A stretch of 42,720 bases of DNA from the NCBI GenBank assembly GCA_002690915.1, contig NZGF01000047.1, positions 1-42,720 on the forward strand, read 5' to 3'. Of this stretch, positions 1-42,720 are shown in pieces (position 1 is the first letter of the stretch; each line of letters begins with the position of its first letter). The stretch is from Crocinitomicaceae bacterium (GTDB lineage Bacteria; Bacteroidota; Bacteroidia; Flavobacteriales_D; Sanyastnellaceae). A program made the translations under genes and the position numbers. The notes beneath the pieces are model-generated. The model ran no database searches, was not told where the DNA came from, and was given only the letters and a program-made list of their open reading frames with translations.

Positions 1-47
1 TCAAAAGAAAAGGGAACCGGCGAATTGCCGGTTCCCTTTTCTTTTGA
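1..47 (-). terminator. Perfect 21-bp stem-loop terminator
   Basis: Positions 1-21 and 27-47 are exact reverse complements around a 5-nt loop (GAATT). The GC core (GGGAACCGGC) is flanked by A-rich and T-rich arms, so the hairpin can end transcription in either direction. It lies 14 bp past the stop codon of the minus-strand GH5 gene and most likely terminates it. Sequence beyond position 1 is not visible, so a convergent neighbour that also uses it cannot be excluded. Confidence 0.85.
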
Positions 48-61
48 ATCCAACGTAAAGC

Positions 62-2806
62 TTACTCGGGAATCTTGATAAAGCGGCCCACATCCACCGT
101 CTCGTCTTCGCGTAAGATGAACACATTGTATAGGCCTGCGGCCCAATCGCTCACATCAACGCGCTCTTGGATGGTGGAAACGTCGCGGAATACCTTACCG
201 TAGACGGGGCGTCCTCGGTTGTCGTAAATGCTCAACGTCAAATCCTGGCGGAAGAACAATCCGAAAGCGATGTTCACCTCATCTACCGTTGGATTCGGGT
301 GCGCAATGACGGATTGGTAGGGGAAATCAAAAGCGGTATCGTCATCAATGTCACCGAGATACTTGAACTCGATCCAGTTCATATTGAATGGCGCAGCGGT
401 AATGAGGACACGCAGTTGGTATTCTCCAGACGCATTTAGGGTGACCGTCTCCGTCGTGGTTTGCCACGTTTGCCATCCTCCCGTAGAAGGGAACTCCGCT
501 TCGCATATGTAGGTGTTGATTCCACTGTCGTGCAACAACACCAACTCAACACCTCCTGCGCTCTGTGACGCCGTGCGGAACGATATATCATAGTCACCGC
601 TATATAAAACGTTCACATCATAAATCATGTAGTCGCCCGGATCGAGGTACCCCAAGTTGAGGCCACCCCCAACGTCTGTGGTGCTTTCAATTTCTACACC
701 TTCGGCTTCGACGAAGTTCTCAACCTCAATCCATCCGGGAATTGGGTACACGAAATCCAAGGTATTGTCGACCGGTTCTTGCGTGAATTGTTGCAAACTG
801 CTGCCATCCGCAGCGGCGACCCCAGAACCGGTATAGGAGATGGTCAAGTCTTGTGTCGCCAAGAGCATCTCATCCACGTCGAATACGATGGTTTGGTCGT
901 TTTCAACGCTCATGTTCAACGCATTGAAATCGAGCGGCTGGCCGCTGTCGAAGAGTTGAAAATCCGACAACTGGGCATTGAGCGGCTGGTTGATCGGCTT
1001 GTTCAACGTCAGTGCAATCTGGTTGGGATTCAAGGTGCGTGCTGTCAAATAGGCCATGGCCACTTCATCGGCAGAAACACCGGTGAATGTGAAATCAAAG
1101 CTACCGACATTGAACCCGGACTGGTCGGCTTGAAAACGCACCTTCTGAACGCCTTCCATCAGCAACACATCCTCAATGGTGAGGGTGGACCAGTTGCTCG
1201 TACCTCCCGTCGTCTGGACGTTGATCGATGAAGTGACTTGGACTCCGTCCATGTCCAGGTGGAAAATACCGTTCGAGCCGTCCGCAGCTACACGGACATC
1301 GATGTCGTACAAACCGGACGTTTCGACATCAACAGTGTAGTCCATCCATTCGTCCATGGAAATCCAGCCCACATTGTAGCCGTTGGAATTTAGCTGGTCC
1401 GTAGAGAATTCGATATCGACGCCGTCGTTGCGGTACTGCCAGCCGTTGTTCCACGCCGTGAATTCGCCAGTCGTTACATGGAACGTCGCCACTTGCTCAT
1501 CGTTGTAAGCATACCCCTGACGACCCAAGTCAAAATCAGTTGCATAAACCAACCCCGGCACCGAATTTGGCGTTCCATGAAACGGTTTGGTGTCGTCCGT
1601 AGCGACCTGTCGAAACATGGCATCGGGCACATCGCTTTGGATGACACAATTCTCTGTCTTCAGGCCCTCTGCCAGTTCCATCAACGAGGCGGTAGCCACT
1701 TCCACGGATGGCTGCAGCGCATTGCCATTCCAGTAGTCCAGCAGATCCTGGTAGCCGTCCGTCTTTGCAATGGACATGGGGCAAGAAATGCTTTCAATTT
1801 TCTTCAGCGGCCACCACGCCCAGCCCATGTTCAAATCCTCGAGTAGGTGGATGGCATCCCGAAACCAAGCGTTTCCGTTTTCACCGCTCTCTCCGACGTA
1901 AATTGGCACATTGTGCTCATTGCGGAGAGAAGTAACGAAGTCCATATCCACAGGCTCGTTCTTGCTCCAATACTTATGTGGGGAGTACACCAATTGATCT
2001 TCCCAAGGCGGTGTCAAACCAGTGAAGTCATTCGCAAACCAGTTGCCTTCGATGAAAATGATGTGATCCGAATCCACGGTACGAATGCTGTCTGTGCACT
2101 GTATGTATAAACTGCGGAGGGCCGACCCGTTCGGGAGGTTCCAATTCGGCTCGTTGAGCAAATCGTAACCGGCGACCCACTGTTCGTCCACATAATGCTC
2201 GGCGACGCGTTTCCACAATGCCACCATTTTATTTTTGTTTTCCTGGCTTTCCCAAAGCGACGGCTTGGCGGGATTGTAGTCCGAAATCTCCTGTGCATAG
2301 CCCTGACCACCCGGCGCTGCATGCAAATCCAAAATCACATACATCTCATTCGCGGCACACCAGGCCACCAAGCTGTCCGTCAATTCGAATCCAGTATCGA
2401 GCCACGTGTTTTCTCCTGGTACCGGTTCATCCTCGATCGGAAGTGTCCAGAGGTTATAATGCATAGGCAAACGCACCGAATTGAACCCCCACGCCTTCAA
2501 CGAATCGATGTCCGACTTCTGCACGTGATTGTGCAGCCAAGCATCGTACCACGCATCGGTATTTTCTACCCCAATAAGGTCTTCAATCATCGCGCGGATC
2601 TCGTACTGCGGCCCAGCAAACCCACTGGTCTGCATCATGTACCCCTCTTGAACCATCCAGCCTCCTAAGCCCATTGCCCTGAGCAAGACCGGCTCACCTG
2701 ACTCGTTTACGATATTTTGACCATCAACACTTAAAAAATGCTGGCCATTGACCGGCCCGAGGCCCAGAAAAACAAGCAAAAAAGTCAATACGCACCTCAT
2801 GTCCAT
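62..2806 (-). CDS. Secreted GH5-family glycoside hydrolase with CBM6-like modules and T9SS tail
   Basis: Predicted extracellular retaining beta-glycanase. After a signal peptide (hydrophobic CVLTFLLVFLGLG, cleavage near NGQ) there is a GH5 TIM barrel of about 370 residues. The acid/base Glu is in LLNEPN (about residue 219) and the nucleophile Glu is in YVGESGE (about residue 306). Two beta-sandwich regions resembling family 6 carbohydrate-binding modules follow (about 420-580 and 690-820). The C-terminus is a T9SS sorting domain (AHPNP, then AGLYNVFILRE). The barrel start (LRAMGLGGWMVQEGYM) recalls exo-beta-1,3-glucanase-type GH5 enzymes, but the exact substrate is inference. The divergent neighbour is a GH16 lipoprotein, so the pair may act on the same glucan. 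An upstream in-frame extension exists; ATG at 2806 or 2800 is preferred because it puts the signal peptide first. Confidence 0.88.
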   Translation of the reverse strand: MDMRCVLTFLLVFLGLGPVNGQHFLSVDGQNIVNESGEPVLLRAMGLGGWMVQEGYMMQTSGFAGPQYEIRAMIEDLIGVENTDAWYDAWLHNHVQKSDIDSLKAWGFNSVRLPMHYNLWTLPIEDEPVPGENTWLDTGFELTDSLVAWCAANEMYVILDLHAAPGGQGYAQEISDYNPAKPSLWESQENKNKMVALWKRVAEHYVDEQWVAGYDLLNEPNWNLPNGSALRSLYIQCTDSIRTVDSDHIIFIEGNWFANDFTGLTPPWEDQLVYSPHKYWSKNEPVDMDFVTSLRNEHNVPIYVGESGENGNAWFRDAIHLLEDLNMGWAWWPLKKIESISCPMSIAKTDGYQDLLDYWNGNALQPSVEVATASLMELAEGLKTENCVIQSDVPDAMFRQVATDDTKPFHGTPNSVPGLVYATDFDLGRQGYAYNDEQVATFHVTTGEFTAWNNGWQYRNDGVDIEFSTDQLNSNGYNVGWISMDEWMDYTVDVETSGLYDIDVRVAADGSNGIFHLDMDGVQVTSSINVQTTGGTSNWSTLTIEDVLLMEGVQKVRFQADQSGFNVGSFDFTFTGVSADEVAMAYLTARTLNPNQIALTLNKPINQPLNAQLSDFQLFDSGQPLDFNALNMSVENDQTIVFDVDEMLLATQDLTISYTGSGVAAADGSSLQQFTQEPVDNTLDFVYPIPGWIEVENFVEAEGVEIESTTDVGGGLNLGYLDPGDYMIYDVNVLYSGDYDISFRTASQSAGGVELVLLHDSGINTYICEAEFPSTGGWQTWQTTTETVTLNASGEYQLRVLITAAPFNMNWIEFKYLGDIDDDTAFDFPYQSVIAHPNPTVDEVNIAFGLFFRQDLTLSIYDNRGRPVYGKVFRDVSTIQERVDVSDWAAGLYNVFILREDETVDVGRFIKIPE

Positions 2807-2910
2807 GTGATTAAGTTCACTAAATTTATGCGTGTGAAAATACAACCTTTTGCGATACCCAAGCGTCTTCAGCGTGTTGTAAATCACTGTTTCAAAATGC
2901 CCTCGAACTT

Positions 2911-4086
2911 ATGCCCAAATTCTCTACACTCGCACTCCTTTTTATGGCTGTTGTGTGCATCCAATGCGGAAAGGATGATACCCCAAGCGTGTTGCCCAAC
3001 GTGTACTTCCCCATCGATGTAAGCGCGCTGGAATCACATGAAAATTCAACCTTCGACTTTCCCCTGGTGCTGGACCGAAGCACCGACCGTGCGGTGACGG
3101 TTGTCTACGAGACACGCCCATTAACCGCCTCCGAAGGGGAAGACTTCGTCCCGTCATCGGGTACCATCACGTTTGCCCCGGGCGAGACGTCTGCCACCAT
3201 TTCGGTGGATATCATCATTGACGAGTACATCGAAGAGGACGAGCAGTTCCGCGTCGTTTTGGTCGAGTCGCAGAATGGTCTGTTTCTCGACGGAATACAG
3301 CAAGCCATCGGCACCATCCGCAACGATGACACCGCCATCCAGGTCACGACGGAGGGATACGTCTCCGCGGACAGTTACACCGGAAAGACTTTGGTGTGGT
3401 CGGACGAATTCGAGGGAGACGAAATCGACCTCAGCAACTGGACCTATGACTTAGGTTCACACGGATGGGGCAACCAAGAACTTCAACTCTACACCTCGAG
3501 CAGTGAAAATTCGTACGTTCACGACGGCAACCTGATGATCGTTGCGAAAGAACAAGGAGCCCAATACACTTCGGCACGCATGAAGTCCATCGATCTGCAG
3601 GAGTTCCAATACGGCCGCATTGACATCCGGGCCGTATTGCCAAAAGGCCAGGGCATCTGGCCTGCGATCTGGATGCTTGGCGCCAATTTCCCGTCCGCCG
3701 GTTGGCCAGCCTGCGGTGAAATCGACATCATGGAACTGATCGGTTCATCACCGAACTACGTACACGGCACCGTGCACTACGGAAACGACTACACGCAACA
3801 TCAGTTTACCGGTCAGGGCACAGGGGTTCCATTTGGCGAAACCTTCTCAGACGAATTCCATGTCTTTTCCATCGATTGGAATGAGCAAGGCATTACCTGG
3901 TATTTGGACGATGTTGAATTCTTCAGTATTGACCAGTCCGTGAGTGGCAGCCAGAACTACCCCTTCGACAACCCCTTCTTCTTCATTTTGAACGTCGCCG
4001 TGGGCGGTCAGTGGCCAGGGTACCCCGACGAAACGACCGAATTCCCGCAGTACATGGCCGTGGACTACGTAAGGGTCTTCCAGTAA
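2911..4086 (+). CDS. GH16 beta-glucanase (laminarinase-like) lipoprotein with Calx-beta domain
   Basis: Predicted surface lipoprotein endo-beta-1,3(4)-glucanase. The N-terminus has a hydrophobic segment ending in a lipobox (VCIQC-G, lipidated Cys near residue 19). Residues about 33-140 form a Calx-beta-type domain (EGEDFVPSSGTITFAPGE, then EEDEQFRVVL). Residues about 160-391 are a GH16 jelly roll with the diagnostic EIDIME motif: Glu270 nucleophile, Asp272 and Glu275 acid/base. Trp-rich segments typical of laminarinases are present (GQGIWPAIWMLG, ITWYLDD, GGQWPG). There is no T9SS tail; lipidation would provide anchoring instead. It is divergent from the GH5 gene across a gap of about 100 bp, which suggests shared control and a small beta-glucan (possibly laminarin) locus, but no SusC/SusD pair is visible. 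Confidence 0.9.
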   Translation: MPKFSTLALLFMAVVCIQCGKDDTPSVLPNVYFPIDVSALESHENSTFDFPLVLDRSTDRAVTVVYETRPLTASEGEDFVPSSGTITFAPGETSATISVDIIIDEYIEEDEQFRVVLVESQNGLFLDGIQQAIGTIRNDDTAIQVTTEGYVSADSYTGKTLVWSDEFEGDEIDLSNWTYDLGSHGWGNQELQLYTSSSENSYVHDGNLMIVAKEQGAQYTSARMKSIDLQEFQYGRIDIRAVLPKGQGIWPAIWMLGANFPSAGWPACGEIDIMELIGSSPNYVHGTVHYGNDYTQHQFTGQGTGVPFGETFSDEFHVFSIDWNEQGITWYLDDVEFFSIDQSVSGSQNYPFDNPFFFILNVAVGGQWPGYPDETTEFPQYMAVDYVRVFQ

Positions 4087-4096
4087 ATTCTCTGGC

Positions 4097-4267
4097 ATGA
4101 AGTTCCATGCCGCCTTCGCTGTTGCCCTGCTTGCAAACACCTGCACCCCTTCTGAACCCGCCGGCCTGACCTTCTTTTCGCCGAGTCACGAGGAGGAGCG
4201 GCTCCTGGGAATGGCTGCCGCCTATGAAGCCGCGACCAAGCAGCGCCAGGCCCCGTCGCACCCATAA
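4097..4267 (+). CDS. Small putative lipoprotein, 56 aa
   Basis: A short ORF begins 10 bp after the GH16 stop codon. The translation starts MKFHAAFAVALLANTC, a short signal sequence with a lipobox-like Cys at residue 16. The rest is charged and Ala-rich (HEEERLLGMAAAYEAATKQR) and could form a helix. I recognise no family. Codon choice matches the neighbours and the tight spacing suggests co-transcription with the GH16 gene. The stop codon runs into the U-tract of the minus-strand terminator for the next gene, so the two convergent transcripts meet here. It could also be non-coding. Confidence 0.45.
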   Translation: MKFHAAFAVALLANTCTPSEPAGLTFFSPSHEEERLLGMAAAYEAATKQRQAPSHP

Positions 4268-4269
4268 AA

Positions 4270-4301
4270 AATCCCCGCCTCCACAGCAGGAGACGGGGAT
4301 T
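4270..4301 (-). terminator. Hairpin terminator of the membrane-protein gene
   Basis: The arms AATCCCCG-C-CTCC and GGAG-A-CGGGGATT pair with one mismatch around the loop ACAGCA. On the minus strand the stem is followed by a run of six T (the forward strand reads ATAAAAAATCCCC), so it terminates the gene whose stop codon lies 20 bp upstream. On the plus strand there is no T-run. A similar CCCCGTCTCC-type hairpin recurs at about 30.9 kb. Confidence 0.75.
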
Positions 4302-4320
4302 AGAATGCGTGTAAATTCCG

Positions 4321-4770
4321 TTAGTCGTTGGTGCCGGCTGGGATGCGGTCGGTGGTCATCAAGAACACCCCCACCAAGGGGAGCACTGCGAGAATGCCGT
4401 GGTAAGCGGCTGCAATGCTTTTGGTGGTTTCTGTCAATTCCAAGCTCGCCGGCATCGCCTGAACGAGGAACACGCCAAATAAGTTGACAGCGCTCAGCGA
4501 CAAGAAGACCTTGATACCAAACGACTTGAAGACCTTGGTGCCATCATAATTCAGCCGGTTCGGGAATGCCAACACTGCTTGCACCCCCCACAGGAATGCG
4601 TAAGCCAAGTGTGCAACCTCACCCGTAGCGTTGTAGGTCATGATTTCGTTGGGAACAACGATGAGGGCGTATAGGAAGTAGCCCGTGAGAAAAAACATGC
4701 GGTTCTTGCGGATAACACCGAACAAGGCCAGCGCCGTCGGAACGCCCGCGACAATCACCAATGGATCCAT
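4321..4770 (-). CDS. Four-helix integral membrane protein of unknown function
   Basis: 149 residues, almost entirely hydrophobic, with about four transmembrane helices (residues about 4-20, 27-43, 53-68 and 85-105, with a further segment at 119-137). A PNEIMTYNATGE stretch lies between helices. No catalytic motif is recognised. The single-gene transcript has its own terminator. The upstream region carries a perfect TGTGA-N6-TCACA palindrome centred about 57 bp before the ATG, which points to control by a CRP/FNR-family regulator. Function unknown; it may be a small respiratory or quinone-associated membrane protein, but nothing in the sequence shows that. Confidence 0.8.
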   Translation of the reverse strand: MDPLVIVAGVPTALALFGVIRKNRMFFLTGYFLYALIVVPNEIMTYNATGEVAHLAYAFLWGVQAVLAFPNRLNYDGTKVFKSFGIKVFLSLSAVNLFGVFLVQAMPASLELTETTKSIAAAYHGILAVLPLVGVFLMTTDRIPAGTND

Positions 4771-4819
4771 GATGTAAAGAATTAAGGGTTAGATGACGGC
4801 AACTTACTCCGCAATTCGA

Positions 4820-4835
4820 TGTGATTCAAATCACA
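4820..4835. promoter_or_regulatory. CRP/FNR-family operator-like palindrome
   Basis: The 16-mer TGTGATTCAAATCACA is a perfect match to the classical TGTGA-N6-TCACA architecture, and the flanks (ATGTGA...TCACACAT) extend the symmetry partly. It sits 49-65 bp upstream of the membrane-protein start codon on the minus strand and 38 bp below the stop of the 54-aa ORF. This position suits activation or repression of the membrane-protein promoter. The identity of the regulator is inference. Confidence 0.6.
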
Positions 4836-4867
4836 CATGAACCGGTATGAACGATGGGGGTATGAAA

Positions 4868-4882
4868 AACGCCTCAGACGTT
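4868..4882 (-). terminator. Weak hairpin plus T-run after the 54-aa ORF
   Basis: On the minus strand AACGT...GCGTT can form a 5-bp stem (one G-T pair) overlapping the stop codon of the small ORF, followed directly by TTTTTCATACC. The stem is short, so this is tentative. The TTTTTCATRCC tail also follows the stronger terminators at about 38.58 and 41.65 kb. Confidence 0.3.
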
Positions 4883-5038
4883 CGCCTTTCCAGGCCGGTG
4901 GCGCTCGTTGTGCAGGCGGCGACGCGAAGTCATTTGCTCGAGCGCTTCTCCCCATTCATTCAAGTCCTCCGGGTCTTCCAGGTTGTACGAAGGGGGGCGC
5001 TTGGCGTGCACATTTTTTAAATCGCGTTTACGGCCCAT
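4874..5038 (-). CDS. Small basic protein, 54 aa, unknown
   Basis: The minus-strand ORF opens MGRKRDLKNVHAKRPPSYN and continues through EDPEDLNEWGEALEQMTSR to a basic end (RRRLHNERHRPGKANV). It is very hydrophilic, with no signal peptide or membrane segment, and mixes an acidic helix with Arg/Lys-rich ends. That composition and the GC-rich third positions look like a real small protein, possibly nucleic-acid or ribosome associated. No family is recognised. It lies upstream of, and on the same strand as, the membrane-protein gene, about 100 bp apart, with a CRP-type palindrome between them. Confidence 0.5.
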   Translation of the reverse strand: MGRKRDLKNVHAKRPPSYNLEDPEDLNEWGEALEQMTSRRRLHNERHRPGKANV

Positions 5039-5107
5039 GCATTTTCAACACCCACCGTCATCCCTATGTTCAAGCCCATCGTGCTTGAAAATTCGGTACC
5101 TTAGAGC

Positions 5108-7678
5108 ATGCTTCGCATTCAATCCATTGTTCTTGCGCTTGTCCTCTTCAGTTGGGCGTTTCCGGGTATTACTCACGGCCAGGACATCCACCACTGGGAG
5201 GCGGTCATGGAGGACGGTTCCATCTGGCGCTACTGGGTGCCCACTGCGGAACCGCCTGCCGCTTGGAAGAATCCGGGGTTTTATGATGCCGCTTGGGCCA
5301 TGGGGCCATCGGGGTTTGGCTACTCCGACGGAGACGACGCTACGACTGTGCCCACCACCCCCTCCCTGTACCTCCGGCGCACATTCGATATCGAAAATCT
5401 AGAACAGTGGCTCGACGCCCAGTTCTTCATGGATTACGATGACGGCTTTGTGGCCTACCTCAATGGTGTTGAGATTGCACGGGGCAACACGGGCCTGCCG
5501 GGTGAATTCGTGGCGTGGAACCAAGCCCTGGCCACCGACCACGAGGCGGTGTTGTACCAAGGCGGCGTGCCGGATGCGTATGCCGTCGACTTGAGTTTGA
5601 TGCAAAACGGGCTCAACACCTTGGCCATCCAATTGCACAACGTCAGCTTGAGTTCCTCCGACTTAACCGGACGCCCGTTTCTGTTCGCAGGCGCACCGGA
5701 AGAAGGGCTCGGTTTTGGGAGCGTCCCCGATTGGCTAGAACCCTCGTTTGGGGAAATGCACCCGGTGACGTTTGAGGTCAATATGGCCAATGAAGAGGTC
5801 TCACCCGAGGGCGTATACGTGGCGGGCGGCGCGTATTTTGGAATTCCCGGGGACCACCCCATGTCCGACGCTGATGGGGATGGAATATGGACAGTGACCA
5901 TTGATGTGCCCCATGGGTTCACGGGGTACTACATTTTTCTGAACGGCAACTGCAGCAACTGGAGTTGCAAAGAAAACCTCGCCGGTCTGCCCTGCGCGCA
6001 CCCCGAGAATTACAACGACCGCATGCTCGAGAACATCACGGGCCCGCACACCATGAGTACGTGCTTCAATCAGTGTACGACCGACGGAACGTGCGCGGCC
6101 GTGCCCGGGTGCACCGACCCCGAAGCGCTGAACTACGTTCCCGCTGCAACCGAGGAAGACGGCAGCTGCGTCTACTTTGCGGAGTCCACCCTCCCCATTA
6201 TCGAAATCACCACGCCGGGCACCATTCCAGACGATCCGCGCATCATCGGTTCGATGGCGGTCATCAACAATCCCTCCGGATTCAATCAGGTAGGCGACGC
6301 GCCCACCGACTACGACGGTCAGATTTCCATCGAAATTCGCGGGTCGTCGTCTCAGATGTTTCCAAAGAAATCGTATGCGCTGGAGACCCAAACCGCCGAG
6401 GGCGAAAACAACAACGTGCCCCTTCTCGGTATGCCGCAGGAAAACGATTGGATCCTCCACGGGCCCTACACGGATAAAACCCTGATGCGCAACGCCATTG
6501 TTTTCGAATTGGGGACGCAGCTCGGCCGGTACACGACGCGCAGGCGGTACTGCGAATTGTTCATCAACGGCGACTACCGTGGCGTCTACATGCTCATGGA
6601 AAACATCAAGCGCGACGTCAACCGCGTGGACATTGCCACCTTGCTTCCCTCCGACACGGCGGGCAACGAACTCACCGGCGGGTACATTCTCAAGGTGGAC
6701 AAGTTCACCGGGGACTTCGGAGGCGGCTGGTCGTCGTCCTATCCCACCGTCGGTGGAGACGAGTTGGTCATTCAATACCACAAACCCGAGGTGGACGAAT
6801 TAAATCCGTTGCAGCAGGCGTACATCCAGGATCACATCACCGCATTCGAGGATGCACTCGCTGGGCCAGATTTCACCGATCCGGAACTGGGTTACGCCCC
6901 GTACATCGATGTCCATTCGTTCATCGACCTCTACCTCATCAATGAGTTGTCCAAGAACATCGACGGTTACCGACTAAGCACGTATTTCTACAAGGAAAAG
7001 GACAGCGACGGCGGCAAAATCGTCATGGGGCCTTGGTGGGATTACAACCTCGCGCTGGGCAATGCGAATTACTGTGATGCCGCGAATACAGAAGGCTTCG
7101 AGGTCAATACCGTGTGCGGGAACACCAATCCGTTTTGGTGGGAGCGTTTGCTTGAAGACCCCGACTACCAGGATTTGACCCGCTGCCGGTGGGAAGAATA
7201 CCGCAGTGGCGCGTGGAGCAACGCCAACATCCACGCCACCATTGATTCAATTGAAACCCTCCTTGCGGAAGCCCAAATACGCGATCACATCCGCTGGCCT
7301 CGGCTTGGCCAATACGTATGGCCCAATGCCTTCATCGGTGCGACGTACGCCGAGGAAATGACTTTCATGAGGGACTGGATCGACGCCCGCCTCGAGTGGC
7401 TCGATGCCAGCATACTGGGGATGTGTGTCGCCGGGTGCACCAATCCCTTGGCGTGCAATTACGACCCGAATTCGACGTACGACAACGGGAGCTGTGAAGC
7501 GTGCGGTTGTCCAGGAGACATCAACGGCGACTTCACCGTTAGTGTAATGGACGTGCTCTTGCTGTTGGCTGAATTCGGTTGTGCGGTTGACTGCACCGCC
7601 GATCTCGATGAGGACAACGTAGTCAGCGTATCCGACCTATTGTTCATGCTTTCAAACTACGGAATCGTCTGCTTGTGA
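5108..7678 (+). CDS. Exported CotH-kinase-family protein with dockerin-like C-terminus
   Basis: 856 residues. Signal peptide at about 1-25 (LALVLFSWAFPGITHGQ). Residues 30-210 form a beta-sandwich region (ILVLRRTF..DDGFVAYLNG type) and about 215-330 another (VTFEVNMANEEVSPEGVYVAGG), resembling starch-binding-like folds. A Cys-rich GCT..NY..DGSC repeat follows at about 334-354. The CotH domain spans about 360-770: FPKKSYALE, a TLMRNAIVFELG helix, YCELFINGDYRGVYMLMENIKRD, and the acidic WDYNLALGN motif that corresponds to the catalytic/metal region of CotH atypical protein kinases. A second Cys repeat (about 776-796) and two dockerin-like Ca-binding loops (DINGDFTVSVMD and DLDEDNVVSVSD) end the protein. 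There is no canonical T9SS tail. A second CotH gene follows 52 bp downstream, so the two are probably co-expressed. Substrate unknown. Confidence 0.88.
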   Translation: MLRIQSIVLALVLFSWAFPGITHGQDIHHWEAVMEDGSIWRYWVPTAEPPAAWKNPGFYDAAWAMGPSGFGYSDGDDATTVPTTPSLYLRRTFDIENLEQWLDAQFFMDYDDGFVAYLNGVEIARGNTGLPGEFVAWNQALATDHEAVLYQGGVPDAYAVDLSLMQNGLNTLAIQLHNVSLSSSDLTGRPFLFAGAPEEGLGFGSVPDWLEPSFGEMHPVTFEVNMANEEVSPEGVYVAGGAYFGIPGDHPMSDADGDGIWTVTIDVPHGFTGYYIFLNGNCSNWSCKENLAGLPCAHPENYNDRMLENITGPHTMSTCFNQCTTDGTCAAVPGCTDPEALNYVPAATEEDGSCVYFAESTLPIIEITTPGTIPDDPRIIGSMAVINNPSGFNQVGDAPTDYDGQISIEIRGSSSQMFPKKSYALETQTAEGENNNVPLLGMPQENDWILHGPYTDKTLMRNAIVFELGTQLGRYTTRRRYCELFINGDYRGVYMLMENIKRDVNRVDIATLLPSDTAGNELTGGYILKVDKFTGDFGGGWSSSYPTVGGDELVIQYHKPEVDELNPLQQAYIQDHITAFEDALAGPDFTDPELGYAPYIDVHSFIDLYLINELSKNIDGYRLSTYFYKEKDSDGGKIVMGPWWDYNLALGNANYCDAANTEGFEVNTVCGNTNPFWWERLLEDPDYQDLTRCRWEEYRSGAWSNANIHATIDSIETLLAEAQIRDHIRWPRLGQYVWPNAFIGATYAEEMTFMRDWIDARLEWLDASILGMCVAGCTNPLACNYDPNSTYDNGSCEACGCPGDINGDFTVSVMDVLLLLAEFGCAVDCTADLDEDNVVSVSDLLFMLSNYGIVCL

Positions 7679-7730
7679 GCCTGCACCGATGAGATGATTT
7701 ATTAAACTGAAAATCAAGTATCTTGATAGC

Positions 7731-9626
7731 ATGTACAAGACCTACGGATTGACCCTTGCACTTTTGCTTTCGGGAGCCGCCTTTAGCGTTAACGCGCAGA
7801 ACATCAGCACATACAACCCGCAGTTGCTTTACGACGGCGTGGGAAGTTTATACGATGCAGAAGTCTTGCGCGAGATGCACGTCACGTTTGAGGACGACAA
7901 CTACCACCAAACCCTGGTTAATGCGTTCTTCAACAATCCTTCGCTTCGGATTCCGGCATCAGTAGAATTGGACGGATTGGCGCTGGACAGCGTTGGAATC
8001 CGGTACAAAGGCAACTCAACGTTTTGCCTGCCCAACGATGAAGGCAGTGTCAAGGTCCCATACAACCTCGATTTCAATTACTGGATCGCCGGGCAAGATT
8101 TACTCGGCTACAACAAGGTCAAATTGGCCAACGCGTGGCTGGATCCTACCTACTGTAAGGAATACGCTGCCAGCCGCATCTACCGAAATTACCTGCCAAC
8201 GCCAGAAATCAACTTGATAAAGCTGTATACCCAAGACGACTACACCGGTCTATACGTGAATACAGAGAGCATCAACCGCCAATTCTTGAACAAACACTTT
8301 GATGAGAATGAGGGGGTGCTGTTCAAGTGCGACGGTGCGGGCGTGTTTTGCGATGAAAACGGAAACGGCACGGAAGGTGGCATCCCGAATTTGCGCTACC
8401 TGGGGGCCGATACTGCCCTCTATTTCGACAGCTACACCATCAAATCGGATAACGGCTGGGCCAAATTGCTTAATCTGATTGAGACCTTGGAATTCAACCC
8501 CGCTGACCTGAATGACGTGCTCAACATCGACCGCGTCCTGTGGGCGATAGCGGCCAATACCGTCGTCAGCAACCTCGACACCTACAACGGCTACTACGTT
8601 CACAATTACTACCTCTACCTCGATGAAGAAGGGCGGTTTCAAATGATTCCGTGGGATTTGGACAACTCGTTTGTCGGCGCCATCATGGGCTGGAGCTACT
8701 GGAGCCCCAACGATGTCTACCACTTCGACCCGTTCTTTACGGGAAATGGGGCGGCGTGGGACTCCCGACCGCTAACAGCATACCTCTTCGGGCAGCCGGA
8801 ACACCGGCAACGCTATTTGGCTCACATCCGTACGATCATGAGCGAATCCATGGGGCTGGGCGGTATTCAACAGACCGTCAATGGCATGCAAAACCTCGTT
8901 GCCGACGCTGCCTCAGATGACAGTAACAGCCTGTTTCCCCTGTCGTTTTTCTCGTCCAATGTGAACAATGCCTTTTGGGCCGACTGGGGATTTGGAGGCA
9001 TCTTGAGTACGGTCGAAGCGCGGATGGAGTTCCTGTCTTCGCACGCCGAAATCAACGTGAGCACACCCCTTCTGTCCGACGCCTATGCAGGCAATGGAAT
9101 CCTCGAGGTGCAGGCCCTCAACGCCGAATCAGTGGACTTGCTGTGGACCAATGCTCCGTATGCGGGGGGATTTGAAACGGTCGCCATGAACGACAACGGC
9201 ACGGGCGGCGATGCCATCGCCGGTGACGGAATGTATTCCGTTGCCCTTCCCGAAGACGCCGAACAGGGGTTCATGTTCTATTTCCGCGCGGGCAATGGCG
9301 ATGGGATCCGGCTCTTGCCCGAGCGCGCTGAGTACGAATACTTCATCTACGAGGGCGCCGTAGATGTCGCGGATGCGACAAGCGACTATGTGGGAGCGTA
9401 CGGTGCTGACTGGGTGCTTACGCCAAACCCTGCAGTGAATGCATTCACTCTGGCCCATTGTGCCGAGCAAGTCCCCGTTACGGTGAGCGACGCCCAAGGA
9501 CGCATCGTTTATGCTTCCATCTGGAATGGCTCTCCCATCGAAATCAGCAGCTGGAAACGCGGCATGTACTTCGTTCAAGTCACCCACGATAACCACACCC
9601 GTGTAGAACGTTTGATTGTGCGCTAA
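7731..9626 (+). CDS. Exported CotH-kinase-family protein with T9SS tail
   Basis: 631 residues. Signal peptide MYKTYGLTLALLLSGAAFSV, cleaved near NAQ. The CotH domain covers about 45-440: VGIRYKGNST, LLGYNKVKLANAW, EINLIKLYTQDDYTGLYVNTE, and the acidic motif MIPWDLDNSF, a close match to the active-site region of CotH protein kinases. A beta-rich region (about 450-545) follows. The C-terminus is a T9SS domain (LTPNPAVNAFTLAH, then RGMYFVQVTHDNHTRVERLIV). The gene is in tandem with the preceding larger CotH protein but is only distantly similar and carries a different C-terminal signal. CotH proteins of spores phosphorylate coat proteins; in Bacteroidota their targets are not established, so any substrate is open. 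Confidence 0.9.
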   Translation: MYKTYGLTLALLLSGAAFSVNAQNISTYNPQLLYDGVGSLYDAEVLREMHVTFEDDNYHQTLVNAFFNNPSLRIPASVELDGLALDSVGIRYKGNSTFCLPNDEGSVKVPYNLDFNYWIAGQDLLGYNKVKLANAWLDPTYCKEYAASRIYRNYLPTPEINLIKLYTQDDYTGLYVNTESINRQFLNKHFDENEGVLFKCDGAGVFCDENGNGTEGGIPNLRYLGADTALYFDSYTIKSDNGWAKLLNLIETLEFNPADLNDVLNIDRVLWAIAANTVVSNLDTYNGYYVHNYYLYLDEEGRFQMIPWDLDNSFVGAIMGWSYWSPNDVYHFDPFFTGNGAAWDSRPLTAYLFGQPEHRQRYLAHIRTIMSESMGLGGIQQTVNGMQNLVADAASDDSNSLFPLSFFSSNVNNAFWADWGFGGILSTVEARMEFLSSHAEINVSTPLLSDAYAGNGILEVQALNAESVDLLWTNAPYAGGFETVAMNDNGTGGDAIAGDGMYSVALPEDAEQGFMFYFRAGNGDGIRLLPERAEYEYFIYEGAVDVADATSDYVGAYGADWVLTPNPAVNAFTLAHCAEQVPVTVSDAQGRIVYASIWNGSPIEISSWKRGMYFVQVTHDNHTRVERLIVR

Positions 9627-9641
9627 AGCCAGCGAATCCGT

Positions 9642-10076
9642 TCAGTCGAGTCGCCGCTTATTGATGCGCTCAATGGGACCTGGACAAGCCTGCATGTGGC
9701 AACTCAAACACCCGCTTACCACATCCGAATAGGTGTCCGGGCCTGGGGCCGCATTAAACGCCTCGATGTGTTTACCGAAGGCCATAGCAAAAGCGGTGTA
9801 GCCCTCCACCAGCATGCTGCTGTCAGTGGGCATCAACTGCGCAAGGTCCATTGGGGTCAAGGCTGCTCCGTCCCAGGCATACTCCTCGGCATGGCGAGCG
9901 AGCAAACTGACCAACTCATCGTCCATGGCACGCATGGCAATGGCCAATTCCGAAGAATGGTTGGGTTGAGGCGGGGCAAGTTTGGCCTGCGGGTGATTAG
10001 GTTCTCCTCCGCAAAAAGCCAATCCAAGGGAAAGGGCCACGATGGCCCAACCGGATGTGCGCGCCGACGCAATCAT
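9642..10076 (-). CDS. Monoheme c-type cytochrome-like lipoprotein
   Basis: 144 residues. The signal peptide ends in a lipobox with Cys22 (GLAFC-GGE). The mature part is helical, and a single CxxCH heme-attachment motif lies close to the C-terminus (Cys123, Cys126, His127 in SGCLSCHMQ). This resembles cytochrome c'/c-556-like four-helix proteins, where the heme motif is C-terminal. The preceding helices (IAMRAMDDELVSLLARHAEEY, in part) fit that fold. It starts 3 bp after the stop of the DUF4920 gene, so the two form an operon. Likely a periplasmic-side membrane-anchored electron carrier or sensor; the partner is unknown. Confidence 0.75.
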   Translation of the reverse strand: MIASARTSGWAIVALSLGLAFCGGEPNHPQAKLAPPQPNHSSELAIAMRAMDDELVSLLARHAEEYAWDGAALTPMDLAQLMPTDSSMLVEGYTAFAMAFGKHIEAFNAAPGPDTYSDVVSGCLSCHMQACPGPIERINKRRLD

Positions 10077-10079
10077 GCC

Positions 10080-10583
10080 TCAATCTTCGATCATGACACC
10101 GGTGGCCGTGAAGGCCAGGCGCAGCTCGGGTTCCGTGATGGCTGCGATGGCATCTTCCGATGCCCCAGCATCTTCGGCATAGTGCTTCAGCATGGCGACC
10201 TCGATGGTATCGAAGAAGGCTTCCCCTTCCATAACCGTGCGCTTTCCCTCAGCTCCTTCGGTGGGCACGAAGAATCCGTAATCCTGAAACCGAACGAACA
10301 CCGTGTCCTCACCCGAAGCCACGTCCATCCAACATCCCTTTTTGGCACACGTAGCCGTCACTTCGCCTTCAAATTTGACCTGGGCCCGGCCACTCCCCGC
10401 CAAGGCAGCGCGCAATCCCGAGGCGTCCAATGCGCCGTCCAACTCAATGACAGAACCGTAGTAGGTTTGATTTTCGGCAGCCGATGCAGCGTCAGTGGCG
10501 GTGTCCGCAGAACCGCAGGCGGCAATTGAAAACAGAGCAACACCGTAAGCCATGCTGCGAGCAATGTTTAGGGTTTTCTTCAT
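10080..10583 (-). CDS. DUF4920-family lipoprotein
   Basis: 167 residues from ATG at 10583; upstream in-frame codons were ignored because MKKTLNIARSMAYGVALFSIAAC-G is a clear lipoprotein signal. The core GRAQVKFEGEVTATCAKKGCWMDV matches the DUF4920 signature (KVCQKKGCWM type), followed by VRFQDYGFFVP and VMEGEAFFDTIEV. These small lipoproteins are common in Bacteroidota. The two conserved Cys suggest metal or redox chemistry, but no function is established. It is followed 3 bp later by the monoheme lipoprotein and is divergent from the phosphatase-like gene over a 91-bp gap. Confidence 0.8.
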   Translation of the reverse strand: MKKTLNIARSMAYGVALFSIAACGSADTATDAASAAENQTYYGSVIELDGALDASGLRAALAGSGRAQVKFEGEVTATCAKKGCWMDVASGEDTVFVRFQDYGFFVPTEGAEGKRTVMEGEAFFDTIEVAMLKHYAEDAGASEDAIAAITEPELRLAFTATGVMIED

Positions 10584-10646
10584 GAATCGAAGGTACTGCA
10601 GGTTTGGGCCATATTCAGCGACTTCTGTCACCGAGGTAAAATGGCT

Positions 10647-10654
10647 TAAGTTTG
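10647..10654 (+). promoter_or_regulatory. Bacteroidota -7 box (TAnnTTTG)
   Basis: TAAGTTTG matches the TAnnTTTG consensus exactly and ends 20 bp before the ATG at 10675. A degenerate CTG at 10625-10627 lies 19 bp upstream, in the position of the -33 element. This supports 10675 as the translation start of the phosphatase-like gene. Confidence 0.55.
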
Positions 10655-10674
10655 AAAACGCTAGTTCTTTACCC

Positions 10675-12531
10675 ATGCACTATTATACGCTCATTGCACT
10701 CGCCCTTCTTTTCGCTGCTAACCCGCTTTTCAGCCAAGATTCACGGGTGCTCATTATCGGATTGGACGGGCTACGCTCGGACTGCCTCGATGCGGCCGAC
10801 ACCCCTGCGCTCGACGAACTGATTGAAAATGGGGTCTTCAGTCCCGATGCGCTGAACAACGACATCACGTACAGTGGTCCCGGTTGGTCCGCTATGGTAT
10901 GCGGAGCTTGGTCTGACGCCCACGGCGTCACCAACAACGATTTCACCGGGAGCAACTACGCGGCCTATCCCTCCTTCCTGGGACGCCTGGAATCGATCAA
11001 TCCCGAACTCAACACCTATTCCATTTGCCACTGGTCACCGATCAACGATTACATCCAGGGCGATATTGTCGATGAGTCCATCAACGCCGAGGGCGACCAG
11101 GCGGTTGCTGACGCAGCGACCGCTATTTTGGAAGGTGGCGACCCACACGCCATGTTTTTGCATTTCGATAATGTGGATCTCGCCGGCCACAGCAATGGTT
11201 TCAGTCCAAATGTACCCGCTTACTTAGAGGCCATCGAAACTGTTGACAACCACGTAGCCGAAGTGGTATCCGCTTTGACCAATCGTCCCAATTATGCCCA
11301 GGAAAACTGGTTAATCCTCACCTCAACAGATCATGGGGGCATCGGCTACGGACACGGCGGTGAATCCATCGATGAGCAAATCATCTTTTTCAGTGCGAGT
11401 GGGCTATCGGTTGTTCCGCAGCTCGTTGTAAAGGATACGCTTGAAATCCAACCCCCACCGGAGAATTGTGTGGAACCTGGCGCAGCAGAACTGCTATTCG
11501 AGGGCAATGGAGATGCGGTGCACATCACCGAAAATCCGCTGCTCTCCCTCGGAACCGAGCAGAACTTCACCATCGAAGTGCGAATTCGCACGGAAGCAAC
11601 AGCAGACGTCGCCATTGTAGGCAACAAAGACTGGGATTCCGGTTTCAATCCGGGATTTGTCTTCTCCTTTGAATACCCCAACGGACCGGCTTGGAAAGTC
11701 AACGTCGGTGATGGAGAGAACCGAGCAGATGTAGACGGAGCGGCAGGCATTTCGGATGGGCAGTGGCACACGTTGTCGTGCTCATTTGACCGAGACGGAA
11801 CCATGCGCTTGTACACCGACGGCATCTTCTCAGCAGAGGAAGACATCAGTGGCATCGGCAACCTCGATGTTGGTGAGGGCTGGTTTTTTGGATCAGACAT
11901 CGACGGCGGCTACAGTTATACGGGTGCCATTGCTGAAGTCCGATTCTGGCATGGCATCTTAGACGATGCCACCATCCTCGACTGGCACTGCAGTGCTTTG
12001 AACGAAGCCCACCCTGCTTGGGAAGCACTTCAAGGGCACTGGCAACTCACCGAAGGCGCTGGCACAAACATAAATTCCACGGCCAATACGGAGCTTTTGG
12101 GCACAGCAAACGGAACGCTTTGGCAGGTCCCGGAATCATTGATTGTGTTCGACTACAGCAACACTCCGCGCATTGTCGACGTCGCTGTGACGGCCCTGGA
12201 TCACATGTGTGTGACCATCGATCCCGATTGGAACCTCGCTGGGATTTCTTGGGTGGATGGATGCAACAGCGCTGATGTCTTCGATGGAGATCGGTGTTTC
12301 ATCGATGCTCGAATTTTCCCGAATCCCGGTTCTGAGTCCTTCCATATCACCGGCATCACACCAGGTGCTGACGTGGAGGTATACCATCCGAACGGCAAGT
12401 GCATTCACAAAACAAGGCCGGGCGCGACCTCCGGACACATTGCACCCGGCAGTTCCGAGCCGGGCATGTACCTCATCCGCGTTGTCGATGGAGAAAGACA
12501 CCGCACCCTACGGTGGATTCATCAAGATTGA
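10675..12531 (+). CDS. Secreted alkaline-phosphatase-superfamily hydrolase with LamG-like domain and T9SS tail
   Basis: 618 residues from ATG at 10675, chosen because the signal peptide (YTLIALALLFAANPLFSQ) begins there and a -7 box lies just upstream. Residues about 22-255 have the nucleotide pyrophosphatase/phosphodiesterase layout: metal Asp in IIGLDGLRSD, a nucleophile Ser/Thr region in YSGPGWSAMVCG, HFDNVDLAGHSNG and STDHGGIGYGHGG supplying Asp/His ligands. A concanavalin-like LamG domain follows (about 275-450: FTIEVRIRTEA, DGQWHTLSCSFDRDGTMRLYTDG). The end is a T9SS domain (IFPNPGSESF, then PGMYLIRVV). It probably removes or transfers phosphoryl or sulfuryl groups outside the cell; the substrate is not readable from sequence. 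Confidence 0.87.
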   Translation: MHYYTLIALALLFAANPLFSQDSRVLIIGLDGLRSDCLDAADTPALDELIENGVFSPDALNNDITYSGPGWSAMVCGAWSDAHGVTNNDFTGSNYAAYPSFLGRLESINPELNTYSICHWSPINDYIQGDIVDESINAEGDQAVADAATAILEGGDPHAMFLHFDNVDLAGHSNGFSPNVPAYLEAIETVDNHVAEVVSALTNRPNYAQENWLILTSTDHGGIGYGHGGESIDEQIIFFSASGLSVVPQLVVKDTLEIQPPPENCVEPGAAELLFEGNGDAVHITENPLLSLGTEQNFTIEVRIRTEATADVAIVGNKDWDSGFNPGFVFSFEYPNGPAWKVNVGDGENRADVDGAAGISDGQWHTLSCSFDRDGTMRLYTDGIFSAEEDISGIGNLDVGEGWFFGSDIDGGYSYTGAIAEVRFWHGILDDATILDWHCSALNEAHPAWEALQGHWQLTEGAGTNINSTANTELLGTANGTLWQVPESLIVFDYSNTPRIVDVAVTALDHMCVTIDPDWNLAGISWVDGCNSADVFDGDRCFIDARIFPNPGSESFHITGITPGADVEVYHPNGKCIHKTRPGATSGHIAPGSSEPGMYLIRVVDGERHRTLRWIHQD

Positions 12532-12711
12532 GACTCATTTCGAACGATAATCTTTTCGTGCCTTGAAATGGGTCCGAAGCGCCTATTCATTGCATAAAGT
12601 GGGCGAATCGAATGACCCCGAACCGATGGAAGAGTCATGAGCTATGCCTTCCGGAAAGCACTCCACATCATCAATGACACTTACATCAAGACGAAAACAA
12701 CTGAACTGGTC

Positions 12712-14081
12712 TCAAACCGTCATTGAAAACACCTTGGTTGTCGGTGCCTTACGAAGCAATTCCAGGTCAAGGGCCATACAAACGTTGCGAACAAATGGTC
12801 GCCCTTTTGGTGTGACGCTCAGATGAAAGCCGTTGCGCTCGACCAAACCATCCTTCTCCATTTCATCCAGTTTCTCAAGGCAAGTCTGCAGCGCTGGAAA
12901 GCGGTCAACCTCGGACTCGAATGAAGTTTGAAATTGACACATGAGTTGCAAGATGTGCTTGCGGATTACGAGGTCCTCATCGCTCAACATATGGCCTCTA
13001 AATACCGGGATTTCGTCGTTCAAGGCTTGTTGCTCATATGCGGAAGTTGTTTTCACATTTTGCGCGAAACCACCCCAAGAATCGCTGATGGATGACATCC
13101 CCAAACCAATCATCAATCGTGTTTTCCCTGAAGTGTATCCCATGAAGTTCCGGTGCAACGTGCCTGCGTGGTATGCCTCGGCCAGGCTATCTTCTGGTAA
13201 GGCGAAGTGATCCATGCCTATTTCCTCATAGCCCAGGGCAAGAAACCGTTCTTTTCCTATTTCATAAAGCTTTCGTTTCCCTTCATTTGACGGCAAATCT
13301 TTCTCGTCGTAACCGCGCTGACCGGTCCCCTTGATCCACGGCACATGAGCATAACTATAAAAGGCGATTCGATCCGGTCGCAATTCAGCGGTCAAATCAA
13401 TCGTGCGTTGCATCGCAGATTCCGATTGGTGTGGGAGACCAAAAACCAGGTCATGGCTGACGGACTGATACCCTACTTCCCGACTCATCTCGGTCACTGA
13501 TCGCACGTCCTCGAAAGACTGAATGCGGTTGATGGCCTTTTGGACGATTGGGTCATAATCCTGTATGCCAAAACTGTTTCGGGTGAATCCGAGCGAATGT
13601 AAAACTTCAAGGTGAGCACGGGTAGTGTTATTGGGATGGGCCTCAAAACTGTACAGTGGTGCCTCACATTGATCCGCGTGTTCAAACAAACCCTCAATCA
13701 AATCACGTAAATGATCTGGCGAAAAGAAAGTCGGCGTGCCTCCGCCCAAGTGCAATTCCTTGATGCGGGGTCTTGCACCGAATACGCGCAGGTAACTCCT
13801 CCATTCAGCCAATACCGCTTTGACATATGGGGACTCCACTGAATGCCTCTTGGTGATGTGCTTATGGCATCCGCAAAAGGTGCACAGTGATTCACAAAAT
13901 GGCAGGTGGATGTAGACGCTGATTCCTTCGTCGTCATTGGATTCGGTAAATGCCGTCGCTACGCTCGCCAACCACCGGTCCGAGTCGAACGTATCGCTTT
14001 TCCAATAAGGCACCGTTGGGTAGCTTGTGTAGCGGGGCCCCGGAACATTGTACTTGCGAATCAGGTGTTTATCAAAGGCCA

Positions 14082-14082
<1 letters not shown>
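12712..14082 (-). CDS. hemN: Oxygen-independent coproporphyrinogen III oxidase
   Basis: 456 residues, the usual HemN length. This radical-SAM enzyme converts coproporphyrinogen III to protoporphyrinogen IX without oxygen. The 4Fe-4S/SAM motif is intact: Cys63, Cys67, Cys70 and the extra Cys72 (CESLCTFCGC) typical of true HemN rather than HemW. LHLGGGTPTFF and the HemN C-terminal domain are also present. It is the last gene of the hem operon; its ATG overlaps the hemB stop by one base. No oxygen-dependent hemF is in the window. After the stop codon there are about 180 bp without a convincing hairpin. Confidence 0.95.
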
Positions 14083-16074
<1,992 letters not shown>

Positions 16075-16078
<4 letters not shown>

Positions 16079-16710
16079 GGTCTTAGTGTTGCAATCACGA
16101 GGTCAACAACGCTTTCTCGTGATGGGTGTGTAACAAACAAAGCTTCGTGGCCAAAAGTTCGAGCCGCCTCAGCAGTGGTGGGTCCGATGCAAAAGGCACG
16201 TGGGCGGCAGGTATTCGCCGCATGAAAACTCTTAACACCAGTTGGGCTGAAAAACAGAACAGCCGCCACCTCGGGATTCACGCTGATCCCATTTGGAAGG
16301 GTGTCATAGACTTCCACAACTTGCAAGGCACGTCCAGCTTCTGCAAACCCTTTCTCAATGGTTGGCATCCGCGTCGACCCACATAAAAACGTGCAGGGCG
16401 CGTCGAGTCGCAGGGCATCGCGCATGAGCGAATGGGCATTGGCATGAATCGAGTGCACCTTGGCTCCGTGCGCTTTCAATTGCTCAGCAGTACGTTCTCC
16501 AACACAAAGGACTGAGCGTCCTTCCCAGTTGCAACCGTGCAACGCATTCTGACTGCTTACCAGGACCGTATCGTGCATCACAGGTTCACACTGGGTTCTG
16601 GGCATGATACTCACAAAATCGTGGTCCATACAGTCCAGCCCAGCATTCGCAAGCCTTCGAATCGATGGGGCGGACAGGGCTTTTGTCGATACAACGCTAA
16701 TCCGATCCAT
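16075..16710 (-). CDS. hemD: Uroporphyrinogen-III synthase
   Basis: 211 residues, slightly short for a fast-evolving family. It inverts ring D while cyclising hydroxymethylbilane. Assignment rests on position between hemC and hemE and on weak family features: the N-terminal [15 protein letters not shown] strand-helix, FTSQNA-like [34 protein letters not shown], and [12 protein letters not shown] with [13 protein letters not shown] near the end. The FSPTGVKSF and GPTTAEAA blocks are typical of HemD. It overlaps hemC by 14 bp and hemE by 4 bp, so it is part of one polycistronic unit. Confidence 0.88.
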
Positions 16711-17599
16711 GTTCGCTGGATTTAATGGCGTCCATAATTGCGCGTCCCCCCATGTTCAGTAGCTCTTCAGCCCACAAACTCCCCAACTCAGACCGAGCGT
16801 GAGCATCCTTTCGCTCAATCCGTATTTCTTTTGATCCATCCAGGGCATGTAAACATCCTGTGAATTCTACCTTCTCTCCTTCTACCTTGGCATAAGCACC
16901 AATTGGCGCTGAACACCCGCCCTCTAGTCCGAACAAAAATGCACGTTCAATCGATGTAGCCAATTGTGATGGTGCATGGTTCAGAGAAGCGACGAGTTTC
17001 TTTATTTCCTGTTTCCCCTCCCGTCCAATGATGACAATTGCACCTTGTGCGGGCGCAGCGATCATCCAATCCAAGTCAACGACTTCGCGCACCTTATCAC
17101 GCAACTGCAAACGCTCCAATCCAGCAGCAGCAAACACGCCTCCTCGCCATGGATTATTCGCAACACGTGCTAGCCTCGTTTCGACATTGCCTCGAAGACC
17201 CACAATTTGATGATGCGGGAAGCGGTGCAACCATTGTGCTTTCCGCCGAATACTGCCCGTAGCTAAGATGTTAGAGTCAACATCATTGCCAACCAAGACA
17301 TCGTGGTGATTGGCCCTTTCAAGAACGGCCCAGGTTTCCAATGGAGGGAGAAGTTGCGTGGGTACGTCTTTCATACTGTGTACCGCGACATCAACCTCTC
17401 CAGCGATTAACGCATCGTCCAATGCCTTGGTGAAGATTCCGGTGCCCATAGACTGCAGAGGCCGATCTTGAATCTGGTCACCCTTGGTTTGAATGATACA
17501 AACTTCAACGTCGACTCCTACCGAACGCAAAGCCTTGGAGACTGTTTGGGCTTGAAATAAAGCCAGGTTGCTTCCGCGCGTTCCAATCCGGATCGTCAT
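16697..17599 (-). CDS. hemC: Hydroxymethylbilane synthase (porphobilinogen deaminase)
   Basis: 300 residues. It polymerises four porphobilinogens into hydroxymethylbilane. The N-terminus IRIGTRGSNLALFQA is diagnostic. The catalytic Asp lies in HSMKDVP (Asp78), and the dipyrromethane cofactor Cys is Cys229 in LEGGCSAPIGAYA. The Arg-rich GSIRRKAQW and GLRGNVETRL segments are intact. The start overlaps the hemA stop by 4 bp and the end overlaps hemD by 14 bp. It follows hemA in the usual order. Confidence 0.96.
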   Translation of the reverse strand: MTIRIGTRGSNLALFQAQTVSKALRSVGVDVEVCIIQTKGDQIQDRPLQSMGTGIFTKALDDALIAGEVDVAVHSMKDVPTQLLPPLETWAVLERANHHDVLVGNDVDSNILATGSIRRKAQWLHRFPHHQIVGLRGNVETRLARVANNPWRGGVFAAAGLERLQLRDKVREVVDLDWMIAAPAQGAIVIIGREGKQEIKKLVASLNHAPSQLATSIERAFLFGLEGGCSAPIGAYAKVEGEKVEFTGCLHALDGSKEIRIERKDAHARSELGSLWAEELLNMGGRAIMDAIKSSEHGSD

Positions 17600-18846
17600 A
17601 CAGTGCCATTTTGGCCATTGAAAACGCGTTGGAGCATCTCCATATCGTCCTCTACTGAGCCGCTCTGGGTTCGTAAATACGTCGCTACTTGGTTGGTTAC
17701 CTTTTGGATTAGCCTATCTGTCAAATGGACAGCAGAATCAGCCTCTACACCATCACAATTTTGCATTCGACTCAATTCAATATCGCGGTAGCTCTTCAAA
17801 TTCTGAGACAGCATACCCAGCAACGGTGCAACGTGTTGAGTTTGCACCCATGTATCAAGGTTCGTAAACTCTTCATCCACGATCGCATTGGCTTTGGGAA
17901 TGTGGTCTTGGCGTGCATCCATCTGCTGCTTGGCATATGCACTGATTTGATCCACATTCAACAAGGTGACGCCGGACAAAGCTCCAATTGCAGGATCCAC
18001 ATTTCTTGGCATGCTCATATCCAAAATCAAAAGCTCCTGCTGCGCTCCAACCATATCAATCGGCACGGTGTATTTCTGTGCGCCTGTGGCTACAATCAAA
18101 ACCCTCGCATGCTTCACGGCCTGTCCTAGGTTCTCGACAGAACGACTAATGAATCCATGCTCCGCAGCAGCTTCATTGGATTTGAGTTCGTCGCGGTTGA
18201 TGACCGTGATGGTCGCACCACGGGCGTGTTTCGCCAAATTCTTGCACGTGTTTCGCCCCAGCTTACCCAAACCGAACAACACCACATTGACACCTTCTAG
18301 GTTTGATAATTCGGAGCGCAAATAGTGAATAGCGCTGAAGGCTACGGAGGTCGCACCGGAGCTGAGACCGGTCTCGGTCTTCACTCTTTTGCTCGCTTTG
18401 AGCGCCGAAGAAACAACTCGATCAAGGAAAGGAACAGGCGTTCCCAATTGCTGCGTGAGTTTAAACGCAGCTTTCAACTGTCCTGTAATTTCTGTATCTC
18501 CTATGATTTGCGATTCCAACGAACAAGCAACACGGAAAAGATGCCTCACCGCTTCTTTGCCAGACAAGTTTCTACACGATGACCCCCAGATGGCATCTTC
18601 CACTCCGATGAATCGACGTAGAATCGACGATGCGAGGTCATGGGCGAGGTTCGTCCAGTAGCACTCCAAGCGGTTGCAGGTGGCTAGGACCATCACATCG
18701 CTCGCTCCGGCTCTCGTCATTTCCGTTATTACCTGGGCTCGAATCCCTTCGGAAAGGCTGAACTTTTCACGCGTTTCCACGTTTGCTTTGTCGAACGCAA
18801 CGCTAATTGCTCCAAAGCGAGACAGGGCCTCTTCAATCCTTCGCAT
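17596..18846 (-). CDS. hemA: Glutamyl-tRNA reductase
   Basis: 416 residues from ATG at 18846; a TTG two codons upstream is less likely. It reduces glutamyl-tRNA(Glu) to glutamate-1-semialdehyde, the first committed step of C5-pathway tetrapyrrole synthesis. The catalytic Cys is in LATCNRLECYW (Cys57). The segment SQIIGDTEITGQLKAAF has Asp where many groups have Glu, a form I associate with Bacteroidota enzymes. The NADPH domain has LFGLGKLGRNT. A C-terminal dimerisation helix region follows. First gene of the hem operon, divergent from hemL. A perfect TAATTTTG -7-type box sits only 3 bp upstream of the ATG and would imply a near-leaderless transcript. Confidence 0.95.
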   Translation of the reverse strand: MRRIEEALSRFGAISVAFDKANVETREKFSLSEGIRAQVITEMTRAGASDVMVLATCNRLECYWTNLAHDLASSILRRFIGVEDAIWGSSCRNLSGKEAVRHLFRVACSLESQIIGDTEITGQLKAAFKLTQQLGTPVPFLDRVVSSALKASKRVKTETGLSSGATSVAFSAIHYLRSELSNLEGVNVVLFGLGKLGRNTCKNLAKHARGATITVINRDELKSNEAAAEHGFISRSVENLGQAVKHARVLIVATGAQKYTVPIDMVGAQQELLILDMSMPRNVDPAIGALSGVTLLNVDQISAYAKQQMDARQDHIPKANAIVDEEFTNLDTWVQTQHVAPLLGMLSQNLKSYRDIELSRMQNCDGVEADSAVHLTDRLIQKVTNQVATYLRTQSGSVEDDMEMLQRVFNGQNGTV

Positions 18847-19143
18847 ATTCAAAATTACTCCGCGTCCTCTCCACCCGACGCTCTAAAACGTAACGAAAGT
18901 GTCACAGGTCCTTAAAATGCATGAGAACAATGCTTCATTTCAGGCGGTTTCACTTCTTTTGCAACTGCATAAAGGAAAAAACACCGCATAGCCATAGTAG
19001 ATGGGTAATTTCTTATCAATCTGGGTATATCCAAATGACCAGAAAAGCAGCCCTACCTAGATGAGTTGCAGAAACCTCCCCGAGCAGTCGACCAATCCTC
19101 CCCCTGCGCACCCCTATCGCGCAAGGCATCATTTTGACATCGC
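18847..19143. other. Divergent hemA/hemL intergenic region, no gene seen
   Basis: Just under 300 bp separate the hem operon from hemL. No convincing ORF, hairpin or repeat is visible. A TAATTTTG box abuts hemA and a TCATTTTG (7 of 8 to the TAnnTTTG box) abuts hemL at about 19130. The region probably holds both promoters and any shared control of heme synthesis, but no operator can be named. Confidence 0.5.
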
Positions 19144-20421
19144 ATGAGATATGAACGCTCCTCCTCACTCTTTATCAATGCTCAAAACAGCATCCCAGGT
19201 GGGGTGAATTCACCTGTAAGGGCATTCAAGTCAGTTGGTGGACATCCTATTTTTATGCGCAGTGCCAAGGGTGCTTACCTCATCGACGCCGATGGAAACA
19301 CGTACGTCGATTACATCAATTCGTGGGGACCACAAATCCTCGGTCACGCCCATGCTCCGGTAATTGAGGCAATAAAAAAGACAGCTGAGAAGGGCACTTC
19401 GTTCGGGACGCCAACAGAATTGGAAACCCAAATTGCCGAGCTCGTATGCTCCATGGTGCCTTATGTAGACCAAATTCGAATGGTGAATTCAGGAACAGAG
19501 GCATGCATGAGCGCCATTCGTTTAGCACGAGGATATACGGGCAAAGAAAAAATAATCAAGTTCGCCGGTTGCTATCACGGCCACTCTGATTCTTTCCTAA
19601 TTCAAGCAGGCAGTGGAGCCGTCACTTTCGGAACACCAAGTTCTCCCGGTGTGACCCAAGGCACTGCCAAAGACACACTGCTGGCCAGATACAACGACCT
19701 CGCCTCTACCTCATCAATGCTCGAAGCAAATGAAGGGGAAGTGGCGGCGATAATCGTAGAGCCTGTGGCTGGGAATATGGGATGCATCCCCCCGCAACCG
19801 GGCTTTCTAAAAGGACTTCGGACGCTCGCCACAAAGCACAATGTTTTGCTTGTATTCGACGAAGTAATGACCGGTTTCCGGTTGTCTGAAGGTGGGGCCT
19901 CAACATTGTATGGCATCACCCCAGACTTGGTATGCTTCGGAAAAGTGATCGGGGGAGGTTTGCCGGTTGGTGCGTTCGCCGGACCACGAGAAATCATGTC
20001 TCATCTTGCTCCGTCGGGACCCGTTTACCAGGCAGGGACATTGTCTGGAAACCCCTTAGCAATGTCTGCAGGTCTTGCCATGTTGTCGGAATTGCACGAA
20101 AAACCAAAGATCTACGACCAGCTCGCGGTGCTTGGCCGTGTCCTGGCTCAAGACATCTCCACTGCACTCAATGAGCGGTCTGTTGTGCACCAGATCAACC
20201 AAGTCGGATCCATGCTTTCGGTTCACTTGTGTGAAGGACCTGTAAAGGACTTCGATTCAGCCAAGGCGGGAGACAATGAGCGCTTCAAGGCATTGTTTCA
20301 CCATATGCTTTCCCAAGGTATTTACTTGCCACCATCGGCCTATGAATCCTGGTTCCTCTGTGCTTGTCTTGATGACTCTACCCACAACAGAACCGTTGAA
20401 GCCTTCCGCTCTTTCCGATGA
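19144..20421 (+). CDS. hemL: Glutamate-1-semialdehyde 2,1-aminomutase
   Basis: 425 residues. This PLP enzyme converts glutamate-1-semialdehyde into 5-aminolevulinate, the step between HemA and HemB. Diagnostic motifs: [18 protein letters not shown] at the N-terminus, [39 protein letters not shown] with the PLP-ring Asp, and the Schiff-base Lys267 in [15 protein letters not shown]. The C-terminus contains the expected [13 protein letters not shown]. It is transcribed away from the hemA operon, so the early pathway is split over two transcripts sharing one control region. It is followed about 50 bp later by a subtilase gene on the same strand. Confidence 0.96.
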
Positions 20422-20470
20422 TTTCGTGTGCGTGAGATCTTTGACCAATAATGGCGATTACCTTCGTGTC

Positions 20471-22672
20471 ATGCTTAGAAGGAGTCTCTTATTGCTTGTC
20501 ACCGCTCTCAATCTCAACACCAGCGCTGCCCAAACCATGGCCCAGGTTGACCGCCAGGCGCTTCACGAATTGGAAGCATTGGTGCAAGCCCATCCGGATG
20601 TCAAAGACCTTTTAAGCGTTAGCAACGCCTACCCGGTTGCCGAGGTCGATGGTCAGGCCACGATTGGGTTTATCGGTCTACTGTCGGAGGGTATTTCTGA
20701 ATCATCGTGGTTGGCATGGTGTGACGCTAATCCCGATGTAGCTGCTGGTGCTGTGCGAGCGAACATTGCTTCATTTCGCATTCAAGCCCATGCGTTGGAC
20801 GTGCTTGCTTTTCTTCCCATGGATTTGGTGGAATTGGCTTCACGGGCGGTCCCTGACGTCAACAAGGTTCGCTATGGAACACGGGTCGATAGCGTTCATG
20901 CTGGGTTCAATCTGCCACAACCATACCACGGCGAAGAGGTGCTCATCGGGGTGTTGGATTGGGGCTTTGACTACACCCATCCGATGTTCTACGACACCGC
21001 CTTAACATCGACCCGCATCCGGGCTGTTTGGGACCAGTACCGCCAAGCAGGTCCTGCTCCGGAAGCATTCGGCTACGGCACAGCAGTAGAGACAGCAACG
21101 GAATTCGTACAGTTGGGCAGCGATACCTCCAATGTTTACGGGTATTCCACCCACGGCACCCACGTTGCTGGCATCGCGGGAGGCAGCGGCGCGGGGATTG
21201 GGCTGAAAGGCATGGCGCCCGCCGCTGAATTCCTCTTTGCCACCCTGATGGTCGACGAAGCGGCTGCACTGGATGCGTTCGCATGGATGCAGGACATTGC
21301 TGAAGCCGATGGGAAACGATTGGTCATCAACAACAGTTGGGGCCTTCCGCAATGGGGCACGCCGGACGGGAGTGCATTGAGCAGTCAGTTCATCGATGCT
21401 CTATCTGCGGAGGGCGTAGTTTTTGTAAGCTCGAACGGCAACAACGGCGATGTGGATTTTCATTTGGATCACACGTTCGATGCCCTTGGTGATACGGTTC
21501 GCTCCCGGATCAAGTTCTTTCCGCTGTCCGCCAACCCCAATGCCTGGGGGCAAAACGTGACGTTGTGGGGCGAAACCGGAGAATCTTTTGAAATGGGGTT
21601 CATTTGCACGATTGGACTGTCTACCCTCGTGGGAGAAAGCCCCCTGTTCAATACCGCAGATGGCCCCATGCTCTTAGACACCACCTTGGTCATCAACAAC
21701 GACACGCTCTTGTATGATGTAGTGATGGAACCTTCCCATCCGGCGAACGGCCGTCCTTTTCTGCAGATGCGCATTCACAAGGGCGGCGCAAACGTCGCTG
21801 TCTCCATGAGGTTGACCGCAGAAAGCGGACGTGTCCATGCATGGAACAACACGCACCTCACCAACGATGTCGGCAACTGGGGCCAGGATTTCCAGGCCTT
21901 CCAGTCTGGTTGGCTTGCGGGCAACCCCTCGTACGGCGTTCAACAACCCGCGTGCAGCCACAGCGTCATTGCTGTTGGAGCATACAGCTCTGAATTCCTC
22001 AGCCCCACGGGCACAGAGGTTGGAGGAACAGTGGCCAATTTCTCGAGCTACGGCCCCACCCTTGATGAACGCCTGAAGCCGAACGTATCTGCACCGGGTG
22101 TGAGCGTGGAGTCCTCCTTAAGTTCCTTCCGGGACGGTGCGTACAGCATCACGAGCACCACTGAATTCGACGGCATCTCGTATGATTTCGCTCGGCTCTC
22201 TGGCACCAGCATGAGCAGTCCGGTCACCACAGGTGTGGTGGCCTTGATGCTGGAAGCCAATCCTGCGCTCACCTCTTCAGACGTGCGGTCCATTTTGGAA
22301 TCAACCGCGCGTCAAGACGACAACACGGGCGAGCTGCCTGCGACGGGTGACTTCGTCTGGGGCCATGGGAAAGTAACGGCGACGGCAGCGGTTTTGGCGG
22401 CGCTCAGTTGGGATTCCAGCCTCGGCACGCCAATGCATCACGGTGTTTCCGTCTCCGTCTATCCGAATCCAGTGGGTGCGGAGTTCCAGCTCGAAGGCAT
22501 CGAATGGAAAAGGTTTGCGTGGGACGTTTACGATGCGAACGGACAGTGGCAGAAATCCGGAGTAACCAGTGATTCCGAAAGCATCGACGCATCGCACTTG
22601 GCTGCGGGGATATACATCTTGCGCATCTATACGAACGGCGCCCCTCAATCCGTGCGCTTTTTGAAACAATGA
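20471..22672 (+). CDS. Secreted S8 subtilisin-like peptidase with T9SS tail
   Basis: 733 residues from ATG at 20471, where a clear signal peptide begins (MLRRSLLLLVTALNLNTSAAQ); the longer frame runs back into hemL and is rejected. The catalytic triad is visible: Asp163 in GVLDWGFDYTHP, His228 in YSTHGTHVAGIAGG, Ser580 in SGTSMSSPVTTGV. A large beta-rich insertion (about 370-510) separates the His and Ser parts. The C-terminus is a T9SS domain (VYPNPVGAEFQLEG, then AAGIYILRIY). Probable extracellular protein degradation. It starts 49 bp after hemL but is unlikely to be functionally linked to it. Confidence 0.9.
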   Translation: MLRRSLLLLVTALNLNTSAAQTMAQVDRQALHELEALVQAHPDVKDLLSVSNAYPVAEVDGQATIGFIGLLSEGISESSWLAWCDANPDVAAGAVRANIASFRIQAHALDVLAFLPMDLVELASRAVPDVNKVRYGTRVDSVHAGFNLPQPYHGEEVLIGVLDWGFDYTHPMFYDTALTSTRIRAVWDQYRQAGPAPEAFGYGTAVETATEFVQLGSDTSNVYGYSTHGTHVAGIAGGSGAGIGLKGMAPAAEFLFATLMVDEAAALDAFAWMQDIAEADGKRLVINNSWGLPQWGTPDGSALSSQFIDALSAEGVVFVSSNGNNGDVDFHLDHTFDALGDTVRSRIKFFPLSANPNAWGQNVTLWGETGESFEMGFICTIGLSTLVGESPLFNTADGPMLLDTTLVINNDTLLYDVVMEPSHPANGRPFLQMRIHKGGANVAVSMRLTAESGRVHAWNNTHLTNDVGNWGQDFQAFQSGWLAGNPSYGVQQPACSHSVIAVGAYSSEFLSPTGTEVGGTVANFSSYGPTLDERLKPNVSAPGVSVESSLSSFRDGAYSITSTTEFDGISYDFARLSGTSMSSPVTTGVVALMLEANPALTSSDVRSILESTARQDDNTGELPATGDFVWGHGKVTATAAVLAALSWDSSLGTPMHHGVSVSVYPNPVGAEFQLEGIEWKRFAWDVYDANGQWQKSGVTSDSESIDASHLAAGIYILRIYTNGAPQSVRFLKQ

Positions 22673-22696
22673 TCAGTCACCAAGGCTTGTGTTGCT

Positions 22697-23755
22697 GTGA
22701 ACAATAAGCTCATATCGAAAAAGAAGGTGCCCTTCCCGGTAACGCCGTCATTGCAGCGTTACCTCGATGCGCACGGCCGATCTATCGAAATTCCAGTAGC
22801 ATACGACGACCTCCTGCGTTTTGAGGGCAGCGTCCCGATTTTGGATGGCAATGATGACGATACACTGTGGGTCGATTGCATCTACAGCAAGTCGGACCGG
22901 GATGAGCTCGTTCTGAACCTGAAACGGCTGTATTCCATTTTGCATGCCGACGGCAGTGACACCATCCTGCCATTCATCACAGTGGACAGCATCGCATTTT
23001 GCACCTTTGGCAACACCAAGCCTTTCCGTGTGAAAGTCCGGAATGTCATCAACGACAACTACATTTTTCTTTACATCAAGAAATGCGATGCCTCCCGCAT
23101 CTATGGACTGGAATTGGAACAGCTCTTGTCGCCGAACCGAATAAATTTCCTCGTTTACCAAAACACCCTCATCGAAGAGCACATCGTCGGCATCCCGGGC
23201 GATGTCTTCATCGCCCAACGCTTGGAATCCCTGTCCATGCAGGACAAACGCGCGCTCGCCAAGGAGTACATTAAATTCAACGAGCGCTGCTTCCTCCGGC
23301 TGTTGGGTGACATGCGGTCGTACAACTACGTGGTGGTCATCACGCAAGATTTTGACCGAATCCAATACCGCCTGCGCGCCATTGATTTTGACCAGCAGAG
23401 CTATGAAGGGGATGCACGGGTGTACAAGCCGGAATGCCTGCCCGAAAACAACGTGCTGACGAAGATGACGCGCGACGTGCTGCCGGAAGAGTCCGTGAAC
23501 CAATACGTCAAGGAGGAGCGCTCTTTACTGGCCAAACGCGCCGCAAGCGAGAGCCAACGTCTGCACGATCTGCTGGCCTGTATGAAAGAAGACCACATCT
23601 CCGTGGAGGGCAAAATCGAAGAGCTCAAAGGCGAGCTGTTCAGCCTGACTAGGGATATTAATTTCAAGAAGGCCCCCAACATGGGCGCAGTCTTGCAGGC
23701 TGCATTGGACTTTGTCCGCCGCAACTACAAAAGCGAGAACCCGTTCATGCGGTGA
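22697..23755 (+). CDS. Unknown 352-aa cytoplasmic protein with kinase-like motifs
   Basis: GTG start; no signal peptide or membrane segment. I do not recognise the family. Sequence features resemble a divergent protein-kinase/phosphotransferase fold: a YIFLYIKKCD strand with Lys residues (about 122-131), GLELEQLL (about 137-144), a catalytic-loop-like GDMRSYN with Asp205 and Asn210 spaced by four residues, then a strand and IDFDQQ (Asp230, Asp232) like the metal-binding DFG/DFD segment. The C-terminal third (about 270-335) is helical and charged (SLLAKRAASESQRLHDLLAC), perhaps coiled coil. It begins 24 bp after the subtilase and ends 3 bp before a convergent gene. The kinase reading is inference from spacing only. 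Confidence 0.7.
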   Translation: MNNKLISKKKVPFPVTPSLQRYLDAHGRSIEIPVAYDDLLRFEGSVPILDGNDDDTLWVDCIYSKSDRDELVLNLKRLYSILHADGSDTILPFITVDSIAFCTFGNTKPFRVKVRNVINDNYIFLYIKKCDASRIYGLELEQLLSPNRINFLVYQNTLIEEHIVGIPGDVFIAQRLESLSMQDKRALAKEYIKFNERCFLRLLGDMRSYNYVVVITQDFDRIQYRLRAIDFDQQSYEGDARVYKPECLPENNVLTKMTRDVLPEESVNQYVKEERSLLAKRAASESQRLHDLLACMKEDHISVEGKIEELKGELFSLTRDINFKKAPNMGAVLQAALDFVRRNYKSENPFMR

Positions 23756-23758
23756 CCC

Positions 23759-24973
23759 TCAGCGAACCACCCACCGCACGCTTCGCGTGACGTCGCCCTG
23801 CGCTAGCTGGATGATGTACAGGCCCGGTGCAAGGTCGTGTTGGATGGAAAAGATGGCATCCGCAGACCGGCGGTTGATGACCTGGCGCTGCACTTCGTTT
23901 CCGATCATGTCGTATACGCCCAGCGCAACCGGTCCTTGGGACGGCCCTTTCCACTCCACTTGAACCGTGGCTCCTGTTGAAGGGTTGGGATAAACCCGAG
24001 GCATTTCAATGAGCGGCTCGGGGGCACCAATGAGCGAAACGTTGCCCGGGTCTCCTGCAAACACCTGAATCGAAAATCCGTCTTGCAATCCATTGACCCA
24101 GCCCAGCGAATCCACACTCAACGTCGTACAGAAGGTCTCCGAACAACCGGCCTCCTCGTTGCTCACCGTCAAGCACAGAACATACGGACCGTCGGTCTCG
24201 TACTGCCAAGACGGGAAGGGGTCCTCACTGCTTCCTTCGTCACCAAAGTCCCAGAGGTAATCGTTCTCCTCATTGTAGTCCAGCAAAAACACAAACAACT
24301 CGTTCGCAATCAAAACCGAGTCCTCCCCAAAGGCTTGCATGACGATGAACTGCGCGTTGCAATCCCCTTCTTCTTCATCCGTGCCCTGCCACCACGACCA
24401 GTCTGCCGTCTCAAGCCATTCGGCCAAATCATCGCACGCCTCCTGATCACCTTCCTGGCATGCGATCAGGCTTTCAAGCAACCCGCAATACCACCACGAA
24501 TCGTTGGTAGTCGCGTCTCCGCACAAACTATCGAGGTAATTAGCAAGCGCATCTTCATCCAGATCTTCCCATGGGAAATCGTCCTCCTCTTCATCCGTTT
24601 CACAAGGAACCATGTCCACGTATGCATTGTACCAATAACTATTGACCTGGTTGATCGACGTGTCGAGTTGAGCGATGGCCGTCACCGTAGCACCCGGCAC
24701 ATTGCAATCGGAAATGGTCACTGTTACAACAGGTTCTACAGGGTAATTTGGGCCCCCAAAGGGCAAAACAACGAAGCCCGAATCACCAACAAACCAAGTG
24801 GCATACACCCCTTCCCCCCAGACTTCCACCTCGGTGGCTTCAACATCCACGAATAACGTGTCGTCCTCTGCAGCCCCTTCAACGGTGTAGTGCAACATGA
24901 AGATGTGTTCTGAATCTTGCGCTGACACCGCAACGGCAAACGTCAGGAAGAGGAGGGTGAGGATGTTTTTCAT
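23759..24973 (-). CDS. Exported PKD-domain protein with acidic Trp-rich middle and T9SS tail
   Basis: 404 residues from ATG at 24973. Signal peptide KNILTLLFLTFAVAVSAQ. The first beta-rich part (about 20-130) is followed by a strikingly acidic, Trp/Cys-containing helical segment (DEEEDDFPWEDLDEDALANY, then WWYCGLLESLIACQEGDQEA). A PKD-like domain spans about 220-305 (YLWDFGDEGSSEDPFPSWQY, YVLCLTVSNEEAGCSETFC). The C-terminus is a T9SS domain (VYPNPSTGATVQVEW, then APGLYIIQLAQG). It is the last gene of the four-gene minus-strand array, 60 bp after its neighbour. A GTGAATTTCAC palindrome sits just before its start. Function unknown; probably a surface or secreted protein. Confidence 0.85.
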   Translation of the reverse strand: MKNILTLLFLTFAVAVSAQDSEHIFMLHYTVEGAAEDDTLFVDVEATEVEVWGEGVYATWFVGDSGFVVLPFGGPNYPVEPVVTVTISDCNVPGATVTAIAQLDTSINQVNSYWYNAYVDMVPCETDEEEDDFPWEDLDEDALANYLDSLCGDATTNDSWWYCGLLESLIACQEGDQEACDDLAEWLETADWSWWQGTDEEEGDCNAQFIVMQAFGEDSVLIANELFVFLLDYNEENDYLWDFGDEGSSEDPFPSWQYETDGPYVLCLTVSNEEAGCSETFCTTLSVDSLGWVNGLQDGFSIQVFAGDPGNVSLIGAPEPLIEMPRVYPNPSTGATVQVEWKGPSQGPVALGVYDMIGNEVQRQVINRRSADAIFSIQHDLAPGLYIIQLAQGDVTRSVRWVVR

Positions 24974-24985
24974 GGGTGGGATTTG

Positions 24986-24996
24986 GTGAATTTCAC
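24986..24996. promoter_or_regulatory. GTGAA-T-TTCAC palindrome
   Basis: A perfect 11-bp palindrome 12 bp upstream of the PKD-protein start. It uses the same half-sites (GTGAA and TTCAC) as the TTCAC-N8-GTGAA dyads found before the other genes of this array, but in inverted order and close together. It may be a weak or unrelated site. Confidence 0.3.
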
Positions 24997-25033
24997 ACAC
25001 AAAACTGGGTTAACTACGAATGGGTTGCACGAA

Positions 25034-25957
25034 TCACGGACATGAAGTGCCAAATGCACTCAACAGGAGGAGAACATCCGTGACGGCCACCACGTTGTCA
25101 CCGTCGAGGTCACCTACGCAAACCGAACACGGACCCCAGGTGCACGAACCATCATCCACCAAGGCATTTTCATCGTAATTCTCAGCGTCCGAATAAGTAC
25201 AACCCGCTGCCCATGTGTCCGGCCACGCGCAAGCTTCCGGCGGGAACGTGCACGAACCGTCTTCGAATGCAGCACCCGGATCGTAGTTGCAGGCTTGCGG
25301 GTACGTGCAGCCCCCGTATTCCACCACTACGCACGACCCGTCTTCCCATGATGTGACTCCCCCGAGGTAGGTGGCCTCGCAATCGTTTGAATAGGTCACC
25401 CCGTCGCATCCACATACCGGCGCAAAAATCTCAGGACAAAAAACCGCTGGGTCAATCTGATCCTCATCCACGCAGGATGCGGGTTCGGAAACATCCACAC
25501 CTGAGCCGCCTCCTAACGTCCAAGAACCGTATTCAGTTCCGTTGGGATAGGTATAGATTTCCCAGGTGAGGTAATCTTCAACGAGGCAAGCCCATGGGTA
25601 TTCACTGCCGTTGTGAAAGACCGAGTCATTCGTGTGGAGCACGGAAACGAACAGGGTGTCCGTTAGTGGCAGGTCGAAACTGAAGCTCACTGTGCTCGCA
25701 TCAACCAGTGTAGTATCGTGCAGCACGTTGCCCTCGGAATCGGTGAATTCCCACTCAAGGACATTCGTCTCGGGAGGCCAGGTCACATACGGCCCGGGAT
25801 GATAAATGCTGATGACACCCTCCTGTGAGCACACGTTGCACACGAGACCATGAAGTTCGCAATCGACAGACGATGTGACCTGTGAAGAAGCTGAACCAAG
25901 GATGCAGCAAAAGGCTAACAGGACTATGTAACGGAAGGTAGGGGTTAGCTTTTTCAT
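25034..25957 (-). CDS. Exported paralog A: shared N-domain, Kazal-like domain, Cys repeats, dockerin-like end
   Basis: 307 residues from ATG at 25957, at the signal peptide (YIVLLAFCCILGSASSQ); an upstream GTG start is less likely. Residues about 22-155 are clearly homologous to the protein at 27.8-28.4 kb (shared SQE, YHPG.Y.TWP, EGNV.H.TLVD, TDTLFVSVL.TNDS, EDYLTWE, GSWTLGG). Next is a Kazal-type motif (CPEIFAPVCGCDGVTYSNDC, continuing to SC), then two GCT..NY..DGSC repeats and a single dockerin-like loop (DLDGDNVVAVTD) ending SAFGTSCP. There is no T9SS tail. The Kazal motif may inhibit serine proteases or serve as a disulfide module. It lies directly downstream of the TPR-LuxR gene (67-bp gap, carrying a TTCAC-N8-GTGAA dyad). 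Confidence 0.85.
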   Translation of the reverse strand: MKKLTPTFRYIVLLAFCCILGSASSQVTSSVDCELHGLVCNVCSQEGVISIYHPGPYVTWPPETNVLEWEFTDSEGNVLHDTTLVDASTVSFSFDLPLTDTLFVSVLHTNDSVFHNGSEYPWACLVEDYLTWEIYTYPNGTEYGSWTLGGGSGVDVSEPASCVDEDQIDPAVFCPEIFAPVCGCDGVTYSNDCEATYLGGVTSWEDGSCVVVEYGGCTYPQACNYDPGAAFEDGSCTFPPEACAWPDTWAAGCTYSDAENYDENALVDDGSCTWGPCSVCVGDLDGDNVVAVTDVLLLLSAFGTSCP

Positions 25958-25990
25958 GGTTCGAAGGTGCACTAAATTGAAGATGATTGG

Positions 25991-26014
25991 TTCACGCACA
26001 GGGGTGAAAAAGCC
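25991..26014. promoter_or_regulatory. Shared dyad element, copy A (TTCAC-N8-GTGAA)
   Basis: TTCACGCACAGGGGTGAA followed by AAAGCC, 33 bp upstream of paralog A and just after the stop codon of the TPR-LuxR gene. Twenty consecutive bases are identical to copy C at 28471. The TTCAC/GTGAA arms form a dyad with an 8-bp spacer, the form expected for a dimeric DNA-binding protein. Function as an operator is inference. Confidence 0.6.
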
Positions 26015-26024
26015 TAGCTGCCCG

Positions 26025-27683
26025 TCAGTCCGATGTTTGACTCGGCTCCAAAGTAAGTTTGGTCACGGCGTGCACCAAGGCAATTTTCTTGTACCTCGTT
26101 TCCCCAATGTTGAAGTATCCGTACATCCTGCGAAGGGAAGAACCGATGCCATCGATGCTCAAGAAGGCTCGATCGGCGATGGCTTGGTTCGTCATCGTCG
26201 GTTCTTCCATCAACAGGTTCAAGACCTTCCAATCCGTTTCATTCAACGGCCGGTCAATGGCCGCCTCAATGGCCAATCGTTGATCTTCCAATGATGGCAT
26301 GGAGACCGCCATGCTTCTCATTTGGGACGCTTTCAACCCCTCTATTTCAGTCAGAAGCGCTGCCTTGCGCTGTTCGTGCCTAGCCTTGTTTCGAATCGCA
26401 TGAACCACCACCCCCGCAACTACGAGTACAAAAACCAGGATAAGCAGGATCACGGTTTTGAGTTGTTGGATGTAGAGCCTGTCCACCTCTTCTTGGCCTT
26501 TCATACGCAGCACATTCAATCGGTGCTCGACATCCTTTTCGTACGCCGTTCGGATGACGACGTACTTGTTTCGTGCGTACTCGACACTGTCGTGAAACGC
26601 GAGAAAAGACTCGTGCATCTCAAGAGCCCGCGGCGCGTTGCCCAATTGCTTATTAGCCAGGTAAAGCAGCTCATGCAAATCGCGCAACAACTCGTGATTT
26701 TCTATGTCCGAATGTCGAGCCAAGATGCCTTCGGCCATAGCCAATGAACCGCGCACATCATCAGCCAGGCGCAGGCGCGCCAATTGCACTTGGCATTCTG
26801 CCGCTAACAACTCAACCCCCATCTGTTCGAACAGCGACAAACTTCGGGTCGAGTGGAATTTCGCATCGTCCAGCCGTCCCTTCTCTTCGTAAAGAGCAGC
26901 GATGTTCTGGTGGATACACGCGAGGTGGTAATCGGAATTGGCTTGTTCTGCAAGCGGCAACGCTTGGTAATACAATTCCGTCGCGTGGTTAAGGTTTCCC
27001 AGCTTGTATTCGCAGTACCCAAGATTCATGTACAGAAGCCCTCGAAACCGTGCATTCTCTGGGATCCAATCCAATTCGGAAAGCACCTCTTCGTATTGGG
27101 TTTTCCCCAACTCGAACATTTCAATCAAGACGAATACGTTCCCCAGAGCCATGCGGACATTGCGCTGACCTCGTGCATTACCCGCCGCTGTGTGCAATTC
27201 TAGCGCCGTCGTGAAGGATTCCATGGCACGCGCATAATCCGCCTGATTGGCATAGACATTCCCCCGGTTTGCAGCTAAGGACCCCATGCGCATATAATCG
27301 TCAAACGGCTGGATGACCTCCTCCGCGCGCTGGTACGCTTTCAGTGCCTGCTCATTGAGCCCTTTGTAATTGAGCAGTCCTCCCTTTCTTAACCATGCTT
27401 CATACAGGAGCAGCGGACGGTTGTGTTCCAGCGCTTTGACCGCCAGCTGTTCCAATTCAACCAAAATGGTGTCAGGGTATCGCTGGTGGTATCCTGCGTA
27501 GAGCTTATCGAATGCCGTGAATCGCACGTCGATGCTCGCTGACTCATCATGCCATACCCGAAGCAGACTGTCCAATTGCGGGGTGTCTGAGGCTTCAGCT
27601 GGCCAAGCAAGCGACAAAAAAGCGATGGCTACGAGCACCGAATGGATGGGCAAAACCCTATGTGCTGTCTTGTGATGATGCAT
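26025..27683 (-). CDS. TPR sensor-regulator: exported TPR domain, one TM helix, LuxR-type HTH
   Basis: 552 residues from ATG at 27683, at a signal-peptide-like segment (LPIHSVLVAIAFLSLAWPAEA). Residues about 60-400 are tetratricopeptide repeats (LLLYEAWLRKGGLLNYKG, LYMNLGYCEYKLGNLNHATE and others). A helical linker follows, then one transmembrane helix (VILLILVFVLVVAGVVV, about 428-445), a short basic coiled segment, and a C-terminal LuxR/GerE-type helix-turn-helix (about 485-545: LNETDWKVLNLL, NQAIADRAFLSIDGIGSSLRRMY). The topology implies an outside TPR sensor joined to an inside DNA-binding domain, as in other Bacteroidota one-component TPR-LuxR proteins. It is flanked by two paralogous exported proteins that share an upstream dyad with it, so it is the natural candidate regulator of this array. 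Confidence 0.85.
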   Translation of the reverse strand: MHHHKTAHRVLPIHSVLVAIAFLSLAWPAEASDTPQLDSLLRVWHDESASIDVRFTAFDKLYAGYHQRYPDTILVELEQLAVKALEHNRPLLLYEAWLRKGGLLNYKGLNEQALKAYQRAEEVIQPFDDYMRMGSLAANRGNVYANQADYARAMESFTTALELHTAAGNARGQRNVRMALGNVFVLIEMFELGKTQYEEVLSELDWIPENARFRGLLYMNLGYCEYKLGNLNHATELYYQALPLAEQANSDYHLACIHQNIAALYEEKGRLDDAKFHSTRSLSLFEQMGVELLAAECQVQLARLRLADDVRGSLAMAEGILARHSDIENHELLRDLHELLYLANKQLGNAPRALEMHESFLAFHDSVEYARNKYVVIRTAYEKDVEHRLNVLRMKGQEEVDRLYIQQLKTVILLILVFVLVVAGVVVHAIRNKARHEQRKAALLTEIEGLKASQMRSMAVSMPSLEDQRLAIEAAIDRPLNETDWKVLNLLMEEPTMTNQAIADRAFLSIDGIGSSLRRMYGYFNIGETRYKKIALVHAVTKLTLEPSQTSD

Positions 27684-27737
27684 GGCGCTGTGGCTATGGT
27701 CGAACAATGAAATTCGAAACCACCCCCCTTTTTTCAA

Positions 27738-27760
27738 TTTACGGCTGGGGGTGAAAAGCC
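27738..27760. promoter_or_regulatory. Shared dyad element, copy B
   Basis: TTTACGGCTGGGGGTGAA followed by AAGCC; 18 of 23 positions match copy C. The TTTAC/GTGAA arms keep the 8-bp spacing with one mismatch. It lies 54 bp upstream of the TPR-LuxR start, so the regulator gene may be autoregulated. Confidence 0.55.
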
Positions 27761-27772
27761 TTCGGCACGTCG

Positions 27773-28399
27773 TCAATATCGGACCTCATACCGCTTCTCC
27801 ACTGTACCGTCGTCGTAGATAAAAAACAGCAATTGATTCGGCTCGGGGTTCACTTCCCGGCCTGTGATGTCTACGATGGAAACCAGCTGCCGTGTCGTTG
27901 GGCCGAATCCCAAAGCAACGGTTCCAATGCTCGATGGCTCGCCGGCATAGGTTCCGACCGCACCACCAAGGGTCCAAGACCCGATAAAGGAGCCAGGGAT
28001 GATTTCCGTCTCTTCCCAAGTCAAGTAGTCTTCAATGCGGCACGACACAGGATTTCCATCATAGTAAATGGATGAATCATTGGTGAGGAGTACGGATACA
28101 AACAAGGTATCCGTGATGGGTACGTTGTGACCGAAGGCTACAAAGTTGTTGTCGACCAAGGTCTCTTCGTGCACCACATTGCCCTCCTCATCGGTAAACA
28201 GCCACTCCATAACATTTTCAGTGTTCGGCCAAGTGAGGTAGCCGCCCGGGTGATACAGATGCAACGCGGTTTCTTGGGATCCAACATTGACCACCAAGGC
28301 CATGGAGTCGCACCCCACTGAGGTGATCTGGGCTTGCAGTTGTCCAGCGGTCCCGAGCATCAGGAGCAAGGCGAAGGTGAGTAGGGGTGCATTTTTCAT
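27773..28399 (-). CDS. Exported paralog B with shared N-domain and short C-terminal sorting-like motif
   Basis: 208 residues. Signal peptide APLLTFALLLMLGTAGQLQAQ. Residues about 24-150 are homologous to paralog A: SQETALHLYHPGGYLTWP, EGNVVHEETLVD, ITDTLFVSVLLTNDS, IEDYLTWEE, GSWTLGGAVG. The C-terminus differs: after a Ser/Gly linker it ends VSIVDITGREVNPEPNQLLF and then IYDDGTVEKRYEVRY, a DxxGRE...DDGTxEK ending seen in Bacteroidota T9SS-type cargo as a short variant. It is the first gene of the minus-strand array; the regulator follows after 89 bp. Function unknown. The paired paralogs on either side of a TPR-LuxR protein suggest they may act as its ligand, partner or output. Confidence 0.82.
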   Translation of the reverse strand: MKNAPLLTFALLLMLGTAGQLQAQITSVGCDSMALVVNVGSQETALHLYHPGGYLTWPNTENVMEWLFTDEEGNVVHEETLVDNNFVAFGHNVPITDTLFVSVLLTNDSSIYYDGNPVSCRIEDYLTWEETEIIPGSFIGSWTLGGAVGTYAGEPSSIGTVALGFGPTTRQLVSIVDITGREVNPEPNQLLFFIYDDGTVEKRYEVRY

Positions 28400-28470
28400 A
28401 GAAGAAGGTCTTTGGATTTAGAGGGTTCACTTTTCTGCCATCGAATTACGGCTTTTGTAACGGGAAAAAA

Positions 28471-28493
28471 TTCACGCACAGGGGTGAAAAGCC
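28471..28493. promoter_or_regulatory. Shared dyad element, copy C
   Basis: TTCACGCACAGGGGTGAA followed by AAGCC, 71 bp upstream of paralog B on the minus strand and about 130 bp upstream of the FAS1 gene on the plus strand. It is identical to copy A over 20 bases. Because it is a dyad in a divergent intergenic region, it could control either or both directions. Confidence 0.6.
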
Positions 28494-28622
28494 ACCGGTA
28501 CACCGTCCCAATCGAACCCCATGCCTCTTTTGTTGTTATTCATACCAATATAAGGCAAATAGATGCCCAATGCTGTCACCACTGGTATGCGCAGTGGGTT
28601 CCTTATACTGAATCCTCAATAA

Positions 28623-30827
28623 ATGAAACACCTCACCCTCCTTTTCATTTTCGCCGGCTTGAACGCGGCTTTTGCACAGGCTCAATGCGAAGCAGACGCT
28701 ACCGTCTACCTGACCGACTTCATTTTCACACCGAGCGATTTCACGGTTTCCGTGGGACAAACCGTCGCCTTCGTAAACGCGGAAGGCACGCACAACGTCG
28801 ACGGCACTGCCGAGAGCAATCCCGTCGCCTTCTTTCTTGAGGAAACCGAAGGCAACATCGACGGCGTCTGCATGGGCACGGTCACTTTCGACGTGCCGGG
28901 TGTCTATACGTTTACTTCTTCCATTGGGGTGCAGCCAGAACTCGGCATGACCGGGACGATCGTGGTGGATGCCGAGACGCTGTCGGATGTGATGGCTGAT
29001 TTCACTGGAGGTGGCGAATTGGAAAACCTTGCCGCTTGGCAGTCCTGCTGGGCGTTCACCACATATTACAGCGCCAATTACATCAACGGACAGTCGGGGA
29101 ACACCGGCTGGGTGGGAGGTGTTGACCTCGCCGGCAACGAAGAATACACCGTTTTCGTTCCGACCGATGCAGCTGTTAATGACTTAATGGAACTGATGAA
29201 CCTGAGCCAATTCGACATGCTCGCATTCTACGATATGATTCCGGCATTGGCTTACCACATTGTCCCCGGCATCTACATGGCGAGTGACCTGGAAAATGGT
29301 ATGCTGTTGCCCACGGCAGAAGGCCAATCAGTCTCCATTTCCATCGGAGATGCCGGCGCGATGGTGGATGACGCGAACATCATTTATGCAGACATCACAG
29401 CTTTTAATGGTGTGATTCACGTCATCGATGACATCCTTGCTCCGGCGGGCTACCCCGGCGCCACGACATGGGATGTCATCGTCCAAAGCCCAGACCACAC
29501 CATCCTCGAGCAAGCACTTATGGCCGAAGGATTGGATGAGGCACTGCGCGGCCAACCCATCTTAAACGACAACGAACCGGCCGAAGGTCCTTTCACGGTC
29601 TTCGCCCCAACAGACGATGCCTTTTTTGCCTTAGCAGAGGCCAACGGATTTGAGAGCGTCCAAGCCCTACTCGGATCCCAATTCATCGATGACATCCTGG
29701 ATGCGCACCTCGTTGAAGCGGTCTACGAAAGCGGAGACCTATACAACGGGCAGAATTTACCGTCGTACAACAATGCGGGAATCATTAACATCACCTTTGA
29801 TGAGGTGGGAATCGAGGCCAACACGGCCCCCATCATCCAGGCCGACATGCTGGCATACAACGGTGTGGTGCATTCTTTGGGCGAAGTGATGCCATTTGAC
29901 TTCCCCGATCCAGAAGGCACCTGCGGCTCATGGACCATCACCATGACATGCAGCAACGGCGGCCCCGACGGTTGGGAAGGTTCTTCGCTTCATGTGTTTG
30001 CAGATGGGACTCAAATGGCTGCCGAAACCATGATGACCGTCGGCAGCGAGTCGTTTTCCATCCCGGTGGACGAGGGAAGTCGACTTGACGTCATTTACAA
30101 CAACGCAGGTTGGGGCGCATACCACGGCTACAGCGTCACCGACCAAAACGGCACCATCGTTTTCAGCAGCAGTGGGACACCTCTCAGTGTCTACGGCCTC
30201 AATCCTTGTGAAGAGGAACCCAGCTGTGGCCTCATCGAAATCACCTTCACCGACAACTCATACGACGGCTGGTATGGAGGCAACATGGGTGTCTTCTCCG
30301 AATCGGGCCTTGAAGCCAACATCTTCTTCAACCCCGATTTTGACGGAGACGGGTACGCGGATTACCAAGGATTCTCCACCCGAACCGTCATGGTTACTGT
30401 TGACGAAGGAGAAGTGGACTTCCTCGTCAGCTCACCTGTGGTGTACCCCACGCAATGCGGCTACACGGTAAAGAATCCTGAAGGCGACATCATCATTGAT
30501 GAAACGAACACCAACGAAGCTCCACCAAGCACCCTGAATTACGTGATTTGCGAAAGCACTGCATCGAGTGCCACAGAAGCGGAGTCGACCGATCGATCCA
30601 TCTCCATCTTCCCCAATCCAGTCTTCACCACCGCCCAGCTCCAAGGCTTCCGTGCTGACGACGCATGGGAAGTAGACATCATGAACCTGCAGGGGCAAGT
30701 GGTTCATCAGCAAAGTGGACTGGGCAATGGCATCCTGGATGTTTCCAACATACCTGCCGGTATTTACGCGGTGCAACTGAAGCAGAGCGACAGCGTTGTC
30801 AAAGTTTTGCGATTCCTCAAGGACTAG
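28623..30827 (+). CDS. Exported cupredoxin-like / FAS1 adhesin with T9SS tail
   Basis: 734 residues. Signal peptide LTLLFIFAGLNAAFAQ. Residues about 25-120 form a plastocyanin-like fold (FTPSDFTVSVGQTVAFVNAEGTHNV..., then GVYTFTSSIGVQPELGMTGTIVV). The usual Cys-x-x-His copper ligands near YTF are replaced (TSSIGV); only the Met and the upstream His remain, so copper binding is probably lost. Two fasciclin (FAS1) domains follow: about 120-280 (YTVFVPTDAAVNDL, then ITAFNGVIHVIDDIL) and about 285-425 (FTVFAPTDDAFFAL, then MLAYNGVVHSLGEVM). Two DGW/DGWYGGN beta domains come next, then a T9SS domain (IFPNPVFTTAQL, PAGIYAVQLKQS). Probably a surface adhesion protein. Divergent from the paralog B array. 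Confidence 0.9.
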   Translation: MKHLTLLFIFAGLNAAFAQAQCEADATVYLTDFIFTPSDFTVSVGQTVAFVNAEGTHNVDGTAESNPVAFFLEETEGNIDGVCMGTVTFDVPGVYTFTSSIGVQPELGMTGTIVVDAETLSDVMADFTGGGELENLAAWQSCWAFTTYYSANYINGQSGNTGWVGGVDLAGNEEYTVFVPTDAAVNDLMELMNLSQFDMLAFYDMIPALAYHIVPGIYMASDLENGMLLPTAEGQSVSISIGDAGAMVDDANIIYADITAFNGVIHVIDDILAPAGYPGATTWDVIVQSPDHTILEQALMAEGLDEALRGQPILNDNEPAEGPFTVFAPTDDAFFALAEANGFESVQALLGSQFIDDILDAHLVEAVYESGDLYNGQNLPSYNNAGIINITFDEVGIEANTAPIIQADMLAYNGVVHSLGEVMPFDFPDPEGTCGSWTITMTCSNGGPDGWEGSSLHVFADGTQMAAETMMTVGSESFSIPVDEGSRLDVIYNNAGWGAYHGYSVTDQNGTIVFSSSGTPLSVYGLNPCEEEPSCGLIEITFTDNSYDGWYGGNMGVFSESGLEANIFFNPDFDGDGYADYQGFSTRTVMVTVDEGEVDFLVSSPVVYPTQCGYTVKNPEGDIIIDETNTNEAPPSTLNYVICESTASSATEAESTDRSISIFPNPVFTTAQLQGFRADDAWEVDIMNLQGQVVHQQSGLGNGILDVSNIPAGIYAVQLKQSDSVVKVLRFLKD

Positions 30828-30889
30828 TGCTGCAGAAAATTCAGGTATGCAGCGGATGCATTGGAATAATTCTGATTGTTCGCAAAATG

Positions 30890-30924
30890 AAAATCCCCGT
30901 CTCCATTGCTGGGACGAGGATTTT
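30890..30924. terminator. Bidirectional hairpin between convergent genes
   Basis: AAAATCC-C-CGTC-T-CC pairs with GGGACG-A-GGATTTT around ATTGCT, with one mismatch and one bulge. T-runs of four follow on both strands. It lies 62 bp after the FAS1 stop and about 50 bp below the lipoprotein stop, so it can serve both convergent genes. Confidence 0.65.
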
Positions 30925-30972
30925 CTGGGTAGCCTGTTAGACGCATGTGCCCAACAGCAATTTGCACTGGGC

Positions 30973-31500
30973 TTATTCAGCCGCTTGCATCATTTGCTCC
31001 ATAACCTCAGGATTTTCCGCTAGCAGTGCATTGAACGTAGCAGTCCAATCACCATAGTGCGCAAGATTGGTCATCTCACCTGCCTCGTTGAATTCAAAAC
31101 TTCCATATGCCATTAGCTGTTGGGTTGCTTCGCCCATCTGCATCTGCCATTGACCATAATATCGGACGCTGCCGTCAACCTCAAAGTTTACCGAGTCAAC
31201 GCCCGGGAGGTACACCGATTCCTGGAGATCCATGCTCAAAAGAGATGTGAACATCCCGTACTGCTCAATGGCTTCTTCCTTGCTCCGATCGACTTCATTG
31301 AACCCGGTGCCGACATCCGTGAAATCTGCAGCATAAATGGAAGGGTCGATTTCGCCGGCTTGAAAACCAGCAAACATTCGCTCCACTGTAGCCTGGTTCT
31401 TTTCGTACGTAGACATGTCAACTTCAGGACAGTCGACAGGGCTCTGGTTACAACTTACGATAAGCAGAATCGCAGAGCTCAAAATCAAAATATTTTTCAT
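30973..31500 (-). CDS. NTF2/SnoaL-like lipoprotein
   Basis: 175 residues from ATG at 31500; the upstream extension is ignored because KNILILSSAILLIVSC-N is a lipoprotein signal. The mature domain has the NTF2-like pattern: an N-terminal helix (YEKNQATVERMFAGFQAGEID), a strand with DFTDVGTGFNEVDRSKEE, then beta strands (VNFEVDGSVRYYGQWQMQM, AYGSFEFNEAGEMTNLAHYGDW) forming a cone-shaped sheet. Such folds bind small ligands or act as enzymes; no catalytic dyad is obvious. A candidate -33/-7 promoter lies upstream. The gene stands alone and is convergent with the FAS1 gene. Confidence 0.75.
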   Translation of the reverse strand: MKNILILSSAILLIVSCNQSPVDCPEVDMSTYEKNQATVERMFAGFQAGEIDPSIYAADFTDVGTGFNEVDRSKEEAIEQYGMFTSLLSMDLQESVYLPGVDSVNFEVDGSVRYYGQWQMQMGEATQQLMAYGSFEFNEAGEMTNLAHYGDWTATFNALLAENPEVMEQMMQAAE

Positions 31501-31836
31501 GTAGATTAAGTTAGATGGCGGTGAAAGTACATCCAATTCGTACATGTAACAACTTCGAAAGGTGGAATGAGGGTTAGCAGGGCTTTCTAGGAAAGACAGC
31601 GGGGCCTTGACGATATTCTTCAGTCATTGACCAAGCAACGCAAAAGAAACCAATCTCGGTGCAAATAAATTCATTTGTCCTCTCTACCAGTTCGCCTTTT
31701 ATTTGGTCATTTTATCGAGACGCTGTGTCAGCAAAAATCTCTGTAATTCGCAGTCTTATATCCTTATGCGTTTGCCAGATTTCATAAATTGCTTCGTCTT
31801 AAGTCGAGGTGGAATGTGTTGAAAATAATGTAAAGA
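31501..31836. other. AT-rich 336-bp intergenic region
   Basis: No gene is seen between the divergent lipoprotein and GT9 genes. The lipoprotein promoter sits at one end. The rest is AT-rich without clear repeats or hairpins. This marks a shift to lower GC that continues through the next two genes. Confidence 0.4.
31522..31552 (-). promoter_or_regulatory. -33/-7 promoter of the NTF2-like lipoprotein
   Basis: On the minus strand TTG (31552-31550), a 20-bp spacer, and TACTTTCA (31529-31522; 7 of 8 to TAnnTTTG) match the Bacteroidota promoter form. The box ends 21 bp before the ATG at 31500, supporting that start. Confidence 0.5.
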
Positions 31837-32751
31837 GTGGCCGGGAATCAACGATACGAAAAGTTGGCTATACGTTTGCCTAATTGGCTTGGAGATACGC
31901 TTATGACATACCCTCTGTTATTGCGACTATCCAATGCCGGAGTTGACTTTACATGTTTCGGACATCCAGCAGCACGAGCTATTTTTTCAGCAACCAATTT
32001 CTCCGTGGTCGGTGATTCTCGAATACGAGATACGTTTTGGCTAGCTCGTCGATACCGTGACGAAGGATTTTCTCATGCTATTCTCTGTCCATCTTCCTTG
32101 TCAGCACTATTGCCAACAAAGATTGCGAGACTACCGTCCATCGGTCATCACTTTTTGTGTTCACATCGCATCCCGATTAGCTCCAACATGCATCGTGTAG
32201 AGCAATACTGCGATCTGGGTAGATCTTTCATCGAGGACGTTAACACGCTAAAAGCTGAAGATGGCTTTATTCCGGTCGATCCAGAGAGCCAGCACATCGC
32301 AAAGAATTTAGTGAAGGATGTCCTTGATGAACCCTTCATTGTCGTTTGCCCGTACGCTGCCAACCTGCACAAGGGCCAGAATAAGGAATGGCCTTACTGG
32401 AATGATTTTATAGAGAGTTACGAGGGTAGAGCAATACTGGGTGTTGTGGCAAAAGGTGACAAGGCTCGCTTTCAAAAAGAGTACCCTGGAAAACCGGTTA
32501 TTGCTGCGGACCTCCCCATTACAGCAGCTGTGATGCGTCTTGCTGATTGTGTCCTCACCAATGACAGTGGCGCCATGCATCTCGCATCTTTTTTCGGAGC
32601 TCCAGTTTTAGGTCTTTTTGGAGTCACTGATGCGAATGAAACCCGTCCATGGCACGGCAATTATCTAACGTCTCATGAAGCGGAGTGGGTGCGCGTTGAG
32701 GAGGTGGTGACCTATTTGAATCAAAATCACTTTCCAACGGTTATGAAATAG
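31837..32751 (+). CDS. Glycosyltransferase family 9 (heptosyltransferase-like)
   Basis: 304 residues, GTG start; an in-frame stop lies 6 bp upstream, so no earlier start is possible. The N-terminus LAIRLPNWLGDTLMTYPLL is the family-9 signature (ADP-heptose:LPS heptosyltransferase type). A second half has CPYAANLHKGQNKEWPYWNDF and the donor-binding DCVLTNDSGAMHLASFFGAPVLGLFG, with the conserved D-SG-MH-A. It transfers a sugar, likely heptose, onto lipid A-core or a similar surface glycan on the cytoplasmic face of the inner membrane. Slightly short for the family (320-350 usual). Codon usage is AT-richer than genes to the left. The next gene starts 16 bp later, suggesting an operon. Confidence 0.87.
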   Translation: MAGNQRYEKLAIRLPNWLGDTLMTYPLLLRLSNAGVDFTCFGHPAARAIFSATNFSVVGDSRIRDTFWLARRYRDEGFSHAILCPSSLSALLPTKIARLPSIGHHFLCSHRIPISSNMHRVEQYCDLGRSFIEDVNTLKAEDGFIPVDPESQHIAKNLVKDVLDEPFIVVCPYAANLHKGQNKEWPYWNDFIESYEGRAILGVVAKGDKARFQKEYPGKPVIAADLPITAAVMRLADCVLTNDSGAMHLASFFGAPVLGLFGVTDANETRPWHGNYLTSHEAEWVRVEEVVTYLNQNHFPTVMK

Positions 32752-32767
32752 GTGCAATGGTAATTTC

Positions 32768-34048
32768 ATGGTAAAAGCGTTAGATAGACGGCAAAAAAGC
32801 AAGTCCGATTGGCTCCGTTACGGTGATGAAATGCGGCGTCCACTGCTCGTGAATTCTGATTTCGGCAAATCAAACAAAATCGTAATTGTTGGCGGCGGCT
32901 TATCAGGGTTATGCTGCGCTTATCGAATTGCTGAAAAAAGACCGGATATCGAAATTGTTATTCTCGAAAAGAACAATTGTCTTGGAGGAGTGATCAAGAC
33001 ATGGCGTGATGGAGAATGGATATGCGATGTGGCGGTGAATGCGGCTAGGCCACACCCTTCTTTCTGGAGGCTCGTGCAGGACCTGGGTTTATCAGACGCG
33101 TTTAAGTCATCAAATCCAAAAGCAAAAGCAAGGTGGATTTTGATAAATGACGTGCCGCATAAGTTGTCCTTTCTGTCTTTATTTAAAATCGGTCCCTTCA
33201 ACCTGTGGAGGTCCATTTTAAAGTCAAGATTAGGTGGACAGTCAGTCGCAGATACAATCCCGCATACTGAAATTTCAGATGCTCTTTGTCTCGGGATTGT
33301 GAATGACCGTGCTTCAAATGTTGATGCCGACTTCTTGATACCGTCGATTACAGGATTAGGTGGTAAACCGCCTTTACCTTCAGCATTACTCAGGCAAAAA
33401 ATCAAATCAACCTATCCAATTTTTACGCCTAAAAATGGAACACTGGCATCTTTTCAAGATGGCATGTCTACACTCATTGAGTCATTAACGGAAAAACTGG
33501 AAAGCCTCGAGAACGTAACGATCAAATTGAATTCCAAGCCCTCCAGTGCCGATGAGGTTGCGCGAGACTTCCAGATTCCGCAGTCTGCAGTCGTTTGGTC
33601 CGCACCAGGAAAGCTGATAGACGGGGGAATGACTGAAATTTCAGTGTTCGCAATCGGTTATCATAAAAGCCAAGTCAGCCATATCGAAGAAGGCTACGGC
33701 ACATTAATTCCTGATGAGAAATATCCAATAAGTGGAATTTTGCACGAAAGCGACTGCCACAGCACAAAACGTGCCCCAGACGATCATAGGTTGTTTCGCT
33801 TAATGGTTCCACACAGGCGATGGAATCAATCGAAGGACTCGGTGCTTACCTGCGCTGAGCAATTACTTGCCGCCAATCCTGCCATTTTCAGTTGCATAGG
33901 CACTCGAAAAATACCGACTTACAGGCCGGGACACATGATGAAAATCACGCAAACTCCATTGAACTGCTCCTACGTTGGATGGGGAGTCAGTGGTGTGTCA
34001 ATTACCCACGTGGTTGCTGAAGCGGAACGGCTAGCAGCCTTGTTGTAA
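32768..34048 (+). CDS. hemY: Protoporphyrinogen oxidase-like FAD flavoprotein (HemY/PPOX family)
   Basis: 426 residues, a little short for PPOX (450-470). A Rossmann FAD motif lies at about residue 37 (IVIVGGGLSGLCCAYRI), then VILEKNNCLGGVIKTWRDGEW. PPOX-type sequence follows: FWRLVQDLGLSDAF and NPKAKARWILINDVPHKL, the latter a close match to the NPKA-R-YI--G-LH-LP block. TPKNGTLASFQDGMSTLIESL and a C-terminal SYVGWGVSGVSITHVV segment complete the flavin site. It would oxidise protoporphyrinogen IX, the step after HemN, and so may complete the pathway encoded at 12.7-20.4 kb. The usual GP/GAN-S substrate motif is NAARP here, which leaves some doubt. The first 30 residues look non-conserved; a start at ATG 32831 is possible. 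It follows a GT9 gene. Confidence 0.72.
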   Translation: MVKALDRRQKSKSDWLRYGDEMRRPLLVNSDFGKSNKIVIVGGGLSGLCCAYRIAEKRPDIEIVILEKNNCLGGVIKTWRDGEWICDVAVNAARPHPSFWRLVQDLGLSDAFKSSNPKAKARWILINDVPHKLSFLSLFKIGPFNLWRSILKSRLGGQSVADTIPHTEISDALCLGIVNDRASNVDADFLIPSITGLGGKPPLPSALLRQKIKSTYPIFTPKNGTLASFQDGMSTLIESLTEKLESLENVTIKLNSKPSSADEVARDFQIPQSAVVWSAPGKLIDGGMTEISVFAIGYHKSQVSHIEEGYGTLIPDEKYPISGILHESDCHSTKRAPDDHRLFRLMVPHRRWNQSKDSVLTCAEQLLAANPAIFSCIGTRKIPTYRPGHMMKITQTPLNCSYVGWGVSGVSITHVVAEAERLAALL

Positions 34049-34195
34049 TTTGATAAACTGGACCACTTGGCGACCCCTTAAACGTGCTCAGGCCGGCCCC
34101 ATTGCGAAAAGTGACGAATCAATTGACTGCGAAAATGCCGGCTCAGAGCCGCTAATGTCTCAGCTTCAGCTCAAACCATCAAAACTATCTGGACT

Positions 34196-35095
34196 TTAGA
34201 AAGGCCACGTTGCCCCAAACCAAGGTATCGGAATTGCCTCCCCATCCTCGGTAATCATCATCATCAAAGCAAACTCTCCCAACCTGTTCTTGTTGTTCTT
34301 CCACCACCTGCCGCCAACAGAAATCAGTAACTGTTCGCTGAAAAGCATGGGGTCTGCGAAGTAGTAATTTTCAGTGATGAGCCAAACCCTTGGATTGATC
34401 TCTTTGCATGCACTGAAATTGATCATTGGTGAAACTTGACCGTCAAAATTCAAGGCCGCAAAAGCGATGGACTGGTGGTTGTTTTGGTTTCCCCTGGTCA
34501 AGTTCACAAACGGAAAAAAGGTAGGGCCCAAGTCATAAAATCCAACTAAGCCCATCGCACCAACGGATGCATACACTTCATCGCTTAATTTGGCAGATGC
34601 CTTCATTGTCGCTCCGAAACCGATCCACGAAAGTGCGCCTCCGAGCATTAGGTTCTCGGTCACTTGGCCAGTTACGTTTAAGAGGAGCGGATTTAAATGT
34701 GCATATCCCTCTTCTTGCTCCATAGGCAGTGCCGAAGGTGCAAAAAAGTACCTCGAAGACTGAGGGGCACGGTCCGGATTGAGAATGCTTTGTTGAGCCC
34801 GCTGACTCGATGGGTTCATGCTCTGCGAACGCGCTCCAATCGGCGCATCCTGTATCGAAATCACATCGCTTTTGGGCAGAATGATCACACCGATTTCTGG
34901 TGTTTCCAATGTAATCTCCCTTCCATTATCGTCGATTAAATATCCACATCTCAAGACTTGTGTGACCATCGTTATGCAGACGTAACGCCTCTCTTGGGGT
35001 GATGAGCCCGTATCCTCTTGCGCCATTAAATCAGGGGCCATGAGAAGCAAACCCAAAAAAACGGCCAGCAATCGGAATTGTTTTAATTGTAACAT
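34196..35095 (-). CDS. Putative outer-membrane beta-barrel protein, unknown
   Basis: 299 residues. Signal peptide QFRLLAVFLGLLLMAPDLMAQ. After a short region with two Cys (YVCITMVTQVLRCGYLIDD) and a Ser/Gln-rich linker comes a series of amphipathic beta strands with Gly and aromatic ends (about 130-299). The last residue is Phe (GATWPF), the usual C-terminal signature of Gram-negative outer-membrane barrels. No family is recognised. It stands between the HemY-like gene (convergent, about 150 bp away) and another predicted barrel protein on the opposite strand. Confidence 0.7.
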   Translation of the reverse strand: MLQLKQFRLLAVFLGLLLMAPDLMAQEDTGSSPQERRYVCITMVTQVLRCGYLIDDNGREITLETPEIGVIILPKSDVISIQDAPIGARSQSMNPSSQRAQQSILNPDRAPQSSRYFFAPSALPMEQEEGYAHLNPLLLNVTGQVTENLMLGGALSWIGFGATMKASAKLSDEVYASVGAMGLVGFYDLGPTFFPFVNLTRGNQNNHQSIAFAALNFDGQVSPMINFSACKEINPRVWLITENYYFADPMLFSEQLLISVGGRWWKNNKNRLGEFALMMMITEDGEAIPIPWFGATWPF

Positions 35096-35160
35096 AAAGC
35101 AAGAATAGGGCGTTTTCGCTCAAAAATTGAATCCTTAACATCTCCACTGCCGCTCTGAAG

Positions 35161-35286
35161 TTAAGATTTCGGAACGAGCACACCGGTATGAACCGATTTA
35201 CCTCCTATTCTTTCGGCATCATCAAAGTCCAATGTCAAAACCAAAATGAGCACTGCACTTGCTCCAGCGAGGATGGAGTAAGTCAT
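35161..35286 (-). CDS. Possible small membrane protein, 41 aa
   Basis: MTYSILAGASAVLILVLTLDF gives one transmembrane helix, followed by a polar tail ending in VLVPKS. It lies 65 bp upstream of, and on the same strand as, the putative barrel protein. No family is recognised and it overlaps no other convincing gene. It may be real or chance. Confidence 0.3.
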   Translation of the reverse strand: MTYSILAGASAVLILVLTLDFDDAERIGGKSVHTGVLVPKS

Positions 35287-35300
35287 TCTATATTGCAGCA

Positions 35301-35426
35301 ATGAGAATACTTCTAACTTTTGTCTCAATTCTTTTCCTGGAAACGAGTGCTGTCCAGTGTTGGGCACAATACACCATGCCGAACGAAGACGCACCGCTGG
35401 ATATATCGCTGCAGCAGGAATCGTAG
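35301..35426 (+). CDS. Short signal-peptide ORF, 41 aa; possible displaced N-terminus
   Basis: MRILLTFVSILFLETSAVQC followed by WAQYTMPNED looks like a classic signal peptide with an A-Q cleavage site, then stops after 41 codons. It overlaps the start of the next plus-strand frame, which lacks an ATG start. Either this is a tiny exported peptide or a frameshift separates it from the downstream barrel protein. Confidence 0.3.
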   Translation: MRILLTFVSILFLETSAVQCWAQYTMPNEDAPLDISLQQES

Positions 35427-36640
35427 CTGCTCTTGGATGGTCCGTGTATCCTGATGCGGAAACGCCACTCGTTCCGAAGGAAAATCAAAAGCAAACAAGG
35501 GCCGCTGACGCGCCGTCCAACCCGTTTCCCCAAAGTAATCACGCTGACGGCGCAACTTCTGTGCTCGCTACCAACTCCGACACCAACTCCGACACCGACA
35601 CCGATAACAATTCCATTGGCAATCCTGATGCAGCCGCCAACGACACTCAAAAGTCATCAACCGATGAGTCCCCTGCCATTGAAGTTAATGATATTCTGAC
35701 TCCGAGTGTTCCCCTAAATTCTAAATCAGCAGCGATCACCACATCGACCGAAATGAAAATCGAGCCCGCACATGGGCTAATCGTTATGGATTTGTTGCTC
35801 TTTATGGATCCCCTAAACCCTCCTGAATCAAGCAAACCGCTTGCCGCTGCGCTCACACCGATGGCAATACCAACCGGTGATCAAAGCATGAATGACGACG
35901 GCAATCGACGCTCGTTCAATCTTCGCGTATACCAGGGTCTGAACTGGAGTAAGTTCAGCTATTTGGAACAAGACGGTGCAAACCTCCTTGCCCAAAACGA
36001 CAACATGAAATCAAATGGATCATGGAGCGTGGGCGCAATGATCGAATTCGATGCTCTCCGGCAAAAATGGGGAGCGGGAATCGAATGGAACGAATTCGTC
36101 CATCAGCTCAATTATAACAGGACATTCGAACAATTCAACACCATTGACGGCGCCTTATTGCAAGTTGAAGTTGATCCCAATACCGGTGATACGGTCAACT
36201 CCGTGTATGGCGCTGCTGAAGTGCTAGTTGTGGCACAACGACGTGTCGTCCATCATAATCGGTTGCGTACAATCACCATTCCCTTGGAATGGCAAAACCA
36301 ATGGTCGTTGACTCCCATTTTACGCGGGGGCTTTGCTCTTGGAGCACTCGTTCATTGGAGAGCCTCGCTGAGTGGGAGAACCTTTACTGAGCATGAAGGC
36401 AACATGGTCGATTACGGCGATGCTGAATTTCCGTCCAACCGAATCACCTTGGCCCCTATGCTTCGAATGCATGCCACCTGCGACATCGCTCCGGATTGGA
36501 GCATAGAACTTTCGGCACGGATGGCATCATTGAACCATGCGAGTCGGCCAAGCGCTGAACTTCCTGATCAAAGCGGTCAATTCAAAGGACGTTTACTCAC
36601 GGGCAACCTGTTCTTTGGTGTAGCCCGTGCCATTCGCTAG
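35357..36640 (+). CDS. Predicted barrel protein with N-terminal TM helix; start uncertain
   Basis: 427 residues from GTG 35357; the frame is open back to 35282 but has no ATG there. Residues about 12-32 form a transmembrane helix preceded by Arg residues (RRRTAGYIAAAGIVAALGWSV). A long low-complexity Asn/Asp/Ser/Thr-rich stretch follows (NSDTNSDTDTDNN, from repeated CCGACACC units in DNA), then from about 175 a set of amphipathic strands (FNLRVYQGLNWSKFSY, WSVGAMIEFDALRQKWGAGI, RTITIPLEWQNQW) resembling an outer-membrane barrel. This helix-linker-barrel layout is known in Bacteroidota proteins encoded beside ECF sigma factors, but no sigma factor is present and the usual cytoplasmic N-terminal part is missing. 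It may be truncated or frameshifted at the 5' end. Confidence 0.6.
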   Translation: MLGTIHHAERRRTAGYIAAAGIVAALGWSVYPDAETPLVPKENQKQTRAADAPSNPFPQSNHADGATSVLATNSDTNSDTDTDNNSIGNPDAAANDTQKSSTDESPAIEVNDILTPSVPLNSKSAAITTSTEMKIEPAHGLIVMDLLLFMDPLNPPESSKPLAAALTPMAIPTGDQSMNDDGNRRSFNLRVYQGLNWSKFSYLEQDGANLLAQNDNMKSNGSWSVGAMIEFDALRQKWGAGIEWNEFVHQLNYNRTFEQFNTIDGALLQVEVDPNTGDTVNSVYGAAEVLVVAQRRVVHHNRLRTITIPLEWQNQWSLTPILRGGFALGALVHWRASLSGRTFTEHEGNMVDYGDAEFPSNRITLAPMLRMHATCDIAPDWSIELSARMASLNHASRPSAELPDQSGQFKGRLLTGNLFFGVARAIR

Positions 36641-36813
36641 CAGGGACGGCGAATGTTAAAACCATTTCGCAGGCGTCGATTTGACGAAGACAAGTACGAA
36701 CCTTGCAGCCTTCATAAGCAGAACAACATGAAGAGTCGAAAACATTCTCTCCCATTTCGTGCCTTCTTGGCCGTCCTCGTTTTTTTTCGGGTCATTTGAA
36801 GGGACTCAACTGG

Positions 36814-36821
36814 TATTTTTG
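36814..36821 (+). promoter_or_regulatory. -7 box of the SulP gene
   Basis: TATTTTTG is an exact TAnnTTTG match, ending 27 bp before the ATG at 36849. A TTTG at 36795-36798 lies 15 bp upstream, shorter than the usual -33/-7 spacing, so only the -7 element is well supported. Confidence 0.45.
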
Positions 36822-36848
36822 CGCCTTTTTCCGACGCACACACCGCCC

Positions 36849-38372
36849 ATGAGAATTGCCCTATTTGACTTTCGCCAAACCGTAGATTACCGCCTTGAAG
36901 TTTTGAGCGGACTGACCGTGGCGATGGCCCTCATCCCTGAAGCGGTGGCTTTTGCCCTTATTGCTGGGCTCAGTCCCCTGACCGGACTTTATGCTGCCTT
37001 TGTTGTCGGACTGGTGGCCAGCGTTTTGGGAGGACGCCCCGGTATGATCAGTGGCGCCACAGGAGCCATCGCGGTGGTCATTGCATCGTTAGCGGCGATT
37101 GAAGGTCCCGAATATATTTTTGCAACCGTTATTCTGGCTGGATTTCTTCAACTTGCTGCAGGCTTTCTCAAACTGGGAAAACTAATGCGGCTGGTCCCGC
37201 AGCCCGTGATTTTCGGCTTTGTAAACGGCCTAGCCATCATCATCGGTGGAAGCCAACTCGACCAATTCAAAGATGACGGCGGTGCCTGGCTCACCGGAGA
37301 ATCGCTCGGGATTTTTGCGGGACTCACATTGCTGTCCATGGTCATCATCGCTTTCCTGCCCAAGCTGACCAAAAAAGTGCCTGCCGGATTGACCGCAATC
37401 ATGGTAGTGTTTGCGATCGTAGCTGGGTTGGGACTCGACACCAAAACGGTAGGCGATATGGCTTCCATTGAAGGCGGCTTCCCTCCGTTTCACATTCCAA
37501 TTGTGCCGTTCACTGTGGAAACGCTGACCATCATTTTCCCGTACGCCGCAATCGTAGCGGGAGTTGGTTTGATTGAAAGCTTGTTGACCTTGAACATCTT
37601 GGATGAAATCACGGGAACAAGAGGCCACGGCAATCGGGAGTGCGTGGCCCAAGGTGCCGCGAATATTCTGAGTGGATTGTTCAGCGGAATGGGCGGATGT
37701 GCCATGATTGGACAAAGCCTCATCAACGTGAGCTCGGGCGCGCGGGCTCGACTCAGTGGAATTGTGGCATCAGTCATGCTCCTTGTATTCATTCTATTTG
37801 GTGCTCCTCTGATTGAGAAGTTGCCCATGGCAGCCCTTACAGGATTGATGATCATGGTGGCCATTGGCACATTTGAGTGGGCATCTCTACGAACGTTCCG
37901 GCGCATGCCAACCTCTGATGTCTTCATTATGATTTTGGTCACCCTCATCACCGCTTTCATGCACAACCTCGCCCTTGCGGTCTTCATCGGTGTGGTCGTT
38001 GCAGCCCTTGTTTTTGCCTGGGACAACGCCGTCCGCATTCGAGCTCGCAAGCGCACCGATGAGAAAGGATGGAAACACTACGAACTATACGGCCCTCTCT
38101 TTTTTGGATCGACCACCGTCTTCTCTGAGAAATTTGACATTCAAGGTGATCCGGAACATGTTATTTTGGATTTCAAAGAAAGCCGTGTCGTCGACATGTC
38201 AGCCATTGAAGCGCTCAACAAGTTGACAGCGCGTTATGCCGAAGTTGGTAAAACCGTGCACATTCGCTTCTTGAGCGAAGATTGCCGAGCCCTCATTGAC
38301 AAGGCTGAGTCCATCATCGAGATCAATCACTTCGATGATCCCACGTACAAGGTGGTGCGAAACCTGAGCTAG
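36849..38372 (+). CDS. SulP-family anion transporter with STAS domain
   Basis: 507 residues from ATG at 36849; the longer frame begins inside a non-coding leader. Inner-membrane transporter of the SLC26/SulP family (sulfate, bicarbonate or related anions). The family signature is at the N-terminus (EVLSGLTVAMALIPEAVAFALIAGLSPLTG, in part), with about 10-12 hydrophobic segments and GGRPGMISGATGAIAVVIA. TRGHGNRECVAQGAANILSGLFSGMGGCAMIGQS is a conserved TM8-TM10 block. A C-terminal STAS domain (about 400-500: HVILDFKESRVVDMSAIEAL) ends the protein. Substrate cannot be read from sequence; no sulfur or carboxysome gene is adjacent. It has a promoter of its own. Confidence 0.93.
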   Translation: MRIALFDFRQTVDYRLEVLSGLTVAMALIPEAVAFALIAGLSPLTGLYAAFVVGLVASVLGGRPGMISGATGAIAVVIASLAAIEGPEYIFATVILAGFLQLAAGFLKLGKLMRLVPQPVIFGFVNGLAIIIGGSQLDQFKDDGGAWLTGESLGIFAGLTLLSMVIIAFLPKLTKKVPAGLTAIMVVFAIVAGLGLDTKTVGDMASIEGGFPPFHIPIVPFTVETLTIIFPYAAIVAGVGLIESLLTLNILDEITGTRGHGNRECVAQGAANILSGLFSGMGGCAMIGQSLINVSSGARARLSGIVASVMLLVFILFGAPLIEKLPMAALTGLMIMVAIGTFEWASLRTFRRMPTSDVFIMILVTLITAFMHNLALAVFIGVVVAALVFAWDNAVRIRARKRTDEKGWKHYELYGPLFFGSTTVFSEKFDIQGDPEHVILDFKESRVVDMSAIEALNKLTARYAEVGKTVHIRFLSEDCRALIDKAESIIEINHFDDPTYKVVRNLS

Positions 38373-38572
38373 GTAAATCCCTCTTTAACTCGCGTACGAT
38401 CCGTCGCGGTAGGGCAGATTCTTGGTTTTCTTGCCGCTGAGACGTTTGGTTGTTCAGTATCGATGCACTCAGCAAACCGACGTTGGATTTCATGTTCACT
38501 ACCGATGCCGTGGCGGTTGCTGTTTGCTTTGACTTTACGCAGTGGCAAGTGCGGTGGTTTGCGGGATGTTTA

Positions 38573-38629
38573 GGTATGAAAAAATCCACACCATGGGGGA
38601 TGTGGGGAATTCTTGTGGTAGTCCGTAGG
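38573..38629 (-). repeat. Terminator-associated repeat, copy 1
   Basis: Same layout as the copy at 41647-41703: CCTACGGACTAC (38629-38618), a terminator hairpin, then TTTTTTCATACC. The 12-mer is exact between copies; the hairpin stems differ. Confidence 0.5.
38578..38605 (-). terminator. Minus-strand hairpin terminator
   Basis: On the minus strand CCACA-T-CC and GG-TGTGG pair around a short C/A/T loop and are followed by ATTTTTTCATACC. It would terminate transcripts from the AT-rich patch to its right. Both the tail and the flanking 12-mer recur at about 41.65-41.70 kb. Confidence 0.6.
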
Positions 38630-38735
38630 TGGTGACACAAGAGGCTCGGAACCCCCTGTCCTTGTTGACTTCTTTGCGTTATTCGCAAACTCGGGGGCCG
38701 TTTGAGGGGTTCGATTCCCCCCAAGGCTTCTTCGT

Positions 38736-39077
38736 TTAAATTATCCTTTTAAACAGGCCATGAAATCCATACACCTGAAAGAGGATGAAGAGGATTAAAG
38801 AGAGGACGATTGTTTTTTGGGAGATCACTTGAAGCATCAAATCCATTTCAGAATACTGTGTGTTTGGACCAATACTCGGGCCCGAAAATATGATGTACAA
38901 GTAGACGAGCAGGACGATACAAAATAACATGTACCCAAGAGCGAATCTGTTGCTCATGAACTCTGAGTAATAGACGGTGAGGCTGTGAAGGATACAAAGG
39001 AAGAAGAGGACCAAGAAGGCATAATTTGCAAAGAAAACATGCGCCGAAAAATGCAAATCGTGAGGGACAATCCCCAA
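38736..39077 (-). pseudogene. Truncated membrane protein (DUF998-like C-terminal half)
   Basis: 113 codons from a TTG, with about three transmembrane helices (FFANYAFLVLFFLCILHSL, LGYMLFCIVLLVYLYIIF, IVLSLILFILFQVYGF). The opening GIVPHDLHFSAHVFFA is typical of the middle of DUF998-type membrane proteins (G-G-I-P-D-H before a helix), so the first half is missing. An in-frame TAA lies three codons upstream, and beyond it the same frame shows YPGIGNPLRATFKVL, which resembles the expected preceding segment. I read this as a gene broken by mutation or insertion. Strongly AT-rich compared with flanking genes. The family assignment is from memory of the motif and moderate. Confidence 0.5.
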
Positions 39078-39329
39078 ACCTGTTTAAGATGTGAGGACTT
39101 TGAAAGTAGCCCGCAGGGGGTTGCCAATACCAGGATACGCAACCCTTGGAAATACTGTTTTTTTCCTTTGAAAGCCTCGATTAGCCTTTGAACAAAGCAT
39201 TGGTATGGAGAAAGAGAAAACAAATGATTATCAATCTTAATCATAAAAGAAGCAAGTCCATTGGTGAGTCCAGTGTGACATGCGTTAAGGCCATATTTTG
39301 ATGTAAATTGAGAGTCTAAGAATCGAGGC

Positions 39330-39659
39330 ATGAGACTACTATATATTGCTTTAGCTTGTTTGCTTTCTGTTTCTCTTTCAGCTCAGGAACAAGTCATCAC
39401 ATATCCTTATAATCCAGATGTAGATAATGATTCTTTAATCGATATCCCTGACGCACTTGAGTTCTTTACTTTATTTGGAAATGAATTCATTCCGGAACCT
39501 GTTGCAGTCGATGGTGTTGTGATTACTGAATGGTTAGAACAGAATGGTGTCGTAAACAATTTAGGTTTCGGTGACACTGAACATCATGATTTTTTTGAGC
39601 TAGACTGGCAACAACAGGCTAACGCTTCTGGATATTTTATACCGTTGCATTTACTATAG
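39330..39659 (+). CDS. Short exported protein with dockerin-like Ca-binding segment; possibly truncated
   Basis: 109 residues. Signal peptide LLYIALACLLSVSLSAQ. The mature part begins YPYNPDVDNDSLIDIPDALEFFTLFGNEF, a form of the NPD.DNDG.I.V.DLL-type dockerin-like loop that usually opens larger exported proteins of marine Bacteroidota, and then stops soon after. The short tail (NASGYFIPLHLL) looks like read-through into non-coding sequence. It probably represents the N-terminal remnant of a longer gene, in an AT-rich patch with another broken gene. It overlaps the convergent lipoprotein ORF by 23 bp. Confidence 0.5.
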   Translation: MRLLYIALACLLSVSLSAQEQVITYPYNPDVDNDSLIDIPDALEFFTLFGNEFIPEPVAVDGVVITEWLEQNGVVNNLGFGDTEHHDFFELDWQQQANASGYFIPLHLL

Positions 39660-39840
39660 TCGTGTCTTGAATTTGGTTAAAAAATTTTATTTGATAGTCA
39701 ATGTCATAGGATACAGAACTATGCTGATTATTCTCCTCATTAAATTGATTTGCTAATTCTATGGATGTGACGGGGTTATTTTTACACCCTAATAAAAATA
39801 GAGCTCCAAGAAATATCATCGTAATAGCTTTATTCTGCAT
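39637..39840 (-). CDS. Small lipoprotein, 67 aa
   Basis: MQNKAITMIFLGALFLLGC-K is a clear lipoprotein signal with lipobox Cys19. The mature part is short and polar (SIELANQFNEENNQHSSVSY, then IKFFNQIQDTTIVNATV) with no recognised domain. AT-rich codons match the surrounding patch. It could be a complete small lipoprotein or the start of a disrupted gene; the C-terminal end overlaps the convergent ORF by 23 bp. Confidence 0.5.
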   Translation of the reverse strand: MQNKAITMIFLGALFLLGCKNNPVTSIELANQFNEENNQHSSVSYDIDYQIKFFNQIQDTTIVNATV

Positions 39841-40025
39841 TCTTAGTCTTTTTTGTTTTGGTTACCTATAACTATCGAGCAATGACAGGCCTTTCAGAGT
39901 CTTTCAAATTGTTGTTGTTCCCATTTATTTGCCAAGTGAGCGGCGTAAGAAAAGGCACACATCATGTATTGACACGCCACCGACCTTTCACTCGCGTCTC
40001 TATGAAAGAGGCAGCCCCCTCAAAT

Positions 40026-41543
40026 TCAGTCCTTCACGAATACCTTCAGCTGCTGGGTTTGTCCGGAGGTGCTCTTGGCAACGACCAAATGCAAGCCGCA
40101 TCCCTTCATTTCCCATGATTGATCGGTAAAAAGAAACCGCTGGGCGACCCGGCGACCACTAGCATCATACACTGTCAAATGAATGTCTTCCCGAGCGATG
40201 AGCGTGTTGGATTGTGCGGCACACAAATCCGCTTGGCCCAAATGCCTGGAATCATATGGCTCCGCAATGGCCAATGGATTCGCACAGAATTCGGACCAAA
40301 AAGACCACATCACCGCTGAACTTTGAATATCCATATTCCCCCAAGCGCCAAACCAATCATGGCCGCCTTGATTGACACGATAGACTTGGGCCTTGTAGCC
40401 CGTGGGCGACCCGAAATGTTCAATGAGGTCCACCGTACTGCCATCGGACGGGTCGAGATCGGGAAGAGAGGTAGTGGTGACTTCAGAGCATCCATTGGCA
40501 TTGGCCCAATGGGCCACCACAGTCTCTACGCCCGGCGCTCCTTCCCAAGGGTTGTTGGAGCCGAGGGTCGATCCATAAAGAACCACATAATCTTGAGTGC
40601 CGTGGATGTGAACAACGGGAACAGCTTGCGCCTCGCACGTTTCCCAATCGGCACCACTCATCGTCCCTCCAACGGAGCCGATGGCTTTGAAAATCTCGGG
40701 AGCTGCACAGGCCAAGGTGTAGCTCATATAACCGCCGTTGGAATACCCGCAGCTATACGTGCATTCAGCACTCAATTCCAATGTGGTCTGTAAATGCAGA
40801 GCGAGCTCCGTCAGGAATTGAACGTCGTTGACGTTGGAAATGCCCAAGTTTGCATTCCAATGGTTGATGCCTTGAAAGTCGGGCAGTCCCTGGGGGTAGC
40901 AAACCACAAACCCCTCTTGGTCCGCGATCTCTGACATTCCACCAAAAACAGCCATGCTTGAAGCAGTACCTGAGTGTCCGTGAAGAACAAAAACAAGCGG
41001 TGCATTCGGAGGTAAATTTTCGGGGATATGCAGGTAGTATGCACGTTCGTCATCTCCTGAGGTGACGAAAATATCGGGAACCAAACACGATCCATCATCT
41101 GCAGTGGCGCCCACCACATAGTTCTCGGCATCGGGATTCGTGCACCCGTAGAGCATATAATCACACGAATCAGTTTCCCCAATTTCAAATGTGGCATACG
41201 CAAGAACGCCATCCGCCAGATCAATCTCTACCGATAAGCCGTTGTCCATCGTAACCTCCAATGAACCGCCGTTCCAACCGTCACCCCAAGAGTCAGACAG
41301 AATGAAAAAATAACAGCCGGGTTCCAGACAAACGGTCTGTTCTGTGGAAGTGTAATTCTGTGTCCCTTGAAACGAGGCGATTATAGCGTCATCCGCATTG
41401 GAATAAAGTTCCCACGCCATCTCATACCCCCAATTGCCCGTGGTGCTATTCAGTATTCCAGATTCGCAATCTTGGGCAAAGTTGTGCGTCGTGGCAAGGG
41501 AAACCGTGAGGATGAGCAAGCTGAGGCGGAGGAGAAGTTTCAC
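40026..41543 (-). CDS. Secreted esterase (PHB-depolymerase / feruloyl-esterase-like, CE1) with T9SS tail
   Basis: 505 residues from a GTG at 41543, where the signal peptide starts (KLLLRLSLLILTVSLATTHNFAQ); the longer frame has no credible start. Residues about 25-140 are a beta domain with SDSWGDGWNGGSLEV, followed by a GCT..NY..DGSC repeat (about 145-165). The alpha/beta-hydrolase domain spans about 170-425: oxyanion region LVFVLHGHSG, nucleophile Ser268 in CGYSNGGYM, and HIHGTQDYVV and GGHDWFGAWG supplying the Asp and His. This matches the LpqC/poly(3-hydroxybutyrate) depolymerase and feruloyl-esterase group. The C-terminus is T9SS-like (REDIHLTVYDASGRRVAQRF, CGLHLVVAKSTSG). Predicted extracellular ester hydrolysis; substrate undecided. 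Confidence 0.88.
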   Translation of the reverse strand: MKLLLRLSLLILTVSLATTHNFAQDCESGILNSTTGNWGYEMAWELYSNADDAIIASFQGTQNYTSTEQTVCLEPGCYFFILSDSWGDGWNGGSLEVTMDNGLSVEIDLADGVLAYATFEIGETDSCDYMLYGCTNPDAENYVVGATADDGSCLVPDIFVTSGDDERAYYLHIPENLPPNAPLVFVLHGHSGTASSMAVFGGMSEIADQEGFVVCYPQGLPDFQGINHWNANLGISNVNDVQFLTELALHLQTTLELSAECTYSCGYSNGGYMSYTLACAAPEIFKAIGSVGGTMSGADWETCEAQAVPVVHIHGTQDYVVLYGSTLGSNNPWEGAPGVETVVAHWANANGCSEVTTTSLPDLDPSDGSTVDLIEHFGSPTGYKAQVYRVNQGGHDWFGAWGNMDIQSSAVMWSFWSEFCANPLAIAEPYDSRHLGQADLCAAQSNTLIAREDIHLTVYDASGRRVAQRFLFTDQSWEMKGCGLHLVVAKSTSGQTQQLKVFVKD

Positions 41544-41646
41544 GATTATTCTGTATTTATTGGATTTATTGCCAATATAGTCTGAATGTTTCAAGTTGTT
41601 TGTGCACTCTCTAGCAATTGGGATTTTGCACCGGTGTAATCGGCTT

Positions 41647-41703
41647 GGCATGAAAAAACCCGCTCCTTGGGGGAAGCGGGTTTGTGTTTCAGTAGTCCGT
41701 AGG
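41647..41703 (-). repeat. Terminator-associated repeat, copy 2
   Basis: On the minus strand this reads CCTACGGACTAC, a hairpin ending in GCGGGT, and TTTTTTCATGCC. The copy at 38573-38629 has the same order: an identical 12-mer, a different hairpin, and TTTTTTCATACC. Only the flanks are conserved, not the stems. Confidence 0.5.
41658..41681 (-). terminator. Terminator of the choice-of-anchor-J gene
   Basis: On the minus strand ACCCGCT-T-CC pairs with GGAGCGGGT (one bulged T) and is followed by TTTTTT. It lies about 60 bp after the stop codon at 41744 and before the esterase gene on the same strand, so the two genes have separate transcripts. Confidence 0.75.
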
Positions 41704-41743
41704 GCCCTATCAACTGTTTCCGCCAAAAAACGGAATAATGGCA

Positions 41744-42589
41744 TCAACGAACAACCTGAATGCTTTGCTTGCTGTATCCGGTGGTCGTTTTAATGGCAAG
41801 GATATAAGAGCCAGGCGTCACATTCAATGGCAGGTCACTCCCATTGGCGACATTGCTGTAATAATTCAACCGACGCCCATGGGCATCAAAAAGCATTGCT
41901 TCTGCAGTTGATTCGGCACCGCTCCATTGAACTGTGACCTCACCAAGCGAAGGGTTTGGATAAATATTGATTGGATTATCCAAAATTGCTTCGTCGACAT
42001 TGCTGGTGCCTGACTGCTCGATGACTTCAATGTTATCAATGCCAATTACAACTTGATTGTAGTTGTTATTTCTGAAGCCAATGTGAATCGTTTGACCTGA
42101 ATAAGCGGTTATGTCAATTGCTCGAGCGCCCCATCCCTGGCCTATGTATGGCTCTCCAATGCCCGTTGAAGAGTACAATGCTGAAGAGTCTGAGAAGTCT
42201 GCAGGAGTGTTGCCTGTTGACACATATACTTCGATTCCATCTGTAGAAAACGCATCGCCTCGAGATGCATCAAATCTTAAAGTCTTCGTGTCAGAATTGT
42301 CTGATAATGTTATTGCCGGAGTGACCAGCCATTTATCAGCAGTTCCAGGTGAAGTGAAAAGTGAAGGGCTGCCCGCAAAAATCGAGCCCATGTAATTAAC
42401 TCCAACAAATGAAGCGTAGGCCGGCATCCACTGATACATTACTGGATCTAATGGATTTTCGTCTAAATCGTAGGTCGTAAAATCTACAGGTATGTTTCCT
42501 GAATTGAAGTCTTCGAATAACAATACGTTTTGTCCATTGACTTGTACAACAATTAGTGTCAGCGTCAGAAGAAATATATTTTTAATCAT
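41744..42589 (-). CDS. Exported choice-of-anchor-J / cleaved-adhesin-like protein with T9SS tail
   Basis: 281 residues. Signal peptide IKNIFLLTLTLIVVQVNGQ. Residues about 20-190 form a jelly-roll domain with the choice-of-anchor-J pattern: LLFEDFNSGNIPVDFTTYD at the start, ADKWLVTPAITLSD, LRFDASRGD, GIEVYVSTGNTPADF, and IHIGFRNNNYNQVVIGIDNIEV at the end. The last 80 residues are a T9SS domain (IYPNPSLGEVTVQW, then TPGSYILAIKTTTG). Such domains occur in adhesins and as ancillary modules of exported peptidases; alone it is probably a small surface protein. The gene has its own terminator. The upstream 130 bp to the window edge are AT-rich with no other gene. Confidence 0.87.
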   Translation of the reverse strand: MIKNIFLLTLTLIVVQVNGQNVLLFEDFNSGNIPVDFTTYDLDENPLDPVMYQWMPAYASFVGVNYMGSIFAGSPSLFTSPGTADKWLVTPAITLSDNSDTKTLRFDASRGDAFSTDGIEVYVSTGNTPADFSDSSALYSSTGIGEPYIGQGWGARAIDITAYSGQTIHIGFRNNNYNQVVIGIDNIEVIEQSGTSNVDEAILDNPINIYPNPSLGEVTVQWSGAESTAEAMLFDAHGRRLNYYSNVANGSDLPLNVTPGSYILAIKTTTGYSKQSIQVVR

Positions 42590-42720
42590 GAGTGTGGTTT
42601 TTGTTTGGCTCCATATTTAATGAATTGTCATTCAATGAATTGCGCTAATGTATGCTATTTTTTAGGGGTATTCATATTACCGATATAGCAACAAGATTTG
42701 CAATTAGCTCAAAATTGGGA

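Follow-up and report, generated by a model that had tools for sequence, protein, structure and literature searches.

The FimS protein of Porphyromonas gingivalis (FimS-FimR) has a periplasmic TPR sensor and controls a surface adhesin, and its signal is given as unknown in one account (PMC11053733). The regulator described here resembles FimS in its periplasmic TPR sensor and matches the FimS model NF053520 (NCBIfam) weakly over the whole protein (E 1.3e-10; 40 bits, where the cut-off is 600). FimS, however, belongs to the histidine kinases and acts through a response regulator encoded apart from it, whereas here sensor and HTH lie in one protein, in which Pfam, scanned to an E of 1, matches no HisKA/HATPase kinase domain. 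ToxR and CadC also unite a DNA-binding domain, one TM helix and a periplasmic sensor in one polypeptide. Their HTH is N-terminal and of the OmpR-type winged kind and their sensor domains are different, whereas the order is reversed here, with a C-terminal HTH and a TPR array as sensor; an OmpR-type family was neither among the matches listed for whole regulators nor found in the scan of HTH domains. RRNPP regulators (such as NprR, 5dbk/4gpk, and RapF) couple a TPR array to the control of gene expression, and the regulator matches them both by sequence profile and by fold. RRNPP proteins are cytoplasmic, with an N-terminal HTH where one is present and a short peptide as partner; in contrast, the present regulator has a signal peptide, a TM helix and a C-terminal HTH. 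Its neighbors encode larger exported proteins, from which a short peptide might be processed. Among the open-licence papers searched, we found no earlier description of a matching system. We propose that the array is probably a one-component surface-protein switch, in which a membrane TPR regulator acts via the palindrome TTCAC-N8-GTGAA on neighboring cargo genes.

The window (the whole stretch of 42,720 nucleotides that was analyzed) carries the array on its minus strand, and the ORF list places all four genes where the initial annotation had put them. A (27773..28399) encodes an exported protein of 208 aa, with a signal peptide, a domain common to A and B that we call X (about 27917-28339, from the X profile and model) and a C-terminal tail ending in IYDDGTVEKRYEVRY. 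The regulator (26025..27683) has 552 aa from the ATG at 27683, a likelier start than the TTG that opens its longest ORF (27776-26025, 583 aa). B (25034..25957, likely ATG 25957; longest ORF 25999-25034, 321 aa, from GTG 25999) is exported as well and comprises a signal peptide, the X domain, a Kazal domain, two Cys-rich DGSC repeats and a dockerin-like end, the Kazal domain being assigned by Pfam/NCBIfam scan and the repeats and dockerin-like end by eye. The fourth gene (23759..24973, likely ATG 24973; longest ORF 25000-23759, 413 aa, from GTG 25000) encodes a PKD protein with a T9SS type A sorting domain. The same profile libraries thus bear out the Kazal domain of B and the PKD and T9SS assignments of the fourth protein. 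The T9SS tail of the PKD protein matches TIGR04183 at E 2.3e-9, as type A cargo does (66 of 70 matches to this model in the own genome lie above cut-off), whereas A and B match neither TIGR04183 nor PF18962 at E up to 0.1.

Sequence features and a structural model give the regulator the layout of a membrane one-component protein in a single chain: a signal peptide, a periplasmic TPR array, one TM segment (residues 411-430), a cytoplasmic coiled coil and a C-terminal DNA-binding HTH domain (26049..26243, minus strand; alignment, Pfam and model). The exported TPR region, the single TM helix and the C-terminal HTH agree with the initial annotation. The topology is suggested by the signal peptide and by positive charges after the TM segment, and in the model a helix (350-458) runs unbroken through the membrane. 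The recognition helix of the HTH is nearly invariant among 16 aligned homologues. Pfam does not bear out the label "LuxR-type". With an E of 1 as the limit, HTH_24 and HTH_AsnC-type match all 16 HTH domains and GerE (PF00196) matches 2 of the 16 (best E 0.032), and GerE is not among the matches listed (25 of 33 families) for 22 whole regulators at E 0.01; the model, on the other hand, has four helices (482-493, 499-506, 510-523 and 532-545) and no strands by DSSP, a wingless layout that we take to be GerE-like.

The two exported proteins do share an N-terminal domain (156 aligned positions, 51% identity, E 1e-46, far above chance). Their supposed difference in the C-termini alone does not hold, as the common part is itself divergent to this degree and the X tree puts A and B in separate groups. 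We considered whether the pair arose by recent tandem duplication and rejected this: although both lie within one 25-row X clade, B belongs to a supported 20-row group that excludes A. X found no match in Pfam or NCBIfam, and its best match among PDB sequences has an E of 0.32. The alignment and model describe X as a folded domain, about 140 residues long, in which two Cys are invariant and which is predicted to form an FN3-like beta-sandwich. FN3/Ig-like adhesion modules are among the closest known systems.

The neighborhood is conserved in relatives: an X gene lies next to the regulator, or one gene away, in 20 of the 28 HTH-bearing regulator loci, and those with X represent four families, all within a single order. 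The arrangement of the genes varies, the closest relative (G015) having the order TPR-B-A. The 28 loci are only those in which the HTH was found; a G185 match over the HTH region (684-aa frame) is not among them, nor are L155 and L156, where a contig end leaves only an N-terminal fragment of the regulator and whose genomes (G116 and G063) were counted as regulator-positive. Regulator matches are single in each of 11 genomes matched out of 60, and the own genome has one. Another search, in which three candidates were scored per genome, listed numerous TPR proteins (about 600-850 aa in most cases) that match the TPR part only. Whether X is mostly a module without TPR-HTH genes has a mixed answer. 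The 66 X genes (A and B plus 64 ORFs at E <1e-10 in fetched loci) divide into 23 with a linked regulator, 33 with none linked and 10 that count as neither, having <1.4 kb of contig upstream; by strict count, X is thus found more often apart from a regulator than beside one. Linked members are absent from one 20-row X clade, most of whose rows are of the IYHSG type (17 unlinked, 3 with too little contig). Left out of the 66 are short matches in G292, G021 (contig 182) and G012 (start of contig 91), and an L132 match at E 3e-6. A search with the whole A protein matched 27 of 60 genomes but does not serve to count X, because many rows match the C-terminal tail only, and the related-locus search yielded seven loci, L032 and six with matches confined to residues 129-203 of A. 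In a phylum sample of 395 genomes, the own genome was the sole X match, with none found outside the order. The observation in the initial annotation is thus partly confirmed.

Upstream of X genes stands the palindrome TTCAC-N8-GTGAA, in most cases followed at a distance of exactly 21 bp by a flavobacterial -7 box, and its presence before both X genes and unrelated exported cargo of the same regulator is new here. The palindrome was first spotted by eye before A, the window regulator and the G015 regulator, and was then tested elsewhere. In the window, the predicted operator O1 before A (TTCACCCCTGTGCGTGAA, 28471..28488, minus strand) has perfect arms and is followed at 21 bp by a poor -7-like box (GTAATTCG, 28442..28449, minus strand, 3/6). 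The predicted operator O3 before B (25991..26008, minus strand) is an 18-mer identical to O1, and its -7-like box (CACCTTCG, 25962..25969, minus strand, 4/6), also at 21 bp, lies 4 nt upstream of the B ATG; the B transcript is predicted to be leaderless. Before the regulator is a degenerate operator, O2 (TTCACCCCCAGCCGTAAA, 27738..27755, minus strand), with one mismatch and a weak -7 box. The boxes of A and B are themselves weak, and the enrichment within the window is modest (5 sites against 1.92 expected; 4 of 100 shuffles reach 5). The palindrome scan of the window found no operator belonging to the PKD protein, which is therefore probably co-transcribed with B.

In 17 of 18 other X-linked loci (which include the near-copies L051/L052/L053 and L113/L117/L120), the palindrome occurs at no more than one mismatch before an X gene. 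Strand-counted over 737 kb, 41 such sites have a -7 box at +21, whereas 8 shuffles gave 5 on average and 9 at most; sites regardless of the box number 154 against 64.5. In 28 of 30 hand-chosen promoters, no other spacing gives a better -7 box than exactly 21 bp; this set excludes O2, near-copies (L052, the X gene of L053, L117 and L120), L153 and the sites of L040, L043, L129 and L147. A second upstream palindrome at 27-28 bp was seen in a few loci and is not strong enough to claim.

The palindrome could belong to another transcription factor, or mark a general promoter class of surface proteins, with the TPR-HTH protein a merely co-inherited neighbor. We find this doubtful, as site and regulator occur together by every count made. 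In genomes with the regulator, 22 of 29 X genes are preceded by site and box, compared with 4 of 33 in genomes where none was detected (p 4e-7); leaving out the discovery loci changes the first figure to 19 of 25. By genome the figures are 18 of 22 against 4 of 30, and phylogenetically independent pairs run in the same direction, at 7.6 to 0.1 (median p 0.016, reaching 0.125 at most) and 8.3 to 0.0 (median p 0.008). Regulator-negative status was rechecked with the HTH profile in 34 genomes, giving 3 matches, all where a regulator was already known. The seven regulator-positive X genes that lack site and box include two second X genes behind another X (L039 and L135), two with a perfect site and no box at +21 (L051 and L053), one site with two mismatches (L042) and two that do not pass for site and box (L138 and L147). 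Loci whose cargo differs likewise have the site immediately after the regulator gene: in L149, L150, L152 and L153 it lies upstream of an unrelated, non-X exported protein beside the regulator, the best site of L153 being without a -7 box at +21. Of six perfect sites in the own genome, two are in the window, and only at these was a box counted, the other four having none of at least 4/6 at +21. What speaks for a different owner are the four X genes with site and box in genomes without a detected regulator (G005, G021, G171 and G152, 73%, 64%, 85% and 96% complete) and the regulator genes themselves, of which only 2 of 24 with room have an upstream site, the window's own having one mismatch; no site was found near the regulator in L069, L070 and L151 or in the fragment locus L154.

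The regulator, the operator and an exchangeable cargo appear to form one unit, and in marine relatives of Flavobacterium the regulator appears to switch on the adjoining surface-protein gene via the palindrome. We hypothesize that the regulator is anchored in the inner membrane, with its TPR array in the periplasm, a TM helix that prolongs a long coiled-coil helix and the HTH in the cytoplasm. The array would sense a signal, most likely an extended polypeptide or peptide, that changes the dimer such that its pair of HTH domains binds TTCAC-N8-GTGAA. The controlled genes would encode exported, probably surface-displayed proteins (in the window A and B, with the PKD gene co-transcribed behind B), and in other genomes the cargo would change while regulator and operator stay. 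Flavobacterial promoters have a -33 element at a characteristic spacing from the -7 box; the palindrome, 21 bp before that box, sits at the expected -33 position, which argues that the regulator most likely activates the promoters that carry it. Overlap with the place of the -33 element would equally suit a repressor that blocks the promoter until the signal releases it. This second possibility is a minor one, as the fixed GTGAA arm replaces the TTTG-like -33 box, suggesting dependence on an activator.

The nature of the signal bears on the loop suggested by the initial annotation, in which exported proteins, or peptides from them, feed the TPR sensor. Were the array to bind its own exported cargo in the periplasm and so tune cargo transcription to secretion, the linkage of regulator and X would be expected, and the TPR model is indeed closest to LGN/Pins, and also to Rap and NprR, with many of the nearest structures solved with peptide or polypeptide partners. 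Across 22 regulator rows N139 is invariant and N220 nearly so, positions that we take to be in the groove by TPR numbering. However, the same site also precedes cargo that lacks X, and therefore a loop of this kind cannot be general; X domains 83% identical in two genera adjoin TPR parts just 35% identical, no part but the signal peptide was seen common to all cargo and B is without a T9SS tail match. The loop is rather unlikely, and the initial interpretation is partly supported, with a conserved neighborhood found, a mixed answer on X without the regulator and no direct support for the loop. Far less probable still is RRNPP-like signaling in the periplasm, in which processing of A or B would release a short peptide as pheromone: an exported-protein gene does adjoin a TPR-HTH gene and Rap and NprR are among the fold matches, but the HTH here lies C-terminal behind a TM helix, unlike that of the cytoplasmic RRNPP sensors, and X is a folded, Cys-bearing domain rather than a short pro-peptide.

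As a speculation that we regard as improbable, the regulators may monitor surface proteins in transit, the TPR array holding the unfolded export form so that transcription follows export state, in a plug-in slot for surface proteins traded between genera; if true, any surface protein moved behind the palindrome would come under secretion-coupled control. To our knowledge, few Bacteroidota transcription factors have a known operator and identified cargo, and the one-component switch favored here supplies a family of regulators together with candidate targets and an operator of 18 bp whose promoter geometry is fixed. For FimS-type TPR sensors, it offers a simpler, one-protein arrangement with a defined output. 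If the unit holds, the operator would serve to find surface proteins, including those of unannotated families like X, and to tell which of them bacteria trade.

The four genes proposed in the initial annotation lie on the minus strand where it had placed them, encoding an exported protein A (208 aa), a TPR-TM-HTH membrane protein (herein, with its homologues, the regulator), a second exported protein, B, of 321 aa, and a protein with a PKD domain, and the N-terminal domain held to be common to A and B (herein X) aligns over 156 positions (51% identity, E 1e-46). Pfam and NCBIfam searches returned no match for A, a Kazal domain in B, and PKD and T9SS type A sorting domains in the fourth protein. 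The source genome (2.39 Mb, 84 contigs, 84.9% complete; the window is its contig C48) yielded no second copy of the regulator and no X domain beyond A and B, a third match covering the tail only. The array is flanked by two T9SS proteins, one fasciclin/plastocyanin-like (28623–30827) and the other an S8 subtilase (20276–22672) with homologues on several X-bearing contigs (L040, L043, L050, L054, L055).

Within the family, 31 of 114 genomes carry X, compared with 55 of 399 sampled from the order and 1 of 395 sampled from the phylum, this being the source genome itself. When ORFs of the fetched X and regulator neighbourhoods were scored with profiles built in this analysis, an X gene adjoined the regulator or lay one gene off in 20 of 28 HTH-bearing loci (27 fetched plus the window; some are broken or run off a contig); the pairs represent four families, and the neighbourhood is thus conserved. 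Most commonly the regulator is followed by X on one strand; the window has A additionally upstream of the regulator, the two genes are convergent in L130, and a further exported gene separates them in L051 and L053. The possibility that X occurs mostly without TPR-LuxR genes receives a divided answer: a link to a regulator is seen for 23 of 66 X genes and absent for 33, and the other 10, with less than 1.4 kb of contig upstream, cannot be assigned. Linkage is clustered on the X tree: it requires 13 changes versus a shuffled mean of 19.0, and every one of 500 shuffles needed more than 13. Linked members are absent from one 20-row clade, most of whose rows have an IYHSG motif.

A palindrome, TTCAC-N8-GTGAA (herein the operator), was first spotted by reading the sequences upstream of A, of the window's regulator and of the regulator in G015, the closest relative. 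Perfect, identical 18-mers precede A (28471–28488) and B (25991–26008), and a copy with one mismatch precedes the regulator (27738–27755). The whole window holds 5 sites with at most one mismatch against 1.92 expected, a modest excess (4 of 100 shuffles reach 5), and the case for the operator therefore draws mainly on where the sites lie and on what other genomes show. By our own reading, 16 of the 28 perfect sites in the fetched loci (694 kb) lie within about 115 bp upstream of an X frame or just inside it; the remainder precede regulators (2) or other exported genes (5) or lie elsewhere (5). Counted in a fixed region round each start, sites with at most one mismatch occur at 17 of 21 linked X genes versus 9 of 39 unlinked X genes with room, at 2 of 24 regulator genes and at 13 of 337 other genes, 9 of which we read as encoding exported proteins of the same loci, including non-X proteins that adjoin the regulator in L149, L150, L152 and L153. 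Outside the window and G015, a site with at most one mismatch precedes an X gene in 17 of 18 linked loci (several being near-copies), and the exception, L042, has a two-mismatch site 33 bp before the likely ATG. In two same-genus genomes (L069, L070), a close regulator homologue has neither X nor operator nearby.

Among 30 hand-chosen promoters (leaving out the window's 27738–27755 site, the near-copies L052, L053 X, L117 and L120, L153, and the sites of L040, L043, L129 and L147), a TAnnTTTG-like box starting exactly 21 bp after the site is the best or tied-best match in 28. At this offset 16 promoters match 5 or 6 of 6 positions, versus at most 2 at every other offset, and the mean box score is 4.4 of 6 versus 1.66 across all offsets. 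Site and box (at least 4 of 6) occur together 41 times in 737 kb, strand-counted, versus 5.0 over eight shuffles (maximum 9), and the geometry is kept before unrelated cargo (L149, L150, L152 and the Kazal gene of L041). With the box as a -7 element, this spacing puts the palindrome's right arm at what we take to be the position expected for a -33 element. The -7-like box of B lies at 25962–25969, with the ATG at 25957; B is among 11 of 28 listed site-bearing promoters in which an ATG opening an exported protein falls 4–5 nt past the box. A study of Flavobacterium psychrophilum gives TAnnTTTG, at -12 to -5, as the -7 box for the primary sigma factor there (PMC9723704), and from this placement leaderless transcripts are predicted at such promoters.

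Site and box (score at least 3; four X genes with short upstream sequence set aside, A and B of the window entered by hand from its site and box results, regulator-negative genomes rechecked with an HTH profile) precede 22 of 29 X genes in regulator-positive genomes versus 4 of 33 in regulator-negative ones (p 3.9e-7), or 19 of 25 versus 4 of 33 without the window and G015 (p 1.4e-6), and per genome occur in 18 of 22 versus 4 of 30 (p 7.9e-7), rows being treated as independent throughout. The same trend is seen in phylogenetically independent pairs, at 7.6 to 0.1 (p 0.004–0.125, with a median of 0.016) and, with the comparison reversed, at 8.3 to 0.0 (median p of 0.008). X genes remote from the regulator in regulator-bearing genomes (G018, G012, G002, G259) also have the site, which suggests control in trans. 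The source genome has four perfect sites outside the array, none with a -7 box at +21, and its regulon may therefore be the array locus alone. One X gene with a perfect operator (L126) belongs to a genome, 96% complete in 6 contigs, in which the regulator was not found.

That A and B are recent copies of one another was rejected, B falling in a supported group of the X tree that excludes A and holds X domains from other genera; A groups with A of G015. X modules may have been exchanged between genera, which fits a contrast in identities: against G114, of a different genus, the X domain of B is 83% identical and the TPR part of the regulator only 35%, versus 68% and 84% against G015. By eye, the C-termini of X proteins differ, comprising T9SS-like tails, Kazal domains with DGSC repeats and dockerin-like ends, and an unnamed EGRWLWS-type domain. 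The tail of A (27776–27907; about 40 residues, ending like IYDDGTVEKR) is also found on further exported proteins from these bacteria and, in A, draws no Pfam or NCBIfam match; it is a candidate compact sorting signal. A recurrent X companion of about 460–480 aa with WSQTYGG repeats (L040, L047, L051, L053) has the same tail type, with its own operator in L051 and L053 and a broken frame in the latter. In a locus from another family, a regulator fragment has as its neighbour a small ORF (L154:4305–4628) that is Kazal-like and begins like a lipoprotein, echoing the Kazal domain of B.

No description of this regulator-operator-cargo unit was found in the open-licence literature searched. The functionally nearest system found is FimS of P. 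gingivalis, described as a periplasmic TPR sensor kinase that controls fimbriae and whose signal is reported unknown (PMC11053733); FimS is a kinase, unlike the regulator described here. The feedback loop initially proposed, in which exported cargo or its peptides feed the TPR sensor, may exist but cannot be general, since cargo without X stands behind the same operator. The analysis shows the gene linkage, the operator, its spacing from the box, the co-occurrence with the regulator and differing cargo behind one type of operator. Our favoured model, in which binding, the sign of control, topology, surface display and the signal are inferred, is of a membrane one-component regulator that would bind the palindrome and switch on the neighbouring exported cargo.
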